From Balneola sp. (lineage in GTDB: Bacteria > Bacteroidota > Rhodothermia > Balneolales > Balneolaceae), in assembly GCA_003712055.1 (NCBI GenBank), contig RHLJ01000001.1, positions 496,001-560,000 of the forward strand: DNA of 64,000 bases. The letters run 5' to 3'. This document shows positions 1 through 64,000 of this stretch, piece by piece. The notes below the pieces were generated by a model, which did not search any database, was not told where the DNA came from, and worked only from the letters and a program-made list of their open reading frames with translations. The position numbers and the translations under genes were made by a program. The stretch's first letter is position 1. The number at the start of each line of letters is the position of its first letter.

Positions 1-1879
1 GCGGATCAAGTAACCGAACTGTCACCGGTAACCCATCCATTACTCTGAAAATGCCTTTGAAGTCTTCCTTCTGGAAAGGAAGAATTTTATTCAAAGCCCT
101 GGTACGCTCTTCGGTAGTTTCAGCTACAATCATTCGGCGCATTGCAATAACCCGATCATCTTTAAAGAACATGTGCTCGGTACGAGCGAGGCCTATACCC
201 TTGGCACCAAGTTTTCTTGCAAGCGAAGCATCTTCCGGAGTTTCGGCATTGGCGCGGACATCTATTTTTTCGAATCCGGATACCCAACGCATAAAGGTTT
301 CATATTCCTCGCTTAATACAGGAGGGTGCATATTATGCTGTCCCAACATGATCATGCCTCGAGTACCATCAATTGAAATCCAGTCGCCCTCATTCACGGT
401 TACTTCACCATTTGTGAATGACTTATTCTTATAGTTGATAACAATATCACTACATCCGGCAACACAAGGTTTGCCCCAACCGCGAGCCACTACAGCTGCA
501 TGTGAGGTCATTCCTCCACGAGATGTCAGTATTCCCTCAGCTGAAGACATGCCACCAACATCTTCCGGGCTGGTTTCAATGCGAACCAGAATCACCATTT
601 CTCCAGCTTCAGCAGCTTTTTCTGCCTTTTTACTGGAGAAAACTACCTTACCAACAGCTGCACCAGGAGATGCTGGTAATCCTTTTCCAAGTATTTCCTC
701 TTCCTTAAAATCATCCACCGAGAATTGAGGATGCAGTAGCTGCTCAATATGCTCCGGCTCAACAAGTGTACTTATAGCCTCTTCTTTCGATAGTACATCC
801 TGGTTCACTAAATCGACAGCGATCTTTACAGCTGCAGTTCCGGTTCTTTTTCCGTTTCTGGTCTGCAAGATATAAAGCACCCCCTCCTGCACAGTGAATT
901 CAATATCCTGCATGTTTTTATAATGTCCTTCCAGTTTGCTTGTGTACCTGAAAAGTTCGTCATACACATTAGGCATCTGCCTTTTCATTTTTTGAATTGG
1001 CTGTGGAGTACGGATACCTGCTACAACGTCTTCTCCCTGTGCATTCACAAGGTATTCACCATACAGTTCGTGCTCTCCGGTAGATGGATTTCGAGTGAAA
1101 CAAACACCAGTAGCACTGTTCTCTCCCATATTTCCATACACCATGGCCTGCACATTTACCCCGGTACCAGCAAGACCTGTAATATGGCTAATCTCTCTGT
1201 ATTTAATGGCTCTACCACTGTTCCAGGATGAAAACACTGCATTGATGGCGAACTTTAATTGCTCAACAGGATCTTCAGGAAACATATGGCCTGAATGTTT
1301 ACGATAAATAGCTTTGTATCGATCTGTTAGAATTTTTAGATCATTGGCTGAAAGCTCTATATCCTCTTTCACATTCACCTGTTCTTTAAGGTGCTCAATT
1401 GCTTCTTCAAAATGTTCGTGAGCTACCCCCATAACAACATCTCCAAACATATCTATAAAGCGACGATAGCTATCATACACAAAGCGTTCGTTCCCTGTCT
1501 TTTTGATCAGTGCTTCAACAACGGTATCGTTTATACCCAGATTCAATATCGTATCCATCATCCCTGGCATAGAAACAGCAGCTCCGGATCGAACCGAAAC
1601 CAATAAAGGATTTACCGGATCCCCAAATTTGGTTCCTGTTTCTTTCTCTATGTGATGGATTCCATCCAGTACTTGATCATATAACTCCTCTGGCCAAACC
1701 ATTGCATGTTCAATGGTATACTGGCATGCTTCTGTTGATATGGTAAATCCCGGTGGGACGGGAACTCCAATGTTACACATTTCGGCGAGGTTCGCTCCTT
1801 TACCTCCAATTAGTTCGCGCATCGTTCTATTACCGTCAGTCTTCTTTCCAAACCGGTACACAAAGTGTTTTTCTTGCAT
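1..1879 (-). CDS. ppdK: pyruvate, phosphate dikinase, N-terminal two thirds (runs off window start)
   Basis: Interconverts pyruvate + ATP + Pi and PEP + AMP + PPi in the cytoplasm, linking glycolysis and gluconeogenesis. Translated from ATG at 1879, the reading frame is open to base 1 (626 codons). It begins MQEKHFVYRFGKKTDGN, has the nucleotide-binding stretch GGKGANLAEM and SVRSGAAVSMPGMMDTILNL, and the phospho-histidine loop GGMTSHAAVVARGWGKPC with the catalytic His at residue 460. The PEP-binding barrel starts near the window edge (GIGLARTEHMFF). The family is about 880-920 residues, so roughly the last third lies outside. No frameshift is seen. Recognition is certain from the motifs; only the C-terminus is unseen. 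Confidence 0.97.
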   Translation of the reverse strand, partial: MQEKHFVYRFGKKTDGNRTMRELIGGKGANLAEMCNIGVPVPPGFTISTEACQYTIEHAMVWPEELYDQVLDGIHHIEKETGTKFGDPVNPLLVSVRSGAAVSMPGMMDTILNLGINDTVVEALIKKTGNERFVYDSYRRFIDMFGDVVMGVAHEHFEEAIEHLKEQVNVKEDIELSANDLKILTDRYKAIYRKHSGHMFPEDPVEQLKFAINAVFSSWNSGRAIKYREISHITGLAGTGVNVQAMVYGNMGENSATGVCFTRNPSTGEHELYGEYLVNAQGEDVVAGIRTPQPIQKMKRQMPNVYDELFRYTSKLEGHYKNMQDIEFTVQEGVLYILQTRNGKRTGTAAVKIAVDLVNQDVLSKEEAISTLVEPEHIEQLLHPQFSVDDFKEEEILGKGLPASPGAAVGKVVFSSKKAEKAAEAGEMVILVRIETSPEDVGGMSSAEGILTSRGGMTSHAAVVARGWGKPCVAGCSDIVINYKNKSFTNGEVTVNEGDWISIDGTRGMIMLGQHNMHPPVLSEEYETFMRWVSGFEKIDVRANAETPEDASLARKLGAKGIGLARTEHMFFKDDRVIAMRRMIVAETTEERTRALNKILPFQKEDFKGIFRVMDGLPVTVRLLDP

Positions 1880-1999
1880 AATAAACCTCTAAATAGTTGG
1901 TTTAGATTTCCTCGAGTGAAGAGCGGGAGCACAGAGCGCCTGCTCGAAATACTCAACCTAAGTATTCAAAACGCTTATGAAGATATGATGTAGAAGAAC

Positions 2000-2344
2000 C
2001 TATGCTTTTTCAGAAGATTCAGATTCTTCCAGTTTTGACGTGATCTTTTTTCTCACGGTATGAGTGCTATAAATGATGAGAAATACAATTGTGAGATATA
2101 CCCACCAAGCCACATTCCTTCCAAAAATTGCTACATAAAGGGCTGGCATAATGAAAAAGAACAAGGTGCTTATAACAGGAAGGTTGATACTTTTGCCTTT
2201 CCTATTATTTCTAACTGCCCAAACCATTGAGCCCATGTATGGAGGAATGGAAGCGAAATAAAGTATCGCAAACAAAATAGGATTTACATTATGCTCGCTT
2301 CCAAGCACAGTAATTTTATCCCATAAATCTGCTAAATACTCCAC
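2000..2344 (-). CDS. small three-helix membrane protein, SemiSWEET-like architecture (paralogue of next gene)
   Basis: A 114-residue integral membrane protein with about three hydrophobic segments: residues 21-44 (NPILFAILYFASIPPYMGSM), 54-78, and 80-95 (WWVYLTIVFLIIYST). A basic loop with RKGKSINLP joins helices 1 and 2. It is clearly paralogous to the gene 11 bases upstream: both share NPI(L/I)F, (S/A)IP, N(N/Y)RKGKSI, GRNV and WVYL. A proline in helix 1, a charged RKGKS loop and three helices within about 90 residues resemble SemiSWEET/PQ-loop half-transporters, but this is my visual comparison and the family is not proven. The end is acidic and serine-rich (KLEESESSEKA). Both genes lie on the same strand upstream of ppdK, with 120 bases between. 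Confidence 0.75.
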   Translation of the reverse strand: MEYLADLWDKITVLGSEHNVNPILFAILYFASIPPYMGSMVWAVRNNRKGKSINLPVISTLFFFIMPALYVAIFGRNVAWWVYLTIVFLIIYSTHTVRKKITSKLEESESSEKA

Positions 2345-2355
2345 AATAACTATTA

Positions 2356-2688
2356 TTAATCAACTTCCTGGATTCTTCCTCGCACTTTTTTGTAGGTGGA
2401 TATTGCTCCTCCCGTAACTAAAGCCAGAATGAACAGATATACCCAAAAAGGTACATTTCTTCCCGCAATTATCAGATATAAATAAGCCGATACAAAGAAA
2501 AAACCAGCGCTCAAAGAGGGTAAAACAATTGACTTACCTTTTCTGTAATTCTTTACCAGCCAACCAATTGATAGGGTAAAAAAAGGGATAGCTCCAACAT
2601 AGATGGAACCAAATATAATTGGATTCACCCCATAGTTTTCTCCAAGCCCAAGAAACCATATTTTAAAGCTCTCAAAAAGTTCTGCCAT
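2356..2688 (-). CDS. small three-helix membrane protein, SemiSWEET-like architecture (first of tandem pair)
   Basis: A 110-residue membrane protein starting MAELFESFKIWFLGLG, with hydrophobic segments around residues 23-45 (NPIIFGSIYVGAIPFFTLSI), 55-75 (PSLSAGFFFVSAYLYLII) and 80-97 (WVYLFILALVTGGAIST), and a basic loop NYRKGKSIVLP. It is the upstream member of a tandem duplication and probably co-transcribed with the following gene. The two copies may form a heterodimeric transporter if the SemiSWEET resemblance is real; alternatively they are an uncharacterised small membrane family. No signal peptide or catalytic motif is visible. Gene reality is well supported by the paralogy; function is inference. 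Confidence 0.75.
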   Translation of the reverse strand: MAELFESFKIWFLGLGENYGVNPIIFGSIYVGAIPFFTLSIGWLVKNYRKGKSIVLPSLSAGFFFVSAYLYLIIAGRNVPFWVYLFILALVTGGAISTYKKVRGRIQEVD

Positions 2689-2724
2689 AGGAACTAATTA
2701 AACTGTTTTTTACTTTTTTTGTAC

Positions 2725-2732
2725 TAATTTTG
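2725..2732 (+). promoter_or_regulatory. candidate Bacteroidota -7 element (TAATTTTG)
   Basis: TAATTTTG fits the TAnnTTTG -7 consensus of Bacteroidota housekeeping promoters. It ends 50 bases before the TTG start of the metal cassette and about 10 bases before the 19-bp dyad, so a start site would fall at or in the dyad. No convincing -33 TTG is visible. Confidence 0.35.
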
Positions 2733-2741
2733 AAATATTAT

Positions 2742-2760
2742 ATGAACTTGAATAGTTCAT
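2742..2760. promoter_or_regulatory. 19-bp perfect dyad, candidate metalloregulator (Fur/Zur-type) operator
   Basis: Seven-base arms ATGAACT and AGTTCAT are exact reverse complements around a five-base centre TGAAT. The dyad lies just downstream of a candidate -7 element and 22 bases before the first gene of a metal-uptake cassette. Its length and position fit a Fur-family operator; the assignment to zinc comes from the downstream genes and is inference. Confidence 0.45.
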
Positions 2761-2782
2761 TTAATCACAAATTCATCAAATC

Positions 2783-3094
2783 TTGAACTCGGTCAGGTCA
2801 TATTTCTTTGCTTGTGTTAGTGTCTTGTTGGTAGTTGGGTTATTAGGTTCAGCAACTCACTATCATCATGAGACCATAGAATGCCTGATTCATTTAGATG
2901 AGCAACATTTTGTACAGGATGAAAATACATTTTGCCCTACCTGTACGCTAGTATCTGAAGATGCTATTTATTCATCCTCTTTTACGTCTTATGTACTTGT
3001 TACAGACGAAACGATTTTAATATTTAATGAGCCATATATAGAAAAAAGTTTAGCACCATCTAATATATCCCGAGCCCCACCTGTGCTAAGCTAA
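2783..3094 (+). CDS. small exported His/Cys protein, first gene of metal-uptake cassette
   Basis: A 103-residue protein beginning with TTG; no ATG or GTG is available in frame after the stop at 2762-2764. Residues 1-24 form a signal peptide (SYFFACVSVLLVVGLLGSA). The mature part starts THYHHETIECLIHLDEQHF and contains FCPTC, a plausible metal-binding His/Cys set. The remainder is low in recognisable features. It is followed, 58 bases on, by a His-rich lipoprotein and then a ZnuD-like TonB receptor on the same strand, so a periplasmic metal-handling role is likely. I do not recognise a named family. The atypical start codon and the dyad directly upstream suggest low, regulated expression. Confidence 0.7.
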   Translation: MNSVRSYFFACVSVLLVVGLLGSATHYHHETIECLIHLDEQHFVQDENTFCPTCTLVSEDAIYSSSFTSYVLVTDETILIFNEPYIEKSLAPSNISRAPPVLS

Positions 3095-3152
3095 TCCCCT
3101 TCCCCACTTTCGTGGGCATTTTCTAAAACAAACATAACTCATTAAAAATACT

Positions 3153-3626
3153 ATGAAACATTCATTCATTAACTCGGCAAAAACTGCCCTATTATTCCTA
3201 TTAGTATCAGGTCTTCTAGTTGCCTGTTCAAACTCTACCAGCTCTGAAGAAGAGCACTCCGATCCGGAAGGCTTCCGTCTTAAAATGAACGGTGAAACCG
3301 TAGTTGAGCAGCTTCCAGGTGGAACATTAACTGGTGAATTCGAGCTTGAACCAGAAGAAGAAACAGCATTGATTACCATTTTCTTCCTTGACGATGATGG
3401 TGACGAATTCCAGCCAGATGAACCAGAGTATAGCTTAGGTGCTGTATTCGAAGATGAAGGAATTGCCGAGTTTGAGCAACATGAAGAAGACGGTGTCTGG
3501 AGCTTCCATATCCATGCCGAAGCTGAAGGTATCACTGATCTGACTCTTCAGTTAATGCACAATGGGCACTCTGACTTCAATACTCAGGCAATCCATGTTC
3601 ATGTTGAAGCAGCATCTCCAAATTAA
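3153..3626 (+). CDS. His-rich lipoprotein of metal-uptake cassette
   Basis: A 157-residue lipoprotein: signal peptide with lipobox LLVACS (Cys at about residue 25), then an acidic linker (NSTSSEEEHSDPE) and a compact domain. The C-terminal half is rich in histidines in metal-ligand spacing: FHIHAEAEG, MHNGHSDF and IHVHVEAA. The acidic body (EPEEETALITIFFLDDDGDE) could also bind divalent ions. The next gene starts three bases after the stop, so it is translationally close to the TonB receptor. I infer a surface or periplasmic metal-binding partner (zinc or possibly copper) delivering to or capturing for the receptor. The family resembles hypothetical lipoproteins found beside ZnuD-like receptors in Bacteroidota; no enzymatic motif is visible. 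Confidence 0.8.
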   Translation: MKHSFINSAKTALLFLLVSGLLVACSNSTSSEEEHSDPEGFRLKMNGETVVEQLPGGTLTGEFELEPEEETALITIFFLDDDGDEFQPDEPEYSLGAVFEDEGIAEFEQHEEDGVWSFHIHAEAEGITDLTLQLMHNGHSDFNTQAIHVHVEAASPN

Positions 3627-3629
3627 TAA

Positions 3630-5852
3630 ATGACCTCTGCTTTATTTATCGTAACTCTCCTTGTGAGCCTATCGGGAACTCCGTTAGACTCCTTGGAGAG
3701 TTCGTTTATTATTTCCGGTACTATAACTGATGCACAAGATCGTGAATCAGTATCCTTTTCTTACATACACCTCGAAGAGTTAAACCGTACAACTACTTCT
3801 AATAGCGAAGGCTATTTCGAATTAAAAAACATACCTGCCGGAAATTACACACTTAGTATTCACCGAATCGGGTATAAAACTCAAAAGAGGAAAATTGAAT
3901 TAGAGAAAAATATTTCTCTGGATATTGTACTCTCCGCTACTATTCTTACCTCAGAAACGGTGGAGGTTATTTCCTCCGATAATAGTCTTACAGGTTCCAG
4001 TATAGGTCATGCCTCAAAAAGTGTTTCTGGTTCTTCTTTGCGGAGAGATTTGGGTTCTACTTTAGCTAATACCTTATCCAACCTTCCAGGGTTTGAGCAG
4101 CGATCACTAGGCAATGCCACTACCCGACCCGTGATTCGAGGGTTAGGAGATGAACGGTTAATAATCTTACAAGATGGTTTAACAACCGGAGACGTTTCTG
4201 ATCAATCTGCTGATCATGCAGTATCAGTTGATCCGATTGCCAGTTCCGAAATAGAAATTGCCAAAGGCGCTGCCGCACTACAATATGGAGCTAATGCGGT
4301 AGGAGGAATTGTTAATGTGGTCAATAACCTTGTTGCTTCAACAAAGCCAAATACAATAAATGGAACAGCGACATTAAATGCTCAATCAGTAAATACCAGT
4401 GCATCAGGAGCGATAAATCTTTCGCTACCTACTAGTGATTTTGTTATAAACACTCATCTAAATGGAAAGATTGGTGGCGATACAAATACACCCGAAGGAA
4501 TTATTGAAAACACTCAATTTGAAACTACAAACAGCGCTGTTGGAATAAGTTATGTGCGTGATTGGGGGTATATCGGAGGTTCTTTTGGAACTTATTTGAG
4601 TAATTATGGAATACCGCCGGACCCAAATGGTCATCCAGATGGTGTTGATATTGAGATGCGAAAATTTAATTACGCACTGAAGGGAGAGTATTTAATAGAA
4701 AACTCTGTGTTCAAAACTATTGAAGCAGATTTCAGCATTAATAATTACAATCATAAAGAATTTGAAACCACCAGCTCCATTGGAACTGAATTTGGATTAG
4801 TTACCACTACTGCTCAAGTAAATGCAAATCATGGCGAGTTGGGCTTCTTTGAAAGTGGTAAAATCGGACTTTGGGCGGAAGCCGAAGACTATGCAGTTTT
4901 CGGAGCTAGCACTCCGGATGCCAATAGCTATAAAATCGGGGTATATATTATTGAAAATATGCATCTGGGGGCTCTGCACCTGGAAACCGGAGTGAGATAC
5001 GATTACGTACTTAATGAGCCTATAGAAGATGATCCGGATTCAGATATCGGATTTATAAGAGCCAGAGATTTCCATGCCCTTTCCAGCTCTGTGAACGCTT
5101 GGTATGACTTAGGAAAAGGGTTTTCAGTTGGCACTGTTTTACTACATTCATTCCGAGCTCCATCACTTGAGGAATTATATTCGGAAGGGCCTCACCTGGC
5201 TTCATTTAGTTTTGAAATTGGTAACCCCAACCTTGATCCTGAGAGGAGTCTTGCTAAAGAGGTTTTTACACAATGGCAGGGAGAAGCCTCAACATTCAGA
5301 GCCGCTTTATTCCATAACGGGTTTTCTAACTTCAATTATGCAAGAAATACCGGGGAACAAAATGTTCGATTTCCAACCCTGGACAACTACCAGTTTGTAG
5401 GAACAAAAGCCCGGCTTTATGGATTTGAAATTGCAGGAGAATCAAAAATTACCAACCGAATTGTAGCTGATGCTTCGGCAAGCTTTACCATTGGAGAGCA
5501 AGATACTACCTCTTTGACCGGAGACTCAGGTGTTCAGCCTCTCCCCCAGATTCCCCCTCTTAAAGTCAAGTTTTCATTGAAATATGTTAAAGGAGGGTTA
5601 GAAGCCGGAAGTCGATTAGTCCTTGCTTCAAACCAAGACCGAACAGGAGAATTTGAAACTGAAACGGATGGATATGTACTTACCAATTTATTTTCTCAAT
5701 ACCGGTTCAGTTCAAATAAGCTACTTCATACTTTCTCTCTTGGTATTAATAACCTATTTGATGTAGAATACAGAAACCATTTGTCAAGGATCAAAGAATT
5801 AAATCCTGAACCCGGTAGGAATATCACTTTTCTCTACCGAGTTTACTTTTAA
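3630..5852 (+). CDS. ZnuD-like TonB-dependent receptor
   Basis: A 740-residue outer-membrane receptor. Order: signal peptide (SALFIVTLLVSLSGTPLDSL), a carboxypeptidase-regulatory-like domain at about 25-110 (IISGTITDAQDRESVSFSYI), plug domain at about 130-240, then a 22-strand-type barrel ending in an aromatic C-terminus (FLYRVYF). The plug has RPVIRGLGDERLIILQDG followed by DHAVSVDP and ALQYGANAVGGIVNVV, a signature shared with the ZnuD group of zinc receptors. The usual long His-rich loop of ZnuD is not obvious; only GHPDGVDIEM is seen. With the two upstream metal-ligand proteins this makes a three-gene uptake cassette. The 3' end overlaps the convergent HTH gene by 29 bases. Substrate (zinc rather than copper or heme) is inferred. 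Confidence 0.9.
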   Translation: MTSALFIVTLLVSLSGTPLDSLESSFIISGTITDAQDRESVSFSYIHLEELNRTTTSNSEGYFELKNIPAGNYTLSIHRIGYKTQKRKIELEKNISLDIVLSATILTSETVEVISSDNSLTGSSIGHASKSVSGSSLRRDLGSTLANTLSNLPGFEQRSLGNATTRPVIRGLGDERLIILQDGLTTGDVSDQSADHAVSVDPIASSEIEIAKGAAALQYGANAVGGIVNVVNNLVASTKPNTINGTATLNAQSVNTSASGAINLSLPTSDFVINTHLNGKIGGDTNTPEGIIENTQFETTNSAVGISYVRDWGYIGGSFGTYLSNYGIPPDPNGHPDGVDIEMRKFNYALKGEYLIENSVFKTIEADFSINNYNHKEFETTSSIGTEFGLVTTTAQVNANHGELGFFESGKIGLWAEAEDYAVFGASTPDANSYKIGVYIIENMHLGALHLETGVRYDYVLNEPIEDDPDSDIGFIRARDFHALSSSVNAWYDLGKGFSVGTVLLHSFRAPSLEELYSEGPHLASFSFEIGNPNLDPERSLAKEVFTQWQGEASTFRAALFHNGFSNFNYARNTGEQNVRFPTLDNYQFVGTKARLYGFEIAGESKITNRIVADASASFTIGEQDTTSLTGDSGVQPLPQIPPLKVKFSLKYVKGGLEAGSRLVLASNQDRTGEFETETDGYVLTNLFSQYRFSSNKLLHTFSLGINNLFDVEYRNHLSRIKELNPEPGRNITFLYRVYF

Positions 5853-6288
5853 TTAGAGCGTTAATTTTCTTTTCTATTAATTCTATTTGGAGCTTCTTCT
5901 CGTCCTCGGATAAATTTTTATTCTTCAAAGCTTCCGTATAGAGTTTTTCTACTTTGCTTATGTCCTCAAAGAAGTCTTTCAATTGAACTGATGAATCATC
6001 CGAATCTTTGCTCGAATACACAGTTTGTGTTTCATTTACCTCATCTGATGGGGCTTCTTCCAATACCCAATTCTTGCCATCCTTGTTGACTGTAAATGGG
6101 AGTGGTTTCAATAACTCAAGTTGAGTGATCCTTTTTGGGGTACTCTTCCCGTTAATATATTTACTTATTTGTCCCTTATCCTTTCCAACCTCTCTCGATA
6201 ACCAGGCAGGAGTTACACCAGTCCTGTCTAAAGCCTCTTGCAAAGCTAGACCGAAACTATGGAAAATATTAGATTTTGAAGTTGACAA
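5824..6288 (-). CDS. XRE-family HTH regulator, CI-like member of divergent pair
   Basis: A 154-residue protein with an N-terminal helix-turn-helix at about residues 12-60: SFGLALQEALDRTGVTPAWL then REVGKDKGQISKYINGK, the classic XRE recognition-helix pattern. A linker follows, then an acidic, helical C-terminal segment (about 105-154, EKLYTEALKNKNLSEDEKKL) that could dimerise. The start is TTG at 6288; no in-frame ATG lies near. Upstream is a 26-bp near-palindrome and a divergent small HTH gene, so it probably represses or balances that gene. The 3' end overlaps the receptor gene on the other strand by 29 bases. It could be a prophage relic or a stand-alone switch; no other phage genes are near. 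Confidence 0.85.
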   Translation of the reverse strand: MSTSKSNIFHSFGLALQEALDRTGVTPAWLSREVGKDKGQISKYINGKSTPKRITQLELLKPLPFTVNKDGKNWVLEEAPSDEVNETQTVYSSKDSDDSSVQLKDFFEDISKVEKLYTEALKNKNLSEDEKKLQIELIEKKINALIKSKLGREK

Positions 6289-6310
6289 TAGTTGTTTATA
6301 ATTGTATATT
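6282..6310 (+). promoter_or_regulatory. sigma70-like promoter for the 6347 HTH gene
   Basis: TTGACA (6282-6287) and TATATT (6305-6310) are separated by exactly 17 bases, an unusually canonical sigma70 arrangement for this genome. The -35 overlaps the start codon of the divergent regulator, and the palindrome begins two bases after the -10, so bound repressor would cover the start site. Confidence 0.5.
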
Positions 6311-6311
6311 A

Positions 6312-6337
6312 TTGGTAATCCAAATTTGGATAACCAA
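6312..6337. promoter_or_regulatory. 26-bp near-perfect palindromic operator
   Basis: The left half TTGGTAATCCAAA and right half TTTGGATAACCAA are reverse complements except for one symmetric pair (base 6 and base 21). The centre AAATTT lies at 6322-6327. It sits between two divergent HTH genes and directly downstream of a canonical -10, as expected for an operator bound by one or both proteins. On the minus strand TACATTTG (6342-6335), a possible -7 element for the 6288 gene, overlaps its edge. Confidence 0.6.
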
Positions 6338-6346
6338 ATGTAAACA

Positions 6347-6580
6347 ATGCACGAACAAGGTAAAACTGATATTAAAAAGAGGATAAGAGAATGGAAGGCT
6401 AAGTGTATTGCTAATGAGATGTCCTATAAAGAAGTGATAGAAAGTGCAGATATGAATTACAATTCAGTTATAAATGCTCTGAATAATGCGCTGAAGGGAA
6501 ACCCGGTAGCAATATCTGCTAAAAAATTAGAGAAACTCGAAAAGGCAATTTATCTCCTAGTTATAAAAAGGAACATATAA
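6347..6580 (+). CDS. small Cro-like HTH protein
   Basis: A 77-residue basic protein, MHEQGKTDIKKRIREWKAKC, with a likely helix-turn-helix at about residues 25-48 (MSYKEVIESADMNYNSVINA) followed by a helix KKLEKLEKAIYLLV. Size and position divergent from an XRE gene, with a shared palindrome between them, resemble Cro next to CI. No toxin motif is visible, though a toxin-antitoxin reading was considered. The gene is closed by a strong hairpin three bases after the stop codon. Function as a DNA-binding antagonist is inference from architecture. Confidence 0.7.
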   Translation: MHEQGKTDIKKRIREWKAKCIANEMSYKEVIESADMNYNSVINALNNALKGNPVAISAKKLEKLEKAIYLLVIKRNI

Positions 6581-6582
6581 AA

Positions 6583-6611
6583 AAAGCTCCGGTGGTTCAG
6601 GCCGGAGCTTT
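6583..6611 (+). terminator. hairpin terminator after Cro-like gene
   Basis: Ten-base arms AAAGCTCCGG (6583-6592) and CCGGAGCTTT (6602-6611) with a nine-base loop, two bases after the stop codon. The following tract is only modestly T-rich. From here to 6779 I see no gene. Confidence 0.75.
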
Positions 6612-6779
6612 GCTTTAGGTTTTTAGCTTAAGGAGTGACTAGTTGACTAACTTCTGTAGGTTTATACAGATGCTCTCTTAGCTATGCACAAGAGTACACT
6701 CACTTTTATGTGTTACACTTTTTTTTAAAAAAAATTTATTCACTAGTTTTCGCCCATCAAATAACTATTTCAAGGGTTT

Positions 6780-7634
6780 ATGGGCATCATAAAAAAGGGC
6801 GTTTTAATACTTTCAGGAGTATTTTTTCTTCAACATTGTGCAGAACTTCAAAATTTAGCTTCCGTTCAGAAACCAACAATTTCTGTCGAAAATGTTAAGG
6901 TGTCCAATATTTCTTTACAGGATATCGAGCTGCTTTTTGATCTCGAAGTGGACAACCCTAACCCCCTTTCGCTTTCACTCGCTTCCTACTCCTATGACTT
7001 CCAAATCAATTCTAATTCGTTTGTTAAAGGTACACGGGAACTTGAGACTGAAATTGAAGCCAATGGGTCAAATACATTATCAGTGCCCGTTACATTTACC
7101 TTTGAAGAATTGTACAACACTTTCACTTCTCTTAAATCGGAAGACGAAGCAGGGTATACCTTACTCGGATCGGTTGGTGTAAATGTACCTGTAATTGGCT
7201 ATGTAGAAGTACCTATTGAAAAAGAAGGGATATTCCCTGTAGTGAAAGCTCCCTCTCTTTCGCTTACGGGTGTATCTGTTAAAAATCTTTCTCTAACAGG
7301 AGCCGAACTTGAAATAAATGTCGGGGTAGATAATCCTAATTCGTTTGGCCTCAACCTAAACTCTTTAGATTATGAAGTAGATCTGAACGGGTTAAGTCCT
7401 CTTTCCGGAACTATCTCAGAACAAGTATCAATTGGGCAAAAGGAATCAGGAGCACTTATCATCCCTGTTAGTTTAAATTTCCTTCAAGTTGGAATGGCTG
7501 CTTATAATGCATTAAGGCAAGATGAGTTTGAATATTCCTTGAATGGAACTGCGAATCTTGGTGCAGACCTTCCACTTTTTAAGCCATCTTCTCTTAATTT
7601 TGATAAAAGTGGTATTGTTAACATCCTCAAATAA
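6780..7634 (+). CDS. LEA type 2 / WHy-domain lipoprotein (two tandem domains)
   Basis: A 284-residue lipoprotein with signal peptide and lipobox-like LQHC (Cys about residue 20). Two tandem LEA14/WHy-type beta-sandwich domains follow: the first at about 35-155 with the hallmark VDNPNPLSLSLASYSYDF, the second at about 160-282 with VDNPNSFGLNLNSLDYEVDL. The DNPN motif after a strand is characteristic of the family, which is linked to desiccation and stress in plants and bacteria. In Bacteroidota such proteins are periplasmic or outer-membrane anchored with unknown ligands. The next gene begins six bases after the stop, suggesting co-transcription with ogt, though a functional link is not evident. 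Confidence 0.85.
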   Translation: MGIIKKGVLILSGVFFLQHCAELQNLASVQKPTISVENVKVSNISLQDIELLFDLEVDNPNPLSLSLASYSYDFQINSNSFVKGTRELETEIEANGSNTLSVPVTFTFEELYNTFTSLKSEDEAGYTLLGSVGVNVPVIGYVEVPIEKEGIFPVVKAPSLSLTGVSVKNLSLTGAELEINVGVDNPNSFGLNLNSLDYEVDLNGLSPLSGTISEQVSIGQKESGALIIPVSLNFLQVGMAAYNALRQDEFEYSLNGTANLGADLPLFKPSSLNFDKSGIVNILK

Positions 7635-7640
7635 AAAACA

Positions 7641-8099
7641 TTGACCTACCAAAGCTACCTTAATACTCCTATCGGATATCTTCGAATTCTTTCTAATGGA
7701 GAAGGCATTACAGAAATAAAATTCCAGGATACAGATGGGCCTGAGGATCCGGATATTCATACTGAATCTGCACGGACCCAGCTCAGAGAATACTTCGAAG
7801 GAAATAGAAATCAATTTAATCTTACTATTGACTTGAGGGGAACAAAATTTGAAGAAGAAGTTTGGAATGAGCTTAAAATCATTCCTCATGGCTCTACTAC
7901 TACCTATGGAACCATCGCACAAAAACTCGGAGATAGGAATTTTGCCCAGGCTGTTGGACATGCAAATGGAAAAAACCCGATAGCCGTAGTGATCCCTTGC
8001 CATCGGGTTATAGGATCAGATAACAAACTGGTTGGCTATGCAGGAGGATTACATAGGAAAGAATGGTTATTAAAGCATGAAGGAGCATTACTTTTATAA
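7641..8099 (+). CDS. ogt: methylated-DNA--protein-cysteine S-methyltransferase
   Basis: Suicide repair protein that moves methyl groups from O6-methylguanine to its own cysteine. It has 152 residues, with an N-terminal ribonuclease-like subdomain (1-70) and a C-terminal DNA-binding domain. GTKFEEEVWNELKIIPHG, TTTYGTIAQKLG and the active-site motif IPCHRVIG (acceptor Cys at residue 120) are all present, followed by GYAGGLHRKEWLLKHEG. Length is typical of single-domain Ogt; there is no AdaA domain. The start is TTG at 7641, six bases after the upstream stop; no in-frame ATG precedes the conserved N-terminus (MTYQSYLNTPIGYLRI). Confidence 0.96.
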   Translation: MTYQSYLNTPIGYLRILSNGEGITEIKFQDTDGPEDPDIHTESARTQLREYFEGNRNQFNLTIDLRGTKFEEEVWNELKIIPHGSTTTYGTIAQKLGDRNFAQAVGHANGKNPIAVVIPCHRVIGSDNKLVGYAGGLHRKEWLLKHEGALLL

Positions 8100-8159
8100 C
8101 TATTTACGGTGCTAATCATATCCTTTTAATACTTTTTATAACTTTAAATCTCTTGTGAA

Positions 8160-9746
8160 ATGAAAAAGCTACTTCTCCTGATTTTTACGATCAGTATTCC
8201 CAATCTGTTAATTGCTCAAGGTATGCCTGACGCTCCTCCAAGAGCAGAAGGTGAAGGCCCTTTTGAGCGAATGATCATTCGTGGAGTTCATATGATTGAT
8301 GGAACAGGTTCTCCGGCAACAGGCCCTGTAGATATTGTAATAGAAGGAAACAGAATTACCAGTATCAATACAGTTGGATACCCCGGCCTTCCCATTAACG
8401 AGCGTAGAAGGCCTCAGGCTGATGAGAATACAAAAGTAGTGGACGCTACGGGAATGTATGTACTACCTGGCTTTTTTGATATGCATGCGCATACTGGTGG
8501 TAACGCACAAGGAACAACTCCTGAATATGTTTATAAGCTTTGGTTAGCTCATGGTATTACTTCTATAAGAGAACCCGGCTCTTTTCTTGGCATGGATTGG
8601 AATCTGAGGCATCGTGAAATGAGCAAGAGAAATGAAATTACGGCTCCAAGAATTTCTGCATGGATAGGTTTTGGGCAGGGATTTGATGGGACAATAACTA
8701 CAGCTGAACAGGCCCGGGAATGGGTGCAAATGATTCATGAAAGGGGTGCTAATGGGATTAAATTCTTTGGAGCATCACCAGAAGTGTATTCTGCTGCAAT
8801 TGATGAAGCAAATAAGCTTGGACTGGGAACCATGACTCATCATGCTCAAACGAGAGTGGTGTATAATAATGCGCTTACCTCGGCTCGATTAGGGCTCACA
8901 AGTATGACCCACTGGTACGGATTACCCGAGGCTTTATTCGAAGACAAAATTATCCAGGATTACCCCTTAGACTATAATTATAATAATGAGCAACACCGCT
9001 TTGAAGAGGCAGGGAATCTCTGGAAACAAGCTGCAAAACCCGGTTCTGAAAAGTGGAATGCTGTAATGGATGAACTGGTCGAACTCGACTTCTCCATTAA
9101 TCCAACCATGACCATTTACGAAGCAAGCCGCGACTTGATGAAAGAACGAAGAGCAGAATGGCATGAAAAATACACCCTCCCTTCTCTTTGGAGATTCTAT
9201 GCACCTAGTCGCATTTCTCATGGTTCTTATTGGTTAGATTGGGGAACAGAGCAGGAAATAGCATGGAAAGAGAATTATAAAATCTGGATGCAATTTTTAA
9301 ACGAGTTCAAGAATAAAGGGGGACGAGTTACTCTTGGCTCAGACGCTGGATATATCTACAAGCTTTATGGTTTTGGATATATCCAGGAAATGGAATTACT
9401 TCGCGAAGCTGGCTTCCACCCTCTCGAAATCTTTCAATCAGCATCTCTAAAAGGAGCTGAGGTACTCGGTGTAGATCATGAGCTTGGAACAATTGAGGTA
9501 GGAAAGCTGGCGGATTTGGTAATTGTGGATGCCAATCCGATGGCCAACCTAAAAGTACTTTACGGTACCGGTGCAATTTTTGTCGATGAATATAATAACA
9601 TTAAGCGCCATGGTGGGGTTGTATACACCATTAAAGATGGGATCATTTTTGATGCAAAACAGCTATTAAAGGATGTTGAAGAAATGGTGTCTAAAGCAAA
9701 AGCTGAGGAAGATTTCACCATCACTCAACCTGGACTTGATTACTAA
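8160..9746 (+). CDS. exported metal-dependent amidohydrolase
   Basis: A 528-residue enzyme with a cleaved signal peptide (KKLLLLIFTISIPNLLIAQ) and an amidohydrolase-superfamily TIM barrel. The first metal motif is GFFDMHAHTGG (His109 and His111), a further pair lies in TMTHHAQT, and the late metal aspartate is in TLGSDAGY. The beta-sandwich flank shows GTGSPATGPVDIVIEGNRI at the N-side and GTIEVGKLADLVIVDANP at the C-side. Such periplasmic enzymes are often imidazolonepropionase- or prolidase-like; the substrate cannot be read from sequence. It ends 23 bases before a small outer-membrane-type gene and could share its transcript. Confidence 0.88.
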   Translation: MKKLLLLIFTISIPNLLIAQGMPDAPPRAEGEGPFERMIIRGVHMIDGTGSPATGPVDIVIEGNRITSINTVGYPGLPINERRRPQADENTKVVDATGMYVLPGFFDMHAHTGGNAQGTTPEYVYKLWLAHGITSIREPGSFLGMDWNLRHREMSKRNEITAPRISAWIGFGQGFDGTITTAEQAREWVQMIHERGANGIKFFGASPEVYSAAIDEANKLGLGTMTHHAQTRVVYNNALTSARLGLTSMTHWYGLPEALFEDKIIQDYPLDYNYNNEQHRFEEAGNLWKQAAKPGSEKWNAVMDELVELDFSINPTMTIYEASRDLMKERRAEWHEKYTLPSLWRFYAPSRISHGSYWLDWGTEQEIAWKENYKIWMQFLNEFKNKGGRVTLGSDAGYIYKLYGFGYIQEMELLREAGFHPLEIFQSASLKGAEVLGVDHELGTIEVGKLADLVIVDANPMANLKVLYGTGAIFVDEYNNIKRHGGVVYTIKDGIIFDAKQLLKDVEEMVSKAKAEEDFTITQPGLDY

Positions 9747-9769
9747 TCCTAATTCTAACTACCCCAATT

Positions 9770-10237
9770 ATGAAAAAGAACATTTTCTCATTACTCATAC
9801 TTACCATTTTATTAACCGCTCCCGGAAGCGTTCAAGCACAAAACGACGTTGCTCTCGGTGGTGAACTTATAAATCCAGTTGGACTTTCCTATAAATTTGG
9901 AATTTCTGATAATTCTGCCATTACTGGAGCACTAGGACTCATTTTAGAAGAAGGAAACACTTTTGTTGCTTTTGAAATGAATTATCTTTCTTATAGAAAT
10001 CCTGAAAGTATTAATATTAAGTCAGGGCATTTATCTCCTTACTTTGGGGTAGGATTATCGGTTGGTGCTTCTCCTGACTCAGAGGAATCATTATCAATTA
10101 GGATTCCACTTGGCCTGGAATATACAATTGACGATACGCCTTTTGAGCTTTATATGGATATCGGTCCTTTTATTACAGTCACAGATCCCCAGGGTTTTAC
10201 TTTCGATAGCGCTTTAGGTTTTAGATATCGCTTTTAA
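9770..10237 (+). CDS. small exported beta-barrel-like protein
   Basis: A 155-residue protein with signal peptide (KKNIFSLLILTILLTAPGSV, cleavage after QAQ) and a body of alternating amphipathic strands: GGELINPVGLSYKFGISDNS, YFGVGLSVGASPDS, FELYMDIGPFITVTD, ending in the aromatic SALGFRYRF typical of outer-membrane barrels. Length suggests an eight-strand barrel. No named family is recognised. It lies between the amidohydrolase and a PepSY protein with short gaps, all on one strand. Confidence 0.75.
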   Translation: MKKNIFSLLILTILLTAPGSVQAQNDVALGGELINPVGLSYKFGISDNSAITGALGLILEEGNTFVAFEMNYLSYRNPESINIKSGHLSPYFGVGLSVGASPDSEESLSIRIPLGLEYTIDDTPFELYMDIGPFITVTDPQGFTFDSALGFRYRF

Positions 10238-10253
10238 CTAATTAGAAAACTAC

Positions 10254-10784
10254 ATGAGTTGGCACTCTCGCCGCGACACACGTAAAATTCATCGATGGGG
10301 AGCTATTATTATTGCACTCCCCTTTCTTATTGTCCTGATTACGGGACTTTTTCTGCAACTAAAAAAAGATGTAGCATGGATACAGCCTGCATCTATGGAA
10401 GGGGTCTCTACCATTCCGTCTATTACGTTTGAAGAAATCCTGGAAGTATCAAAGACCATCCCTGAAGCAGAAATTTCCTCCTGGGCTCATATCGACCGCT
10501 TAGATGTACGACCCGATAAAGGCATGGTCAAAGTTCGGGCTATTAATCATTGGGAAATACAAATAGACACTGAAACTGGTGAAGTGCTTCAGGCCGAATT
10601 CAGACGCTCTGATATTATTGAAGCCATGCATGATGGCTCTTGGTTCCATGATCTAGCTAAGCACTGGATCTTTTTACCCACCGGCATCATAGTTACCATT
10701 CTTTGGATTACCGGGATATATATGTTCTTCATTCCTTACCTAAACAAGAGAAGGAATCGGAAACGACTTCAAAGAAACAAATAG
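10254..10784 (+). CDS. PepSY-associated membrane protein
   Basis: A 176-residue inner-membrane protein: short basic N-terminus SWHSRRDTRKIHRWGAII, transmembrane helix about 15-36, a periplasmic PepSY-like domain about 45-130 (VKVRAINHWEIQIDTETGEV), and a second helix near 138-160 (WIFLPTGIIVTILWITGIYM) with a basic tail. The RKIHRWxG start is typical of PepSY_TM proteins of iron or reductase systems; here only a short two-helix form is present. The stop is two bases before the GTG of the next gene, suggesting coupled translation. Confidence 0.85.
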   Translation: MSWHSRRDTRKIHRWGAIIIALPFLIVLITGLFLQLKKDVAWIQPASMEGVSTIPSITFEEILEVSKTIPEAEISSWAHIDRLDVRPDKGMVKVRAINHWEIQIDTETGEVLQAEFRRSDIIEAMHDGSWFHDLAKHWIFLPTGIIVTILWITGIYMFFIPYLNKRRNRKRLQRNK

Positions 10785-10786
10785 AC

Positions 10787-11473
10787 GTGAATACTTCCCG
10801 CATTGCTATTACTGGAGCTTTGACAGAAGAAATCCAGGAGCTCCTCAATTATCTTCAAAATCATAAAGAAGAACACTGGAACGAGATAACTTTCCATACC
10901 GGAGAACTCTTTGGTAGAGAAGTTGTGATTGTAAAATGCGGAGTTGGAAAAGTATTCGCAGCCCTCACTACACAAAAACTTATTGAGCTATATAATCCTG
11001 AGTCTTTGATTTTCACTGGTGTTGCCGGTGCTCTAAACCCGGCTTTTGAAATTGGAGATATTGTTCTTGCAAATGATTGTACTCAACACGATCTGGATGC
11101 CACAGGTCTGGGAATTCCGCGTGGAACTGTTCCCTATACCAATTACCGACTTTTTAACTGTGATAAGGAATTACTCAAAAAGGCTCTTCAAACTCCTTCA
11201 GAACACACCATTCATACAGGCAGAATCCTGACAGGAGACCAGTTTTTAACCGATAGTTCAGGATTGGACTACCTCACTTCTGAGCTTAAAGGAGATGCCG
11301 TTGAAATGGAAGGCGCTGCAGTAGGATTCGTTTGCACTCTAAACAAGATTCCATTTCTTATTATTCGCACTATCTCCGATAAAGCTGATCATAGTGCCAG
11401 TGTTAACTTTACCGAATTTGTTGAAGAGGTTTCGAAAAACTCACTAGATGTATTGAGGCATTTACTGAGTTAG
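10787..11473 (+). CDS. mtnN: 5'-methylthioadenosine/S-adenosylhomocysteine nucleosidase-like
   Basis: Cytoplasmic nucleosidase of the PNP/UDP phosphorylase family that cleaves adenine from methylthioadenosine or SAH. From GTG 10787 it has 228 residues, close to the usual 230; a longer reading from 10703 would overlap the PepSY gene by 82 bases and add non-homologous residues. Motifs: RIAITGALTEEIQELL at the N-terminus, FTGVAGALNPAFEIGDIV, and the purine/ribose site DAVEMEGAAVGFVC with ISDKADHSA containing the catalytic Asp. It may equally prefer futalosine or another purine nucleoside. Confidence 0.87.
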   Translation: MNTSRIAITGALTEEIQELLNYLQNHKEEHWNEITFHTGELFGREVVIVKCGVGKVFAALTTQKLIELYNPESLIFTGVAGALNPAFEIGDIVLANDCTQHDLDATGLGIPRGTVPYTNYRLFNCDKELLKKALQTPSEHTIHTGRILTGDQFLTDSSGLDYLTSELKGDAVEMEGAAVGFVCTLNKIPFLIIRTISDKADHSASVNFTEFVEEVSKNSLDVLRHLLS

Positions 11474-11562
11474 GTTAATCCACCAAACTACCCTTCTATT
11501 TCTGGATTATTTGCTCTCTTATACCTTAATTAGCATCTCATCAAGAATTTAACCTAACCGAG

Positions 11563-14500
11563 ATGCTTTTGCATTCTTCTTTCAGACCTTTTTTACTTGC
11601 TATCGTTGTACTTTTTGGAGTTACCAGCATACCTCCCATTGAGTTAGCAGCTCAAACAGTAAACCTTGGAAAAGGAAGTTATAGTACTACTATTCCGGAT
11701 GGAGCGAATGGTCCATCAACCTCATCAGGAGGAGAAGCCACTCCAAAAATCTCAGATTCATTTGATCAGCTTATCACCACCAATGATTTTTGGAGTAGTT
11801 TGATCTTTCCTTATAACAATGATCCCCATTCAAATAATATCTATGCCCATCCACTCAACTTAAAGGCGGAAAGCAACGGATTACAAATTGGGTATTCTAC
11901 CACCCATACATTGGTAGTTAATGATTATTTCTTCCCCTTCTCTCAGCAGCTATTAGTTGGAGTTGATGGATTAACTGCCTCAGAAACTTTAACGCAGGCC
12001 TACGGAGACTGGACGGTAACCGCACTTTGGGAAAATGAATCTGCTTCTATGGAAGCCACTTTTGGCCATGGTCTTCCTTATACTTTCTTTACTATAGAAG
12101 GTGGTAATGCACAGGTAATTAGCAGTACAGAACCGGATATTTGGCATAATGAAGATGAAGTCATCGGTCTAAGTGTTGATGGCAAGCATTATGGACTATT
12201 TGCTCCAACAGGATCAGCCTGGACTGGTTCAGACACACTTTCTTCTTCCCTTAATGGAAAAGACTTTTTCTCAGTAGCTGTGTTACCAGATACTACTTCT
12301 TCCACTCTCGAATTATACAGAAACCACGCTTATGCTTTTGTAACAAATAGCACGGTTGAATGGGACTATGATGAGAATACGAATGCTCTTTCCACTACCT
12401 ACACCTATGAAACAGTGCTTAAAGACAGCAGCGGTTCGAATTCCGATGAGACCCTTTCAGCACTGTATCGGCATCAGTGGCTGAATACTTCCTCCTCTCT
12501 TACCGCCTACACTTATGAGTCTCCCAGAGGCTCCATGAAAGTACATGAAGGCAATACCTTTACTACTGAGGTCATGTTTTCAGGAATCCTCCCGTCCTTA
12601 CCAGATATGGGAGATTATGATCGAATCCAACTTCTCGATTATGTCCAGGACATTACGGTAGAAGTTCTTACCAATGTTGGCACCTACGAAAGTGGTAAAG
12701 AAATGGGAAGATTTGCTCAGCTCGTTCATATCGCAGATCAATTGGGAGCCATCAATGAAAGAGATTACTTCCTGGCAGAAATGAAACTCCGACTGGAAGA
12801 GTGGTTTACTGCAGGAGGAGAACAAGAGTATATTTACCATGAAGACTGGAATGCATTGACAGGTACTCCTACCGGATTTGGTGCAGACACTCAGCTAAAT
12901 GACCAACATTTTCATGCAGGCTATGCTGTAATGGCCGCTGCTACTATAGCTCAATACGATAGTGCCTGGGCCTCACAAGAAAACTGGGGAGCAATGGTAA
13001 ACTTACTCATCAGAAATGCCAGTAACTGGGATAGAAATGATACAGAATTTCCTTTTTTAAGAAATCATGATATTTATGCTGGGCATTCATGGGCAGCAGG
13101 TCATGCAGACTTCACAATTGGTAATAACCAGGAATCGAGCTCCGAATCTATGAACTATGCTGCTGCTGTTACGCTTTGGGGAGAAATGACTGGCCAGGAT
13201 GATCTCAGAGATCTTGGCATCTTCTTATATACCACTGAGACAGAAGCCATAGAGCAATACTGGTTCGATATCGATGATGAAGTATTCCCGGATGATTACT
13301 CTAAAAATGCGTTAGGGATAGTTTGGGGAAGTGGAGGCGAATATGATACCTGGTTTGGAAGTGCACCTGAGTATATCCATGGGATCAATTTCCTCCCTAT
13401 AACAGCATCATCGGTATATCTTGGCAGAGACGCAGATTACGTACTGGAAAACTATAATGATATTGTTACAGAATTAGGAGGCCAACCAGCCCTGTGGAAA
13501 GATGTGCTATGGTCTTACCTCGCGCTTTCTGATCCGGAATTAGCAATCTCATATTACCTAAGCGATACTGACTATGAGCCTTTTGATGGAGAATCTAAGG
13601 CTCATACCCTCCACTGGTTATATAACCTTAAGGAGATGGGACACTTTAATACTGAGGTTTATGCCGACATTGCAACCTACAGCGTATTTGTTAATGAAGA
13701 TAGTGACACCACGTATACCGCTTATAATGCTGAAGCCTCAGATAGATTAGTAACTTTTACTGACGGCTTCTCATTTACTGTTCCTGCTCACTCAATGAAT
13801 TCAGTGAGTACTGCTCCTGATCAAAGTACGATGGAATCTGCCCCCTCCCCGACCATAGTTACTGAGAATGTAATCTCCATATTTAGTGATACCTATGGTG
13901 GTGCAACTGAAGTTGATTATAACCCCGAAGAAGGCCAATCAACCATAGCATCATTGGAAGTAATTGATGGAAATAATACACTTAAGTATGACAGCCTCGA
14001 CTTCCAAAGCATCCTCTTCGAAATACCTCAGAATGTATCTACAAGATCTGAATTTCATGTTGACTACTGGACAGATAATGCCACGAATTTATCTGTTTTC
14101 TTAGTGAGCTTGGACGGAAGTGAAACCGACTATGAATTCACTATTACTAAAGAAGCATGGCAAAGTGTAGATATTCCGCTAAGTACTTTTGCTGATTCGG
14201 TTAATTTATTTGCAGTTTCTGAAATACGTTTCGAAGGTGATGGAACTGTGTACATCGATAACCTGTATTTTTCTGGAGATGATCCGGTTCCGGGCGGTCC
14301 GCAAATAGCTGCACCTACTCCGGATCTTGATCCTGAGAATGTTATTTCTATTTTCAGTGATGTTTACGAGAATATTGTAGGCACCAATTTTAATCCTGAT
14401 TGGTCCCAATCAACTATTACCTCCACTGTTTCCATCGCTGGCAGCAATACACTTGTTTATGATAGCCTGGATTACCAAGGAACAGAACTAGGGGATACTT

Positions 14501-15588
14501 TGGATGTATCAGAAATGGGCTGGTTTCACCTTGACTACTGGACAGAAGATGCTACCGAGTTAAGTATTTACCTAATTAGTCCTGGACCTCTAGAAACTGA
14601 GTACGATGTATCTGCAAGAACAAGCGGCTGGCAGAGCATTGATATCCCTCTCTCTGAGTTCGAAGAAGTTGTAGACTTGACCGAGATTTTCCAGATAAAA
14701 ATAGAAGGAAATGGAACCATATACTTTGACAATCTATACTTCGGTAAGAATCCTGAGCTGACTCCAGCTCCTACCCCAACTCATGATCCTGATAAGGTAA
14801 TTTCACTATTTAGTAATACCTATGAAAATCGAAATGTGGATACCTGGTCAGCATCCTGGGATGTAGCCAATGTAGAAGATATCCTAGTTGACGGAGATGA
14901 CATTAAGTACTACACGAACCTCTTTTATGCGGGTATTGAGTTCTTTAGAGGTGGAAGTATTGATGCCACAAATCTTACGCATTTCAGGTTCGATTTATGG
15001 ACTACAGAACCTACCGAAGCACCCGCCACTTTTAAAGTAAAACTGGTTGATTTTGGAGCTAACGGGGTTTGGAGCGGAGGAGACGACGTAGAACATGAAC
15101 TCACCTTCAGAGAAAACTCAGCGCCCAAACTGGTGAGCAATCAATGGATTAGTTTTGATATTCCCATTGATAATTTTGTGAATATGACTACCAGGGAGCA
15201 TTTGTCTCAATTATTATTCCTCGGGTCTACTCAAATAAGGGAGGTATATATTGACAATATCTACTTCTATGGAGACCAGGTATTGAGTAGTAATGAGGAG
15301 GAAGAAAATGACCAAAGTATTCCAGCTGTACTTGAGTTATCACAGAACTACCCGAATCCATTCAATCCAACCACCAATATTGAATTTGGAATTCCTGAAG
15401 CCTCTCAGGTAACTCTGAAAATCTATAATACTCTTGGGCAACTGGTTTCCACTTTGATGGATTCTCGATTAAACCCAGGTTCATACTCTGTTCCATGGGA
15501 TGCTTCACGATATACTTCGGGAGTGTATTTCTATCAGTTGAGTGCCGGGGGTGAGTTACTGACTAAAAAGATGTTATTGATTAAGTAA
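11563..15588 (+). CDS. secreted GH81 endo-beta-1,3-glucanase with three carbohydrate-binding-like repeats and C-terminal sorting domain
   Basis: A 1341-residue extracellular enzyme that should cleave beta-1,3-glucans such as laminarin. Order: signal peptide (1-30), GH81 beta-sandwich start at about 60 (DFWSSLIFPYNNDPHSNNIY), catalytic helical core to about 740 with DQHFHAGY (Asp447), HDIYAGHSWAAGH and the glutamate segment ESSSES (Glu524 and Glu528). Three homologous modules of about 150 residues start near 769, 927 and 1079, each opening with VIS(I/L)FS(D/N) and closing with YIDNLYF, FDNLYF or YIDNIYF; they look like carbohydrate-binding modules common in marine Bacteroidota glucanases. From 1261, QNYPNPFNPTTNIEFGIP begins a type IX-like sorting domain ending KKMLLIK. 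Single transcription unit; the GH3 gene at 26.7-29.0 kb may finish the oligosaccharides. Confidence 0.93.
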   Translation: MLLHSSFRPFLLAIVVLFGVTSIPPIELAAQTVNLGKGSYSTTIPDGANGPSTSSGGEATPKISDSFDQLITTNDFWSSLIFPYNNDPHSNNIYAHPLNLKAESNGLQIGYSTTHTLVVNDYFFPFSQQLLVGVDGLTASETLTQAYGDWTVTALWENESASMEATFGHGLPYTFFTIEGGNAQVISSTEPDIWHNEDEVIGLSVDGKHYGLFAPTGSAWTGSDTLSSSLNGKDFFSVAVLPDTTSSTLELYRNHAYAFVTNSTVEWDYDENTNALSTTYTYETVLKDSSGSNSDETLSALYRHQWLNTSSSLTAYTYESPRGSMKVHEGNTFTTEVMFSGILPSLPDMGDYDRIQLLDYVQDITVEVLTNVGTYESGKEMGRFAQLVHIADQLGAINERDYFLAEMKLRLEEWFTAGGEQEYIYHEDWNALTGTPTGFGADTQLNDQHFHAGYAVMAAATIAQYDSAWASQENWGAMVNLLIRNASNWDRNDTEFPFLRNHDIYAGHSWAAGHADFTIGNNQESSSESMNYAAAVTLWGEMTGQDDLRDLGIFLYTTETEAIEQYWFDIDDEVFPDDYSKNALGIVWGSGGEYDTWFGSAPEYIHGINFLPITASSVYLGRDADYVLENYNDIVTELGGQPALWKDVLWSYLALSDPELAISYYLSDTDYEPFDGESKAHTLHWLYNLKEMGHFNTEVYADIATYSVFVNEDSDTTYTAYNAEASDRLVTFTDGFSFTVPAHSMNSVSTAPDQSTMESAPSPTIVTENVISIFSDTYGGATEVDYNPEEGQSTIASLEVIDGNNTLKYDSLDFQSILFEIPQNVSTRSEFHVDYWTDNATNLSVFLVSLDGSETDYEFTITKEAWQSVDIPLSTFADSVNLFAVSEIRFEGDGTVYIDNLYFSGDDPVPGGPQIAAPTPDLDPENVISIFSDVYENIVGTNFNPDWSQSTITSTVSIAGSNTLVYDSLDYQGTELGDTLDVSEMGWFHLDYWTEDATELSIYLISPGPLETEYDVSARTSGWQSIDIPLSEFEEVVDLTEIFQIKIEGNGTIYFDNLYFGKNPELTPAPTPTHDPDKVISLFSNTYENRNVDTWSASWDVANVEDILVDGDDIKYYTNLFYAGIEFFRGGSIDATNLTHFRFDLWTTEPTEAPATFKVKLVDFGANGVWSGGDDVEHELTFRENSAPKLVSNQWISFDIPIDNFVNMTTREHLSQLLFLGSTQIREVYIDNIYFYGDQVLSSNEEEENDQSIPAVLELSQNYPNPFNPTTNIEFGIPEASQVTLKIYNTLGQLVSTLMDSRLNPGSYSVPWDASRYTSGVYFYQLSAGGELLTKKMLLIK

Positions 15589-15605
15589 CACTTAGTTTTT
15601 TGTTG

Positions 15606-15685
15606 GTCATCCTGAGCATACCTGAGAAGCATCTAGTCGGGTAAACTCATCCGTTTAGATTCTTCGGCAGTAGCCTCAGAATGAC
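15606..15685. repeat. 80-bp imperfect palindromic intergenic repeat
   Basis: Outer arms GTCATCCTGAG (15606-15616) and CTCAGAATGAC (15675-15685) pair with one mismatch; inner arms GAAGCATCTA and TAGATTCTTC also pair with one mismatch. It belongs to the same general type as the element at 60969-61093. It lies between two same-strand genes. Confidence 0.7.
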
Positions 15686-15781
15686 TAATAAAGAAGATAG
15701 CTTAGAGAAAAAGTCTCTTATATTTCATAAATGTATTAAATAAAAAGCCTCTCCGGGTTTCCTGATGGGCTTCCAGTTATT

Positions 15782-16234
15782 ATGAAAAAGATATCCGGAT
15801 CTCACCTTTACTATAAAGTTATATGGCCTTCGACTATTTATTCCTTTTTAGGTTTAGCGTTCCTTATCACTTTAATTGTAGCGTCAGAACCTGAAGACGC
15901 AATCATCCTTTTTGGCTCCCTTTTCATGCTTCTTCTTTTCCACATTACTTTTAGGAAAATGACTTTGAATACCTACGATCAGGTATTTGATTATGGAGAT
16001 TATTTAGTATTTAATAAAGGAGAAGAATCTATTAGAATTGAATTAAGTCAAATCATATCAGTAGACTATAGGCGCTTTGTCAGTTATCCTCCGAGTGCAA
16101 TAATTAAAGTAAAATCGGATAAGCCCGAACCAAGAGTTTTTGAATTTATGCTTCCCTTGCTAAACCGACTTTCAAAATCACCTATTGTAGAAGATCTGCA
16201 GAAAAGGATAGGTCAAGAGTATGCTAGACATTAA
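15782..16234 (+). CDS. hypothetical two-helix membrane protein with PH-like tail
   Basis: A 150-residue protein with two hydrophobic helices (about 17-35, STIYSFLGLAFLITLIVAS, and about 40-57, IILFGSLFMLLLFHITF) and a C-terminal cytoplasmic domain of strands (YDQVFDYGDYLVFNKGEESI, then IELSQIISVDYRRFVSY). The pattern of two helices followed by a short beta domain is like small bacterial PH-domain proteins, but no family can be named safely. It is alone, followed by a hairpin shared with the convergent peptidase gene. Confidence 0.7.
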   Translation: MKKISGSHLYYKVIWPSTIYSFLGLAFLITLIVASEPEDAIILFGSLFMLLLFHITFRKMTLNTYDQVFDYGDYLVFNKGEESIRIELSQIISVDYRRFVSYPPSAIIKVKSDKPEPRVFEFMLPLLNRLSKSPIVEDLQKRIGQEYARH

Positions 16235-16247
16235 AACTGTATAAAAA

Positions 16248-16275
16248 AAGCCCATCCGGTAAACCAAATGGGCTT
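16248..16275. terminator. bidirectional terminator hairpin
   Basis: AAGCCCAT (16248-16255) pairs with ATGGGCTT (16268-16275) around a 12-base loop; A-rich on the left and T-rich on the right. It lies between convergent genes ending at 16234 and 16297. Confidence 0.8.
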
Positions 16276-16296
16276 CTTATTAATTTTCTCTTTCTA

Positions 16297-18897
16297 CTAA
16301 AAACCTGGCACCAGCATAACGGCATTTTGTACCAATCGCGCTGGGCCTACCCAGAACATCCGGTATTGGGTATTATCGAGCAGGATAACCACCTGCCCTT
16401 GCCCCATATCCTGAACAGCGGCAAAAGCTTTTCCTGCAGCGTTCTTTTTATTCTCAGCAGATGAATACCCTGAAGCCAGTACTTCTTTTGGATCATCGAG
16501 ATAGTACCCTACTGTATGGAAAGATGGATCAGGTTTAATCCCGTCCGTTCTGAATTTTAAAGAATACAGTTTGTCAGACATTCCAAATGCAAGAGGATGT
16601 GAATTATCTACCTTAGCTTTAAACGCCGATCCAGGAATGCGTCGCAAACCCGTTGAATCTTCACGGTCCATATATCGGGTGTAGGCAGCAGGATCAATCT
16701 TTTCGTCATCTTTATCCTCTTCTTCTTCAAATAATTCCATAGAAGAAATACCAGATTGCCCACTAGTAAGCCATGATCCACTGGATTCAGTACCAATGAG
16801 TGTTCCTCCGTTTCTAACCCAGGCTTTTAACTGTTCCCTGGTATTTTCACTCATTACTCCATTAAGCCCGAAGCCTCCTGGCATCAAAATAACATCATAT
16901 TCATTCAGTCTAAGGTTCCCTCCCATTCGGTCAGAACGGATTCTGGAAATTCCAAACTCAGTCCATCTGTCAAATAAGAACCAAAGCTGACCAGTGGTAT
17001 ATGAATTGAATCCTGCATCCATCAGCAAGCCAACTTTTGGCTCGGCGATCGGTCTCATACTAGGAGAGCCCAAATCGCTGCCTTCGTCCATCCTACCTGT
17101 ATTGAAGCCCTTAATTTCTACCTGAGCAGATTCTGCAATTTTCCTCATATCTGCATGAATCGAGGAACTTTTATGACGATTCCTCCCCATAAGCACTACT
17201 AATGATCCACGTGAGTAATCGACACCATCTTTAGTAAAACCTTTAAGTGAAGAGCGAACTTTATAGCCATGATCCCATAACCTTGCCAATGCTTTGGGTG
17301 CGTGTCGCTGATTCCAATCTACAACATAAGCGTAGGTGGCATTACCTCCACTCACTCCATTTGGAGAATCCAATTGAGCGTCTACATTTGAAGTTGATAC
17401 CCCTACATTTGATGTAGTCCATGCTGCATCTAAATTATAAGCCAGCGGAATCGACCAGGTACTCATATCGTACATCACTGAGTCTTTGATATCCAACTGC
17501 CTTCTGAAAAGTGTGTTTATAAATAAATGCGCCGGTTGATCTGTTTTAATAATGAAATCACCTGCTTCAAACCTTTTGGAAGAACTTGTTCCATCCCAAT
17601 AGCTGTAAGCATTTCGAACGGTAAAAGCTTCGTCAGCTTGCTCAACCTGAACACCTTGTTTTAGCATCAGATTTACTACATCATAAGTATAATCATTAGG
17701 ATTATTTTCAAGGATATAAGCTTTGGTGTTTCCTTTTTGGGCTGATTGAGACCGCGCATTTCTAAAGTATTCTAGTAAAGCTTCTCTATTATCAACAGAG
17801 GTTTTTACGACAGATACTCCGTTTTTGTAGTGATCAAATACCCGCTGACGAAGTGTAAGTACGTAGCCATCATTAGTTTCTACAGCACGACCTCCCATAC
17901 TGTGTCCACCTTGCTCTGCAAGCATTCCAATTCCTCCCATAATGCTCGGATAAGAAGAGCCATATCCGGGATAAAAGAAATCAAATCGCTCACGTGTTTC
18001 AAAATTTACATTCGCTTTATCAAACTCTTCGATAGCTCCTCTTCCAAATACATCTGCCCAATACTCGTAATCTTCAGGAAGCTCATGGTTTCTCGGAGTT
18101 GTACCTGGCATCGTGAAATAGTTATTGTTAAAACCTTGCTCATGAAAGTCTAAGTGTACTTGAGGCATCCATTGCTGGTATACCTTTATTCTTCCAGCTG
18201 ATTCAGGATGTATCAACCAAACCCAATCTCTATTTAAATCAAACCAATAGTGATTAGTCCTACCTCCAGGCCATATTTCATCATGTTCCAGATCTTCATA
18301 ATTAGTATTGAGGATATTTGCCTGGCTGGATTTATACCAGTACACATATCGATCACGACCGTCCGGGTTAAGCATTGGGTCAATGATAACCACTGAATTT
18401 TCCAACCAGTTTTGGGTTTCTGAATCCATACTGGCAACAAGCCTGTAAGCCGTTTGCATTGCTGCCTCACTACTTGATGGTTCGTTTCCATGTACATTAT
18501 AACTCAACCATACTACAACCGGCTCCTCTCCTATATCAACCGAACCAGGGCTATTAGCGATTTGCAGATTTTGTTGTTGAATTTCATCCAACCTACTATG
18601 ATTCCCTTCTGATGAAATGACGGCGTAATTAAGAGATCTGTTTTCGTAAGTTCTTCCATATTCATGAAAGCTAATTTTGTTTGATGAATTGGCAAGTACC
18701 TCAAAATACTCCATCACCTTATGATGGAAGGTGTATTCTTCACCCAGTTCATACCCTAAGAATTCCGATGGAGTCGGAATTGAAGAATCATAGGTTATTT
18801 CCGGATCAAACTGGAAACGTTTGATTTCTTCTTGAAATTGAGCTGTAACAGATGTGCTAATAAGCAAAGCAAAGCCCAGCAAAGATAATTTTTTCAT
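16297..18897 (-). CDS. exported M14-family zinc carboxypeptidase-like protein
   Basis: An 866-residue periplasmic or secreted peptidase. I start it at ATG 18897 because MKKLSLLGFALLISTSVTAQ is a clean signal peptide; the frame stays open upstream to 19053 but that adds 52 residues without signal character. The M14 zinc site is VHGNEPSSSE (His136, Glu139) with the third ligand in QVHLDFHEQG. A long C-terminal half contains DVILMPGGFGLNGVMSENTR and GGTLIGTESSGSW, which resemble a glutamine-amidotransferase-like domain often fused to this M14 subgroup. Residue-level catalytic completeness was not aligned. It is divergent from the Dabb lipoprotein gene. Confidence 0.9.
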   Translation of the reverse strand: MKKLSLLGFALLISTSVTAQFQEEIKRFQFDPEITYDSSIPTPSEFLGYELGEEYTFHHKVMEYFEVLANSSNKISFHEYGRTYENRSLNYAVISSEGNHSRLDEIQQQNLQIANSPGSVDIGEEPVVVWLSYNVHGNEPSSSEAAMQTAYRLVASMDSETQNWLENSVVIIDPMLNPDGRDRYVYWYKSSQANILNTNYEDLEHDEIWPGGRTNHYWFDLNRDWVWLIHPESAGRIKVYQQWMPQVHLDFHEQGFNNNYFTMPGTTPRNHELPEDYEYWADVFGRGAIEEFDKANVNFETRERFDFFYPGYGSSYPSIMGGIGMLAEQGGHSMGGRAVETNDGYVLTLRQRVFDHYKNGVSVVKTSVDNREALLEYFRNARSQSAQKGNTKAYILENNPNDYTYDVVNLMLKQGVQVEQADEAFTVRNAYSYWDGTSSSKRFEAGDFIIKTDQPAHLFINTLFRRQLDIKDSVMYDMSTWSIPLAYNLDAAWTTSNVGVSTSNVDAQLDSPNGVSGGNATYAYVVDWNQRHAPKALARLWDHGYKVRSSLKGFTKDGVDYSRGSLVVLMGRNRHKSSSIHADMRKIAESAQVEIKGFNTGRMDEGSDLGSPSMRPIAEPKVGLLMDAGFNSYTTGQLWFLFDRWTEFGISRIRSDRMGGNLRLNEYDVILMPGGFGLNGVMSENTREQLKAWVRNGGTLIGTESSGSWLTSGQSGISSMELFEEEEDKDDEKIDPAAYTRYMDREDSTGLRRIPGSAFKAKVDNSHPLAFGMSDKLYSLKFRTDGIKPDPSFHTVGYYLDDPKEVLASGYSSAENKKNAAGKAFAAVQDMGQGQVVILLDNTQYRMFWVGPARLVQNAVMLVPGF

Positions 18898-19066
18898 GAT
18901 GTAGTTAGTTTGAAGTTCAGGCTTGAGGCTAGCAAAAAATCCGGTAAAATGGAGTAAATAATTGCCAAGAAATATGGTATCGTTAAGCGGTCGTAGGAAC
19001 CATGGCTCTTTGTCCGGTAGAGTTGACAAAGAAATACATAAACTTGTACTCACTAATCACTCAAAA

Positions 19067-19480
19067 ATGAAAACTATCTATTTAGCCTTATTCGCAATTG
19101 TTCTGATTTTTACTGGATGCCAGAGCGCTCCGAAAACAACACTAGAACTGGTTACTCCGGAAAATAAATCGGGACAAGTTGTTCATCATGTCTTTTTTTG
19201 GCTAGCCAACCCCGATTCAGAAACTGACAAAGAACAATTAATCGAAGGCCTTAACACCTTAAGAGAAATCGAAGAAGTAAAGGAACTGTTGATTGGAACA
19301 CCTGCATCAACGTTGGAGCGAGAGGTTGTTGATAATAGCTTTCATGTTTCTGAATTGATGTATTTCGAGAATGTGGAGGCTCAGGATGCTTACCAAGAGC
19401 ATCCAATTCATAAGGAATTTGTTGAGAATTACAGCCATCTATGGGAAAGAGTGGTTGTATATGATATGATTGTGGAGTGA
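19067..19480 (+). CDS. Dabb-domain lipoprotein
   Basis: A 137-residue lipoprotein starting at ATG 19067, chosen because [20 protein letters not shown] is a standard lipoprotein signal (Cys17 or so); the frame is open to 18962 but without signal. The mature domain from about 37 reads [20 protein letters not shown] and ends [18 protein letters not shown], the stress-responsive A/B barrel (Dabb) pattern. Most Dabb proteins are cytoplasmic; anchoring as a lipoprotein occurs in Bacteroidota but the ligand is unknown. It is followed by a 49-bp perfect palindrome. Confidence 0.85.
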
Positions 19481-19501
19481 GATTTTGCTTCGAGTTTGAA
19501 A

Positions 19502-19550
19502 TTACCCACCCCTCAATCCCCTCCAGTGGAGGGGATTGAGGGGTGGGTAA
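19502..19550. repeat. 49-bp perfect palindrome between convergent genes
   Basis: Every base from 19502 to 19525 pairs with its partner up to 19550 around a single central G at 19526. The arm includes CCCACCCCTCAATCCCCTCC. It lies 21 bases after the Dabb gene and 42 bases before the end of the convergent DUF5916 gene, so it can act as a bidirectional terminator; its perfection and GC-richness compared with surroundings suggest a mobile or amplified repeat. Confidence 0.85.
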
Positions 19551-19592
19551 GTATGAGTCAATTATTCTAGTTTTCAGATGGAATGACAAGCA

Positions 19593-21911
19593 CTAAAAAG
19601 CGAAGGTGTGGTTGTACTTAATCAGAATAGAGCCGTTTTCCACAAAGGGAAGATTAGGTAATCCCATCTGTCTTTGTTCTGTATTTACCGTTTCGTTGAG
19701 TACAATCCAAAAATCTCGTCCCTCACTGAAATTATAACGGAAACGCAGGTTTGCCCCGGCCAACTCTTCTACATTACTGTATTGAACAAAAGTACTTAGT
19801 GTGGCTTTTTTATTGAATGCATATTGAGCTCGGAATTGCCCCAGATGAGACGTGAATTCCGTAATGCTTCTATTTATTGTTACATCTCCTGTACTGGTAT
19901 TCTGTTCAACACTGGAAGGAAAATCCAAATGGGTTAATCGGTAACTACCACCTATTTCCAGTTTTCTGGAAGCAAAAAATCGTGGATTAATACTGAATTC
20001 CTGCAACGTCCCATCGTAAAAAGTCCCAAAAACTGCATCGACTCCTCCTGCAATTTTCCAGGCCTCCGAAAACTCATAGCTTAATTCTAAAGCATTTGTA
20101 GAATAGGAATTAGCAGGTATGGTAATTCTATCCAGTACATCGAAGTCATCTCCGACTGGAATAACCTCTTTGTCACTACTTACTTCAATATCGAAACTGC
20201 CGATTAGTTTAAAATTAGTAGACCATCTAAAGCTGGTAAATCTCGATTCAAGTCCGTTTTCGAAATCTAATAAAGAATGATCATCATTAAAGAAACGACC
20301 GAAATAGGCAAATCGGAAACTATGCCGCTGTACTATCGACTCTTCACTTGCAAACCATCCGTAACCTAGTCTTGCAAATTTTTGAGAGATCCCACCCAAA
20401 CGTACAAAACCAAGTTCAGGATCATAATTGTCCCCTATCCTCGTAAAAGTTGCCTGGTAGTTAATTCCTGTGTTGGTCGATCTTCGAACAGAAAGCCGAT
20501 ACGTGCTTAAATCTTGAGGCTTATCTTGAAACGATACGCTGTCCTCATCATCAGATGAAAAAGCACCACGGGCTTCAAAAAATGTTTCTTTACCCAAGTC
20601 CAATTCTGTATCTAACCCAAACACAAAATTAGTATGCCCATCTGTATTAACACGGGTAGTGGCAATTCCTCCCACAAAAGACCGCTCATTTAGCACCTGC
20701 TGTTTCAGACGAACTACGCCAAAATTCTCCGAAGCCAATGATGAAGTTTTCGCTGTTTGAAGATTAATTACACCAACATCCAGATTCCCAACTCTACCAG
20801 TAACCCTGCCACCACCTAGAATCCTAACCGGGTTACCATCATCATCTAATCCAATACGTCGGCTATAGAAAACCCTGTCTCTACCAAACGAAAAATCGAA
20901 CAATCCAGCACGTTGTTGGAAAAACTGTCTCTTTTCTGGGAAAAAGAGGCTGAACCGAGAGAGATTTAACTGTTGATCATCCGCCTCAACCTGAGCAAAA
21001 TCAGTATTAACCGTCAAATCTGCGGTAAGGTTACTGGTAAGGTTATATTTCAAATCAAAACCCAACTCACGGGTAAGGTCATCCTCGTAACCGTATGCAC
21101 TGGAATCAACTGAAAGTTCATTTTGACGAGCTACCCCTGTAAGTCCATATGGAGTAAAATAGACAGGATTCTTTGAGTTAACTCCATTCAATCTGACATC
21201 TTGAGCCTGGGAAGGTTTTGCATTGCCCAGGTTCCAGTTAGGGGGAATCGCAGGGTATATATGGCGCTCATTAATTGCAGCAAGCCATCTATAAACAATG
21301 ATGCCCATTTCTGTTTCTCCAGAGGCATCTACCTGAACACCTATACTAGAAAAAGGAACCCGAATCTCAGCAAACCACCCTTCTTCTGATTTTGAGGTTT
21401 CTGCATCCCAAAAAGTATTCCAGCTGCTATTAATCGCATTTCTGCCTCCGCTAAAATCTGCGTCATTTGAAACAGCAAAATCAAAACGAACGCCATCAGG
21501 ATTAATAAAAAACCAGGTAGCGTTTTGATTGTCATTAAAGCCATCGATGATTATTGCAAATACATCATCACTACTGTACTGATCCCGCACTAGTGAATTG
21601 GTAACTATAGTACCCGGATCTTTTGTATACAGCTCACCCATTACATATACATAATTTTCATCATAGGCTACTTTAAACCTGGTAACTTCGTTCATCTTCC
21701 CTTTATACACTGGTTCGTACTGAACAGGATTTAAATAAGGCACAGATTCCCACGCAGGTTCATCGGCTACGCCGTCAAGTATTATCGGAGTTGAAATTTT
21801 TGTAAGTGTAACTTTTTCCTGAGCAAACAAAATATTTCCAAAAAAGAGCAGAAATATGGGAAGAGCTATGATTTTGTTAGGCAATACGTTCTCCAAGATT
21901 TTAGTCGCCAA
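19593..21911 (-). CDS. DUF5916 protein: CBM9-like domain plus outer-membrane barrel
   Basis: A 772-residue exported protein. After a signal peptide (IIALPIFLLFFGNILFAQ, cleavage about 31) comes a CBM9-like domain at about 35-225 (TPIILDGVADEPAWESVPYL, then VAYDENYVYVMGELY), then the DUF5916 region with repeated beta strands and FSLFFPEKRQFFQQRAGLFD, ending in an aromatic barrel terminus (ILIKYNHTFAF). Members are large surface or outer-membrane proteins of unknown function, sometimes linked to carbohydrate or peptide use. It stands alone between a palindrome and the divergent PLP enzyme. Confidence 0.9.
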   Translation of the reverse strand: MATKILENVLPNKIIALPIFLLFFGNILFAQEKVTLTKISTPIILDGVADEPAWESVPYLNPVQYEPVYKGKMNEVTRFKVAYDENYVYVMGELYTKDPGTIVTNSLVRDQYSSDDVFAIIIDGFNDNQNATWFFINPDGVRFDFAVSNDADFSGGRNAINSSWNTFWDAETSKSEEGWFAEIRVPFSSIGVQVDASGETEMGIIVYRWLAAINERHIYPAIPPNWNLGNAKPSQAQDVRLNGVNSKNPVYFTPYGLTGVARQNELSVDSSAYGYEDDLTRELGFDLKYNLTSNLTADLTVNTDFAQVEADDQQLNLSRFSLFFPEKRQFFQQRAGLFDFSFGRDRVFYSRRIGLDDDGNPVRILGGGRVTGRVGNLDVGVINLQTAKTSSLASENFGVVRLKQQVLNERSFVGGIATTRVNTDGHTNFVFGLDTELDLGKETFFEARGAFSSDDEDSVSFQDKPQDLSTYRLSVRRSTNTGINYQATFTRIGDNYDPELGFVRLGGISQKFARLGYGWFASEESIVQRHSFRFAYFGRFFNDDHSLLDFENGLESRFTSFRWSTNFKLIGSFDIEVSSDKEVIPVGDDFDVLDRITIPANSYSTNALELSYEFSEAWKIAGGVDAVFGTFYDGTLQEFSINPRFFASRKLEIGGSYRLTHLDFPSSVEQNTSTGDVTINRSITEFTSHLGQFRAQYAFNKKATLSTFVQYSNVEELAGANLRFRYNFSEGRDFWIVLNETVNTEQRQMGLPNLPFVENGSILIKYNHTFAF

Positions 21912-22007
21912 ACTTAGAGCTTTTAGAAAGCCAAATGGTAGTATGATTTTCTAATTTTTACACCTTTACTTTTTTTAAAAAGCCAAGTGTTTAAAAGAGA
22001 ATCTCCT

Positions 22008-22015
22008 TATTTTTG
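22008..22015 (+). promoter_or_regulatory. candidate -7 element (TATTTTTG)
   Basis: TATTTTTG fits TAnnTTTG and ends 15 bases before the ATG at 22031, implying a very short leader. No clear -33 is seen. Confidence 0.3.
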
Positions 22016-22030
22016 CCAAACTCTTTTTTC

Positions 22031-22987
22031 ATGATTGATCTACTTGCACGCCCTACTTTAAAAGATGTACAAAAAGCCCACGAGGTAATTAAACCTCATG
22101 CCCATATAACCCCTGTATTGTCCAACCTACATGTAAATAAAAGGGTAAATGCCGAAGTTTTCTTCAAGTGTGAAAACTTCCAAAAGGTTGGAGCCTTCAA
22201 GTTTAGAGGAGCTTGTAACGCAGTGCTTACATTATCTGATACAGAAGCTAAACAAGGAGTTGCTACCCATTCTTCTGGTAACCATGCCCAGGCATTAGCT
22301 CTTGCAGCAAAAATTAAAGGGATTCCAGCCTATGTAGTTATGCCGGAAAATGCTCCAAAGGTAAAAGTAGAAGCTGTTCAAAACTATGGCGCAGAAATTA
22401 CTTTCTGTGAATCTAACCTGGAGAGTAGAGAATCCACTCTTATTGAAGTTGTCGAAAAAACAGGAGCAACAATCATCCATCCCTATAATGATGCCCGAAT
22501 AGTGGCTGGTCAGGGTACGGCAGCGCTAGAATTGTTAGAAGCTCACCCTGATCTTGAAATCATTTTAACTCCCGTAGGTGGTGGTGGATTGTTATCCGGG
22601 ACAGCATTAGCTGCAAAATCACTTAACAGTAGTATTAAAGTTATTGGAACTGAGCCTGAACAAGCAGATGATGCCTATAAGTCTTTTAAAGCAAAAGAAC
22701 TGATTCCTGCTTACAGTACTAACACTATTGCAGATGGTCTTCGTACCTCATTGGGCGAACTCCCTTTTTCTATAATCAAAGAGAAGGTGGATGATATTGT
22801 TACCGTATCTGAAACATCTATCATAGAAGCAATGCGATATATCTGGGAGCGAATGAATATAATTATCGAGCCTTCATGTGCTGTTCCTGTCGCTGCAATA
22901 TTTGATAAAAAAGTAGAGATAGAGGGTAAAAAAATCGGAATTATTATCACGGGTGGTAATGTCGATCTTGACAACTTACCCTGGTAA
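22031..22987 (+). CDS. threonine dehydratase / serine racemase-like PLP enzyme
   Basis: A 318-residue fold-type II PLP enzyme that deaminates threonine or serine, or racemises serine. The PLP lysine is in FQKVGAFKFRGACNA (Lys57), the substrate loop is HSSGNHAQALALAA, and the phosphate-binding loop is TPVGGGGLLSGTAL. It lacks the C-terminal ACT-like regulatory domain of biosynthetic IlvA (usual length above 400), so it is a short catabolic TdcB or racemase-like form. I use ATG 22031 rather than TTG 22013 because MIDLLARPTLKDV matches family N-termini. Which reaction dominates is not readable. Confidence 0.92.
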   Translation: MIDLLARPTLKDVQKAHEVIKPHAHITPVLSNLHVNKRVNAEVFFKCENFQKVGAFKFRGACNAVLTLSDTEAKQGVATHSSGNHAQALALAAKIKGIPAYVVMPENAPKVKVEAVQNYGAEITFCESNLESRESTLIEVVEKTGATIIHPYNDARIVAGQGTAALELLEAHPDLEIILTPVGGGGLLSGTALAAKSLNSSIKVIGTEPEQADDAYKSFKAKELIPAYSTNTIADGLRTSLGELPFSIIKEKVDDIVTVSETSIIEAMRYIWERMNIIIEPSCAVPVAAIFDKKVEIEGKKIGIIITGGNVDLDNLPW

Positions 22988-23096
22988 AAGAAATATCCTG
23001 CTCTTTCATTCGTCATAATAGCTGACTCATCTGATATTGGGGTAGATAGTCTGCTTGTGCTGCCTTTATATCTCGAACTATAAAAGAGGTGTTATT

Positions 23097-24989
23097 ATGA
23101 ATTTCGTAATCGCTACCATTTTCTTCGTTCTATTCCCTTTTGTTGAACAAGTACAGGAAACAACATCAACCGAGGTAATTACTTCATCCGTTTTTGGAAA
23201 AGTGATTGATGTTGAATCTAAAAATTCGATTGTAGGTGCCAATGTTTATATCAAAAAATTAAATGTTGGAACTTCCACCGATAGAAATGGAGAATTTGAA
23301 TTAATCGCATCAGCTGGTACTCACACTCTTGAAGTACAGTTTATAGGGTATGAGACCCATTCCCGCCAAATATCGATTGGAGATACTGATGTTACCAATC
23401 TTGTTATTGAACTAGAGCACGCGACAATTGAAGGACAGGAAGTAGTCGTTAGTGCCTACTCCCAAACTCCCCGGAGGGCACTTACAGGCTCAATAATTTC
23501 CTTGGATGAGGAAAAAGCAGGTAATCCCGGTAGAGGATATTACCCAGCTTATGGTAATACCGAAGAATATGATCAGATCTCAGAAAACCTCTTTAACTGG
23601 ACTCAAAGAACTCCACTTTCCACATTTTCTATTGATGTTGACGGAGCTTCATACTCCAATGTGAGGCGCTTGCTCACTGATGGCTATCTCCCTCCGGCGG
23701 GTGCTGTCCGTGTAGAAGAAATGATCAACTATTTCAACTACGATTATCCAGAGCCTAAAAAAAATACTCCCTTCTCTGTAAGCACTGAAGTAGCTCCAGC
23801 TCCCTGGAATCCAAAACATCATCTGGTACAAATAGGAATACAAGGAAGAAAAACCCAAACCAAAGACCTCCCACCTAATAATCTTGTTTTCTTATTGGAT
23901 GTATCAGGCTCAATGAGTTCTCACAATAAACTTCCACTTTTGAAAAAGGCCTTTAAACTTTTAGTGAATGAGCTTAGAGAAGAGGACTATGTCTCCATTG
24001 TTGTATATGCAGGAAGCTCGGGAATGGTACTTCCTCCTACTTCAGGCTATGAGAAGGCGAAAATACTCAGAGCTCTGGAACGGCTTGAATCAGGAGGAGC
24101 AACTGCAGGAGCGGCAGGGATTAAATTGGCCTATGATGTTGCTAAACAAAACTTCCGCAAGAATGCCAATAACAGGGTAATACTGGCTACAGATGGTGAT
24201 TTCAATGTAGGCACTTCAAGAGATAATGACCTTATCGAACTCATTGAAGACAAGAGAGATGATGGCATTTTTCTTTCTGTTCTTGGGTTTGGAACCGGGA
24301 ACCTTAAGGATTCAAAAATGGAAAAGATTGCCAACCATGGCAATGGCAACTATTACTACATAGATAATCTCCTGGAAGCTAAGAAGGTGCTGGTATCAGA
24401 AATGGGAGGAATGCTTCTTACTATTGCCAAGGATGTGAAAATCCAGGTTGAATTCAATCCTCAAAATGTTCAGGCTTATCGATTAATAGGATATGAAAAC
24501 AGATTATTAGCCGATGAGGACTTTAACAACGATAAAAAAGACGCTGGTGAACTAGGTTCAGGACATACTGTTACTGCCCTTTATGAAATAGTACCTATGG
24601 GCGTAGAACTGGATAAAAACTTAACTGAAGTAGACCCATTGAAATATCAAACCCCCTCCAGGCCTAGCATCGATTTTTCTGAAGAGCTTATGACAGTAAA
24701 ACTCCGCTACAAACACCCCAGCGGAAGTACCAGCATGCTAATATCAAATACTGTTGAGAAGAACCAAATAAAAGAGGAGCTATCTGAGAATCTATCTTTT
24801 GCCGCTTCTGTAGCAACATTTGGTATGATTCTTAGTCATTCAAAGTTCAAGGGCAATGCTTCTTTCGAGATGGTGAACCAACTTGCAAGAGACGGTCGTG
24901 GCAATGATGACCAGGGCTATCGCTCTGAATTTATAAAACTGGCTCAACTCGCCGACCTGCTTTGGCAGGGTAATTCCAGTAAAGATTGA
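23097..24989 (+). CDS. VWA-domain protein with carboxypeptidase-regulatory N-terminus (first paralogue)
   Basis: A 630-residue exported protein starting at ATG 23097 behind an AGAGGT Shine-Dalgarno. Order: signal peptide (1-20), carboxypeptidase-regulatory-like domain about 30-115 (SSVFGKVIDVESKNSIVGAN), a VWF-associated N-terminal segment (LSTFSIDVDGASYSNVRRLL), the VWA domain with MIDAS FLLDVSGSMSSHNKLPLL and ATDGDFNVGTSRDNDL, then DUF3520-like C-terminal half. The downstream paralogue repeats this order without the regulatory domain. Function in this YfbK-like family is unknown; metal-dependent protein binding at the envelope is likely. It is followed by a dRS3-like hairpin. Confidence 0.92.
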   Translation: MNFVIATIFFVLFPFVEQVQETTSTEVITSSVFGKVIDVESKNSIVGANVYIKKLNVGTSTDRNGEFELIASAGTHTLEVQFIGYETHSRQISIGDTDVTNLVIELEHATIEGQEVVVSAYSQTPRRALTGSIISLDEEKAGNPGRGYYPAYGNTEEYDQISENLFNWTQRTPLSTFSIDVDGASYSNVRRLLTDGYLPPAGAVRVEEMINYFNYDYPEPKKNTPFSVSTEVAPAPWNPKHHLVQIGIQGRKTQTKDLPPNNLVFLLDVSGSMSSHNKLPLLKKAFKLLVNELREEDYVSIVVYAGSSGMVLPPTSGYEKAKILRALERLESGGATAGAAGIKLAYDVAKQNFRKNANNRVILATDGDFNVGTSRDNDLIELIEDKRDDGIFLSVLGFGTGNLKDSKMEKIANHGNGNYYYIDNLLEAKKVLVSEMGGMLLTIAKDVKIQVEFNPQNVQAYRLIGYENRLLADEDFNNDKKDAGELGSGHTVTALYEIVPMGVELDKNLTEVDPLKYQTPSRPSIDFSEELMTVKLRYKHPSGSTSMLISNTVEKNQIKEELSENLSFAASVATFGMILSHSKFKGNASFEMVNQLARDGRGNDDQGYRSEFIKLAQLADLLWQGNSSKD

Positions 24990-24996
24990 TTTGCTG

Positions 24997-25024
24997 AGTC
25001 ATTCCCGCGTAGGCGGGAATGACT
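24997..25024. repeat. dRS3-like hairpin after first VWA gene (possible terminator)
   Basis: Arms AGTCATTCCCGC (24997-25008) and GCGGGAATGACT (25013-25024) pair perfectly with a GTAG loop, followed by TTT. The ATTCCC...GGGAAT core is like Neisseria dRS3 and similar repeats. A weaker relative follows the second VWA gene. Confidence 0.75.
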
Positions 25025-25110
25025 TTTAACCAAACTGGTGATCCAGCTCAATCAGGAACAAAAGCTCTACGTGTAAGTTGCATTGGTATCTCTTTCACAA
25101 TTCAACTACT

Positions 25111-26637
25111 ATGAAACACTCTCTTCTGCTTCTTGTCCTGGTACTATTCTCAGCTTGTTCAGGACCCTACTACACTACCTCAAGTTATCACCAGAATTCA
25201 ACACATCAAGCCGGAGAAGTATACGACCAAATTGTCGAGAATGAATTTAGAACTGTTTCAGAGCACCCTTTGTCTACATTTTCTATTGATGTAGATGGAG
25301 CTTCATATGCTAATGTAAGACGAATTCTCAGGGCTGGGTATCTACCTCCCAGAGATGCTGTTCGTATCGAAGAACTTATTAATTATTTCAATTACTCCTA
25401 CCCTGAGCCTGCTGAAGGGGCACCGGTTTCTTTAAGCTCTGAAATTGCACCAGCTCCCTGGAATCCCAGGCATCACCTTATTCAAATAGGAATACAAGGA
25501 GAACATATTAAAACCGATAAATTACCTCCTAATAACCTGGTTTTTCTTATTGATGTTTCCGGTTCTATGAGAGATGAAGATAAGCTTCCTTTATTAAAGC
25601 AAGGACTGAAATTGTTAGTAAATGAACTCGAGGAAGATGATTTTATTTCCATTGTAGTCTACTCGGGAAGATCAGGGGTAGTACTAAACCCAACTCCTGG
25701 AAATGAAAAGGATAAAATCCTCAAGAAAATAAACAAACTCCGAGCAAGTGGATTCACAGCAGGGTCTAAAGGAATAAAAGAAGCCTATAAGCTAGCTAAG
25801 AAGCATTTCAATGAAGATGCAAATAATAGAGTTATCATGGCTACGGATGGGGATTTTAATGTGGGTATATCCAGTGATGAAGATCTTGTAGCTTTAATTG
25901 AAAGCGAAAGAGATCACGGAATTTTCTTATCAATGCTTGGTTTCGGAACCGGGAACCTGAAGGATTCAAAAATGGAGAAAATAGCCAACCATGGAAACGG
26001 TAATTACTACTACATAGATAATTTACTGGAAGCAAAGAAAGTATTGATTTCCGAAATGGAGGGGACTCTTCACACTATTGCCAAAGATGTCAAGATTCAA
26101 ATAGAGTTTAATCCTCAAAATGTCCATGCTTACCGTCTTGTAGGATATGAGAACAGGTTACTTGCCGATGATGAATTCAATGATGATAAAAGAGATGCAG
26201 GAGAACTAGGTGTTGGTCAAACGGTAACCGCTCTTTATGAAGTAATCCCTGTCGGAGTCGAATCTCCAGGTGTGTTACCTGTAGACCCACTGAAGTATCA
26301 ACCTAAAGAAAGTATTAGCTCAACTCATTCTGATGAAATAATGACGGTCAAAATCCGCTATAAAGAACCGGATGGTGATGTAAGTGAGTTGGTTACGGGG
26401 ATTCTCAAAAGGGACGAAATAAAAGAAACTCTTTCAGAAAACTTATCCTTTGCAGCATCATTGGCCTCTTTTGGAATGTTGCTCCGGGATTCGAAATTCA
26501 AAGGAGCCTCTTCTTTTGAATTAGTGGATGAGCTTGCCCGAAATGGTAAAGGAGTGGACCCCAATGGCTATCGTGCCGAGTTTATAAAACTCGCTGAATT
26601 AGCAGAGTTACTATGGCAGGGTAACTCTAAAAACTAG
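25111..26637 (+). CDS. VWA-domain lipoprotein (second paralogue)
   Basis: A 508-residue lipoprotein starting at ATG 25111 (KHSLLLLVLVLFSACSG, lipobox FSAC). It has the same VWF-associated segment (LSTFSIDVDGASYANVRRIL), a MIDAS FLIDVSGSMRDEDKLPLL with ATDGDFNVGISSDEDL, and the same C-terminal half. Long identical stretches with the upstream gene (GFGTGNLKDSKMEKIANHGN, YYYIDNLLEAKKVL) show a recent tandem duplication, the copies differing mainly at the N-terminus: here lipid anchor, there regulatory-like domain. They may act together at opposite faces of the periplasm. Confidence 0.92.
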   Translation: MKHSLLLLVLVLFSACSGPYYTTSSYHQNSTHQAGEVYDQIVENEFRTVSEHPLSTFSIDVDGASYANVRRILRAGYLPPRDAVRIEELINYFNYSYPEPAEGAPVSLSSEIAPAPWNPRHHLIQIGIQGEHIKTDKLPPNNLVFLIDVSGSMRDEDKLPLLKQGLKLLVNELEEDDFISIVVYSGRSGVVLNPTPGNEKDKILKKINKLRASGFTAGSKGIKEAYKLAKKHFNEDANNRVIMATDGDFNVGISSDEDLVALIESERDHGIFLSMLGFGTGNLKDSKMEKIANHGNGNYYYIDNLLEAKKVLISEMEGTLHTIAKDVKIQIEFNPQNVHAYRLVGYENRLLADDEFNDDKRDAGELGVGQTVTALYEVIPVGVESPGVLPVDPLKYQPKESISSTHSDEIMTVKIRYKEPDGDVSELVTGILKRDEIKETLSENLSFAASLASFGMLLRDSKFKGASSFELVDELARNGKGVDPNGYRAEFIKLAELAELLWQGNSKN

Positions 26638-26642
26638 ATTGA

Positions 26643-26668
26643 GTCATTCCCATGAAGGTAGGAATGAC
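26643..26668. repeat. dRS3-like hairpin between convergent VWA and bglX genes
   Basis: GTCATTCC (26643-26650) pairs with GGAATGAC (26661-26668) with a ten-base loop. It is related to the 24997-25024 hairpin and sits at the same place, just past a VWA stop codon. It may terminate both convergent genes. Confidence 0.65.
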
Positions 26669-26685
26669 CCCTAGATAAAAATTTA

Positions 26686-28989
26686 TCAGTTTCTGGTAAG
26701 TTCTAATTCAAGCCCCTGAAGCTCATCAGAATTGGTGCCTACCATAATGCTAAACATCCCTGGCTCAACCTTAAATTTTTCGTCCGCTCCATAGAATGCG
26801 AGTGTTTCCCAGTCAATGGTAAAAGTGATCGTTTTTGTTTCTCCCGCATCCAGCATCACTTTATCAAAGCCCTTTAGTTCTTTCATTGGGCGCATTGCAC
26901 TTGCATAGTGGTCGCGAATATACATTTGAACTACTTCTTCACCAGCTACATCACCTGTATTAGTCACGTTAACAGATACTTCTACTTCTTCATCCATAGA
27001 CATCGAATTTGCAGAGAGCTCGAAATTAGTGTATTCAAAGGTTGTATAACTCAATCCATATCCAAATGAGAATTGAGGGCTATTTACTTCGTCATTAAAA
27101 TGACTCCAGAAAACTGCTCCGTCATCTCCGGGACCGGTACTTGGCCTACCTGGATTTCTAAAGTTATAGTAGATAGGAATTTGACCGAGCGCTCTTGGTA
27201 TAGTCATTGGTAGTTTTCCAGAAGGATTATAATCCCCAAATAGTACATCAGCTATTGCATTTCCTGCCTCTGTTCCAAGGTGCCAGGTATTTAATAATGT
27301 ATGAGATCCTTCATACAAATCTGGTTCGATCATTGGCCGACCAGCCATTAATACCACTACAATGTTATCATTAACTGCTTTTAGCTCTTTGAACAGCTCT
27401 AGCTGCCGCCCCTTAAGGCTTATATCCGTTAAGCTTCTTCCCTCTCCAGATTGTAAACCTTCCTCACCAACAGCCATTACCACGATATCAGCTCTTCGAG
27501 CATTTTCAATAGCCGATGCAAAGCCCGAACCATCATCTTCAGGATAAACTAACGCTCGCGCGAAAGACCCATTGTCTCTTGCTAAGGTGTAACCTTCGTC
27601 ATAAGTCACCTCCACATTTGAGCCAACGGCATTTTGGATACCTTCTAGCAATGAAACGGCCGAATCTGATTCCCCTCTTCCTCGCCAGTTACCCAGCGGA
27701 GTATCTTTATCGGCTGCAAGGTTTCCAATAACAGCAATCCGTGAGGTGGTTTTAGATAAAGGAAGAATTTGATTGTCATTCTTTAGTAGCACAATGGATC
27801 TTTTTGCAACATCCCTGGCTATGGCCCTGTGCTCATCGGTATAGGTAACACGCGCTTCCCTTTCACTGTTAGAATATTTATATGGATCATCGAAAAGTCC
27901 CAGGTGGAATTTCATCCTCAATACTCTTCGAACAGCTTCATCCAGTATTTCCGTATCAACTTCCCCTGATTCTACTAACTCAAACAGGTGGCGTTGATAA
28001 GCTTCTGATTCCATATCCATGTCATTACCACTAGTTATTGCATGGTAAGCCGATTGTTTCAAATCTTTCGAGTATCCATGATTGATCATCTGTCGGATTG
28101 AACCCCAATCTGAAATGATAAATCCTCCAAAGCCCCAGGTCTCTTTCAAAATGGTTCGCTGGAGATAATAATCGCCATTAGCCGGTATTCCATTTAGATC
28201 ATTAAAGGAGTTCATTACAGAACCTATCCCAGCCTTAGCAAGTGCTTCAAATGGTGGGAGCACAATGTTATGTAAGGTATTTCTTCCAAAATCAACGGTA
28301 TTATAATCTCTACCTGCTTCTGAAAACCCATATCCAGCGAAATGCTTAGCTGTGGCCATTATTGAGTTATAGCTCGATAAATCATCCGTTTGGAAGCCAT
28401 GCATCCTAGCCAGGGCTATTTGGGTGCCCAAGTATGGGTCCTCTCCAGCTCCTTCCATAACACGCCCCCAACGAGGATCTCTACCAACATCTACCATAGG
28501 AGCAAAGGTCCAATTAATTCCTGCACCAGAAGCTTCGATAGCAGCAGTTCTTGCAGATAGTTCTATAGCATCCAGATCCCAGCTGGCTGATTCTCCAAGT
28601 GGAATTGGAAAAATCGTTTTGTAACCGTGAATAACGTCAAAGCCAAAAATTAGAGGTATCCCCAATCTGCTGTTCTCAACTGCCAGCTTTTGAGCTTCAT
28701 AGGTAGCTTCAGCTCCAACTACATTTAGCATAGAACCTACGCCCCCATTCATGAGCAGTCTTGCTCGTTCAGCAACGTAATCATTGTCTTCAGGAATAGG
28801 CCCGGTGACATCCCAGCTCCCATTATGTTGGTTTAACTGACCAACCTTTTCCTGTAATGTCATCAGAGCTAATACACTATCAACTTTTTGTTCAATGACA
28901 GGGTCAATTAGTTTATTCTGTGCATTAGCTGAAATGGAAAGGGTTACTAGTAAGGTACATGTAAGTGAGAGAGTTTTTTTGATGAACAT
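26686..28989 (-). CDS. bglX: periplasmic GH3 beta-glucosidase
   Basis: A 767-residue exoglycosidase releasing glucose from beta-linked oligosaccharides. Signal peptide KKTLSLTCTLLVTLSISANAQ; GH3 N-terminal barrel about 40-370 with PLIFGFDVIHGYKTIFPIP, KHFAGYG and the nucleophile motif GFIISDWGS (Asp294); GH3 C-terminal domain about 400-620 (RSIVLLKNDNQILPL, AVGEEGLQSGEGRSL); fibronectin-III-like tail from about 690 (DEEVEVSVNVTNTGDVAGEE). Length matches BglX. Given the GH81 endoglucanase nearby, laminari-oligosaccharides are a plausible substrate, as inference. Preceded by a nested hairpin at 29037-29142. Confidence 0.95.
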   Translation of the reverse strand: MFIKKTLSLTCTLLVTLSISANAQNKLIDPVIEQKVDSVLALMTLQEKVGQLNQHNGSWDVTGPIPEDNDYVAERARLLMNGGVGSMLNVVGAEATYEAQKLAVENSRLGIPLIFGFDVIHGYKTIFPIPLGESASWDLDAIELSARTAAIEASGAGINWTFAPMVDVGRDPRWGRVMEGAGEDPYLGTQIALARMHGFQTDDLSSYNSIMATAKHFAGYGFSEAGRDYNTVDFGRNTLHNIVLPPFEALAKAGIGSVMNSFNDLNGIPANGDYYLQRTILKETWGFGGFIISDWGSIRQMINHGYSKDLKQSAYHAITSGNDMDMESEAYQRHLFELVESGEVDTEILDEAVRRVLRMKFHLGLFDDPYKYSNSEREARVTYTDEHRAIARDVAKRSIVLLKNDNQILPLSKTTSRIAVIGNLAADKDTPLGNWRGRGESDSAVSLLEGIQNAVGSNVEVTYDEGYTLARDNGSFARALVYPEDDGSGFASAIENARRADIVVMAVGEEGLQSGEGRSLTDISLKGRQLELFKELKAVNDNIVVVLMAGRPMIEPDLYEGSHTLLNTWHLGTEAGNAIADVLFGDYNPSGKLPMTIPRALGQIPIYYNFRNPGRPSTGPGDDGAVFWSHFNDEVNSPQFSFGYGLSYTTFEYTNFELSANSMSMDEEVEVSVNVTNTGDVAGEEVVQMYIRDHYASAMRPMKELKGFDKVMLDAGETKTITFTIDWETLAFYGADEKFKVEPGMFSIMVGTNSDELQGLELELTRN

Positions 28990-29036
28990 TATTCTTCTAT
29001 AAATAGTTAGGAAATTTATTTTCAGGGTTAAAATAA

Positions 29037-29142
29037 CAACCTGAGTTTGAGAAAGTAGGTTAGTTATTGGTTATTCGTTATTAGTGGATAACGAATAACC
29101 AATAACAATTAACTAAACGTTTTTCATCTCGAACTCAGGTTG
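29037..29142. repeat. nested inverted repeat upstream of bglX
   Basis: Outer 16-base arms (29037-29052 and 29127-29142, CAACCTGAGTTTGAGA against its complement) have one mismatch that would be G-U in RNA. An inner pair of 19-base arms (29063-29081 and 29088-29106, GTTATTGGTTATTCGTTAT) is perfect, with a six-base loop. It lies between two minus-strand genes, downstream of the DUF2911 gene and upstream of bglX. Confidence 0.85.
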
Positions 29143-29153
29143 GCAAAAAAGTA

Positions 29154-30101
29154 CTACTCTTCCAAATCTTCAGCTCTTTGCCGAAGTACTCTGGCTGAGC
29201 GTTCATCCGCCATATCAGCAGCTTTTAGATATGCAGACCTAGCACGTTCTATGTCGTTTGCTTCTTCATATATTTCGGCTGCTGAGTAATGAGACCTCCA
29301 ATTGTCAGTCCAGGTACTTGTCAGTTCTTCTGCAGCTTCTAAACCCTTTTCTTGGTCTCCATTAACGACGTACATTTTTCCTAGCAATCCAAGGGTCTGT
29401 ACATTTCTTTCTCTTTGAGCAGCTCTTTCTGCCCATTCTAATCCTTTATCTGTTCTATAATCGTTATTCAACGTATAGGTAGCCCCTTGTACCCACCCTT
29501 GCCATCCGAAAGCCGGAAGAGTTCGAAATTGTTTTTCAATATGGGCAAAGGTTGTTTCCATTGGTATTTCAACTATGAACGGAATTTTTCGGTGTGCCCA
29601 CTTCAAAGAGATTTCTACAGAATTAGATGTATAGTCACTAAAAGAAAACTTCATCCATTCATATTTACTATCCATTTCCTCAGCAGGAACAGTGATTCTA
29701 AGCGCATCCTCAGATTCATCATAGAAAAAACTCCCCCATGCTTCATTGAAGTTCGAGAATATAATCACCCATTCTTCCTCACCAGGAATAGTATGCATTC
29801 CATAAGTACCTGCTTTTAGCTCTTCTCCATTGATTAAGACATCATCCGTTACAGTGAACAATGTGTTCTCATTTGCACCTGTCCTCCAAACACGGTCAAA
29901 CGGAACTAAGCCTCCCCAAATTTCTCGATCTTTTATACCTACTGAACTGTACTCAAGAGTAATAGTTGTATACCCAATAGTTATACTTCTTGATTCTTTT
30001 GGGCTTGATCTGGGCAATTCCAGGGAAACAGGAAGCTGCGCATAGCTAATCATCGTGCAAAAAAAGAGTAATAATGTTGGAGTAAAAAGAAATTTTTTCA
30101 T
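29154..30101 (-). CDS. DUF2911 exported protein with TPR-like C-terminus
   Basis: A 315-residue secreted protein: signal peptide (MKKFLFTPTLLLFFCTMISY), the DUF2911 domain at about 30-190 (PRSSPKESRSITIGYTTITL, EIWGGLVPFDRVWRTGANEN, LKAGTYGMHTIPGEEEWVII), then an alpha-helical TPR-like region at about 225-310 (EWAERAAQRERNVQTLGLLG). DUF2911 proteins are common in Bacteroidota and of unknown role. It is divergent from the solenoid operon, sharing the 114-base region 30102-30215, where I see no named site. Confidence 0.9.
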   Translation of the reverse strand: MKKFLFTPTLLLFFCTMISYAQLPVSLELPRSSPKESRSITIGYTTITLEYSSVGIKDREIWGGLVPFDRVWRTGANENTLFTVTDDVLINGEELKAGTYGMHTIPGEEEWVIIFSNFNEAWGSFFYDESEDALRITVPAEEMDSKYEWMKFSFSDYTSNSVEISLKWAHRKIPFIVEIPMETTFAHIEKQFRTLPAFGWQGWVQGATYTLNNDYRTDKGLEWAERAAQRERNVQTLGLLGKMYVVNGDQEKGLEAAEELTSTWTDNWRSHYSAAEIYEEANDIERARSAYLKAADMADERSARVLRQRAEDLEE

Positions 30102-30215
30102 AATTCTAGGTGAGATTTAATTGAGCGCTTAATCTAACTAATCTTTTTCTAATTACATCTCATTTGAAACAAAGATTGGTACTAACTCGTCTCCCTTAAA
30201 AATTTTTTTTTGACT

Positions 30216-31238
30216 ATGGCACAACAGGGAAAATTCCGAAAATCGAAAAAGTCTGATGACTTTAATCTCGATAACTATCTAGAGGAACAATCAGAAGAAG
30301 CATATCCTACCGAAGAGCAAGAAGGCTTTAACGAAGAGTCCTCCTCTTTCTTTAGAAATATCATACTAGTTGGTGCCGTAGCGGTAGCCTCTTTCCTCTG
30401 GTATTTCGATTGGAGCCCAAGTAATGCTTACAACTTCTTTTTTGCTGAAGAAGCTACCACACAACAGACAGCTGGTGGTATAAATATTGACATCCCCCCT
30501 ATTAATATCGATATCCCTGAGATCAATGTAGAAGTAGATATTCCTGAGTTTAATTTTGATGAAGTAGATCAAGGAGGTCAGGCAGCACCGCTTAATATGA
30601 GTTTTACAGATTATATGGCTGCATTAAACGACAGGGGCTATTTGGATAACTTTGGAAGTTCATCGCTGTCTACCATGTATCAAAATAATGTACCAATAGA
30701 GTACATTGATGAATTAGGTCAGGCGGGTGTACTTGATAACTTCGGAGGAACCTCTATCACGACTTTATTCACTAATAATGTTCCTACTGAGTATATCAAT
30801 CAACTTCAGGCATATGGAGTTCTTGATAATTTCGGTGGTACTTCTATTTCTACATTATATGAAAACAGGGTTCCCACCGAATATATAATACGATTGAGAC
30901 AGGCCGGAATGCTGGATAATTTCGGTGGCACTTCCATCTCTACATTGTACGGTAATAATGTTCCATTTGAATATCTACAGGCTTTAAATGAAGCAGGTGT
31001 GTTGGATGAATTCGGTGGAACCTCAATTTCTACTCTATATACCAACCAGGTTCCTACCTCTTATATCACTCAGCTTTCAGAAAGTGGCCTTATGGATAAT
31101 TTTGGTAGTACCTCTATTTCAAGGTTGTATAGTAACAATGTGCCCATTTCCTTTATCCAGGGACTTGAGGATCGGGGCTTACTAGATAACATGTCTTCAC
31201 AATCAGTAATTGATGCTTATAGAATCGATGGAGAGTAA
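30216..31238 (+). CDS. single-pass membrane protein with seven 30-residue repeats (solenoid A)
   Basis: A 340-residue protein from ATG 30216 (a TTG six bases earlier is also in frame). Order: cytoplasmic tail with the motif DDFNLDNYLEEQSEE (about 14-28), one transmembrane helix about 47-65 (FFRNIILVGAVAVASFLWYF) followed by DWSPSNAYNFFF, a strand-like linker rich in INIDIP, then seven exact 30-residue units filling residues 131-340. The unit reads roughly xEYIxxLxxAGxLDNFGGTS then ISTLYxNNVP: two short helices with a turn. It is the first of three paralogous genes separated by two and one bases. The repeats resemble by eye the GVxPEYI-type repeats attached to some BlaR1/M56 sensors; no enzyme domain is present. 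Function unknown. Confidence 0.9.
   Translation: MAQQGKFRKSKKSDDFNLDNYLEEQSEEAYPTEEQEGFNEESSSFFRNIILVGAVAVASFLWYFDWSPSNAYNFFFAEEATTQQTAGGINIDIPPINIDIPEINVEVDIPEFNFDEVDQGGQAAPLNMSFTDYMAALNDRGYLDNFGSSSLSTMYQNNVPIEYIDELGQAGVLDNFGGTSITTLFTNNVPTEYINQLQAYGVLDNFGGTSISTLYENRVPTEYIIRLRQAGMLDNFGGTSISTLYGNNVPFEYLQALNEAGVLDEFGGTSISTLYTNQVPTSYITQLSESGLMDNFGSTSISRLYSNNVPISFIQGLEDRGLLDNMSSQSVIDAYRIDGE
30606..31235 (+). repeat. seven 90-bp coding repeats in solenoid A
   Basis: Seven units of exactly 90 bases run to the last sense codon. Each encodes LDNFGGTS-like and VPxEYI-like motifs; the first and last units are most diverged. Coding repeats, not a CRISPR: no spacers. Confidence 0.9.
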
Positions 31239-31240
31239 TT

Positions 31241-32044
31241 ATGGAACGAGATCAGGAATTTAGATATAACAGAAATGACGACTTCAACCTCGATGATTAT
31301 ATAGATGAAAAATCGAGAGAAGGATATAAACCGGAGCCCCCAAAGCAAAAATCAAATTGGTTAAGAAATGCAATGGTACTCACAGGTTTTGGGGCACTTT
31401 CACTACTTTATTTTAATGACTGGAGTCCCCGACAAGTATATGCAAACATTTTTGGGTTAAATGATCCTCAAATTACTGTTATACAGGCTCCGCCGGGACC
31501 TGGTGATGCAATTATTATAAATGGCGTTCCTGGAGAAGATATCGTCATAGATCTTTCAGATTTGGAGAATTCACTTGCCAACTTAGAAGGACTTGAAGGT
31601 CTTGAAAATCTTGAAGGCTTAGAAAGTCTGGAAAACCTGGAAGCTTTTGAGGCTTTCGAAGCATTCGAGGCCTTTGAAGCTTTCGAAGCATTTGGTGATT
31701 TGGAAAATTTTGAAAGCGCAGAGGAGCTTCAAGAATTCGCGATTAATACTGCTAGAGAAGCATTAGCCGGATTGCAAGAATCAGGTCAATTCGGAGATGA
31801 TGTTAATTCACAAATAGCAGATGCGATGGAAGAGTTAGCCATTGCAAGAGAAAAAGTTGGTTTTGCCGCCTATACCATCGAAATTAATCAACTTGGAATT
31901 AGCGATATACTAGACGAAGCTACAATAGAAAAAGTGTATGAGTCTAATGTACCCGCTTCTTTTCTAAAAAAATTGAATGATGATGGTTTACTAACTAATG
32001 CCACATCTGAATCCATCATAAAATCCTACCAAGAGGATCAATAA
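31241..32044 (+). CDS. single-pass membrane protein with Leu/Phe-Glu tract and degenerate repeats (solenoid B)
   Basis: A 267-residue paralogue of the flanking genes. N-terminal motif DDFNLDDYIDEKSREGY (about 13-29), transmembrane helix about 44-60 (AMVLTGFGALSLLYF), then DWSPRQVYANIFG as in protein A. The outer part differs: a linker (APPGPGDAIIINGVPGED), a period-three acidic tract (LEGLEGLENLEGLESLENLE then five AFE/EAF triplets, about 113-145), a helical region, and at the C-terminus about two degenerate 30-residue units, the last being VPASFLKKLNDDGLL. It starts two bases after gene A and ends one base before gene C. Likely a partner of A and C; function unknown. Confidence 0.88.
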   Translation: MERDQEFRYNRNDDFNLDDYIDEKSREGYKPEPPKQKSNWLRNAMVLTGFGALSLLYFNDWSPRQVYANIFGLNDPQITVIQAPPGPGDAIIINGVPGEDIVIDLSDLENSLANLEGLEGLENLEGLESLENLEAFEAFEAFEAFEAFEAFGDLENFESAEELQEFAINTAREALAGLQESGQFGDDVNSQIADAMEELAIAREKVGFAAYTIEINQLGISDILDEATIEKVYESNVPASFLKKLNDDGLLTNATSESIIKSYQEDQ

Positions 32045-32045
32045 C

Positions 32046-33137
32046 ATGGCTAAGCAAAATCTTAAAACCCGAAAGGACCCAAATTTTGATCTGGATCAAT
32101 ACATTCACGAAAAAGCGAATGAAATTCCCGGAAAAGAACAGATTATTGAAGAAGCAGAGCAAGATTATCAAAGACCATCCACTAAACGAAATTTAATGGC
32201 TATTGCCTTTTTTGTAGCTTTTGCTGCGCTATGGATGGTTTTAGGCGGGCCTACTTCTTTTTTTGGTTTTGGTGATGGTAATCAAAATGAAGTAGCTACC
32301 ACTACTAGTCAGTCTGTTTTACCTCAAGCTATTGGGCAAAATGCTTTACCTTTACCCCCTGCCCCTCCAGTAGCACCACTACCGCCTGCTCCTACTTATA
32401 CAGATGTGAATACCGGGTATCTTGATTATTTGCAGCAGGTGAATGAAGCTTTTCCAAACCAATTCTCTGCTTCAGCTGTGCAAGGTTTGTACAATGGTGG
32501 AGTTCCTATCCAATACCTCACTGATTTGAACAATGCTGGCTATTTGAATGAATTCTCTTATTCTGCAATTATTGGGATGTATAATGGAGGAGTTCCCATT
32601 GATTACTTAAATCAAATGGATGCAGCAGGGTATCTGGATGAGTTTTCTTACTCCGCAATTATTGGACTCTATAATGGGGGTGTGCCTACAAGCTATTTGA
32701 ACCAAATGAATTCTGCTGGGTACCTTGATGAATTCTCATACTCTGCGGTAATAGGTTTGTATAATGGTGGTGTTTCTATGGATTACCTCAATGCAATGAA
32801 TTCATCCGGATATTTGGACGAATTCTCCTATTCAGCATTAATAGGAATGTATAATAGTGGGGTTAGCATTCAGTATTTGGATCAATTAAACCAAATTGGT
32901 CTTATCGATGAGTTTTCGTACTCAGCGATTATTGGCATGTATAGTAGTGGTGTTCGAACCTCTTATTTAACTGAGCTCGAGCAAGCTGGCTTCCTTGATA
33001 CTTTTTCATATTCCGGCATTATTGGATTGTATTCATCTGATGTACCGGTTTCATTTCTGCAAGAACTAGATAATAGAAACCTGTTGGATAATATGAGCTA
33101 TTCCGATGTTATCGGTGCCTACATGGCCGATAACTAA
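32046..33137 (+). CDS. single-pass membrane protein with eight 30-residue repeats (solenoid C)
   Basis: A 363-residue protein. The N-terminal motif PNFDLDQYIHEKANE (about 12-26) matches that of A and B; transmembrane helix about 50-67 (LMAIAFFVAFAALWMVLGGP); a proline-rich linker (LPLPPAPPVAPLPPAPTY) that would span part of the periplasm; then eight repeat units to the C-terminus. The unit is xxYLNQMxxAGYLDEFSYSA then IIGLYNGGVP. The last unit, VPVSFLQELDNRNLLDNMS, is closer to the last units of A and B than to its own neighbours. Its stop overlaps the stop of the convergent ABC exporter gene, leaving no room for a terminator. Confidence 0.9.
   Translation: MAKQNLKTRKDPNFDLDQYIHEKANEIPGKEQIIEEAEQDYQRPSTKRNLMAIAFFVAFAALWMVLGGPTSFFGFGDGNQNEVATTTSQSVLPQAIGQNALPLPPAPPVAPLPPAPTYTDVNTGYLDYLQQVNEAFPNQFSASAVQGLYNGGVPIQYLTDLNNAGYLNEFSYSAIIGMYNGGVPIDYLNQMDAAGYLDEFSYSAIIGLYNGGVPTSYLNQMNSAGYLDEFSYSAVIGLYNGGVSMDYLNAMNSSGYLDEFSYSALIGMYNSGVSIQYLDQLNQIGLIDEFSYSAIIGMYSSGVRTSYLTELEQAGFLDTFSYSGIIGLYSSDVPVSFLQELDNRNLLDNMSYSDVIGAYMADN
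32421..33134 (+). repeat. eight 87-90-bp coding repeats in solenoid C
   Basis: First unit 87 bases (32421-32507), six units of 90 bases from 32508, last unit 87 bases. Internal units are highly alike (EFSYSAIIG then YNGGV), suggesting recent unit amplification or gene conversion. Confidence 0.9.
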
Positions 33138-34909
33138 ACCATATCCAAATCACGGAACTGTAATTCATATAGGTGGCTGTATAAGCCACCTTTTGCTAAT
33201 AGCTCTTGATGCGTACCATCTTCGACTATCTTTCCTTTATCGAGAACTAAGATTCGATCAGCATTCTGAATTGTGCTCAAACGATGGGCAATTACAAATG
33301 TAGTTCTACCTTTCATTAGACGATATAATGCATCCTGTACCTGGGCTTCAGACTCAGAATCGAGCGAAGAAGTAGCTTCATCTAATAATAAGATCTTAGG
33401 ATCTTTGAGAATTGCACGGGCTATTGCCAACCGTTGACGCTGCCCTCCACTCAACTTAACTCCCTTCTCCCCAATTAAAGCATCATATGCTTCCGGAATT
33501 TCGTTTATAAACTCATGGGCATTTGCATCTTTGGCAGCTTCAATAATCTCCTCATCACTAGCTTCTAGGTTTCCGTATTGAATATTCTCTTTAATGCTGG
33601 TTCCAAATAAATGTACCTCTTGAGGAACAATAGAAATATGGTCTCTCAAAGACTTCACCTGTACCTCTTTTATAGAATGACCATCCACTTTTATATCTCC
33701 TCGTTGAGGATCATAAAATCGAGGTAAAAGATTTAATAGAGTGGTCTTTCCTGCTCCACTTGGCCCTACTAAAGCGATCGTTTGACCTGCTTCTACCTCA
33801 AATGAGAGCTTATTCAAAATGACCCGCTCGTCTTCATAGGCAAATGAGAGGTCTTGTACTGAAATACTTCCTTCTATCTCAGCAAGTGGTAATGCACCTT
33901 CTTTATCTTCGATTTCAGGAATTTCCTCTAATAATTCAAAAATTCTTTCCGAAGCACCTGCGGCAGTATTTACTGCAGTATATAATCTTGATGTTTGAGA
34001 GATCGAACGGGAAATATTCAATGCATAGATAATGAAGGCAACTAAATCTCCGGCAGTTAAACGATCTGCAAGTACTTCTTTACCACCGTACCAAAAAATG
34101 ATTACCAAAGTACTCATAAACATGATCCCAACTCCTGACCAGAAAAACTGGGTCAGAACCACTTTCCTTCTCACTGTTTTGAATAACTTCTCAATAGCAG
34201 TGGAATAGCGATTTACTTCATAATCTTCTCTTACAAATGCCTTAACCAACCTTACTGCGCCAAGAGCATCCTCAGCTACTGCCGTTGAATCGGCTAATTC
34301 ATCCTGAATACCTCTTGAAAGCTTTCTGATTTTTTGACCAAAGTACCGGGTCGCAATAGTTACAAAAGGAACCGTAGCAAAAATTACAGCACTTAAACGC
34401 CAGTTTAGAACCACCATCAGAGAAACGGAACCGATAAGTGAAAAGGAAATAGTAAGTAGCTGAGGGAGTGAGTCAGTTAGTGCCGTTCGAATTGAACCCA
34501 CATCATTAGTCAATCGAGAAGTAATCTCACCTAGTCTTCGTTCTGCAAAAAAGCGAAACCCAAGTTTATGTAGATGCTCATAAACTTTTTTCCTTAGATC
34601 AGTTACTACCCTTTCCCCTACCCATTCCAGGTGATAATTACCCATAAAGGTAAAAGCCGCTTGCAATACAAAGAGCACCATTAAGCCAATGGCTAACAAG
34701 TTTAATAGCTGATCATTTCCTTGTTCAAAAACAGCATCCAATAATTCTCGTAAACCTAGAGGCACTGACAACCAAATCCCCGAACCAATTAGCACTACAA
34801 CGGTAGCAAAATAGAATCGCTTTCGATAGGGCTTGCTCAGGGCAAAAATACTAACAAGAGTTTCTTTGAGACTTTTAAGTCCTCGCTTATCTGCTTCTTT
34901 TTCTGACAT
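33134..34909 (-). CDS. ABC exporter (fused permease and ATPase, MsbA-like)
   Basis: A 591-residue half-transporter. The six-helix permease occupies about 20-330 (FATVVVLIGSGIWLSVPLGL, NYHLEWVGERVVTDLRKKVY), the ATPase about 350-585: Walker A GPSGAGKTTLLNLL, Q-loop IVPQEVHLFG, signature LSGGQRQRLAIARAI, Walker B ILLLDEATSSLD, and the H-loop IAHRLSTI. It probably works as a homodimer exporting lipid or a hydrophobic substrate. Start at ATG 34909 (a GTG two codons earlier is possible), 14 bases after a TATATTTG -7 element. It is convergent with the solenoid operon and overlaps its last stop codon. Confidence 0.94.
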   Translation of the reverse strand: MSEKEADKRGLKSLKETLVSIFALSKPYRKRFYFATVVVLIGSGIWLSVPLGLRELLDAVFEQGNDQLLNLLAIGLMVLFVLQAAFTFMGNYHLEWVGERVVTDLRKKVYEHLHKLGFRFFAERRLGEITSRLTNDVGSIRTALTDSLPQLLTISFSLIGSVSLMVVLNWRLSAVIFATVPFVTIATRYFGQKIRKLSRGIQDELADSTAVAEDALGAVRLVKAFVREDYEVNRYSTAIEKLFKTVRRKVVLTQFFWSGVGIMFMSTLVIIFWYGGKEVLADRLTAGDLVAFIIYALNISRSISQTSRLYTAVNTAAGASERIFELLEEIPEIEDKEGALPLAEIEGSISVQDLSFAYEDERVILNKLSFEVEAGQTIALVGPSGAGKTTLLNLLPRFYDPQRGDIKVDGHSIKEVQVKSLRDHISIVPQEVHLFGTSIKENIQYGNLEASDEEIIEAAKDANAHEFINEIPEAYDALIGEKGVKLSGGQRQRLAIARAILKDPKILLLDEATSSLDSESEAQVQDALYRLMKGRTTFVIAHRLSTIQNADRILVLDKGKIVEDGTHQELLAKGGLYSHLYELQFRDLDMV

Positions 34910-34922
34910 GGCCACAAATTTG

Positions 34923-34930
34923 CAAATATA
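34923..34930 (-). promoter_or_regulatory. candidate -7 element (TATATTTG) of the ABC exporter gene
   Basis: On the minus strand TATATTTG fits TAnnTTTG and is followed by GC, as often in Bacteroidota; it ends 13 bases before the ATG at 34909. Confidence 0.4.
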
Positions 34931-35004
34931 ATGCCAAGAAGTTGGGTTTTTTTGCTTTCAATTTGCTATCTATGTTTTTCGTAAAGATCAAGAAGAAAAC
35001 ACTC

Positions 35005-35499
35005 ATGGACGGAGATACCCTAACCTGGATTTTTGTGATTGGTGGAATCATACTCATGGCCTTGGAATTCTTACTTCCCAGCGGTGCAGCAGTGATTCTT
35101 GGCTTTAGTGGGCTGCTTGTTGGTATTGCTCGTTTTATAGGGATTCTAGATGATCCTGTCACTGCAACTTTGGCATGGGTAGGTATTTCCACTATTCTTA
35201 CCATTCTAACCCTTCCAGTACTTAAAAAATATTTTGGCGGAGAAAGTAGCTTTAAAGTAGCTGATGAGGACTTTGAAGCTATGGATCAAATTGTTGATGT
35301 AGTAGAACCAATAAATGATGAAACCAATGAAGGTAGAATCCGTTTCCAAGGAATCTCCTGGCAGGCTCGTTCTTTGGAAGGAGAAATTCCTGCCGGTACT
35401 CAGGTTCGTATTGTATATAGGGATAATACAACCTGGATTGTAGAACCCGTGGATAAATTGAATCCACCACAGGCACAAAAACTTAAACAATCAAACTAG
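35005..35499 (+). CDS. NfeD-like membrane protein
   Basis: A 164-residue protein from ATG 35005 (an in-frame ATG at 34972 is an alternative). Two or three hydrophobic helices (TWIFVIGGIILMALEFLLPS, then GLLVGIARFIGIL and TLAWVGISTILTILTLPVL) precede a C-terminal OB-fold domain (IRFQGISWQARSLEGEIPAG, VRIVYRDNTTWIVEPV). This is the short NfeD form without protease domain. NfeD proteins partner SPFH/stomatin proteins; here two SPFH genes follow at once with six-base spacing, a conserved arrangement for membrane-quality or microdomain complexes. Confidence 0.92.
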   Translation: MDGDTLTWIFVIGGIILMALEFLLPSGAAVILGFSGLLVGIARFIGILDDPVTATLAWVGISTILTILTLPVLKKYFGGESSFKVADEDFEAMDQIVDVVEPINDETNEGRIRFQGISWQARSLEGEIPAGTQVRIVYRDNTTWIVEPVDKLNPPQAQKLKQSN

Positions 35500-35505
35500 G
35501 GCGTC

Positions 35506-36435
35506 ATGTTTTGGACAGGAACTTTGATCACATTGTTGGTCCTATACTTCTTAATCACAAGGCTATTTATCATTGTTGAATTTCGTGAGGAGGTAATTCA
35601 GGAACGGTTAGGGAAATTCAAAAAAAATCTCAAACCAGGCTTTCATTTTCTGATCCCACTTGTTGATCGACCAGCTTACAGCCGCGAAATGAGAGAACAG
35701 GTATTAGATGTTCCAAGCCAAACCTGTATTACTAATGACAATATCGAGGTAGCCGTAGATGGATTGGTTTATATCAAAGTGATGGATGCATATAAAGCCA
35801 GTTATGGGATTTCCAATTATCAAGCCGCAGCCATCAATCTTGCTCAAACGACAATGAGAAGTGAAATTGGTAAAATTACACTGGATGATACCTTCTCCGA
35901 AAGGGAAATGATGAATGAAAATATCGTTCGGGAAATTGATAAGGCTGCCGACCCGTGGGGAATCAAAGTTTTGAGATATGAGATTAAAAATATCCGCCCT
36001 TCCAATGAGATTGTTGATACCATGGAAAAGCAGATGGAAGCAGAGCGTGAAAAAAGAGCTGAGATTGTACACTCCGAAGGTTTCAGGCAGGCCAGAATTA
36101 ATGAATCGGAAGGTGAACAGCAAAGCCAGGTTCTTGTTTCTGAGGCAAGCAGACAGAAAAGAATCAATGAAGCACTGGGTAAAGCCAAAGAGATTGAATT
36201 GGTGGCCACAGCTACCGCAAATGGCATTCAGCGAATAGCAGAGGCCATGCAAAAGCCTGGTGGAGATTTAGCGGTTAAAACTAAACTGGTAGAACAATAC
36301 ATCGACGAGTTTGGAAAAATTATACAGACTTCCAAAATCTCTGTGCTTCCAACCGAAACCGCGAACCTCAAAACCTTTTTTGAAGGGGTAACTGCTGTAA
36401 GTTCGAACATCAAAGATCAGGAAGGAGACAAATAA
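35506..36435 (+). CDS. SPFH/stomatin-like protein 1
   Basis: A 309-residue membrane-anchored SPFH (band 7) protein. N-terminal helix about 3-23 (TLITLLVLYFLITRLFIIVE), SPFH domain about 25-190 (ERLGKFKKNLKPGFHFLIPL, VDGLVYIKVMDAYKASYGIS, RSEIGKITLDDTFSEREMMN), then a coiled-coil of ESEGEQQSQVLVSEASRQKR type and a hydrophobic C-terminal stretch. It should oligomerise into membrane-bound rings, with NfeD upstream as partner. Its stop overlaps the next ATG by one base, so translation is coupled. Confidence 0.93.
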   Translation: MFWTGTLITLLVLYFLITRLFIIVEFREEVIQERLGKFKKNLKPGFHFLIPLVDRPAYSREMREQVLDVPSQTCITNDNIEVAVDGLVYIKVMDAYKASYGISNYQAAAINLAQTTMRSEIGKITLDDTFSEREMMNENIVREIDKAADPWGIKVLRYEIKNIRPSNEIVDTMEKQMEAEREKRAEIVHSEGFRQARINESEGEQQSQVLVSEASRQKRINEALGKAKEIELVATATANGIQRIAEAMQKPGGDLAVKTKLVEQYIDEFGKIIQTSKISVLPTETANLKTFFEGVTAVSSNIKDQEGDK

Positions 36436-37382
36436 TGGAATTTTGGGAAATCGTAGATACTGTTAGTTTTGGTTTAGTAATGGCTTTTGGGCTTTTTATT
36501 CTATACAAAATAGCCAAGTCATTTAGACTCGTACCAAACCAATACGCCTATATTGTAGAACGACTTGGAAACTACCAAAAAACACTTGGCCCTGGTTTTC
36601 ATGCGCTCGTTCCCTTTTTTGATAAAGTCGTATATAAGCAAGATCTCCGTGAAGAGACTATCGAGGTAGAACCTCAAGAATGCTTCACCAAAGACAATGT
36701 GAAGGTTGAAGTAGATGGCGTGATCTATTTAAGTGTTGTTGACCCTGTAAACGCCAGCTATGGAGTTACTAATTACAGGTATGCTGCTATCCAGCTTGCT
36801 CAAACTACTACCCGATCTGTAATCGGGCTTATGGATTTGGATGAGACTTTTGAAGAAAGAGCAAGAATGAGTAGAGAAGTGGTTTCAGTTCTGAGTGAGA
36901 TGGAATTACCCTGGGGAATTAAGGTTCACCGCTACGAGATTAAAAATATTATGACTCCTCGTACTGTTCAGAATGCCATGGAGCGGCAAATGACTGCTGA
37001 AAGGGATCGTCGAGCTGTTATTGCAAAGTCTGAAGGGGTCAAAGGCTCCAAGGTGAATGACGCTGAAGGTGTAAAAGCGGAGATCATTAATATTTCTGAA
37101 GCGGAAATGCAGCGAAGAATTAATGAAGCCGAAGGTTTAGCCCAAGAAATTGAGGCCTTGGCAGAAGCAACAGCAGTATCGATTGAAAAAATTGCAGAAG
37201 CATTGTCTCAACCCAAAGGTGCAGAAGCGATGCAGCTTCGACTTGCTGAAAAGTATCTTGGTAAACTTAAAGGCCTGGGTCGCGATGAGAACCAAATTAT
37301 TCTTCCTCAGGATATTTCCAATTATGAGGAAGTAATGAAGGGTTTATCTCTGAATGAATTGAATAAGATTAATAAGAAGTGA
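36435..37382 (+). CDS. SPFH/stomatin-like protein 2
   Basis: A 315-residue paralogue of the preceding protein: N-terminal helix (SFGLVMAFGLFILYKIAKSF), SPFH domain (VERLGNYQKTLGPGFHALVP, VEVDGVIYLSVVDPVNASYG, TTRSVIGLMDLDETFEERAR), and coiled coil (VKGSKVNDAEGVKAEIINIS). Sequence drift from protein 1 is even along the length, so this is an old duplication. Two SPFH proteins next to one NfeD suggest a hetero-oligomeric ring. Ends before a short AT-rich repeat and the convergent M23 gene. Confidence 0.93.
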   Translation: MEFWEIVDTVSFGLVMAFGLFILYKIAKSFRLVPNQYAYIVERLGNYQKTLGPGFHALVPFFDKVVYKQDLREETIEVEPQECFTKDNVKVEVDGVIYLSVVDPVNASYGVTNYRYAAIQLAQTTTRSVIGLMDLDETFEERARMSREVVSVLSEMELPWGIKVHRYEIKNIMTPRTVQNAMERQMTAERDRRAVIAKSEGVKGSKVNDAEGVKAEIINISEAEMQRRINEAEGLAQEIEALAEATAVSIEKIAEALSQPKGAEAMQLRLAEKYLGKLKGLGRDENQIILPQDISNYEEVMKGLSLNELNKINKK

Positions 37383-37414
37383 TCAATTGTTCAATTGTTC
37401 AATGTTCGATTGTT
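37383..37414. repeat. short tandem AT-rich repeat between convergent genes
   Basis: About four tandem copies of an eight-base unit like TCAATTGT (variants TCAATGT, TCGATTGT). Similar words recur in the inverted repeat at 53644-53713. Confidence 0.5.
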
Positions 37415-38221
37415 CTAAAGCGCCCGGTAGTTCTCCCCTTCTATAAGCTGGATATTTCCTTCTCTTGTAGCAAATTTTACCGGGATAGTTATATACCGGC
37501 CATCCTGGACTACCCGCTTAACGTTGAAATGAAGATGCGGTCCGGTAGTATACCCGGTCGTTCCTGAATACCCAATCAACTGTCCTGTTCTTATCCTTTG
37601 CCCAACCGAAACTACTACACCATTAGGTCTTAGATGTGAGTACTCAGAGAATGTACCATCATCATGCAGAACGGTTATATAATTTGCTTTATCAATATAA
37701 TACTTGTCATCTCCTCCCTCTCGATAGCTCTCTTCTGTTTCTACTACAATACCCGATCGGGCAGCATATATCTGAGTCCCTTCCGGCATTTGAAAATCAA
37801 CTGAATATCTGAGACTACCCGTGTGAGAGAATTGACCGTTATAACCCTGAGATACTCTTCTTTGAGTTCCTAACCGATATGGGAGTCGATATACAAAATC
37901 ATCTGTATGATCAGCAAAAATACTTCCCATAAAAAACCTGTACGAAGTCTCTAATTCCCAACCGCCATGTTGTTTAATTGGAAAAAGTTCCAAAATCTTG
38001 ATATCCGCTTTCGCATCTATTACTTCCGTTAAAGGAAGACCTTGAGAAGGTCTAAGATTAGAAAAATCCATTTCTACCTGAAGCGTAATAGGAAAGATGT
38101 TGTCATTCTTTACAAATACCTCAATCTTATCCTCCTTCTCAACATTATATAACTCTACACTTTTGCTCTCCTGGGCTAATATTAGTGAAGGGATGAATAG
38201 AAATAGTAAAGTAAATTTCAT
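37415..38221 (-). CDS. exported M23-family peptidase (LytM domain)
   Basis: A 268-residue secreted protein with signal peptide (MKFTLLFLFIPSLILAQ). The first half is a beta-rich domain; the LytM/M23 domain spans about 125-255. Zinc ligands can be read in FSHTGSLRYSVDFQMPEGT (His and Asp) and in GPHLHFNV (HxH), with the further active-site His in YSHLRPNG. All residues for an active peptidoglycan endopeptidase seem present. Divergent from the ECF sigma gene. Confidence 0.92.
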   Translation of the reverse strand: MKFTLLFLFIPSLILAQESKSVELYNVEKEDKIEVFVKNDNIFPITLQVEMDFSNLRPSQGLPLTEVIDAKADIKILELFPIKQHGGWELETSYRFFMGSIFADHTDDFVYRLPYRLGTQRRVSQGYNGQFSHTGSLRYSVDFQMPEGTQIYAARSGIVVETEESYREGGDDKYYIDKANYITVLHDDGTFSEYSHLRPNGVVVSVGQRIRTGQLIGYSGTTGYTTGPHLHFNVKRVVQDGRYITIPVKFATREGNIQLIEGENYRAL

Positions 38222-38246
38222 GACCTAAAAAGTAGTAATTCTGATT

Positions 38247-38254
38247 TAATTTTG
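38247..38254 (+). promoter_or_regulatory. candidate -7 element (TAATTTTG) upstream of ECF sigma gene
   Basis: TAATTTTG fits TAnnTTTG and ends 32 bases before the ATG at 38287. No -33 element is clear. Confidence 0.3.
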
Positions 38255-38286
38255 TGGTATTTGAATACAGGCCTTTATATTCGGCC

Positions 38287-38871
38287 ATGAATATTTACGT
38301 GCTGTATCTACTATTTCTTCTCGCTATAAAAAAGGGAGACGAAAATGACGACCCCCAGCTATTATTAGCCATAAAAAAAGGTGATCATCAAGCATTTAAG
38401 AAGTTTTTTGAACGTCATCACTCCTACCTATTTCATTTCTTATTAAAAAAGGGAGTTTCCGAACAACAAGCTGAAGACCTGGTTCAACAGGCATTTGTAT
38501 ATATATGGGAAAAAAGAGCCCAAATTGATGAAACCAAATCATTAAAAGCATTTCTTTTCCGGATTGCCTATACCAGAATGCTCAATGTGTTCCGGGATAC
38601 TGCTAAGTTTGATGAGAATGCAGATATAGCTACTGAAGAAGGCAGCGAAGATGTACAAGCCAGGCTTGAGGCAAAAGAGCTGGGAGAAATCATCGAAAAT
38701 TCTATCGGGTCTATGCCTGAAAAAAGACAAGCTGTATTCCGACTCTGTTTTATTCAGGAATTCACCTACAAAGAAGCCGCAGAAACCTTACAGGTATCGG
38801 TTAAAACTATAGAAAACCATATGGGACTTGCTCTTAAAGAGCTAAGAGGGAAGTTGGAGAAATTTCGATAG
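38287..38871 (+). CDS. ECF RNA polymerase sigma factor (FecI-like)
   Basis: A 194-residue sigma factor. Region 2 at about 35-105 (FERHHSYLFHFLLKKGVSEQ, AEDLVQQAFVYIWEKR, FLFRIAYTRMLNVFRD); region 4 at about 140-190 (MPEKRQAVFRLCFIQEFTYK, TLQVSVKTIENHMGLALKEL). The N-terminus is odd: LLAIKKGDE is repeated after ten residues as LLAIKKGDH, and the first 20 residues are hydrophobic (NIYVLYLLFLLAI), so a local duplication seems to have extended the start; GTG 38254 is an alternative. Downstream are a lipoprotein, a FecR anti-sigma and an STN-type TonB receptor: a surface signalling locus. Confidence 0.9.
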   Translation: MNIYVLYLLFLLAIKKGDENDDPQLLLAIKKGDHQAFKKFFERHHSYLFHFLLKKGVSEQQAEDLVQQAFVYIWEKRAQIDETKSLKAFLFRIAYTRMLNVFRDTAKFDENADIATEEGSEDVQARLEAKELGEIIENSIGSMPEKRQAVFRLCFIQEFTYKEAAETLQVSVKTIENHMGLALKELRGKLEKFR

Positions 38872-38973
38872 GCAACGATCGATAAAAATTTCCCAATTAG
38901 GGGTGTTCCTGGAATTATGTGTATTAGGATTGAATCAAGAATTTAATCTAAAAACCAATCTAAAGTTAGAACC

Positions 38974-39873
38974 ATGAAGTCCTTTATAAATCCAAAATAT
39001 TTATTGTTGATGGCCCTTACTACAGGGTTAACTTTTTCTGCTTGTTCTTCAGTAAACAATGAAGTCGAGTCTCTTAGTGAAGAAGACATACAATTTGCAG
39101 CCGAAATCGCAGCCTCTTCTCTTGCTGATGACGAGTCTGGATTAATCTCAAGTATGTACGATGCTTTTTCAAATGTTGATGCTACGGGAATCTTTTATTT
39201 TGATGGTAGAAGCAAATCAGGACCAAGAGGAAACGGGGGTCGAGGCAGGGAACGTAATTACAGCTTCTCATACGATTCTTTAACAGGTGTACACACCATC
39301 TCTTATGAGCGGATTGTAGAGAATAACCGGTATTCAAAATCTGTAAGTACGCTACAAGAAATTATATATACAGACCTTGATGGCGAATTTATTGCTCGAC
39401 CAAGAGCTGAAAGAGATTCAATTGAAGCAATTGTTTTCAATAGTAATAAAACCGGGTCTTATGAGGACACCACCAAGACTTCCAGTTTTACAAAAACAGA
39501 TAGTTTCGATATAACTGGTGTGCATTCTACAAACACAATCCTAACTATGGATGGTACTCATACAGGAATAGGTGATGCAGAAGGCGCTCTTAATGATAGT
39601 ACTTCGGCAAGATCATACGAAATCAATCTTACCTATGAGAACGTTGAAATCAATAAAGATACTGTTGAGGTTTATGGTAACCTGGAAAATGGAGTAAGTG
39701 GAACTATCACTTATAGCATATCCATGAGCGAAACCATAAATGGTATACCTCAAGAAACACTAGTTGAAGGTGTGATTGATCTTGAAGAAGATGATGGAAC
39801 AGCACTTATGAGATTTGATAGAATCGACAGAGTTATTCGCTTCTCACTCAAAGATGGCAAACGACGAAACTAA
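38974..39873 (+). CDS. hypothetical lipoprotein within ECF sigma locus
   Basis: A 299-residue lipoprotein (signal MKSFINPKYLLLMALTTGL, lipobox FSAC). After an acidic helical segment it has a Gly/Arg-rich stretch (RSKSGPRGNGGRGRERN) and then long beta-rich sequence with many Thr and Asp. No family is recognised. It sits between sigma and anti-sigma genes, an unusual place, and is closed by a hairpin at 39910-39940. It could be a target of the sigma factor or a sensor component; both are inference. Confidence 0.85.
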   Translation: MKSFINPKYLLLMALTTGLTFSACSSVNNEVESLSEEDIQFAAEIAASSLADDESGLISSMYDAFSNVDATGIFYFDGRSKSGPRGNGGRGRERNYSFSYDSLTGVHTISYERIVENNRYSKSVSTLQEIIYTDLDGEFIARPRAERDSIEAIVFNSNKTGSYEDTTKTSSFTKTDSFDITGVHSTNTILTMDGTHTGIGDAEGALNDSTSARSYEINLTYENVEINKDTVEVYGNLENGVSGTITYSISMSETINGIPQETLVEGVIDLEEDDGTALMRFDRIDRVIRFSLKDGKRRN

Positions 39874-39909
39874 CCGATGATCGACCCAAATGATGATCAC
39901 TAACCACAG

Positions 39910-39940
39910 AAAAGCAGGCTACTTCAAGTAGCTTGCTTTT
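39910..39940 (+). terminator. hairpin terminator after lipoprotein gene
   Basis: Fifteen-base arms (39910-39924 and 39926-39940) pair with one G-U, from AAAAGCAGGCTACTT to AAGTAGCTTGCTTTT. It separates sigma-lipoprotein from FecR-receptor. Confidence 0.75.
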
Positions 39941-39957
39941 CCATTCATTCTACTAAT

Positions 39958-40929
39958 ATGTCAGAAGAACAAAACATACTACTCCCCGACGATGATCCTG
40001 ATTTGATTTTGTCACAACAACTTGGAGAAGTATTAAACTCTGGGGATTCTTTTACTTCTCTCAAAAATCGCCTTATTGATGTTCTGGTGGAATTCAAAGA
40101 CAAGGAACAAAAAACTTATCAAAACTATGAACTTGATTCTACCAAACTTTGGAAGAATATTGACTTGCAGACAAGGAAAGCAGCTAAGATCACTCCTCTC
40201 TTTCAGCGTAGAATTGCATATACATGGGCCGCTGCTGCTGTGGTTTTAATTGCAGCTTTTGTGGGATTCTTTTGGATTACAACCTCAACGCCAGATACTG
40301 CACTGTTAGCACAAAGCGACTCGACGATAACTACTATATCTCTTGAAGATGGCACCGAGGTTACTCTTAGACCCTATTCTCAATTATTTGAATTAGCTGT
40401 TAACGATGACGAGCGCACTTATTCGATCATTGGCGAAGGATATTTTGATGTAACTTCGGATGAGAATCGCCCCTTTAGCGTAACAGCCGGACAAGGAGTT
40501 GTTACTGTACTCGGTACACGCTTTAACCTGAGTAGTTGGGGAAATTCCTCGAAAGTATATCTGGAAGAAGGACGCATATCATTTAATACGATTGATGGAA
40601 AAGAGCCGTTAATTCTGGAACCAGGGCAATCTTCTATGATTACTGACGGTATTATCTCTTATACTGATGAAGCATTGGCTGAAGAGTTTACTGATTGGAT
40701 TAGTAATACTATCGTATTTAATTCGAGCATTCCTGAAGAAGTAGTTGCAGAAGTAGGCCAACATTTTAATATTACAATTGACGTTTCTCCACTTGATGAT
40801 ATAAGTACAGTTACTGGTTCATTAAGACTTGACTCTGTCTCACAAACTTTAGAAGATTTAGGCCTAGTTTTAGGTGGAACTTTCCGCCAGGCTGCTGATG
40901 ATAAGTATGTATTTGTAGCAATCAATTAA
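39958..40929 (+). CDS. FecR-family anti-sigma factor
   Basis: A 323-residue inner-membrane regulator that holds the ECF sigma factor inactive. Cytoplasmic N-terminal region about 1-80, transmembrane helix about 90-108 (WAAAAVVLIAAFVGFFWITT), FecR domain about 115-220 (TISLEDGTEVTLRPYSQLFE, YFDVTSDENRPFSVTAGQGV, VLGTRFNLSSWGNSSKVYLE), and a DUF4974-like C-terminus (VAEVGQHFNITIDVSPLDDI) that contacts the STN domain of the receptor. The receptor begins right after the stop. Confidence 0.93.
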   Translation: MSEEQNILLPDDDPDLILSQQLGEVLNSGDSFTSLKNRLIDVLVEFKDKEQKTYQNYELDSTKLWKNIDLQTRKAAKITPLFQRRIAYTWAAAAVVLIAAFVGFFWITTSTPDTALLAQSDSTITTISLEDGTEVTLRPYSQLFELAVNDDERTYSIIGEGYFDVTSDENRPFSVTAGQGVVTVLGTRFNLSSWGNSSKVYLEEGRISFNTIDGKEPLILEPGQSSMITDGIISYTDEALAEEFTDWISNTIVFNSSIPEEVVAEVGQHFNITIDVSPLDDISTVTGSLRLDSVSQTLEDLGLVLGGTFRQAADDKYVFVAIN

Positions 40930-40935
40930 TTGCAC

Positions 40936-43584
40936 ATGGTTTCCATTTCCCGGATTTACGGACCTCTATTAGTCGTATTGGCATTACTCCAGGGAAGTGT
41001 TAATGCGCAAACATTCTCGTATTCGAACAAGCCTTTTCTATCAGTTATCTCCGATATAGAGCGCCAAACTCCCTATCGGTTTTTATATCGTGAAGCACTG
41101 GTTTCAGATATTAAAATTACCTTAACGGCAGAAGAAGACAACCTGATGGAGGTACTATCAGAAAACCTTCAACTTAGAAATATTGGGCTTAAAATTGACA
41201 AAGAGCGATTTCAGGCTCTAGTTTATTCTACATCCGGGAAACAAAAAGACCAAAAGATTTCAATCTCCGGTTTTATCCTGGATAGTAAAACCGGAGAACG
41301 CCTCCCCTATTCTACCATTTCATGGAGGGATGAAGGCAAACTATATGGAACGTCAAGTACTCCTAATGGAACTTTTCATATTGAAGCAGTTTCCAATGCA
41401 AAAAATCTCACTTTCCTGGTTTCTTTTGTGGGGTATGAACCTCAACGTCTGAACTTATCTTTTGATGAAATAACTAACTGGGCGAATATATCCATCCGCT
41501 TAGAACCAGAACCTTTTAGTGGATCTGAGATTCTTATACAAGGAATCAATTTTTATACTGCATCCGATTCTGTATTAAGTAGCCTGGTTAAAGTTGGCAC
41601 ATTTAATCCTCTCGGTGAGAATAATTCTGTGCGATCTCTACAATCATTACCTTCTGTTTCAATGAGCTCTGCTGTTAATAATGGAATAAATATCAGGGGA
41701 AGCGCTGCTGATGGTTTCCAGGTATTGCTTGACGGTCAAACTATATATCATCAGAGCCATCTATTTGGACTCTTAGATGCAATGAATCCGGATGCACTCA
41801 AAACAAGTGGGTTTTATTATGATATTACCCCAGCTCAATTTCAGGCTCCATTAGGAGGAACTCTTTCATTAATTACACGAACCGGATCGTTAAACAGAGT
41901 TTCAGGATCGGCTGGTTTCAGTAATACTGCCACCAAGGCCACACTTGAAGGACCTTTAGCTAAAGGTAAAGCCAGTTGGTTATTTTCAGGAAGAATCTCT
42001 CATATGGACGAGTTGAATTGGTTTAATAACCAGGGATTGATTGAATATGGCCTGGATGTACAGCGCCCTGCGAAAGTCGTACTTCCGGAACAAGTCAATG
42101 AAAATCTTATCACAGACGTTCGTCTTAATACCTTTGACATACAGAATACGGATGCACGTTTTTATGATTTACACAGTAAGATTTATGTCGAAAACGCAAG
42201 AGGAGGACAGCTAACATTGAGTGGATATATTGGCTCTGATGAATCTTCACAAAGCTATTTTCGGGATGAAGTAGATATACAGAACCTTTATGAAACAATA
42301 AATGACTGGAACTCACAAACTGCCTCTGCTTCATTTAATACCATCCTTTCGGATAATACTTTTTCTGAAACCAGCGTAGGTATTAGTAGTTATGGGAGCG
42401 AATATTCCAAAGGTGATTTTGAATACCAGATCAGAAGGGGACAAAATGATAATGGCCCAAATGAAAACTCTAGTTTCCTTGGCACCCTTAATCTTGAGAA
42501 CTCACTTCAGGAATTTTCTGCAAAACAAAATTTCCATTCTTCACTAGGTGGAATAACTATGGATTATGGTATCAACTATAGTGATTTTGATGTAGAATAT
42601 GTAGAAAGAAGCCTTACTCGCCAATCATTTAGAAGCAGGCGAACCAGTCAACTGGTCGATGTCTTCCATCAGCTAGACATCAATTCTATATCACCTGTAC
42701 AATTAAGAATTGGTAATAGGGTACATTATTTTAGTAATGGCAGATATTTGCGTTGGTCTCCCAGGATTAAAGCTGAGTTTGAAATTGATGAACCCCTTAC
42801 TGTTAGCCTTGGTTACAGTAAAAATCATCAGTTCATAAATCGATTGCAGTTTTATAATATCAATAGTTCCGACTTCTGGATTTTGAGTAATGAAGATCAG
42901 GCACCTTCTTCTGTGAACTATTATTCCGCAGCAATCCGCTCCAGATATTTCACTAGGTTATATATACAGGCAGAAGCCTATATAAAGGATTATGACAACT
43001 TGAGGTTTCACGAATTGAATTCTAACCGTATCTCAAGCTCCTTTCGAACTACCGATTCTCCCTGGTTTTTTGAAAACGAAGGCATAGGAAGAGGTGTAGA
43101 ATTCTTTGTTAAAAGTACTTTTTCTAAAATCACACTGAGCTCGGCTTATACATTATCCTCTATCGAACTAAGAAACCCTCGTATTAATGATGGTGAATAT
43201 TTTTATGCAGATTGGGATCGAAGACATCAATTCTCATTTGCCGGTGAATTAGATATCTCAAGAGCTTTTGATTTTTACCTGGCTTGGACTTACGGAAGCG
43301 GTACTCCGGATCGATTAAATGATCAAATAGAAGAAGACGAACCAAGACTCCCCTATTATTCAAGGTTTGATGCTTCCTTAAATTATAATGTCGAACTAAA
43401 TAAAGGATCACTTAGAACTTCGTTTTCAGTATATAATTTGTTGAATAGAAATAACCCGTGGTATTCCGAAATACGCCAAATTACCATCGAAGCGAGAAAT
43501 CGTAGAGATTCTATAGGGTCGTCCAGAACCGATATTTATGACTTAGGTATTCAGCCTTCTTTTAATATTGCCTTTTACTTTTAA
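40936..43584 (+). CDS. STN-domain TonB-dependent signalling receptor
   Basis: An 882-residue outer-membrane transducer starting at ATG 40936. Order: signal peptide (IYGPLLVVLALLQGSVNAQ), STN domain about 20-95 (PFLSVISDIERQTPYRFLYR), carboxypeptidase-regulatory-like domain about 105-195 (ISGFILDSKTGERLPYSTIS), plug about 210-330 (NNGINIRGSAADGFQVLLDG), barrel to the C-terminus (IQPSFNIAFYF). The STN domain would contact the FecR protein. The ligand is not readable; no SusD partner is present. Confidence 0.93.
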   Translation: MVSISRIYGPLLVVLALLQGSVNAQTFSYSNKPFLSVISDIERQTPYRFLYREALVSDIKITLTAEEDNLMEVLSENLQLRNIGLKIDKERFQALVYSTSGKQKDQKISISGFILDSKTGERLPYSTISWRDEGKLYGTSSTPNGTFHIEAVSNAKNLTFLVSFVGYEPQRLNLSFDEITNWANISIRLEPEPFSGSEILIQGINFYTASDSVLSSLVKVGTFNPLGENNSVRSLQSLPSVSMSSAVNNGINIRGSAADGFQVLLDGQTIYHQSHLFGLLDAMNPDALKTSGFYYDITPAQFQAPLGGTLSLITRTGSLNRVSGSAGFSNTATKATLEGPLAKGKASWLFSGRISHMDELNWFNNQGLIEYGLDVQRPAKVVLPEQVNENLITDVRLNTFDIQNTDARFYDLHSKIYVENARGGQLTLSGYIGSDESSQSYFRDEVDIQNLYETINDWNSQTASASFNTILSDNTFSETSVGISSYGSEYSKGDFEYQIRRGQNDNGPNENSSFLGTLNLENSLQEFSAKQNFHSSLGGITMDYGINYSDFDVEYVERSLTRQSFRSRRTSQLVDVFHQLDINSISPVQLRIGNRVHYFSNGRYLRWSPRIKAEFEIDEPLTVSLGYSKNHQFINRLQFYNINSSDFWILSNEDQAPSSVNYYSAAIRSRYFTRLYIQAEAYIKDYDNLRFHELNSNRISSSFRTTDSPWFFENEGIGRGVEFFVKSTFSKITLSSAYTLSSIELRNPRINDGEYFYADWDRRHQFSFAGELDISRAFDFYLAWTYGSGTPDRLNDQIEEDEPRLPYYSRFDASLNYNVELNKGSLRTSFSVYNLLNRNNPWYSEIRQITIEARNRRDSIGSSRTDIYDLGIQPSFNIAFYF

Positions 43585-43615
43585 GAATGAGTTTCGAATA
43601 AAAACTAAGGTAAAA

Positions 43616-46600
43616 CTAGACAGTACTTTCTACTTCTTCCTCTGGAGATGCAATTTGTTCTTCAACAAAATACATGTCCATTTCTCCCTGACCTTCGACA
43701 TTTACCTTGCCTCTGTAATCACATTTAAAGTACTCTTGTACATAATCACAGGTTGTAGCCGAAATATTTACTTTTCCAGTTTCGCTTACTTCTTCCATCC
43801 TGCTCGCTAATATCACCGTTGATCCCCAAATATCATAAGTAAGCTTCTTTTTGCCCACTATACCGGCAATAATACTACCGCTATGGATACCTATTCTCAT
43901 TTTCCACTTTACAGCAGCATCTTCATTTCGTTTTTGCACAAACTCTTGCATTTCTTTTGCAGCTTTTACACAAAGATAAGCATGGTCAGGCTTTTCAACT
44001 GGTAATCCTGAGACCGCCATATAAGCATCACCAATCGTCTTGATCTTCTCCATCCCATATTTTTCAATAATACTATCGAAACCTTCAAAGATCTCATTTA
44101 CCTCAGCAACCAGTTTCTTTGCCGACATAGTGGCTGCAGTAGAAGTGAAATTCGCAAAATCAGTAAATAGCACACTAACTTCTTCATATCTTCTCGGTGT
44201 AGCTGATCCTTTATCTTTAATCTCATCAGCAATTTCTTTCGGAAGCATATTATATAGCAGAGCTTCACTTTTTTCTTTTTCAATCTCTAATAGAATTGTA
44301 CGCTCCTTTACCAGGGCCTCAAGTTCTTCATTATATTGAACTACTTGTTCTTTCTTTTTTCTTTCCCGGGAAATTTGATGATTAACAAAGCCAATTAATA
44401 ACCCCGCTCCAATTATAGAATAGATGCCATATGCCCACCAAGTTTTCCATGGCGGAGGAAGGATCTTAAGCTTTATGGCTGTACCCTCCATATTCCAAAT
44501 ATCATCTTTGTTAGACGCTCTAACTCTAAAGGTATAAGTGTAGCCTTCCGGTAAATTTGTATATGAAACGAATCGTCTGTTTCCAACATCCTGCCACTCA
44601 GAATCGAATCCTTCCATCCTGTATTGATACTGGTTTTCATCAGGAGCTGCAAAATGGAGAGCTGCAAACTCAAAGGAGATTACTTCCTCTTTCCATGTTA
44701 ATTCAATTTCTTCTGTCTCTATAATCGATTTCTTTAGAGGAGATCCTACAGCAGAGATGGGTACATCTTCGTTAAAAATTTGGAAGTCGGTAATAACAAC
44801 AGGTGGGATATAGAGGTTATCCTGAATACTGTCCGGCTTAAATAACACCATCCCATTTATACCACCAAAGTACTGAGAGCCATCGTTTGCCTTGTGATAG
44901 GCTCCAAATCGATATTCATTACTCGGTAACCCATCTCCCATATCGTATACACGAAACGATTCTGTTTCTGGGTTAAAATCAACAATACCACTGTTCGTAC
45001 TCAACCATAAATGACCTTTTGAATCTTCTATAATGCCATAAATAACATCATTTGGCAGCCCCTCCTGGGTGGAATAACGAATAAAGGTTTCTGTTTCAGC
45101 ATCGAACTTATTTAACCCATTAATGGTCCCAATCCAAAGATTACCATCCCTATCCTGTGTAATGACATTAATGAAATTATCACTTATGGTCTTTTCATCA
45201 TTTGGATCGTTGGTAAAGCGGGTAAATATACCTCGAGCTCTATCATATCTGTTAAGCCCAAATCCATGTGTACCAACCCAAAACACACCACGTCTATCTT
45301 CATACATAGACCATATTTTGTTGTGACTTATTGAAGAAGGATCATTTTCGATAGTCTCAAAACGCCTGAAATTTCCTGTCTCCTTATCATAGGCATTTAG
45401 ACCATTATTCAAAGTCCCTACCCAGAGAATTCCTCTACTATCTTCCAGGAGTGTAGTAATGATGTCTCCGCTTATAGTAGACTCATCGTTTTGATCGTGC
45501 CTAAAGTGAATAAATTCATCAGCCTCTTCATTATATCTATTGAGCCCATCTATGGTACCTATCCATATCTGGCCCATATCATCTTTTATAATAGCATTTA
45601 CAAAATCATTACTTAATGAGCGGGGGTTGTTGGGACTATTACGATAATTTTTAAATAGATTAGTTCCCGGTGTAAGTACATCAACTCCACCACCTTGCGT
45701 ACCTACCCAAATATTTCGATCATCATCCTCAGAAATAGCCCAGATATTATTATTAGTCAAACTTCTGGTATTGGATGGGTCATTTTGAAATACAGTAAAA
45801 CTTTCAGAAGAAGACCTGATAAATTTGTTTAGAGCTCCATTTCGGGTACCTACCCAAATTACTCCCGATCGATCTTCATACAGAGCAGAAATTGAATTAT
45901 TACTGAGATTAATCGGATAATTCAGATCCATAAGACTTGTAAATGCTCCTGATTCCCTGTCAAGGGTATTTAGACCATTCAAGGTTCCTACCCAGAAAGT
46001 GCCTCGGGAATCCTCAAAAAGAGAAAGTACCCAGTTATTACTGATACTTGTACTAGAAAAATTTACTGAGGTAAAACTTGTAAACCTTTGCTGTTCTTCA
46101 TAATAACGAAGTAAACCACCTGATTGTGTGCCCACCCAAAGGGTTCCTGAATTATCCTGATATAAAGTTACAATCCAGTTATCAGGGATTGGGTGCTCTC
46201 CACCACGCTCGAAATGTTTTATCTCCCCGGATATTCGATCAAATCGAAATAACCCGTCTTCTTCTGTCCCAATCCATATAAAGTCATTACTATCCTTATA
46301 TAGCGCAGTAATTTCAGCCTCACCGAGTTCCTTGTGATCTTCAACTTCTGAGTACACTGAAAACTCATTCAACTCTGGATTAAAAATATTCAACCCTTTT
46401 TGTGTGCCAACCAAAATCACCCCGGCTTCGTCTTCAAAAAGTACATTTACATAATTATGGCTGATAGATTTAGGGTTCTCCTCGTTATTAACATACCGAA
46501 CAAATCGCTCTTGCTCTCGATCTAGTTTGTTTAACCCTCCTCCTTTGGTGCCAACCCATATATAACCATTCCTATCCTCAATGAGCGTAGATATCTGGTT

Positions 46601-46861
46601 ATTTGAAATCGAAAAGAAGTCGTAAGAGAGGTTCCGGTAGACTTTAAATTCATATCCGTCATACCTGTTAAGTCCATCATCTGTAGCAAACCAGAGAAAC
46701 CCACGACTGTCTTGCAGAATGGCATTGATCGTACTCTGAGATAACCCGTCTTCAGTAGTAATCTGCTCAAAACGAATAGAAATATCTTGGGAAAGAACAC
46801 TTTCCGCGCATAATGTACCCAGTACGACAAAAAATACTAAGGCTTTAGTCACCCTACCCAA
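43616..46861 (-). CDS. two-propeller membrane sensor with class III nucleotide cyclase domain
   Basis: A 1081-residue sensor (start TTG 46861; GTG 46852 possible). Signal peptide; 13 clear plus one degenerate Reg_prop repeats (for example RNGYIWVGTKGGGLNKLDR), matching two seven-bladed propellers (about 30-680); a Y_Y_Y domain about 740-800 (YQYRMEGFDSEWQDVGNRRF); one helix about 812-832; a coiled coil with LLYNMLPKEIADEIKDKG; and a class III cyclase domain about 890-1065. Metal aspartates are Asp901 (LFTDFANFT) and Asp945 (TIGDAYMAVSG); purine-site Asp1010 is in YDIWGSTVILASRM, with Arg1021. The usual Asn before LASR/VASR is Ile1017. This architecture normally ends in a histidine kinase; here it should make cAMP or cGMP. 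Confidence 0.92.
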   Translation of the reverse strand: MGRVTKALVFFVVLGTLCAESVLSQDISIRFEQITTEDGLSQSTINAILQDSRGFLWFATDDGLNRYDGYEFKVYRNLSYDFFSISNNQISTLIEDRNGYIWVGTKGGGLNKLDREQERFVRYVNNEENPKSISHNYVNVLFEDEAGVILVGTQKGLNIFNPELNEFSVYSEVEDHKELGEAEITALYKDSNDFIWIGTEEDGLFRFDRISGEIKHFERGGEHPIPDNWIVTLYQDNSGTLWVGTQSGGLLRYYEEQQRFTSFTSVNFSSTSISNNWVLSLFEDSRGTFWVGTLNGLNTLDRESGAFTSLMDLNYPINLSNNSISALYEDRSGVIWVGTRNGALNKFIRSSSESFTVFQNDPSNTRSLTNNNIWAISEDDDRNIWVGTQGGGVDVLTPGTNLFKNYRNSPNNPRSLSNDFVNAIIKDDMGQIWIGTIDGLNRYNEEADEFIHFRHDQNDESTISGDIITTLLEDSRGILWVGTLNNGLNAYDKETGNFRRFETIENDPSSISHNKIWSMYEDRRGVFWVGTHGFGLNRYDRARGIFTRFTNDPNDEKTISDNFINVITQDRDGNLWIGTINGLNKFDAETETFIRYSTQEGLPNDVIYGIIEDSKGHLWLSTNSGIVDFNPETESFRVYDMGDGLPSNEYRFGAYHKANDGSQYFGGINGMVLFKPDSIQDNLYIPPVVITDFQIFNEDVPISAVGSPLKKSIIETEEIELTWKEEVISFEFAALHFAAPDENQYQYRMEGFDSEWQDVGNRRFVSYTNLPEGYTYTFRVRASNKDDIWNMEGTAIKLKILPPPWKTWWAYGIYSIIGAGLLIGFVNHQISRERKKKEQVVQYNEELEALVKERTILLEIEKEKSEALLYNMLPKEIADEIKDKGSATPRRYEEVSVLFTDFANFTSTAATMSAKKLVAEVNEIFEGFDSIIEKYGMEKIKTIGDAYMAVSGLPVEKPDHAYLCVKAAKEMQEFVQKRNEDAAVKWKMRIGIHSGSIIAGIVGKKKLTYDIWGSTVILASRMEEVSETGKVNISATTCDYVQEYFKCDYRGKVNVEGQGEMDMYFVEEQIASPEEEVESTV

Positions 46862-46940
46862 TTGCTAGCCCATTAATATCTAATTAACTCGAGCAATGTA
46901 CCTAGAATTTTCTTGGTATACCAAAAATAGACCATTAAAA

Positions 46941-46968
46941 AAAGCCAATCCTTCACAAGATTGGCTTT
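46941..46968 (-). terminator. tmRNA terminator
   Basis: AAAGCCAATC (minus strand 46968-46959) pairs with GATTGGCTTT (46950-46941) and is followed by a T tract in the tmRNA direction. Six bases from the tmRNA 3' end. Confidence 0.85.
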
Positions 46969-46974
46969 AACAAA

Positions 46975-47340
46975 TGGTGGAGGTGCGGGGAGTCGAACCC
47001 CGGTCCGAAAAGGTAAACCTGCAAGCGTCTACATGTTTAGTTACTACTTTAAATTCGCCTGAAGCCGAGCCTAGTAACCAAGCGACAACAGACTATCCTG
47101 TGAATTTTCGCGCAATGAAGACAGGAAACCCTATTACGCTATCCTATCTGGTATGACGTTCAGTCTGGCAATGATAGGCACTTAACCAGAGGAACGGCTA
47201 GGCAGTTTATGCTGCTAAGCGGTAAGAATAATTGTTGTCAATTATTTTGGTTTCCATAATGAATGATTTACGAGATTCATTGGAATTTCTCGACATGCAA
47301 CCTACGGTGTTACTCATCCCGTCGAATCCAGAACACCCCC
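46975..47340 (-). ncRNA. ssrA: transfer-messenger RNA
   Basis: 366 bases. The 5' end is GGGGGTGTTCTGGATTCGAC, the 3' end holds the T-arm GGGGTTCGACTCCCC, and acceptor arms GGGGGTG and CACCTCC pair before ACCA, so CCA is encoded. The resume reading frame ends in RLAA and stop (GCTTAGCAGCATAA region near 47207-47220); reading back, the tag is close to METKIIDNNYSYRLAA, the exact first residue being uncertain. RLAA replaces the common ALAA. It rescues stalled ribosomes with SmpB. Any protein read across this locus is spurious. Confidence 0.96.
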
Positions 47341-47401
47341 ATTAATTCAAAGAACAGTCAAATATACGAAATTACACACTCTTTATTGGGAACTGAGGGT
47401 T

Positions 47402-47457
47402 TTGTTATTTGTTAATGGTTATTTGAATTCCTAACCCATACCATTAACAAATAACAA
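47402..47457. repeat. AT-rich inverted repeat upstream of DUF72 gene
   Basis: Perfect 18-base arms TTGTTATTTGTTAATGGT (47402-47419) and its complement (47440-47457), 20-base spacer. The right side continues AATTAACCAAAACG, closely matching AATTAACTAAACG after the hairpin at 29063-29106, so both are one family. Confidence 0.8.
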
Positions 47458-47474
47458 TTAACCAAAACGAAATA

Positions 47475-48368
47475 ATGAAATTCGGTAGCGTATCTAACCC
47501 TGAAATCATTGACTTCACCTTACCGCCTGATCACCCTGATACTGCAAAAGCATTATCAAACGGAAATAAAGATAAATTCGAGGCTTTTGTGGGTTGTGCC
47601 AAATGGAATCGCAGTGATTTGAAAGGATTTTATCCAAGAGGTACCAAAGATGAACTAGAGTACTATGCTACTCAATTCAATTCTATTGAGCTCAATGCTA
47701 CCCATTATCGAATTTTTGGAGCAGATGTTGTTTCTGGATGGAATAACAAAACTCCGGATGATTTTAAATTCTTTCCAAAGGTGGTTAATAGTATTAGTCA
47801 CTACAAAAGGTTAAAAGGTGTAGAATCACTAATCGAGGAATACACTATCCCTATTCGATCTTTTGATGAGAAGCTGGGAATGATTTTCCTTCAACTTAGA
47901 GATGATTTTAAACCGAAGGATATTGACCGTATTTATTCCTTTCTCGATGCATGGCCAAAAGACTTACCCTTAGCAATAGAGCTGAGGCATACCGACTGGT
48001 TCAATGACGAAGTAGTTGCCAACCAGATATACCAATTATTTGAAGAACATGAAGTGGCTAACATTGTTACAGATACAGCTGGAAGAAGAGACTTACTCCA
48101 TATGAGGCTAACCACCCCTGTTGCTTTTGTGCGTTATGTTGGAGCAAACCACGAAAGTGATTACCAAAGATTAGATGATTGGGTAACCCGAATAAAATCC
48201 TGGAAAGAACACGGGATGGAAAAACTGTATTTCTTTGTTCATCAAAATATTGAGAAAGAGTCTCCTCTCCTTTCAGCTCATTTCATAAGATTATTGAACA
48301 AAGAAATTGGAACATCACTTAAAATCCCAAATGAAGATTCAAATACGCAAAAAAGTTTGAATCTTTAA
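47475..48368 (+). CDS. DUF72 (YecE-like) protein
   Basis: A 297-residue cytoplasmic protein of the DUF72 TIM-barrel family: FVGCAKWNRSDLKGFYPRG at about 37-55, QFNSIELNATHYRI, FFPKVVNSISHYKRL, FLQLRDDFKP, and LAIELRHTDWF. The family is widespread and structurally known as a TIM barrel with no assigned reaction. Length is typical. No operon partner is evident; the next gene is 147 bases on. Confidence 0.92.
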   Translation: MKFGSVSNPEIIDFTLPPDHPDTAKALSNGNKDKFEAFVGCAKWNRSDLKGFYPRGTKDELEYYATQFNSIELNATHYRIFGADVVSGWNNKTPDDFKFFPKVVNSISHYKRLKGVESLIEEYTIPIRSFDEKLGMIFLQLRDDFKPKDIDRIYSFLDAWPKDLPLAIELRHTDWFNDEVVANQIYQLFEEHEVANIVTDTAGRRDLLHMRLTTPVAFVRYVGANHESDYQRLDDWVTRIKSWKEHGMEKLYFFVHQNIEKESPLLSAHFIRLLNKEIGTSLKIPNEDSNTQKSLNL

Positions 48369-48515
48369 TGATTAAAATAAGTAGCCGATTGAATCAAAAA
48401 CCAATTCGTTGAAATAACCAATCAACTGGTCGAGAAAATAATATCTTAACACTAGTAAAGTTATATAGCTTTATTTTTACTAATCACTTTATGACAAACT
48501 TGTCCCTAGTAATTC

Positions 48516-50783
48516 ATGTATAAATTTATCTTCGGCGTTTTCTTTGTGGTATTCTTCCACTCTTCAATAAACGCTCAAAACCTCGCTTCTGTAAACGGGT
48601 ATGTCAAGGACTCGGAAACTGGTGAAACCTTAATCAGTGCAAATGTAGCTTTTCTGGAAAATAACCGGGGAGCTTCTACAAACACGCTTGGCTATTTCAC
48701 AATAACCAATGTCCAACCTGGCACTTATACTCTTGCAGCCTCATATATTGGATACAAGCTATTCCAACAAGAGATTACTCTTGAAGCTGGTGAAAACTTT
48801 AGAATTGATATCGAGTTGGAGCCAGAGTCTTTAGTAGGAGAAGAAATTATCGTTGAATCTCAGGCTGAAAAAGAAGAATTGAAGTCAATTGGTACTGCGC
48901 AGGTTACTACAGAGCTAATTAAATCCCTTCCTTCTGTGTTCGAAGCCGATGTATTTCGCTCCATCCAGCTTCTTCCAGGTGTTAAATCTGCTTCTGACTT
49001 TTCAAGTGGTTTATACATCCGGGGAGGTAGCCCCGATCAAACACTTATCCTTCTTGACAGGACAACAGTATATAATCCTAGTCACTTTTTTGGATTCTTT
49101 TCCACTTTCAATCCTGATGCTATTAAAGATGTTCGTTTATATAAAGGTGGGTATCCTGCAGAATATGGTGGCCGATTAGGATCGGTTCTTTCCATTTATA
49201 ATAAAGATGGAAACAGAAATGAATTTGCGGGTTCCGCCACTCTTGGTCTCTTGGCTTCCCGCGTTTCTATTGAGGGCCCAATCAAAAAGGGATCCTATAT
49301 GTTTGCATTTCGAAGGTCAACGCTTGAGCCATTGTTAGCAGCTCTTCGCCAAAACATAGATAATATTCCTTCCCTATTTTATTTTCTAGACTTCAATGGA
49401 AAGATCAACTACGATGCCTCTCAAAATGACAAGTTTTCCATAGCTGCCTACACTGGAACAGATAAAGTTCGCTTTCCTTTTGCTGATGATGCTGAGTTCT
49501 TGCTCAACTATGGAAACAGAACCATTAGCGGTAACTGGACTCATATTTTCAATGAAAAGCTGTTTTCAAACTTTGTTATTACCGGCTCCCGATACTTCAA
49601 CACTCCGGAGTTTGAGTTTGGAGGTACTCCCTTCGAACGGGACAACAATATTTATGAATACTCCATAAAGTCGGACTTGGAATACTTACCTAATGAGAAG
49701 CATCAGATTTCTACGGGGCTATGGGCAGGTATCTTCACCTTAAGATTACAAGACCGCTTCGATAATCAGGACAGTTTTAGCTCAAGAATTCATTCCCGAT
49801 ATGGCTCCTTTTACGTTCAAGATACCTGGCGACCCACTGATAAATGGAAAGTAATTGGTGGAGCCCGGCTAAATTATTTTTCTGATGGAGAATTCCTGCG
49901 ATTAGAGCCGCGCCTGTCCATTGAGCACAAACTAAACGATCGTATTCGCCTTCAATCAGCATATGGCCGATACAACCAGTTTTTTACCCTTATCACAAAT
50001 GAAGCTTTCTCTGGCTTCGATGTATGGCTAACTACTGATGAAGGAGTTGACCCGGCTTATGGTGATCAATTCGTTATAGGTGCTAAAACAATCCCATTCA
50101 AAGATTATGGCCTTGACATAGAGGCATATTATCGTACAATGAAAGATTTATTTGAATTAGATCCTTTCTTACCTGATGCTGCGGGTTTAGTTTATAGTGA
50201 TGTCTTCCGCTTTGGTGAAGGTTATGCTTTTGGAGTAGAAGCAATGTTTGAAAAGCAAGTCGGTCGGCTTAATGGATTTATCGGCTATACCTGGGGAGAA
50301 ACCTGGCGTAAATTCCCAGGATTCAATGTTCGTCTTGGAGATGAAAACAACGAAGCCCGTTTTTATCCTCCAAAATATGACCGAACACATGACGTAAATC
50401 TGGTTTTGAACTACAGATTAAGCCGTAAATGGAAAGTAACTGGGGCTTGGGTATATGCAACAGGGCAGGCTTATACCTTAGTACTGGGCAGGTATGCGTT
50501 ATTTGATGAACCATATTCGGGCATTGATGAGAATGATTCATTTACTGTTGAAAATGTAAATGCTTCAAGACTCCCTGCCTACCATCGCCTGGATTTATCA
50601 TTCTCAAGAAAAGGAACATTTTTTGGGTTGGGAGAAGCTGAATGGCAATTACAGGTTATTAACGCTTATTCCAGAAGAAATGTATGGTTCCAGGCCTTCG
50701 ATTTTGACGAAAACCCAATAGATGTTACCAATGTAACCCAACTACCAATCATCCCTGGATTCTCCTATACCGTAAAGTTTTAA
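48516..50783 (+). CDS. TonB-dependent receptor paired with DUF4249 lipoprotein
   Basis: A 755-residue outer-membrane receptor: signal peptide (MYKFIFGVFFVVFFHSSINA), carboxypeptidase-regulatory-like domain about 25-110 (ASVNGYVKDSETGETLISAN), plug about 120-220 (LYIRGGSPDQTLILLDRTTV, YKGGYPAEYGGRLGSVLSIY), barrel to an aromatic C-terminus (IPGFSYTVKF). It has no STN domain, so it is a transporter rather than a signal transducer. A DUF4249 gene starts four bases after its stop, a standard pairing in Bacteroidota; the substrate is unknown. Confidence 0.94.
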   Translation: MYKFIFGVFFVVFFHSSINAQNLASVNGYVKDSETGETLISANVAFLENNRGASTNTLGYFTITNVQPGTYTLAASYIGYKLFQQEITLEAGENFRIDIELEPESLVGEEIIVESQAEKEELKSIGTAQVTTELIKSLPSVFEADVFRSIQLLPGVKSASDFSSGLYIRGGSPDQTLILLDRTTVYNPSHFFGFFSTFNPDAIKDVRLYKGGYPAEYGGRLGSVLSIYNKDGNRNEFAGSATLGLLASRVSIEGPIKKGSYMFAFRRSTLEPLLAALRQNIDNIPSLFYFLDFNGKINYDASQNDKFSIAAYTGTDKVRFPFADDAEFLLNYGNRTISGNWTHIFNEKLFSNFVITGSRYFNTPEFEFGGTPFERDNNIYEYSIKSDLEYLPNEKHQISTGLWAGIFTLRLQDRFDNQDSFSSRIHSRYGSFYVQDTWRPTDKWKVIGGARLNYFSDGEFLRLEPRLSIEHKLNDRIRLQSAYGRYNQFFTLITNEAFSGFDVWLTTDEGVDPAYGDQFVIGAKTIPFKDYGLDIEAYYRTMKDLFELDPFLPDAAGLVYSDVFRFGEGYAFGVEAMFEKQVGRLNGFIGYTWGETWRKFPGFNVRLGDENNEARFYPPKYDRTHDVNLVLNYRLSRKWKVTGAWVYATGQAYTLVLGRYALFDEPYSGIDENDSFTVENVNASRLPAYHRLDLSFSRKGTFFGLGEAEWQLQVINAYSRRNVWFQAFDFDENPIDVTNVTQLPIIPGFSYTVKF

Positions 50784-50787
50784 GATC

Positions 50788-51678
50788 ATGAAGAATTTAT
50801 TATTACTACTTACTTCCAGCATTTTGGTACTCACTGCTTGTGACGATTATTCTCAAGGCGATTACGAGGAGTTTTATGTTGTAGAATCCTACCTGATAGC
50901 CGGACGGGCTTTACAGCAAGTTCGCCTTTCTACCACAGCCCCTGCTTTTGAATTTTATAGCTTCGAAAACACCGCTGTTGAAGGAGCTAATGTGGTTGTT
51001 CGTTTACTGGAGGAAAACGGAACCGGAATCGACTCAACCTTTACTTTCGGAATGAGGCAAGCCGGAATCTATATACCTGATTCTCCACACATTGTGCTCC
51101 CTTCCAGAACATATAGACTGGAAGTCCTGACTCAGGAAAATGAAGAAATCTCTGCTACAGCTATTGTTCCCGGTAATTTTACTGTGGTTGGAGGAATCCT
51201 TGATACACTTGTATATCAATCAACAGACCAGCTTGAAGTAACTCTTTCAGAAAGCTCATATCCGGGACGTCAAAATGTGTACATATTCAATACTCTTGCC
51301 GTAAATCCCGATCCGGATAACCTCACTCCTTTATATGCCGACTTTTATGATGGTGAGGACGATTTACAAGAGTTTTCAAATACAGCTTCTGGGTTACTTA
51401 ATGAAGGCAACTTCGATGTTAATTCTGATGGAAGCATCACCGTTCGTTATCCCTGGATCGCAGTGGCCTTCTATGGAGAAAATGATATTGTTGCCTCTAC
51501 AGTAGATGACAACATCTTTGACTATGTCCGGTCAGAGGAAGTCCAATTGGGTGGATCTACTCTTTCTCCTGGTGAAATTCAAAATGTGATTACTCATGTA
51601 GAAGGTGGTATAGGGCTTTTTGGAGCAATGGCTTCTGATACCATTCGGACTTTCATTAGAAGAAATCCGGATTTTTAA
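50788..51678 (+). CDS. DUF4249 lipoprotein, receptor partner
   Basis: A 296-residue lipoprotein (KNLLLLLTSSILVLTACDD, lipobox LTAC) of the DUF4249 family, with beta-rich body: YEEFYVVESYLIAGRALQQV, VEGANVVVRLLEENGTGIDS, and PSRTYRLEVLTQENEEISAT. Such proteins probably cap or feed the adjacent TonB receptor, much as SusD does. It lies between the receptor (four-base gap) and a DUF4159 gene (12-base gap). Confidence 0.92.
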   Translation: MKNLLLLLTSSILVLTACDDYSQGDYEEFYVVESYLIAGRALQQVRLSTTAPAFEFYSFENTAVEGANVVVRLLEENGTGIDSTFTFGMRQAGIYIPDSPHIVLPSRTYRLEVLTQENEEISATAIVPGNFTVVGGILDTLVYQSTDQLEVTLSESSYPGRQNVYIFNTLAVNPDPDNLTPLYADFYDGEDDLQEFSNTASGLLNEGNFDVNSDGSITVRYPWIAVAFYGENDIVASTVDDNIFDYVRSEEVQLGGSTLSPGEIQNVITHVEGGIGLFGAMASDTIRTFIRRNPDF

Positions 51679-51690
51679 TACATTGCCATC

Positions 51691-52356
51691 ATGCGATTAG
51701 TACCAATACTTTTATCGTTTTTCTTTTTTACCTCCGGGCTTGTTTATGCACAGGATATAAATGGTTTCGAAATAGCCCGCGTTAAATATAGAGGTGGAGG
51801 GGATTGGTACAATGACCCATCTTCACTATCCAACCTTATCCGCTACACCAACCAGTATGTGCCTATTAGCATTAATGGGAACTATGAAGATGTTTCACTG
51901 GGAAGTACCGACATTCACTCCTACCCTTTTCTGTTTTTAACCGGCCATGGAACTATTACAACGAACAACACTGAAGTTCGAAACCTTAGAAAGTACTTGG
52001 ATAACGGAGGCTTTTTGTATGTGGATGATGATTATGGGCTGGATGAGCACGTAAGGCAGCTGCTAAAAGAAGTATACCCTGATGAAGAGCTTATTGAGCT
52101 CCCTTTTAATCATCCCATTTATAACCAGGTATTCGAATTCAACAATGGGCTTCCTAAAATCCATGAACATGATAATCAGTCTCCCAAGGGATTTGGACTC
52201 TTCAGAAATGGACGACTAGTGGTTTTCTACACCTATGAATCAAATCTAGGAGATGGTTGGGCAGATCCCGAAGTGCATAATAATGCGCCTGATGTTAGAG
52301 AGCGTGCACTTAAAATGGGTGTCAATATTTTGGTGTATGCATTAACAAGCATTTAG
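51691..52356 (+). CDS. exported DUF4159 protein
   Basis: A 221-residue secreted protein: signal peptide (MRLVPILLSFFFFTSGLVYA), then a glutamine-amidotransferase-like DUF4159 fold, with FEIARVKYRGGGDWYNDPSS, FLFLTGHGTITTNNTEVRNL, YLDNGGFLYVDDDYGLDEHV and VGWADPEV-like ending GDGWADPEVHNN. Family members usually sit near BatA/MoxR genes; here it ends a receptor/DUF4249 operon. Catalytic ability is unproven. Confidence 0.9.
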   Translation: MRLVPILLSFFFFTSGLVYAQDINGFEIARVKYRGGGDWYNDPSSLSNLIRYTNQYVPISINGNYEDVSLGSTDIHSYPFLFLTGHGTITTNNTEVRNLRKYLDNGGFLYVDDDYGLDEHVRQLLKEVYPDEELIELPFNHPIYNQVFEFNNGLPKIHEHDNQSPKGFGLFRNGRLVVFYTYESNLGDGWADPEVHNNAPDVRERALKMGVNILVYALTSI

Positions 52357-52390
52357 AACACTCCTAAAATGAGAAAGGGGCTTCCGCCAA

Positions 52391-53200
52391 ATGCAAAATA
52401 AGACCATACTTATAACCGGCTGCCAACGGAGTGGAACTACATTATTAAATCTGATTTTAGATTCTCACCCTGAAATTCACGGAATTGATGAAGCAGACTT
52501 TAAGCTCGAATTACTTCAATCTTATCTAAACGATTCAAAATTTCATCCATATGTATCGTTTAAGCTACCTAACTTTTCTGCTGCAGTTCGCACGTTCGAG
52601 GTTCTACCTAACCTGAAGGTATTTTGGAGCATCAGAGACTACCGGGATGTAATATCTTCTATGATAAATTTGACCTTGAAAGTTAGTATGGATTCTTCCA
52701 AAACCCTGTCATGGGTTGTACACCCCAATGGAGCTCCAAAAGAAATAAAAAATTGTATCACTTCCCTTCAACATAATCTTGATGATGATCTAATGCATTT
52801 GATTGAGAAGTATAAAATTATCATTAATAATCGGTCTGTTTTAGAAAATGATAGAGAGCAACAGGTATTTATAGGAGCATTATGTTGGAGACTAAAACAA
52901 GAGCTATTAAGCCTATACGATTCAAACAAAGTAGACTATAGCATCATTTATTATGAAAACCTCATTCGAAAACCAAAAGAAGAACTTAGTAACCTCTTAA
53001 ATAGGCTAAATTTAAAATGGCACAGTGATATGCTAAATCATCACAAATTACACACTGGGATTTCAATTGGTAAAACGGATAATACAAAGCCAATCGATAG
53101 TTCAAACGCAGGTAAATGGAAGGCGTTTCTTACACCAAATGAAATTACAATAGCCGAAAAAATTTGCGCCACTATTGCGTACAGTTTTGGGTATCAATAA
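52391..53200 (+). CDS. sulfotransferase-family protein
   Basis: A 269-residue protein with the PAPS 5'-phosphosulfate loop at the N-terminus (TILITGCQRSGTTLLNLILD), a 3'-phosphate region around FWSIRDYRDVISSMINL, and a late YYENLIRKPKEELSNLLNRL helix typical of bacterial sulfotransferases. It should transfer sulfate from PAPS to a carbohydrate or other hydroxyl acceptor. AT-richness is higher than that of its neighbours, a mild hint of transfer. No PAPS-synthesis gene is in the window. Confidence 0.88.
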   Translation: MQNKTILITGCQRSGTTLLNLILDSHPEIHGIDEADFKLELLQSYLNDSKFHPYVSFKLPNFSAAVRTFEVLPNLKVFWSIRDYRDVISSMINLTLKVSMDSSKTLSWVVHPNGAPKEIKNCITSLQHNLDDDLMHLIEKYKIIINNRSVLENDREQQVFIGALCWRLKQELLSLYDSNKVDYSIIYYENLIRKPKEELSNLLNRLNLKWHSDMLNHHKLHTGISIGKTDNTKPIDSSNAGKWKAFLTPNEITIAEKICATIAYSFGYQ

Positions 53201-53224
53201 AATTTAAACTAACGAAGAAAAAAC

Positions 53225-53632
53225 ATGGGATCAGTTATACCATATCTATTTTTTCCTGGAAATTGTGAAGAAGCTTTAAACTTCTATACTAATGTATTCG
53301 GTGGAGAGGTGACTTCTCTCCAACGCTTTGGAGATGCCAACATGCCGGTTGAAGACGATTACAAAGAAAAAGTGATGCACGCCGAATTGAAATTCAATGA
53401 TACATCGCTAATGTTTTCTGATGGAGCGCCTCACAAAGGAGTAACAGCGGGTGATAATGTCCATCTCAACCTTTCTTTTACCGACGAAGCTGAAATGAAA
53501 GCCATCTGGGACAAGCTTGGTGAGGGGGGCTCAGTTCATATGGAATTACAAGATACTTTTTGGGGCGCCGTATTTGGACAGCTTGAAGATAAGTTTGGTA
53601 TCCGCTGGATGTTTAATTGTCTCAAAGGCTAA
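53225..53632 (+). CDS. VOC-superfamily (PhnB-like) protein
   Basis: A 135-residue cytoplasmic protein with paired beta-alpha-beta modules: VIPYLFFPGNCEEALNFYTN, VFGGEVTSLQRFGDA, VMHAELKFNDTSLMFSDG and FWGAVFGQLEDKFGIRWMFN. This is the PhnB-like/3-demethylubiquinone-methyltransferase-like branch of VOC proteins, of unknown substrate. Followed by an imperfect inverted repeat and the convergent dnaG. Confidence 0.92.
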   Translation: MGSVIPYLFFPGNCEEALNFYTNVFGGEVTSLQRFGDANMPVEDDYKEKVMHAELKFNDTSLMFSDGAPHKGVTAGDNVHLNLSFTDEAEMKAIWDKLGEGGSVHMELQDTFWGAVFGQLEDKFGIRWMFNCLKG

Positions 53633-53643
53633 CAAATAACAAT

Positions 53644-53713
53644 GGTTCAATTTTCAACTAAGAATGGGAATAAAATTCTACCAATTCTTAATTGAAAAAT
53701 TGATAATTGAACA
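53644..53713. repeat. imperfect AT-rich inverted repeat between convergent genes
   Basis: GGTTCAATTTTCAACTAAGA (from 53644) pairs with a right arm around 53683-53713 containing TTCTTAATTGAAAA and TTGAAC, with a small insertion. It is just past the VOC stop and 14 bases before the end of dnaG. Confidence 0.65.
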
Positions 53714-53726
53714 TTGAGTAATTGAT

Positions 53727-55730
53727 TCACTCCCCTTTCATCTTATACTCAAACACCTTCTCATTCACCACATTCTCTGAAGTTCCTTCCGGGTCGGGAT
53801 AAAAGTCATCGGAATCGGTACGTTCTCTGATTGTGATCTTAGACTGAACATCTGCCTGTACCTGTATAATCTTTTTCTTCTCTTCATCATCAGCCACTTT
53901 ATATTTTTCAGATAACTCGGTAAGCTTGTTTTTGAAAAAATTCAACTCCAGGGTTTTAATAGTGCTCTTGGCAGTCCGATAAGGATTTTTATCCTTTTCA
54001 TATTTCAGCCCTACTTTCTCATGATGCCGTTCGCTGGCTGAATGTTGTTCAAGAAATACATCGCCTACTAAGCGTGGGAATGGGTCAGGTTTTCCTGAGT
54101 AAGTATCAAAAGAAATTTCCTCACCGTTCTTATATCGTTCCACTATATCACTGTAGAACATCCTAAGCTCTTCATCTTCAAATAATCGATCATTAGTCAA
54201 AGAACAAATATAGGTCACCATATCCTTACCATAGCTAACCATTAAGCGAATTAACTCTTTCTCGTAATGTGGTTTTTTCGAAGGTGATGGTACTGGAAGA
54301 TCGCCTTCAAGTGGAATCATTTCTGAAACATGACTTTCCAGTGGTGGAATCTGTTCAGACTCTCTTGATGCTCGAAATTCTTCCCTTTGCTTAGATCGTT
54401 GCTCTTCTCTCCTTTTTACTGATCGAACCCGTTCCAATTCTTCAAACAACTCACGATCTGAACCTCTTCGGTATTTCTGTGTGCGTTGATGGAGATGTTG
54501 AACATAGGTCTGCCTCTTAATTTCTTCCTTTATGTTTGCTATAGCCTCCAGAATCTCTGTGATCACCTTACTCTGTTGAGAAGGATTATCCATCCGCTGC
54601 TCTTCTTCTGCTTTCAGAATCAGGAAGTCCACGAAATCTCGGCCTTCTTTCTGTTTCATTTCCACAAAAGACTCTTTTCCGAATTGCTTTACAAATGAAT
54701 CGGGGTCCTCTCCATCCGGAAGCTCCAATAATTCAACATCCATTCCTTCAGCCAAAGCAATATCAATTCCCCGCTTCATCGCATTTTGACCGGCATTGTC
54801 CGCATCATAGATCATGGTGATTTTTTCACCATAGCGATAAAGAACCTTCATTTGTCCTGGAGTCAGGGCAGTACCCGAACTCGCCACAACATTTGAGATC
54901 CCATGCTGATTCAATGTGATTACATCGGTATATCCCTCAACCAGGATTACCTCTTTATGCTTTCTGATCTCATTCTTGGCGAAGTTAACCCCATACACTA
55001 CCTCGCTTTTGTTATACACTTTGGTTTGTGCAGAATTGATGTACTTGGCCGTCTTCTCATTTCCAAGTACACGACCTGCAAAGGCAATTACTTTATTAGT
55101 AGGTCCAAAAATTGGAAACATGAGCCTGCCCCGAAAGGTGTCATAATATCCTTCTCCTCGTTTGCTAGGCTTTATGAGATCAGCTTCAACCAGGTATTGC
55201 TCGTCAACTCCTGCCTTTTTGGCCGCAAGCCATAAGTCGGATCCTCCAGAGGGTGCATAACCAAGACCAAAACTTTTAATGGTGTTACCTGTGTATCCCC
55301 TTTTATCCAAATACTCTAATGCCTTTTTTGCTTCAGGATTCTTCATAAGGTTTAGGTAGTAATAATGACCAGCGTACACTAATGCGTGGTAAATTCCCTC
55401 TTTGAGCTGGTTGCTTTCACTCTGTTCAGGACTTTGCTCTTCTTCAGGAATAAATACACCATACCGATCTGCCAGTTGGCGTACGGCTTCATTGAAACCA
55501 ACGCCTTCTTGATCCATAACAAATTTGAATACGTCACCGGTTTCGCCACATCCAAAGCACTTATAAATTCCCAGGCGCGGAGTAACATGAAAAGAAGGCG
55601 TTTTCTCATTGTGATAAGGGCATAATCCAATAAACCCACTCCCCGACTTTTTGAGCTTAACGTAATCAGAAATTACTTCGACTATATCGGCTGCATCACG
55701 AACTTCTTCTTTCTTGGCATCTGAAATCAT
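53727..55730 (-). CDS. dnaG: DNA primase
   Basis: Makes RNA primers for replication. 667 residues from ATG 55730 (a TTG two codons earlier is also open). The CHC2 zinc finger is CPYH...CFGC with Cys37, His40, Cys58 and Cys61. The catalytic N-domain shows DTFRGRLMFPIFGPTNKVIA and VIAFAGRVLG; the Toprim domain has VILVEGYTDVITLNQHGISN and MIYDADNAGQNAMKRGID. A long charged region (RREEQRSKQREEFRASRES) leads to the DnaB-interacting C-domain. Length is normal for the phylum. Confidence 0.97.
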   Translation of the reverse strand: MISDAKKEEVRDAADIVEVISDYVKLKKSGSGFIGLCPYHNEKTPSFHVTPRLGIYKCFGCGETGDVFKFVMDQEGVGFNEAVRQLADRYGVFIPEEEQSPEQSESNQLKEGIYHALVYAGHYYYLNLMKNPEAKKALEYLDKRGYTGNTIKSFGLGYAPSGGSDLWLAAKKAGVDEQYLVEADLIKPSKRGEGYYDTFRGRLMFPIFGPTNKVIAFAGRVLGNEKTAKYINSAQTKVYNKSEVVYGVNFAKNEIRKHKEVILVEGYTDVITLNQHGISNVVASSGTALTPGQMKVLYRYGEKITMIYDADNAGQNAMKRGIDIALAEGMDVELLELPDGEDPDSFVKQFGKESFVEMKQKEGRDFVDFLILKAEEEQRMDNPSQQSKVITEILEAIANIKEEIKRQTYVQHLHQRTQKYRRGSDRELFEELERVRSVKRREEQRSKQREEFRASRESEQIPPLESHVSEMIPLEGDLPVPSPSKKPHYEKELIRLMVSYGKDMVTYICSLTNDRLFEDEELRMFYSDIVERYKNGEEISFDTYSGKPDPFPRLVGDVFLEQHSASERHHEKVGLKYEKDKNPYRTAKSTIKTLELNFFKNKLTELSEKYKVADDEEKKKIIQVQADVQSKITIRERTDSDDFYPDPEGTSENVVNEKVFEYKMKGE

Positions 55731-55747
55731 TTTCAATTATAGTAACA

Positions 55748-55839
55748 AAGGCTCAAAGGCACAAAGGGGCAGAGGGGTAAAGTTTTGGCAAAATAAGCCC
55801 CCATCTTAGACCCTCTGCCCCTTTGCCCCTTTGGGCCTT
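55748..55839. repeat. 29-bp-armed purine/pyrimidine inverted repeat between dnaG and sucD
   Basis: Left arm 55748-55776 (AAGGCTCAAAGGCACAAAGG, then GGCAGAGGG) pairs with 55811-55839 with three mismatches; spacer 34 bases. It lies in the shared upstream region of two divergent genes, so it is not a terminator for either. The arms are G-rich and internally repetitive (CAAAGG words). Confidence 0.8.
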
Positions 55840-55946
55840 ATACTTCCTGGCAATTTTAACCATAATTATGCTTCAACCACTTAGCTACTTTGTGAACTAG
55901 CCCGTATATTCCTGCCCTCAAAATCCAGAATTTTAAAACACAAATA

Positions 55947-56816
55947 ATGAGCGTATTAGTCGGAAAAGATACCCGCCTTGTTGTACAGGGATTCACAGGA
56001 AGCGAAGGTAGCTTCCATGCAGGTCAAATGATTGAATATGGAACCACTATTATTGGTGGTGTTACTCCCGGAAAAGGAGGGCAAACTCATTTAGATCGTC
56101 CTGTCTTTAACACGGTTGCTGACGCCGTTGAAAAAGAAGGTGCTAATACCTCAGTCATTTTTGTACCCCCCGCTTTCGCCGCTGATGCTATTTCAGAAGC
56201 TGCTTTTGCTGGTATTGAAGTAATTATTTGTATCACGGAAGGCATTCCAGTTAAAGATATGATTATGGCAAAGCAGGTGGTAAAAAGCCGTGGAGCTATA
56301 CTTGTAGGTCCAAACTGCCCCGGAGTAATTACTCCAGGCGAAGCTAAAATTGGAATCATGCCTGGTAACATCTTTTCCCCCGGTTCTGTTGGATTAATTT
56401 CCCGATCTGGTACGCTTACCTACGAAGCAGTTGATCAGCTTACTAAAGTGGGATTAGGCCAAAGTACTGCAATTGGTATTGGTGGTGACCCGGTAATTGG
56501 TACTACTCACCTTGATGCAGTTAAACTATTCCAGGATGACCCGGATACTGAGTCTATCGTTCTTATTGGTGAAATTGGTGGCTCAGCTGAAGAAGAAGCT
56601 GCTGCTTATATCAAAGAGCATGTGACCAAGCCAGTAGTTGCGTTTATTGCGGGATCAACCGCGCCTCCGGGACGAAGAATGGGACATGCTGGTGCTATCA
56701 TTGCTGGAGGTAAAGGAACTGCTCAGGAAAAGAAAAGAGCCCTTGCTGAAGCAGGTATCACTGTTGTTGAAAGTCCTGCCGATATTGGTGAGACTTTGAA
56801 GGGTGTACTGGTTTAA
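55947..56816 (+). CDS. sucD: succinyl-CoA synthetase alpha subunit
   Basis: TCA-cycle enzyme subunit carrying the phospho-histidine; works with SucC, which is not in this window. 289 residues: CoA-binding Rossmann domain at the N-terminus ([39 protein letters not shown]), [20 protein letters not shown], and the active-site loop [20 protein letters not shown] with His247. Length is typical. Only six bases separate its stop from the convergent GNAT gene. Confidence 0.97.
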
Positions 56817-56822
56817 ATAGCT

Positions 56823-57686
56823 TTACCCCAATTCAAAGGTAGTAATCCCGAAAACTCTATTAATATCAACTTCGGGATTTCCTCCGTAGTACATTCGGGC
56901 ACATTCAAACACATATTTGGCGTCGTATTTTTTCACTAACTCTAGGGCGCCTTTATTTGTGGTTGGGATATCCAGATAAACAGGATCCCCAATCACGCTA
57001 TTCAAGCACGCCTTATATAGCTCTTGCGCTACTATCTCATTATTCGCGAAAAGAGGCCCAATTTTATATCCTGATTCAACCTCTCGGATTACCGCATAGC
57101 CGTCTATTTCATCTCCATTCGAGTACTTAAAAAATTGACTATCAGGAAGTTTAAACCACTTGGATAAAAACTGTGCTCTTTCATAGCCAAAACATTTAGT
57201 ATCGAATTCTAAAATCAGATAGAACTCCTCAGGTTCAATGTTGGATATGTTTTCACTTACAGGAAAGCTTTTCCCAATACACTCATACCGTTCATCTATA
57301 AAAGCAATTTCAAAGCCCCCCTTCTGATAAAAAGGCTGCATTGCAACCACGCCATCCATTCCTATTATCGCTCCTTTGTTGAGTCTTTCAATCAATTTAT
57401 CCCGACGTAAATACCAAAGTTTGTTTCCAATTCCTTTACCCCGGAAATCGGGATGCACAATAAATAAACCCATAAAGCCATAGTTTCCGCTATAGGAGAC
57501 AATGGCTCCTCCGGCGATAAGTCTATCTTTATAAAAAAAACCATAAAAGCCATCCGGATCGGCTTTGTAGAAGGCTTCGTAATCGTGCTTGCCGGGATTC
57601 CATCCTTCCTCCATAGCCCAGCCCACCAGGGTTTTAACTCCTTCCAGGTCTAGTAACCTCAGATTTAAACTTTCAACATCAATCAT
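56823..57686 (-). CDS. GNAT-family N-acetyltransferase (two-part)
   Basis: A 287-residue protein with an N-terminal GNAT domain about 1-130: YGFMGLFIVHPDFRGKGIGN carries the acetyl-CoA loop (R/Q-x-x-G-x-G/A). The C-terminal half (from about 150) is a second, GNAT-like or DUF-type module (YERAQFLSKWFKLPDSQFFK, YAVIREVESGYKIGPLFANN), as in YitH-like proteins. The acceptor is unknown. It is the last gene of a six- or seven-gene minus-strand accessory run. Confidence 0.88.
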   Translation of the reverse strand: MIDVESLNLRLLDLEGVKTLVGWAMEEGWNPGKHDYEAFYKADPDGFYGFFYKDRLIAGGAIVSYSGNYGFMGLFIVHPDFRGKGIGNKLWYLRRDKLIERLNKGAIIGMDGVVAMQPFYQKGGFEIAFIDERYECIGKSFPVSENISNIEPEEFYLILEFDTKCFGYERAQFLSKWFKLPDSQFFKYSNGDEIDGYAVIREVESGYKIGPLFANNEIVAQELYKACLNSVIGDPVYLDIPTTNKGALELVKKYDAKYVFECARMYYGGNPEVDINRVFGITTFELG

Positions 57687-57707
57687 TTCGATAAAATATG
57701 GATAGAG

Positions 57708-58355
57708 TTATTCTTTTAGTCGCTCATTGGTTAGTGTTATCAATCTTTCAATCTCATTCAATAAGTGATCTTTATTATCTTCAATAAACCTTTCTGAATC
57801 GGGTGTAAGGGAAACAGGATTTACAATCAAATTCTTCCAAAGTTTGTAATGCACTAACCTCCGATTTAAATACCATTTGTAGTTTGAGTAGTTTTCGGTA
57901 AAGCTGCCCGCCTCAAATCTGAAAATATTTTCATAGTCGAATGCTGGAGCCATTTCTACATTTAAAGCTCCCGTCCACTCATTTTCAATTCTGTTGACAC
58001 ATTCAACTACCTCAAAAATCCCATCAAAATCTATATCTGTTATCAGGTATCTGTTTAATGGAATTCCGTGGTACTCAGGAGAGTCCTTTTTTAATTGTTC
58101 TATCAGGGATTTTGCCTGTTTAAGATTTTCTTGTGCAAATGAAACAGCAGATAACCCGAATAGAAAACAGATAAGAAAAATTGTATAAGCGGCAGTTCGC
58201 AGAATAATTTCACACCTTGCTTTTTCAATTATCCGCGCCTTCTCTTCTTCAAAAAGAGTTTTCCACTCAGGATTTTGATCTACCAATTCAACCGGAAATA
58301 GTCGGTTCCAGTCCTCTCTTGTTAGATCGCTAAGTTTCTTCTTCATATCCCTCAT
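57708..58355 (-). CDS. chimeric gene: GrpB-like N-terminal remnant fused to an exported protein
   Basis: A 215-residue reading frame of two unlike parts. Residues about 4-45 (KKLSDLTREDWNRLFPVELV, then NPEWKTLFEEEKARI) look like the start of a GrpB/UPF0157-family protein, but the family's downstream core (the HIGSTAVPG-like motif) is missing. From about 50 it continues directly into what resembles a signal peptide (TIFLICFLFGLSAVSFAQ) and a mature exported domain of about 140 residues (PLNRYLITDIDFDGIFEVVE) that I do not recognise. The frame overlaps the DUF5071 gene by 26 bases (17 from the second ATG). A deletion joining two genes is the simplest reading; the internal signal may make export inefficient. 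Confidence 0.7.
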   Translation of the reverse strand: MRDMKKKLSDLTREDWNRLFPVELVDQNPEWKTLFEEEKARIIEKARCEIILRTAAYTIFLICFLFGLSAVSFAQENLKQAKSLIEQLKKDSPEYHGIPLNRYLITDIDFDGIFEVVECVNRIENEWTGALNVEMAPAFDYENIFRFEAGSFTENYSNYKWYLNRRLVHYKLWKNLIVNPVSLTPDSERFIEDNKDHLLNEIERLITLTNERLKE

Positions 58356-58743
58356 TTACAATCTCCATTGCTATATGGTGTAAATCATTTTCTTTTTCTC
58401 CAAAGGTGGGATTTTTAGCAATTCTTTCTATTTCTGAAAATAGAACTGGGCCTAATGGTTTTCTAGAATCTTTTATAATGTGCAAACAATAAAACTTCCA
58501 TATTTGATCCTCTCCTTTAAGGATTTCGATAAAGTAAGAAGATAGATGCTCAAAGATTGAAATGAGATAATCAGCTATCGGTACCGAAACTGGCCAGTTC
58601 ATATCTTGAACCCATTCCAATAATTCGGGAATAATGTTTTTTATTTCTGAATAAGAATAGTTTTTCAGGCTCTCTGCCGTTTCTAAATCATGTTTATCCT
58701 TTGGAAGTAACGCTTCTAAATCTATTTTTCTATCTCCAACCAC
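58330..58743 (-). CDS. DUF5071-like protein
   Basis: A 137-residue cytoplasmic protein from GTG 58743: LEALLPKDKHDLETAESLKN, IIPELLEWVQDMNWPVSVPI and WKFYCLHIIKDSRKPLGPVL match the DUF5071 pattern as I know it. It is alpha-helical, HEAT-like, and without catalytic motifs. It overlaps the upstream VOC gene by 22 bases and the downstream chimeric gene by 26, so the run is translated as a coupled operon. Confidence 0.82.
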   Translation of the reverse strand: MVGDRKIDLEALLPKDKHDLETAESLKNYSYSEIKNIIPELLEWVQDMNWPVSVPIADYLISIFEHLSSYFIEILKGEDQIWKFYCLHIIKDSRKPLGPVLFSEIERIAKNPTFGEKENDLHHIAMEIVNEGYEEET

Positions 58744-59174
58744 TGTTCATAGCTAAGTATACCTTGTTCGGGCCGTGCTTTCCCCTCTAAAATCCCAATG
58801 AACTCAAGAGGGTGCCCATCCGGGTCATTAAAATAAATGGCTATTGCTGGCATCCAGGCAAAGACCATAGGACGATCCGTGCCGTCACTCAGGAAATTCC
58901 AGTACTCCAGGTTATGCGACTTAAGAAAATCAACGGATTCATTGAGTATCCATTTAGGTTCACATTCAAAAGCAAAATGACGTTGTTCGATTTCTTCTTT
59001 GGGTTTCTCCCAAAGTCCCAACATGGCTTGTTTATCCTCACCAATCCAAAAGAAAGCTGCCCTTCGTTTCTCTTCGTAATGACATTGTGTTAACCCAAGT
59101 ACTTCTCCATAAAACTTAATTGAGCGTTCTATATTTTCAACGAATAAATGGGTCTCGTAAAGGCCTTTGATCAT
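58722..59174 (-). CDS. VOC-superfamily glyoxalase-like protein
   Basis: A 150-residue protein from ATG 59174, chosen because MIKGLYETHLFVENIERSIK is the family's normal start and the ATG forms an ATGA overlap with the upstream stop. VOC metal-type motifs: ETHLFVENIERSIKFYGEVL, FFWIGEDKQAMLGLW, FAFECEPKW and AIYFNDPDGHPLEFIGIL. It may be a glyoxalase or antibiotic-resistance-like dioxygenase fold; substrate unknown. Confidence 0.9.
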   Translation of the reverse strand: MIKGLYETHLFVENIERSIKFYGEVLGLTQCHYEEKRRAAFFWIGEDKQAMLGLWEKPKEEIEQRHFAFECEPKWILNESVDFLKSHNLEYWNFLSDGTDRPMVFAWMPAIAIYFNDPDGHPLEFIGILEGKARPEQGILSYEQWLEIEK

Positions 59175-59578
59175 TTTGGGTCTATTCGTTTTACAGATCC
59201 TGCACAAACATCACCTTCCTCAATTCCGGTCAGCCAAATTTGTAGTTTCTCAATCCTTTCGGTTGTTAATTCAGTCATATAGTATGAAATACACATAGGA
59301 TAAACACTTCCATAAAAGCCTTGCTCCTTTTCCGGATATTTCAACCTCAATTCAGAATCACGGTATTCTATCCAATTGCGTTGAGAAACTTTTAAAGCCT
59401 CAACAAAAGAAGAGTCGCTTGAGTATTCTTGCAGTATCTTTTGATATACTTGATTTAATTCAGCATCTGCTATTTTGTAAGCCTCAGCGGCTTCTTTATT
59501 CATTTGTGTCTGAGTTTGACCAAACGAGCTTACAGTGCAAAAAAAAGTTATAAATAGTATTGCTAATAGATTTTGCAT
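59171..59578 (-). CDS. DUF1311 (LprI-like) exported protein, copy 1
   Basis: A 135-residue secreted protein: signal peptide (QNLLAILFITFFCTVSSFGQ) and a DUF1311/LprI-type domain: AEAYKIADAELNQVYQKILQ, FVEALKVSQRNWIEYRDSEL, and a C-terminal cysteine pair region (YPMCISYYMTELTTERIEKL, DVCAGS). LprI-family proteins inhibit lysozyme in some bacteria; here that is only a family hint. A close second copy lies at 60552-60953, with an unrelated exported gene between. Confidence 0.9.
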   Translation of the reverse strand: MQNLLAILFITFFCTVSSFGQTQTQMNKEAAEAYKIADAELNQVYQKILQEYSSDSSFVEALKVSQRNWIEYRDSELRLKYPEKEQGFYGSVYPMCISYYMTELTTERIEKLQIWLTGIEEGDVCAGSVKRIDPK

Positions 59579-59629
59579 AGTTATTACTAGCCTTAATTCA
59601 GATTATAAAGTTATGAACTAACTGATACT

Positions 59630-60520
59630 CTAGTTTCTTGATTGATTGTAAAGCACCTGAAGATCGTTTTCCATACTACCTGAATATTTAAAATAGTCTG
59701 GAATAAACAGAATAGAATTAAAGTATAGGTTTCTAAAATCTTCGTCTTTCTCTTTTGTGTATAGTGCAGTAAAATGACTGTTTATTGAAGAATATAGATC
59801 TCCTAAATGCCTCTCCTTGTAGGACTCTATTTTCTCGTAACCAATCCATTCAAAGTCAGCAAAGCTAAAAGAGGTATACTCATAGTATGGTTTACCGTTA
59901 AAAGAAGGTAGCTTATCAGCAAACTCAAGTACTTTGTCATGATTATTCATCATTTGAAGAACCTGAAATCTTCCAGTCAGTGCTTCTACTATTTCAAAGA
60001 AAAGAATGGCTTTTTCAGTCTCACTTTGTAAACCATATGTATCAAGCTCTATGTTGTAATTTCTTAGATCATTCTCATTGAACAGTTTCGCTATACCTCC
60101 TCTAATTCTATAGTAATAGTTACTCAGGAGCCAACGACTATCAAGATCTTCTTCAAGGGTTTGCTCAGCAACTTGAATACTTGATCTTTTCTCTGGGTCT
60201 TCGGAGAGGTTATTGTAGTGTATTTCTCTTAAAACATACCAATACTTAAGCTCCTTAAAACTAGGCTTCGAAAGAAACTCTTTTGTCAAAAGATTTTCAT
60301 CAGCACTTCCTACTGCTATTAATGTGTTAATTAATTTATCTAACTCTGGCCCTCTTAATGATTCAAGTGATTCACTCAATTCCTCACCAGAAGCATTTAC
60401 ATTTGAAGAATAAATTTCTCCGATCTTAACAAGGTTCTCAAGATCAATATTATTGCTCTGTCCATATGTGAAACAGATTGATAAAAGAAGGATAGAAGTA
60501 ATCAGTAAAACTCTTTTCAT
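59630..60520 (-). CDS. hypothetical exported protein
   Basis: A 296-residue protein with signal peptide (MKRVLLITSILLLSICFTYG) and a largely alpha-helical body (ELDKLINTLIAVGSADENLL, TEKAILFFEIVEALTGRFQV). No family recognised. AT-rich. It is sandwiched between the two DUF1311 paralogues on the same strand with gaps of 51 and 31 bases. Confidence 0.82.
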   Translation of the reverse strand: MKRVLLITSILLLSICFTYGQSNNIDLENLVKIGEIYSSNVNASGEELSESLESLRGPELDKLINTLIAVGSADENLLTKEFLSKPSFKELKYWYVLREIHYNNLSEDPEKRSSIQVAEQTLEEDLDSRWLLSNYYYRIRGGIAKLFNENDLRNYNIELDTYGLQSETEKAILFFEIVEALTGRFQVLQMMNNHDKVLEFADKLPSFNGKPYYEYTSFSFADFEWIGYEKIESYKERHLGDLYSSINSHFTALYTKEKDEDFRNLYFNSILFIPDYFKYSGSMENDLQVLYNQSRN

Positions 60521-60551
60521 ATTCTATATCTATTAACTCAAATGTAAATCT

Positions 60552-60953
60552 TTAGCATTCTTTATTTGCTGATTCGGAACATAAATCTCTTTCTTCAATT
60601 CCAGTCAACCAAATTTGAAGCCTCTCTATCCTTTCTTTTGTTAGTCCAATCAAATAGTTAGAAACACACATAGGGTGGACACTAGCATAATGTCCGACTT
60701 CCCTATCCGGATACCTCAAATTTAATTCAGAATCCCTATATATGATCCAGCTATCTTGAGATTTTTTTAAGTCTTCAACAAAAGAAGAGTTATCCGAATA
60801 TTCTTCCATTATCTTTTGATAAAGCTCATTTAGTTCAGCATCTACTTTTTTATAAACCTCTTTAGCCTCTATGATCATTTCTGTCTGGGTTTGGCTTAAA
60901 GCGGTATTTATAGTTAATACAGCAAAAAAAAGAAGTACTAATAGTTTTTTCAT
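60552..60953 (-). CDS. DUF1311 (LprI-like) exported protein, copy 2
   Basis: A 133-residue paralogue of copy 1, sharing AELNELYQKIMEEYSDNSSF, SWIIYRDSELNLRYPDREVG, HPMCVSNYLIGLTKERIERL and QIWLTGIEERDLC. The signal peptide is KKLLVLLFFAVLTINTALSQ. Both conserved cysteines are kept. The pair arose by duplication; the 296-residue gene was either inside the duplicated block or inserted between. Confidence 0.9.
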   Translation of the reverse strand: MKKLLVLLFFAVLTINTALSQTQTEMIIEAKEVYKKVDAELNELYQKIMEEYSDNSSFVEDLKKSQDSWIIYRDSELNLRYPDREVGHYASVHPMCVSNYLIGLTKERIERLQIWLTGIEERDLCSESANKEC

Positions 60954-60968
60954 ATTCCTAGCATTTAA

Positions 60969-61093
60969 GTCACCCTGAACCTGCCTGCCGACAGTCAGGC
61001 TTGTTTCAGGATCTTATGGAGAGGCATAAACCTGTTATTGGTAAAATATTTTTAAGGAGCTACTTAAGATTATGAAACAAGTTCGGAATGATC
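60969..61093. repeat. intergenic imperfect palindromic repeat, second copy type
   Basis: The left end GTCACCCTGAAC, an inserted small hairpin (CCTGCCTGCCGACAGTCAGG), and TTGTTTCAGGATCTTA match the complement of the right end (61066-61093, AAGATTATGAAACAAGTTCG). The GTCA(T/C)CCTGA start is shared with 15606-15685. Confidence 0.65.
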
Positions 61094-61132
61094 TTAAGTA
61101 ATTTAGGAGATAAACGCTCTCAAATCTCTTTT

Positions 61133-62407
61133 CTACTGAATACTCGTTCCGTCAGGAATAACCATTCCCTTCTTCACGATCACAATTCCATCCCTTACGA
61201 AGTGGTATTTACCGTCACTATCAGGTAAATGATCCCCACCTACAATGCGTACATCATTACCGATGCATACATTTTTGTCAATGATACAATTACTGATATA
61301 GCAACGCTGGCCAATTCCCATCGCAGGTTTCTGGCTCGAAGCACTTTCAATTACCTCCTTGCTTTGAAAATAGTCATTACCCATGATGATAGAATGTTCT
61401 ACTGTAGTACCTTTGGCAATTCTTGATCGAATCCCTATCACTGAACGGACAATACGGCTGGCTTCTATGATACACCCTTCCGCCATCAGGCAGTGTTCCA
61501 TAGTTGTTCCCATCACTTTTGAAGCAGGTAATAAACGAGCACGGGTATATATATAGCTATTATTATCGTACAAATTGAAGTCAGGAACTGTATCTGCTAA
61601 TGAAAGATTCGCATCAAAGAAAGACTTAATAGTTCCAATATCTGTCCAGTATCCACCAAATTCATAGCTACTAACCTTTAATCCTTCATTCAAAGTTTTC
61701 GGAATAATCTCTTTACCAAAATCAGTAGCGTCCGGATTCTCATTAAACAAATCGATCAACGTCTTTCGATTGAAGATATATATCCCCATTGAGGCCAGAT
61801 AATGTTTGCCTTGTGAAGCGTACTGATCAGGTACACTAGACTTCCAGTTTTCCAATTCTTCGAGGGATGGCTTTTCTACAAAACTATCAATCAATCCATC
61901 ATCATTGGTTTTCATAATCCCAAACCCGGTAGCATCTTGAGCTTCAACTGGAATGGTTGCAACCGTCAGGTGAGACTTATTCTTTTTGTGCCGCTCCAGC
62001 ATTTTGCGATAGTCCATTTGGTACAACTGGTCACCGGATAGGATAAGCACATACTCATAGTCGTGGTTTTCCATGTGATGAATGGACTGACGAACCGCAT
62101 CAGCTGTACCCTGAAACCAATCCGGGTTATCTGCTGTCTGTTCTGCCGCAAGTATGTCTACAAAGCCATTACTGAACACATCAAAATTGAATGCATTTTT
62201 AATATGCCTGTTCAATGATGCCGAATTGAATTGTGTAAGCACATAAATTCTGCGGATGTCTGAGTTCAAACAATTTGAAATTGGGATATCAACCAATCGA
62301 TACTTCCCACCAACAGGAACGGCTGGCTTAGATCGATGATCGGTTAATGGAAAAAGGCGAGATCCCCTACCACCGCCTAGAATAATAGAGATGACTGAAT
62401 CCTTCAT
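61133..62407 (-). CDS. glgC: glucose-1-phosphate adenylyltransferase
   Basis: Makes ADP-glucose for glycogen. 424 residues with the nucleotidyltransferase start SVISIILGGGRGSRLFPLTD, substrate motifs KPAVPVGGKYRLVDIPISNC and GTADAVRQSIHHMENH, LSGDQLYQMDYRKML, and a left-handed beta-helix tail (HCLMAEGCIIEASRIVRSVI) used for allosteric control. Length is normal. It overlaps glgA by four bases, so the two are co-translated. Confidence 0.97.
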   Translation of the reverse strand: MKDSVISIILGGGRGSRLFPLTDHRSKPAVPVGGKYRLVDIPISNCLNSDIRRIYVLTQFNSASLNRHIKNAFNFDVFSNGFVDILAAEQTADNPDWFQGTADAVRQSIHHMENHDYEYVLILSGDQLYQMDYRKMLERHKKNKSHLTVATIPVEAQDATGFGIMKTNDDGLIDSFVEKPSLEELENWKSSVPDQYASQGKHYLASMGIYIFNRKTLIDLFNENPDATDFGKEIIPKTLNEGLKVSSYEFGGYWTDIGTIKSFFDANLSLADTVPDFNLYDNNSYIYTRARLLPASKVMGTTMEHCLMAEGCIIEASRIVRSVIGIRSRIAKGTTVEHSIIMGNDYFQSKEVIESASSQKPAMGIGQRCYISNCIIDKNVCIGNDVRIVGGDHLPDSDGKYHFVRDGIVIVKKGMVIPDGTSIQ

Positions 62408-63852
62408 GAATTTGTTGAATTTAGAAGTTCGTTATACATGTGAATATACTCTTTAGCTGACTTTCCCCAAGAGAAATCCAGCTTAATAATTTTCTTTACA
62501 ACAGCTGCATGTTGTTCTTTATCCGAATACAGTTGAATGGCTCTGCGAATAGCTTCTTCGGCTTCATCTAAATTAAAATCGTGGAACTTAATGCCATACC
62601 CATCCTCTTCTGATATATCTACTACCGTATCCTTTAGTCCTCCAATAGCTCGTACAATTGGAACCGTGCCATACCTCATCGAATACATCTGATTCAATCC
62701 ACAAGGTTCAACCCTTGAAGGCATTAGGATGAAGTCGGAACCCGCGTAAATTTCATGGGCTAATTTTTCATTGTATTCCAGTGTAGCATCAAAAAAACCA
62801 ACGTGATCGTTTTGCATCCTCGAAAAAATCTCATGAAGACCCGGATCCCCCGTTCCTAGAAGCACAAAATTTACGTCATGCTCGCTATGCATGAATGAAG
62901 AAATCAGATCAGGTAGTAAATCTGCTCCTTTTTCCCTTACTAATCTACCAATAAACGCGATGGTCGGTAAATCAGGGTCTAATCCGAATTGCTCGCAAAG
63001 ATTCTCTTTGTTCTTTCTCTTCCCGCCTTTCACGCCTCTTATTGTATAATTAATATCCAATAACGGATCGGTTGCGGGATCCCATACCTCAGCGTCTATT
63101 CCATTCACAATTCCCATAGACTTGTTTTGCTCTTGGGAGAAAAGTAACTCCAGACCGTTACTGTTTTGCCCCAATTCACCCATATAACTCTGAGAAACCG
63201 TGGTAATTTTCCACGCACACTTTAACGCAGATGCCAAAGAATTCAGTCGTCCATCCCAATCAAGTAAGCCCAGTTTAGAATGGTCAAATTCCGGTAGGTC
63301 GTTAAACTTATTGATATGATACTGTCCGTGATACTCTGCATTATGGACGGTAATTATAGTAGGAATGTGTGAAAGGCTCTGATAACGATAGCAATTACTC
63401 ATCATGAAAGGGACTAAGCCCGCATGATGATCATGACAATGAACGATGTCCGGCTTTTTATCACGATGAGTCAACCATTCCAATGCTGCGACTTGATAGC
63501 TCACAAAACGTTCAAACTCATCCCAATACCCATGTCCAGACCATGGGTCGATATATATTCCAGGACGATCAAACCGCCTTGGAATACTTATTATATAGAG
63601 CGGAAATCCGAGAGGATCGTCTTTTACTTTCAGTATCTGGAAATCAACCTTTCCGAATTGCAATCGAAGCTCATGCTCCCACACTAACTCATACTCCTGG
63701 TCATCAAGCCATTTAGTTTGATATTTGGGGAGGATGACTTCACACTCTTCTCCCAGGTTATTTAAGTACTTAGGCAGGGCTCCAACTACATCCCCAAGGC
63801 CTCCTGCTTTCGCCGCCGGAAAACATTCGGCACTCAAGTGAACTATATGCAT
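62404..63852 (-). CDS. glgA: glycogen synthase (ADP-glucose)
   Basis: GT5 glycogen synthase, 482 residues. N-terminal ADP-glucose loop CFPAAKAGGLGDVVGALPKY, then DIVHCHDHHAGLVPFM, the C-domain start PTIAFIGRLVREKGADLLPD, and the catalytic FILMPSRVEPCGLNQMYSMR with GTVPIVRAIGGLKDTV. First gene of the glgA-glgC unit. The 148 bases upstream to the window end are AT-rich with no gene visible; an ATG at 63989 (ATGGTTATCATC) is too near the edge to judge. Confidence 0.97.
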   Translation of the reverse strand: MHIVHLSAECFPAAKAGGLGDVVGALPKYLNNLGEECEVILPKYQTKWLDDQEYELVWEHELRLQFGKVDFQILKVKDDPLGFPLYIISIPRRFDRPGIYIDPWSGHGYWDEFERFVSYQVAALEWLTHRDKKPDIVHCHDHHAGLVPFMMSNCYRYQSLSHIPTIITVHNAEYHGQYHINKFNDLPEFDHSKLGLLDWDGRLNSLASALKCAWKITTVSQSYMGELGQNSNGLELLFSQEQNKSMGIVNGIDAEVWDPATDPLLDINYTIRGVKGGKRKNKENLCEQFGLDPDLPTIAFIGRLVREKGADLLPDLISSFMHSEHDVNFVLLGTGDPGLHEIFSRMQNDHVGFFDATLEYNEKLAHEIYAGSDFILMPSRVEPCGLNQMYSMRYGTVPIVRAIGGLKDTVVDISEEDGYGIKFHDFNLDEAEEAIRRAIQLYSDKEQHAAVVKKIIKLDFSWGKSAKEYIHMYNELLNSTNS

Positions 63853-64000
63853 ATAAAAAAAATTTTACAGTCTGTAATAAAGACTTTATTTCGGCTACAA
63901 ATAAGAAAACTTTAAGCATCTTGCAAAGTATTAGCAGATATTTGCTAAAATTTTATGCACAGTTAAAATACAACTAACAGAAGACCATGGTTATCATCAA

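Follow-up and report, generated by a model that had tools for sequence, protein, structure and literature searches.

A stand-alone divergent gene pair resembling a CI/Cro switch, probably of prophage origin, at one chromosomal site in two genera of Balneolaceae

We find in the 3.63-Mb genome of Balneola sp. a module of about 730 bp in which a 154-aa regulator (minus strand) and a 77-aa protein (plus strand) are encoded divergently around a gap of 58 bp. We consider it probable, at roughly two chances in three, that this module is a stand-alone, CI/Cro-like autoregulatory switch that originated in a prophage and settled in the chromosome. Sequence comparison establishes several parts of this best explanation, namely the promoter, the palindromic core, the fixed site and purifying selection on the control DNA. 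The module would be a natural, minimal and apparently domesticated version of a textbook phage switch, found at one chromosomal site in two genera with no phage genes around it. Because it has been kept without phage genes, it lends itself well to the question of what use a phage switch has once the phage is gone, and this question is testable since four diverged copies and 13 syntenic empty sites are at hand. A search of open PMC text found no paper describing the module. Positions below are those of the window, the whole stretch of 64,000 nucleotides that was analysed.

3630..5852, plus strand: TonB-dependent receptor gene (best NCBIfam match ZnuD, far below cut-off)
5824..5852, no strand: tail-to-tail overlap of 29 bp between the CI-like gene and the TonB receptor gene (ORF positions)
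5824..6288, minus strand: CI-like regulator, 154 aa, TTG start (ORF list, HTH matches, model, orthologs)
5853..6580, no strand: block lacking in 13 of 17 syntenic loci (synteny comparison)
6282..6310, plus strand: promoter of the Cro-like gene, TTGACA-17-TATATT (found there in all 4 orthologs and at one paralog locus)
6286..6288, minus strand: TTG with which the CI-like gene starts (the ortholog G003 has a stop codon right before it)
6312..6337, no strand: 26-bp imperfect palindrome, presumed operator (palindrome search, carrier comparison)
6335..6342, minus strand: TACATTTG, weak candidate -7 element (TAnnTTTG) for the CI-like gene (promoter scoring)
6347..6580, plus strand: Cro-like protein, 77 aa, four-helix HTH fold (ORF, predicted structure, orthologs)
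6583..6611, no strand, with the better U-tail on minus: hairpin behind the Cro-like gene (also after the TonB stop in module-less relatives)
6780..7634, plus strand: LEA_2 domain gene, the other flank (Pfam-type domain match)

Carriers and proteins

The two genes occur together in 4 of 92 Balneolaceae genomes with constant order and neighbours, and profiles of each protein recover the same four carriers among the 394 genomes of a sample of the phylum. The present genome (G000) and G039 belong to one genus, G003 and G006 to another. Identity between orthologs is 55-65 % for the small proteins and 45-49 % for the regulators.

The regulator is modelled as an N-terminal XRE HTH (residues about 12-60), a beta hairpin (65-78) and a C-terminal helical hairpin, the last being the less certain part of the model (pLDDT 78, pTM 0.47). 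Its structural neighbours in Foldseek are XRE domains, and the antitoxins HipB and HigA are among the neighbours of the models. By sequence it falls below the curated thresholds of Pfam HTH_3 (17.7 bits, cut-off 23) and HTH_19 (18 bits, cut-off 30.2) and matches a transcriptional regulator in PHROG (E 1.2e-6), with weak HTH matches in the PDB and a weak RmrA match in PADLOC (E 8e-4) confined to the HTH part. Pfam and NCBIfam gave no match to the C-terminal S24 peptidase that, through RecA-stimulated cleavage, defines a lambdoid CI, the modelled C-terminus being a helical hairpin, and no ligand or metal domain was recognised in either collection. TTG is the likely start of the regulator, because in-frame stops lie shortly upstream of it in G003 (TAA directly before) and in G039 (four codons upstream). 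All four orthologous genes open with TTG TCA AC.

The 77-aa protein is predicted by AlphaFold to be a four-helix HTH domain (pLDDT 89.6). Structures resembling this model are XRE and POU domains, among them C proteins, 434 Cro and HipB; no Foldseek E value was under 0.001, and Z reached 7.8 (rmsd 2.6, 73 residues aligned). Sequence searches matched no family in Pfam, PHROG or NCBIfam, nothing useful in the PDB, and nothing in PADLOC or among phages and viral contigs. According to the model the protein is an HTH fold, with no closer assignment. The initial annotation had proposed two divergent HTH genes around a palindrome; both reading frames are indeed located there, the HTH of the small protein being seen in the model alone. 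With the same qualification, the pair has the arrangement of a CI/Cro-type switch, divergent genes for DNA-binding proteins with a common control region.

Just ahead of the small gene, at 6338-6343 (plus strand), ATG and TAA stand side by side, in the reading frame of the Cro-like gene and 9 bases upstream of its ATG. The same ATG-TAA is found in G003 and G006, and in G039 the reading frame of that ATG continues into the gene. It is possible that this is a minimal start-stop leader.

Control region

The promoter of the Cro-like gene consists of TTGACA (6282-6287), a 17-bp spacer and TATATT (6305-6310), scoring 11 of 12 against the consensus. Its placement just before the palindrome, with the -35 over the regulator's start, had been noted before and is borne out by the strand reading, as 6286-6288 reads TTG on the minus strand; the -35 hexamer is thus antisense to the start of the opposing gene. 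The -35 is identical in all four carriers, and the -10 is TATATT in three and TATTTT in one. The same device is found at a regulator paralog in G006 (locus L009/L054), where TTGACA-17-TATAAT is antisense to a TTG start and CAAATTTG lies downstream, followed by a 68-aa ORF and a tail-fibre-like gene. The paralog is 34 % identical to the regulator in the search alignment and 23 % in the multiple alignment. A -35 that is written into the opposing start codon and kept at 23 % identity represents a neat design constraint.

To place this promoter among those of the host, we surveyed the regions upstream of 30 of 34 tRNA matches. TAnnTTTG was found upstream of 15 tRNAs (2 on the reverse strand), 12 of these with a TTG at about the right distance, yielding a native consensus of TTG-N20/21-TATMTTTG. 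The published Bacteroidetes consensus is TAnnTTTG/TTTG (PMC7366714). The protein genes of the window were uninformative for a promoter consensus. An E. coli-like promoter had been called unusual for this phylum. As a string it is: TTGACA-N17-TATAWT occurs once in the whole genome, at the module, the backwards control also giving 1. Its core is not, and one tRNA operon (L057) has TTGACA-17-TATTTT. We regard the module promoter as a variant of the native type rather than a foreign class because TTG and the TATATT core are common to tRNA promoters. Elsewhere in the window, a tmRNA gene (46975-47340, minus strand) has a TATATTTG promoter element upstream.

The palindrome pairs at 12 of 13 positions, in agreement with the single mismatched pair reported initially. 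Simulated sequence gives an expectation of 0.06 such 26-bp palindromes per 64 kb, whereas the window contains 2. The second one, GTCATTCCCGCGTAGGCGGGAATGAC at 24998-25023 (12 of 13 pairs), is GC-rich and looks like a hairpin repeat. The palindrome at the module can also be read as two 12-bp TTGG-N4-CCAA sites, TTGGTAATCCAA and TTGGATAACCAA, 14 bp apart. It overlies the predicted transcript start of the Cro-like gene and, because that start would be inside it, we think that a role as an RNA hairpin is unlikely.

The description as a near-perfect palindrome applies to this genome, the one carrier of the four with the full 26 bp; the other three hold the core or shorter palindromes at the same place. 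The core CAAATTTG is kept in three of the four carriers, and G039 has ATAATTTG instead, which breaks it. G006 carries AACCAAATTTGGTT, a perfect palindrome of 14 bp; G003 combines a perfect 12-mer with a 16-bp site that has one mismatch, and a 16-bp site, again with one mismatch, is present in G039. Across all 6 pairs of carriers the gap between the genes is 70-84 % identical, compared to 22-49 % at the four-fold codon sites of the same two genes. The gap is thus under purifying selection, being more constrained than silent coding sites of these two genes.

The promoter of the regulator is less clear. A -7 element on the minus strand had been proposed to overlap the palindrome, and TACATTTG (6342-6335) does so by 3 bases. 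It is exact in two of the four carriers, with one mismatch in G003 and two in G006. Promoter scores, from a native model trained on a biased sample of 17 promoters chosen for holding TAnnTT[TA]G, are 10.2 in the window, 7.5 in G039 and 4.4 in G003, all below the 99 % null level, and in G006 no such site is among the top three on the minus strand. The overlap is real, and the element itself a weak candidate.

Chromosomal site and origin

All four modules lie between the 3' end of the TonB receptor gene and the LEA_2 gene. We collected 29 LEA_2 loci (from 26 of 44 and 3 of 4 genomes), and in 17 of them a TonB receptor gene precedes LEA_2, 4 with the module and 13 without. The comparison suggested with the initial annotation, whether relatives lack the block, thus came out positive. 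In the 13 module-less loci, 108-141 bases separate the TonB stop from a conserved promoter motif on the minus strand, compared to 838-855 in the four carriers. Likewise, a hairpin begins 3-26 bases past the TonB stop in 10 of the 13, the strict search returning no hairpin in G034, G032 and G007, and 730-747 bases past it in the carriers. Since both distances are lengthened in carriers, the block sits between the TonB stop and the original terminator. The tail-to-tail overlap of the regulator and TonB genes is found also in G039 and G003 and not in G006.

A tree of the flanks was built from 15 genomes, omitting the distant loci G074 and G012. It is consistent with a single gain that preceded the divergence of the two genera, plus two losses, but the support of several nodes is only 59-73. 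The regulator shows no clear closeness within genera (49 % versus 46-49 %), and independent gains or transfer of the module may have occurred. An insertion beside the metal receptor had been suggested; the block is lacking in relatives as that implies, but it is old and kept rather than freshly inserted. The neighbours examined comprise the TonB receptor, LEA_2, MGMT, amidohydrolase and PepSY genes and several small ones without match. They include no phage gene, as claimed, and no integrase, structural or lysis gene that would mark a prophage was found near the module. Rfam gave nothing above cut-off near it.

We place the origin in a phage mainly because a second relative of the regulator in G003 (profile E 2.8e-21) sits in an integrase-bearing, prophage-like element. 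This relative faces an excisionase-like gene and has RecT-like, SbcC-like and integrase genes as neighbours, a tRNA-Cys adjoining the integrase. Judged from its gene content the locus is prophage-like, a prophage or similar element. The same locus invites another explanation, in which the module is a relic immunity gene kept for defence, its repressor silencing phages with the same operators and the small gene serving as regulator of the repressor. In line with this, the repressor relative resides in the genome of another genus, and AAATTTGGATTA occurs both in the module operator, on the minus strand, and in the start region of the repressor gene of the prophage-like element. Yet conservation of the Cro-like protein equals or exceeds that of the repressor, which would be odd if the repressor alone mattered. 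Moreover, the regulator profile had no match in viral contigs, no relatives were found on plasmids, and the matches among phages are weak and limited to HTH proteins of Cellulophaga phages (33 % over 45 % of the regulator). We consider the defence explanation unlikely.

On the minus strand next to the module (6717-6576) we observed what is likely an unannotated sRNA of about 110 nt, with the promoter TGTAACA-N16-YTCTT. This motif stands at the same place in 17 of 17 syntenic loci and was found in 52 of 105 loci, many of them overlapping. The RNA, at about 6684-6576, terminates in a hairpin and U run; of the 9 hairpin pairs, 6 are changed on both sides among 23 genomes. Its core GUUAGUCAACUAGUCACUCCUUAAGCUGAAACCUAAAGC is near-identical in many genomes, it had no Rfam match over cut-off, and it persists where LEA_2 is missing. 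These comparisons point to an sRNA that is likely conserved across the family at the same site. The 'AAC' of its -35 looks ECF-like. At L054 (6460-6487, minus strand; 6676-7239, plus strand) TGTAACA-N16-CTCTT lies upstream of a small lipoprotein-like ORF beside an ECF-sigma-like gene (Pfam Sigma70_ECF just under cut-off), whose product is a candidate sigma factor for the sRNA promoter.

Proposed working and comparison with known switches

We hypothesize that the regulator silences the promoter of the Cro-like gene by binding to the palindrome; since the palindrome covers the expected start, the bound protein should block the transcript. The Cro-like protein would bind the same region and reduce transcription of the repressor, so that the outcome would be a mutually repressing, or at least autoregulated, pair. 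In switches of the phage 186/P2 type, pR and pL are laid out face to face. If the TACATTTG promoter is right, it would face the Cro-like promoter with both starts inside the palindrome, an arrangement like that of 186/P2 and not of lambda. This is a weak step of the proposed mechanism.

No second full operator was found in the genome within 3 mismatches, and the 12-bp half sites (6 forward and 7 reverse) show no enrichment over the backwards control (8 and 7), with 7 of the 8 places elsewhere inside an ORF of 80 aa or more. By these counts, no trans targets are evident. The counts also bear on a one-input pair, in which the C-terminal helices of the larger protein would serve to sense a ligand or metal and this protein would repress a small regulator that acts elsewhere, with no bistability. 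A module adjoining a receptor whose best NCBIfam match is ZnuD and a strongly conserved small protein are what such a pair would have, but the regulator has no recognised ligand or metal domain and no regulon sites for the operator were found. We therefore find this arrangement improbable. Even less credible is that the two genes form an addiction pair, selfish or toxin-antitoxin-like, in which one HTH protein would be the antitoxin. HipB and HigA do appear among the Foldseek hits to the models, but many XRE proteins that are not antitoxins come just as close. Moreover, the partner also has an HTH fold, and neither protein matches a toxin family in Pfam, NCBIfam or PADLOC.

Beyond the module itself, the candidate target of the CI/Cro-like switch that comes first is the TonB receptor gene, with which the CI-like gene overlaps. 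In the window and the three orthologous loci, we found no strong terminator in the stretch from the TonB stop to the end of the small gene, or behind the regulator; the search gave a few weak sites, no more than chance would. The module may thus be coupled to the receptor gene. It is conceivable, if rather speculative, that the module taps the receptor gene by capturing its terminator, linking a host nutrient signal to a phage switch. Transcripts of the receptor gene would then cross the repressor gene in antisense and enter the Cro-like gene in sense, and those of the repressor would extend antisense into the receptor gene. Metal starvation inducing the receptor could in that case throw the switch by read-through, making repressor cleavage unnecessary.

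Compared to known systems, we class the module as working like CI/Cro and not as a member of the lambda family because it lacks S24 and no close kinship in sequence turned up. It shares with lambda CI/Cro the divergent HTH genes and a presumed operator over the promoter of the small gene. It differs in having one palindromic region where lambda has three operators, and in lacking the S24 cleavage domain and a lytic operon. Phage 186 CI/Apl and P2 C/Cox likewise have repressor and Cro-like genes on opposite strands (PMC7708051). Unlike these phages, the module has no integrase, CII or Tum-like gene that we could find, and its repressor promoter is only weakly predicted. In E. coli, DicA/DicC is a CI/Cro-like switch of the Qin cryptic prophage that was shown to be bistable, with a repressor of 135 aa that lacks the bond cleaved through RecA (PMC10448788). 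The Dic genes are located in a prophage and control the dicBF operon, whereas the module has no other phage gene or operon. Both combine a short XRE repressor without RecA-type cleavage with a small Cro-like gene facing it, the operators in between being presumed in the module. We regard DicA/DicC as the closest working precedent for the module.
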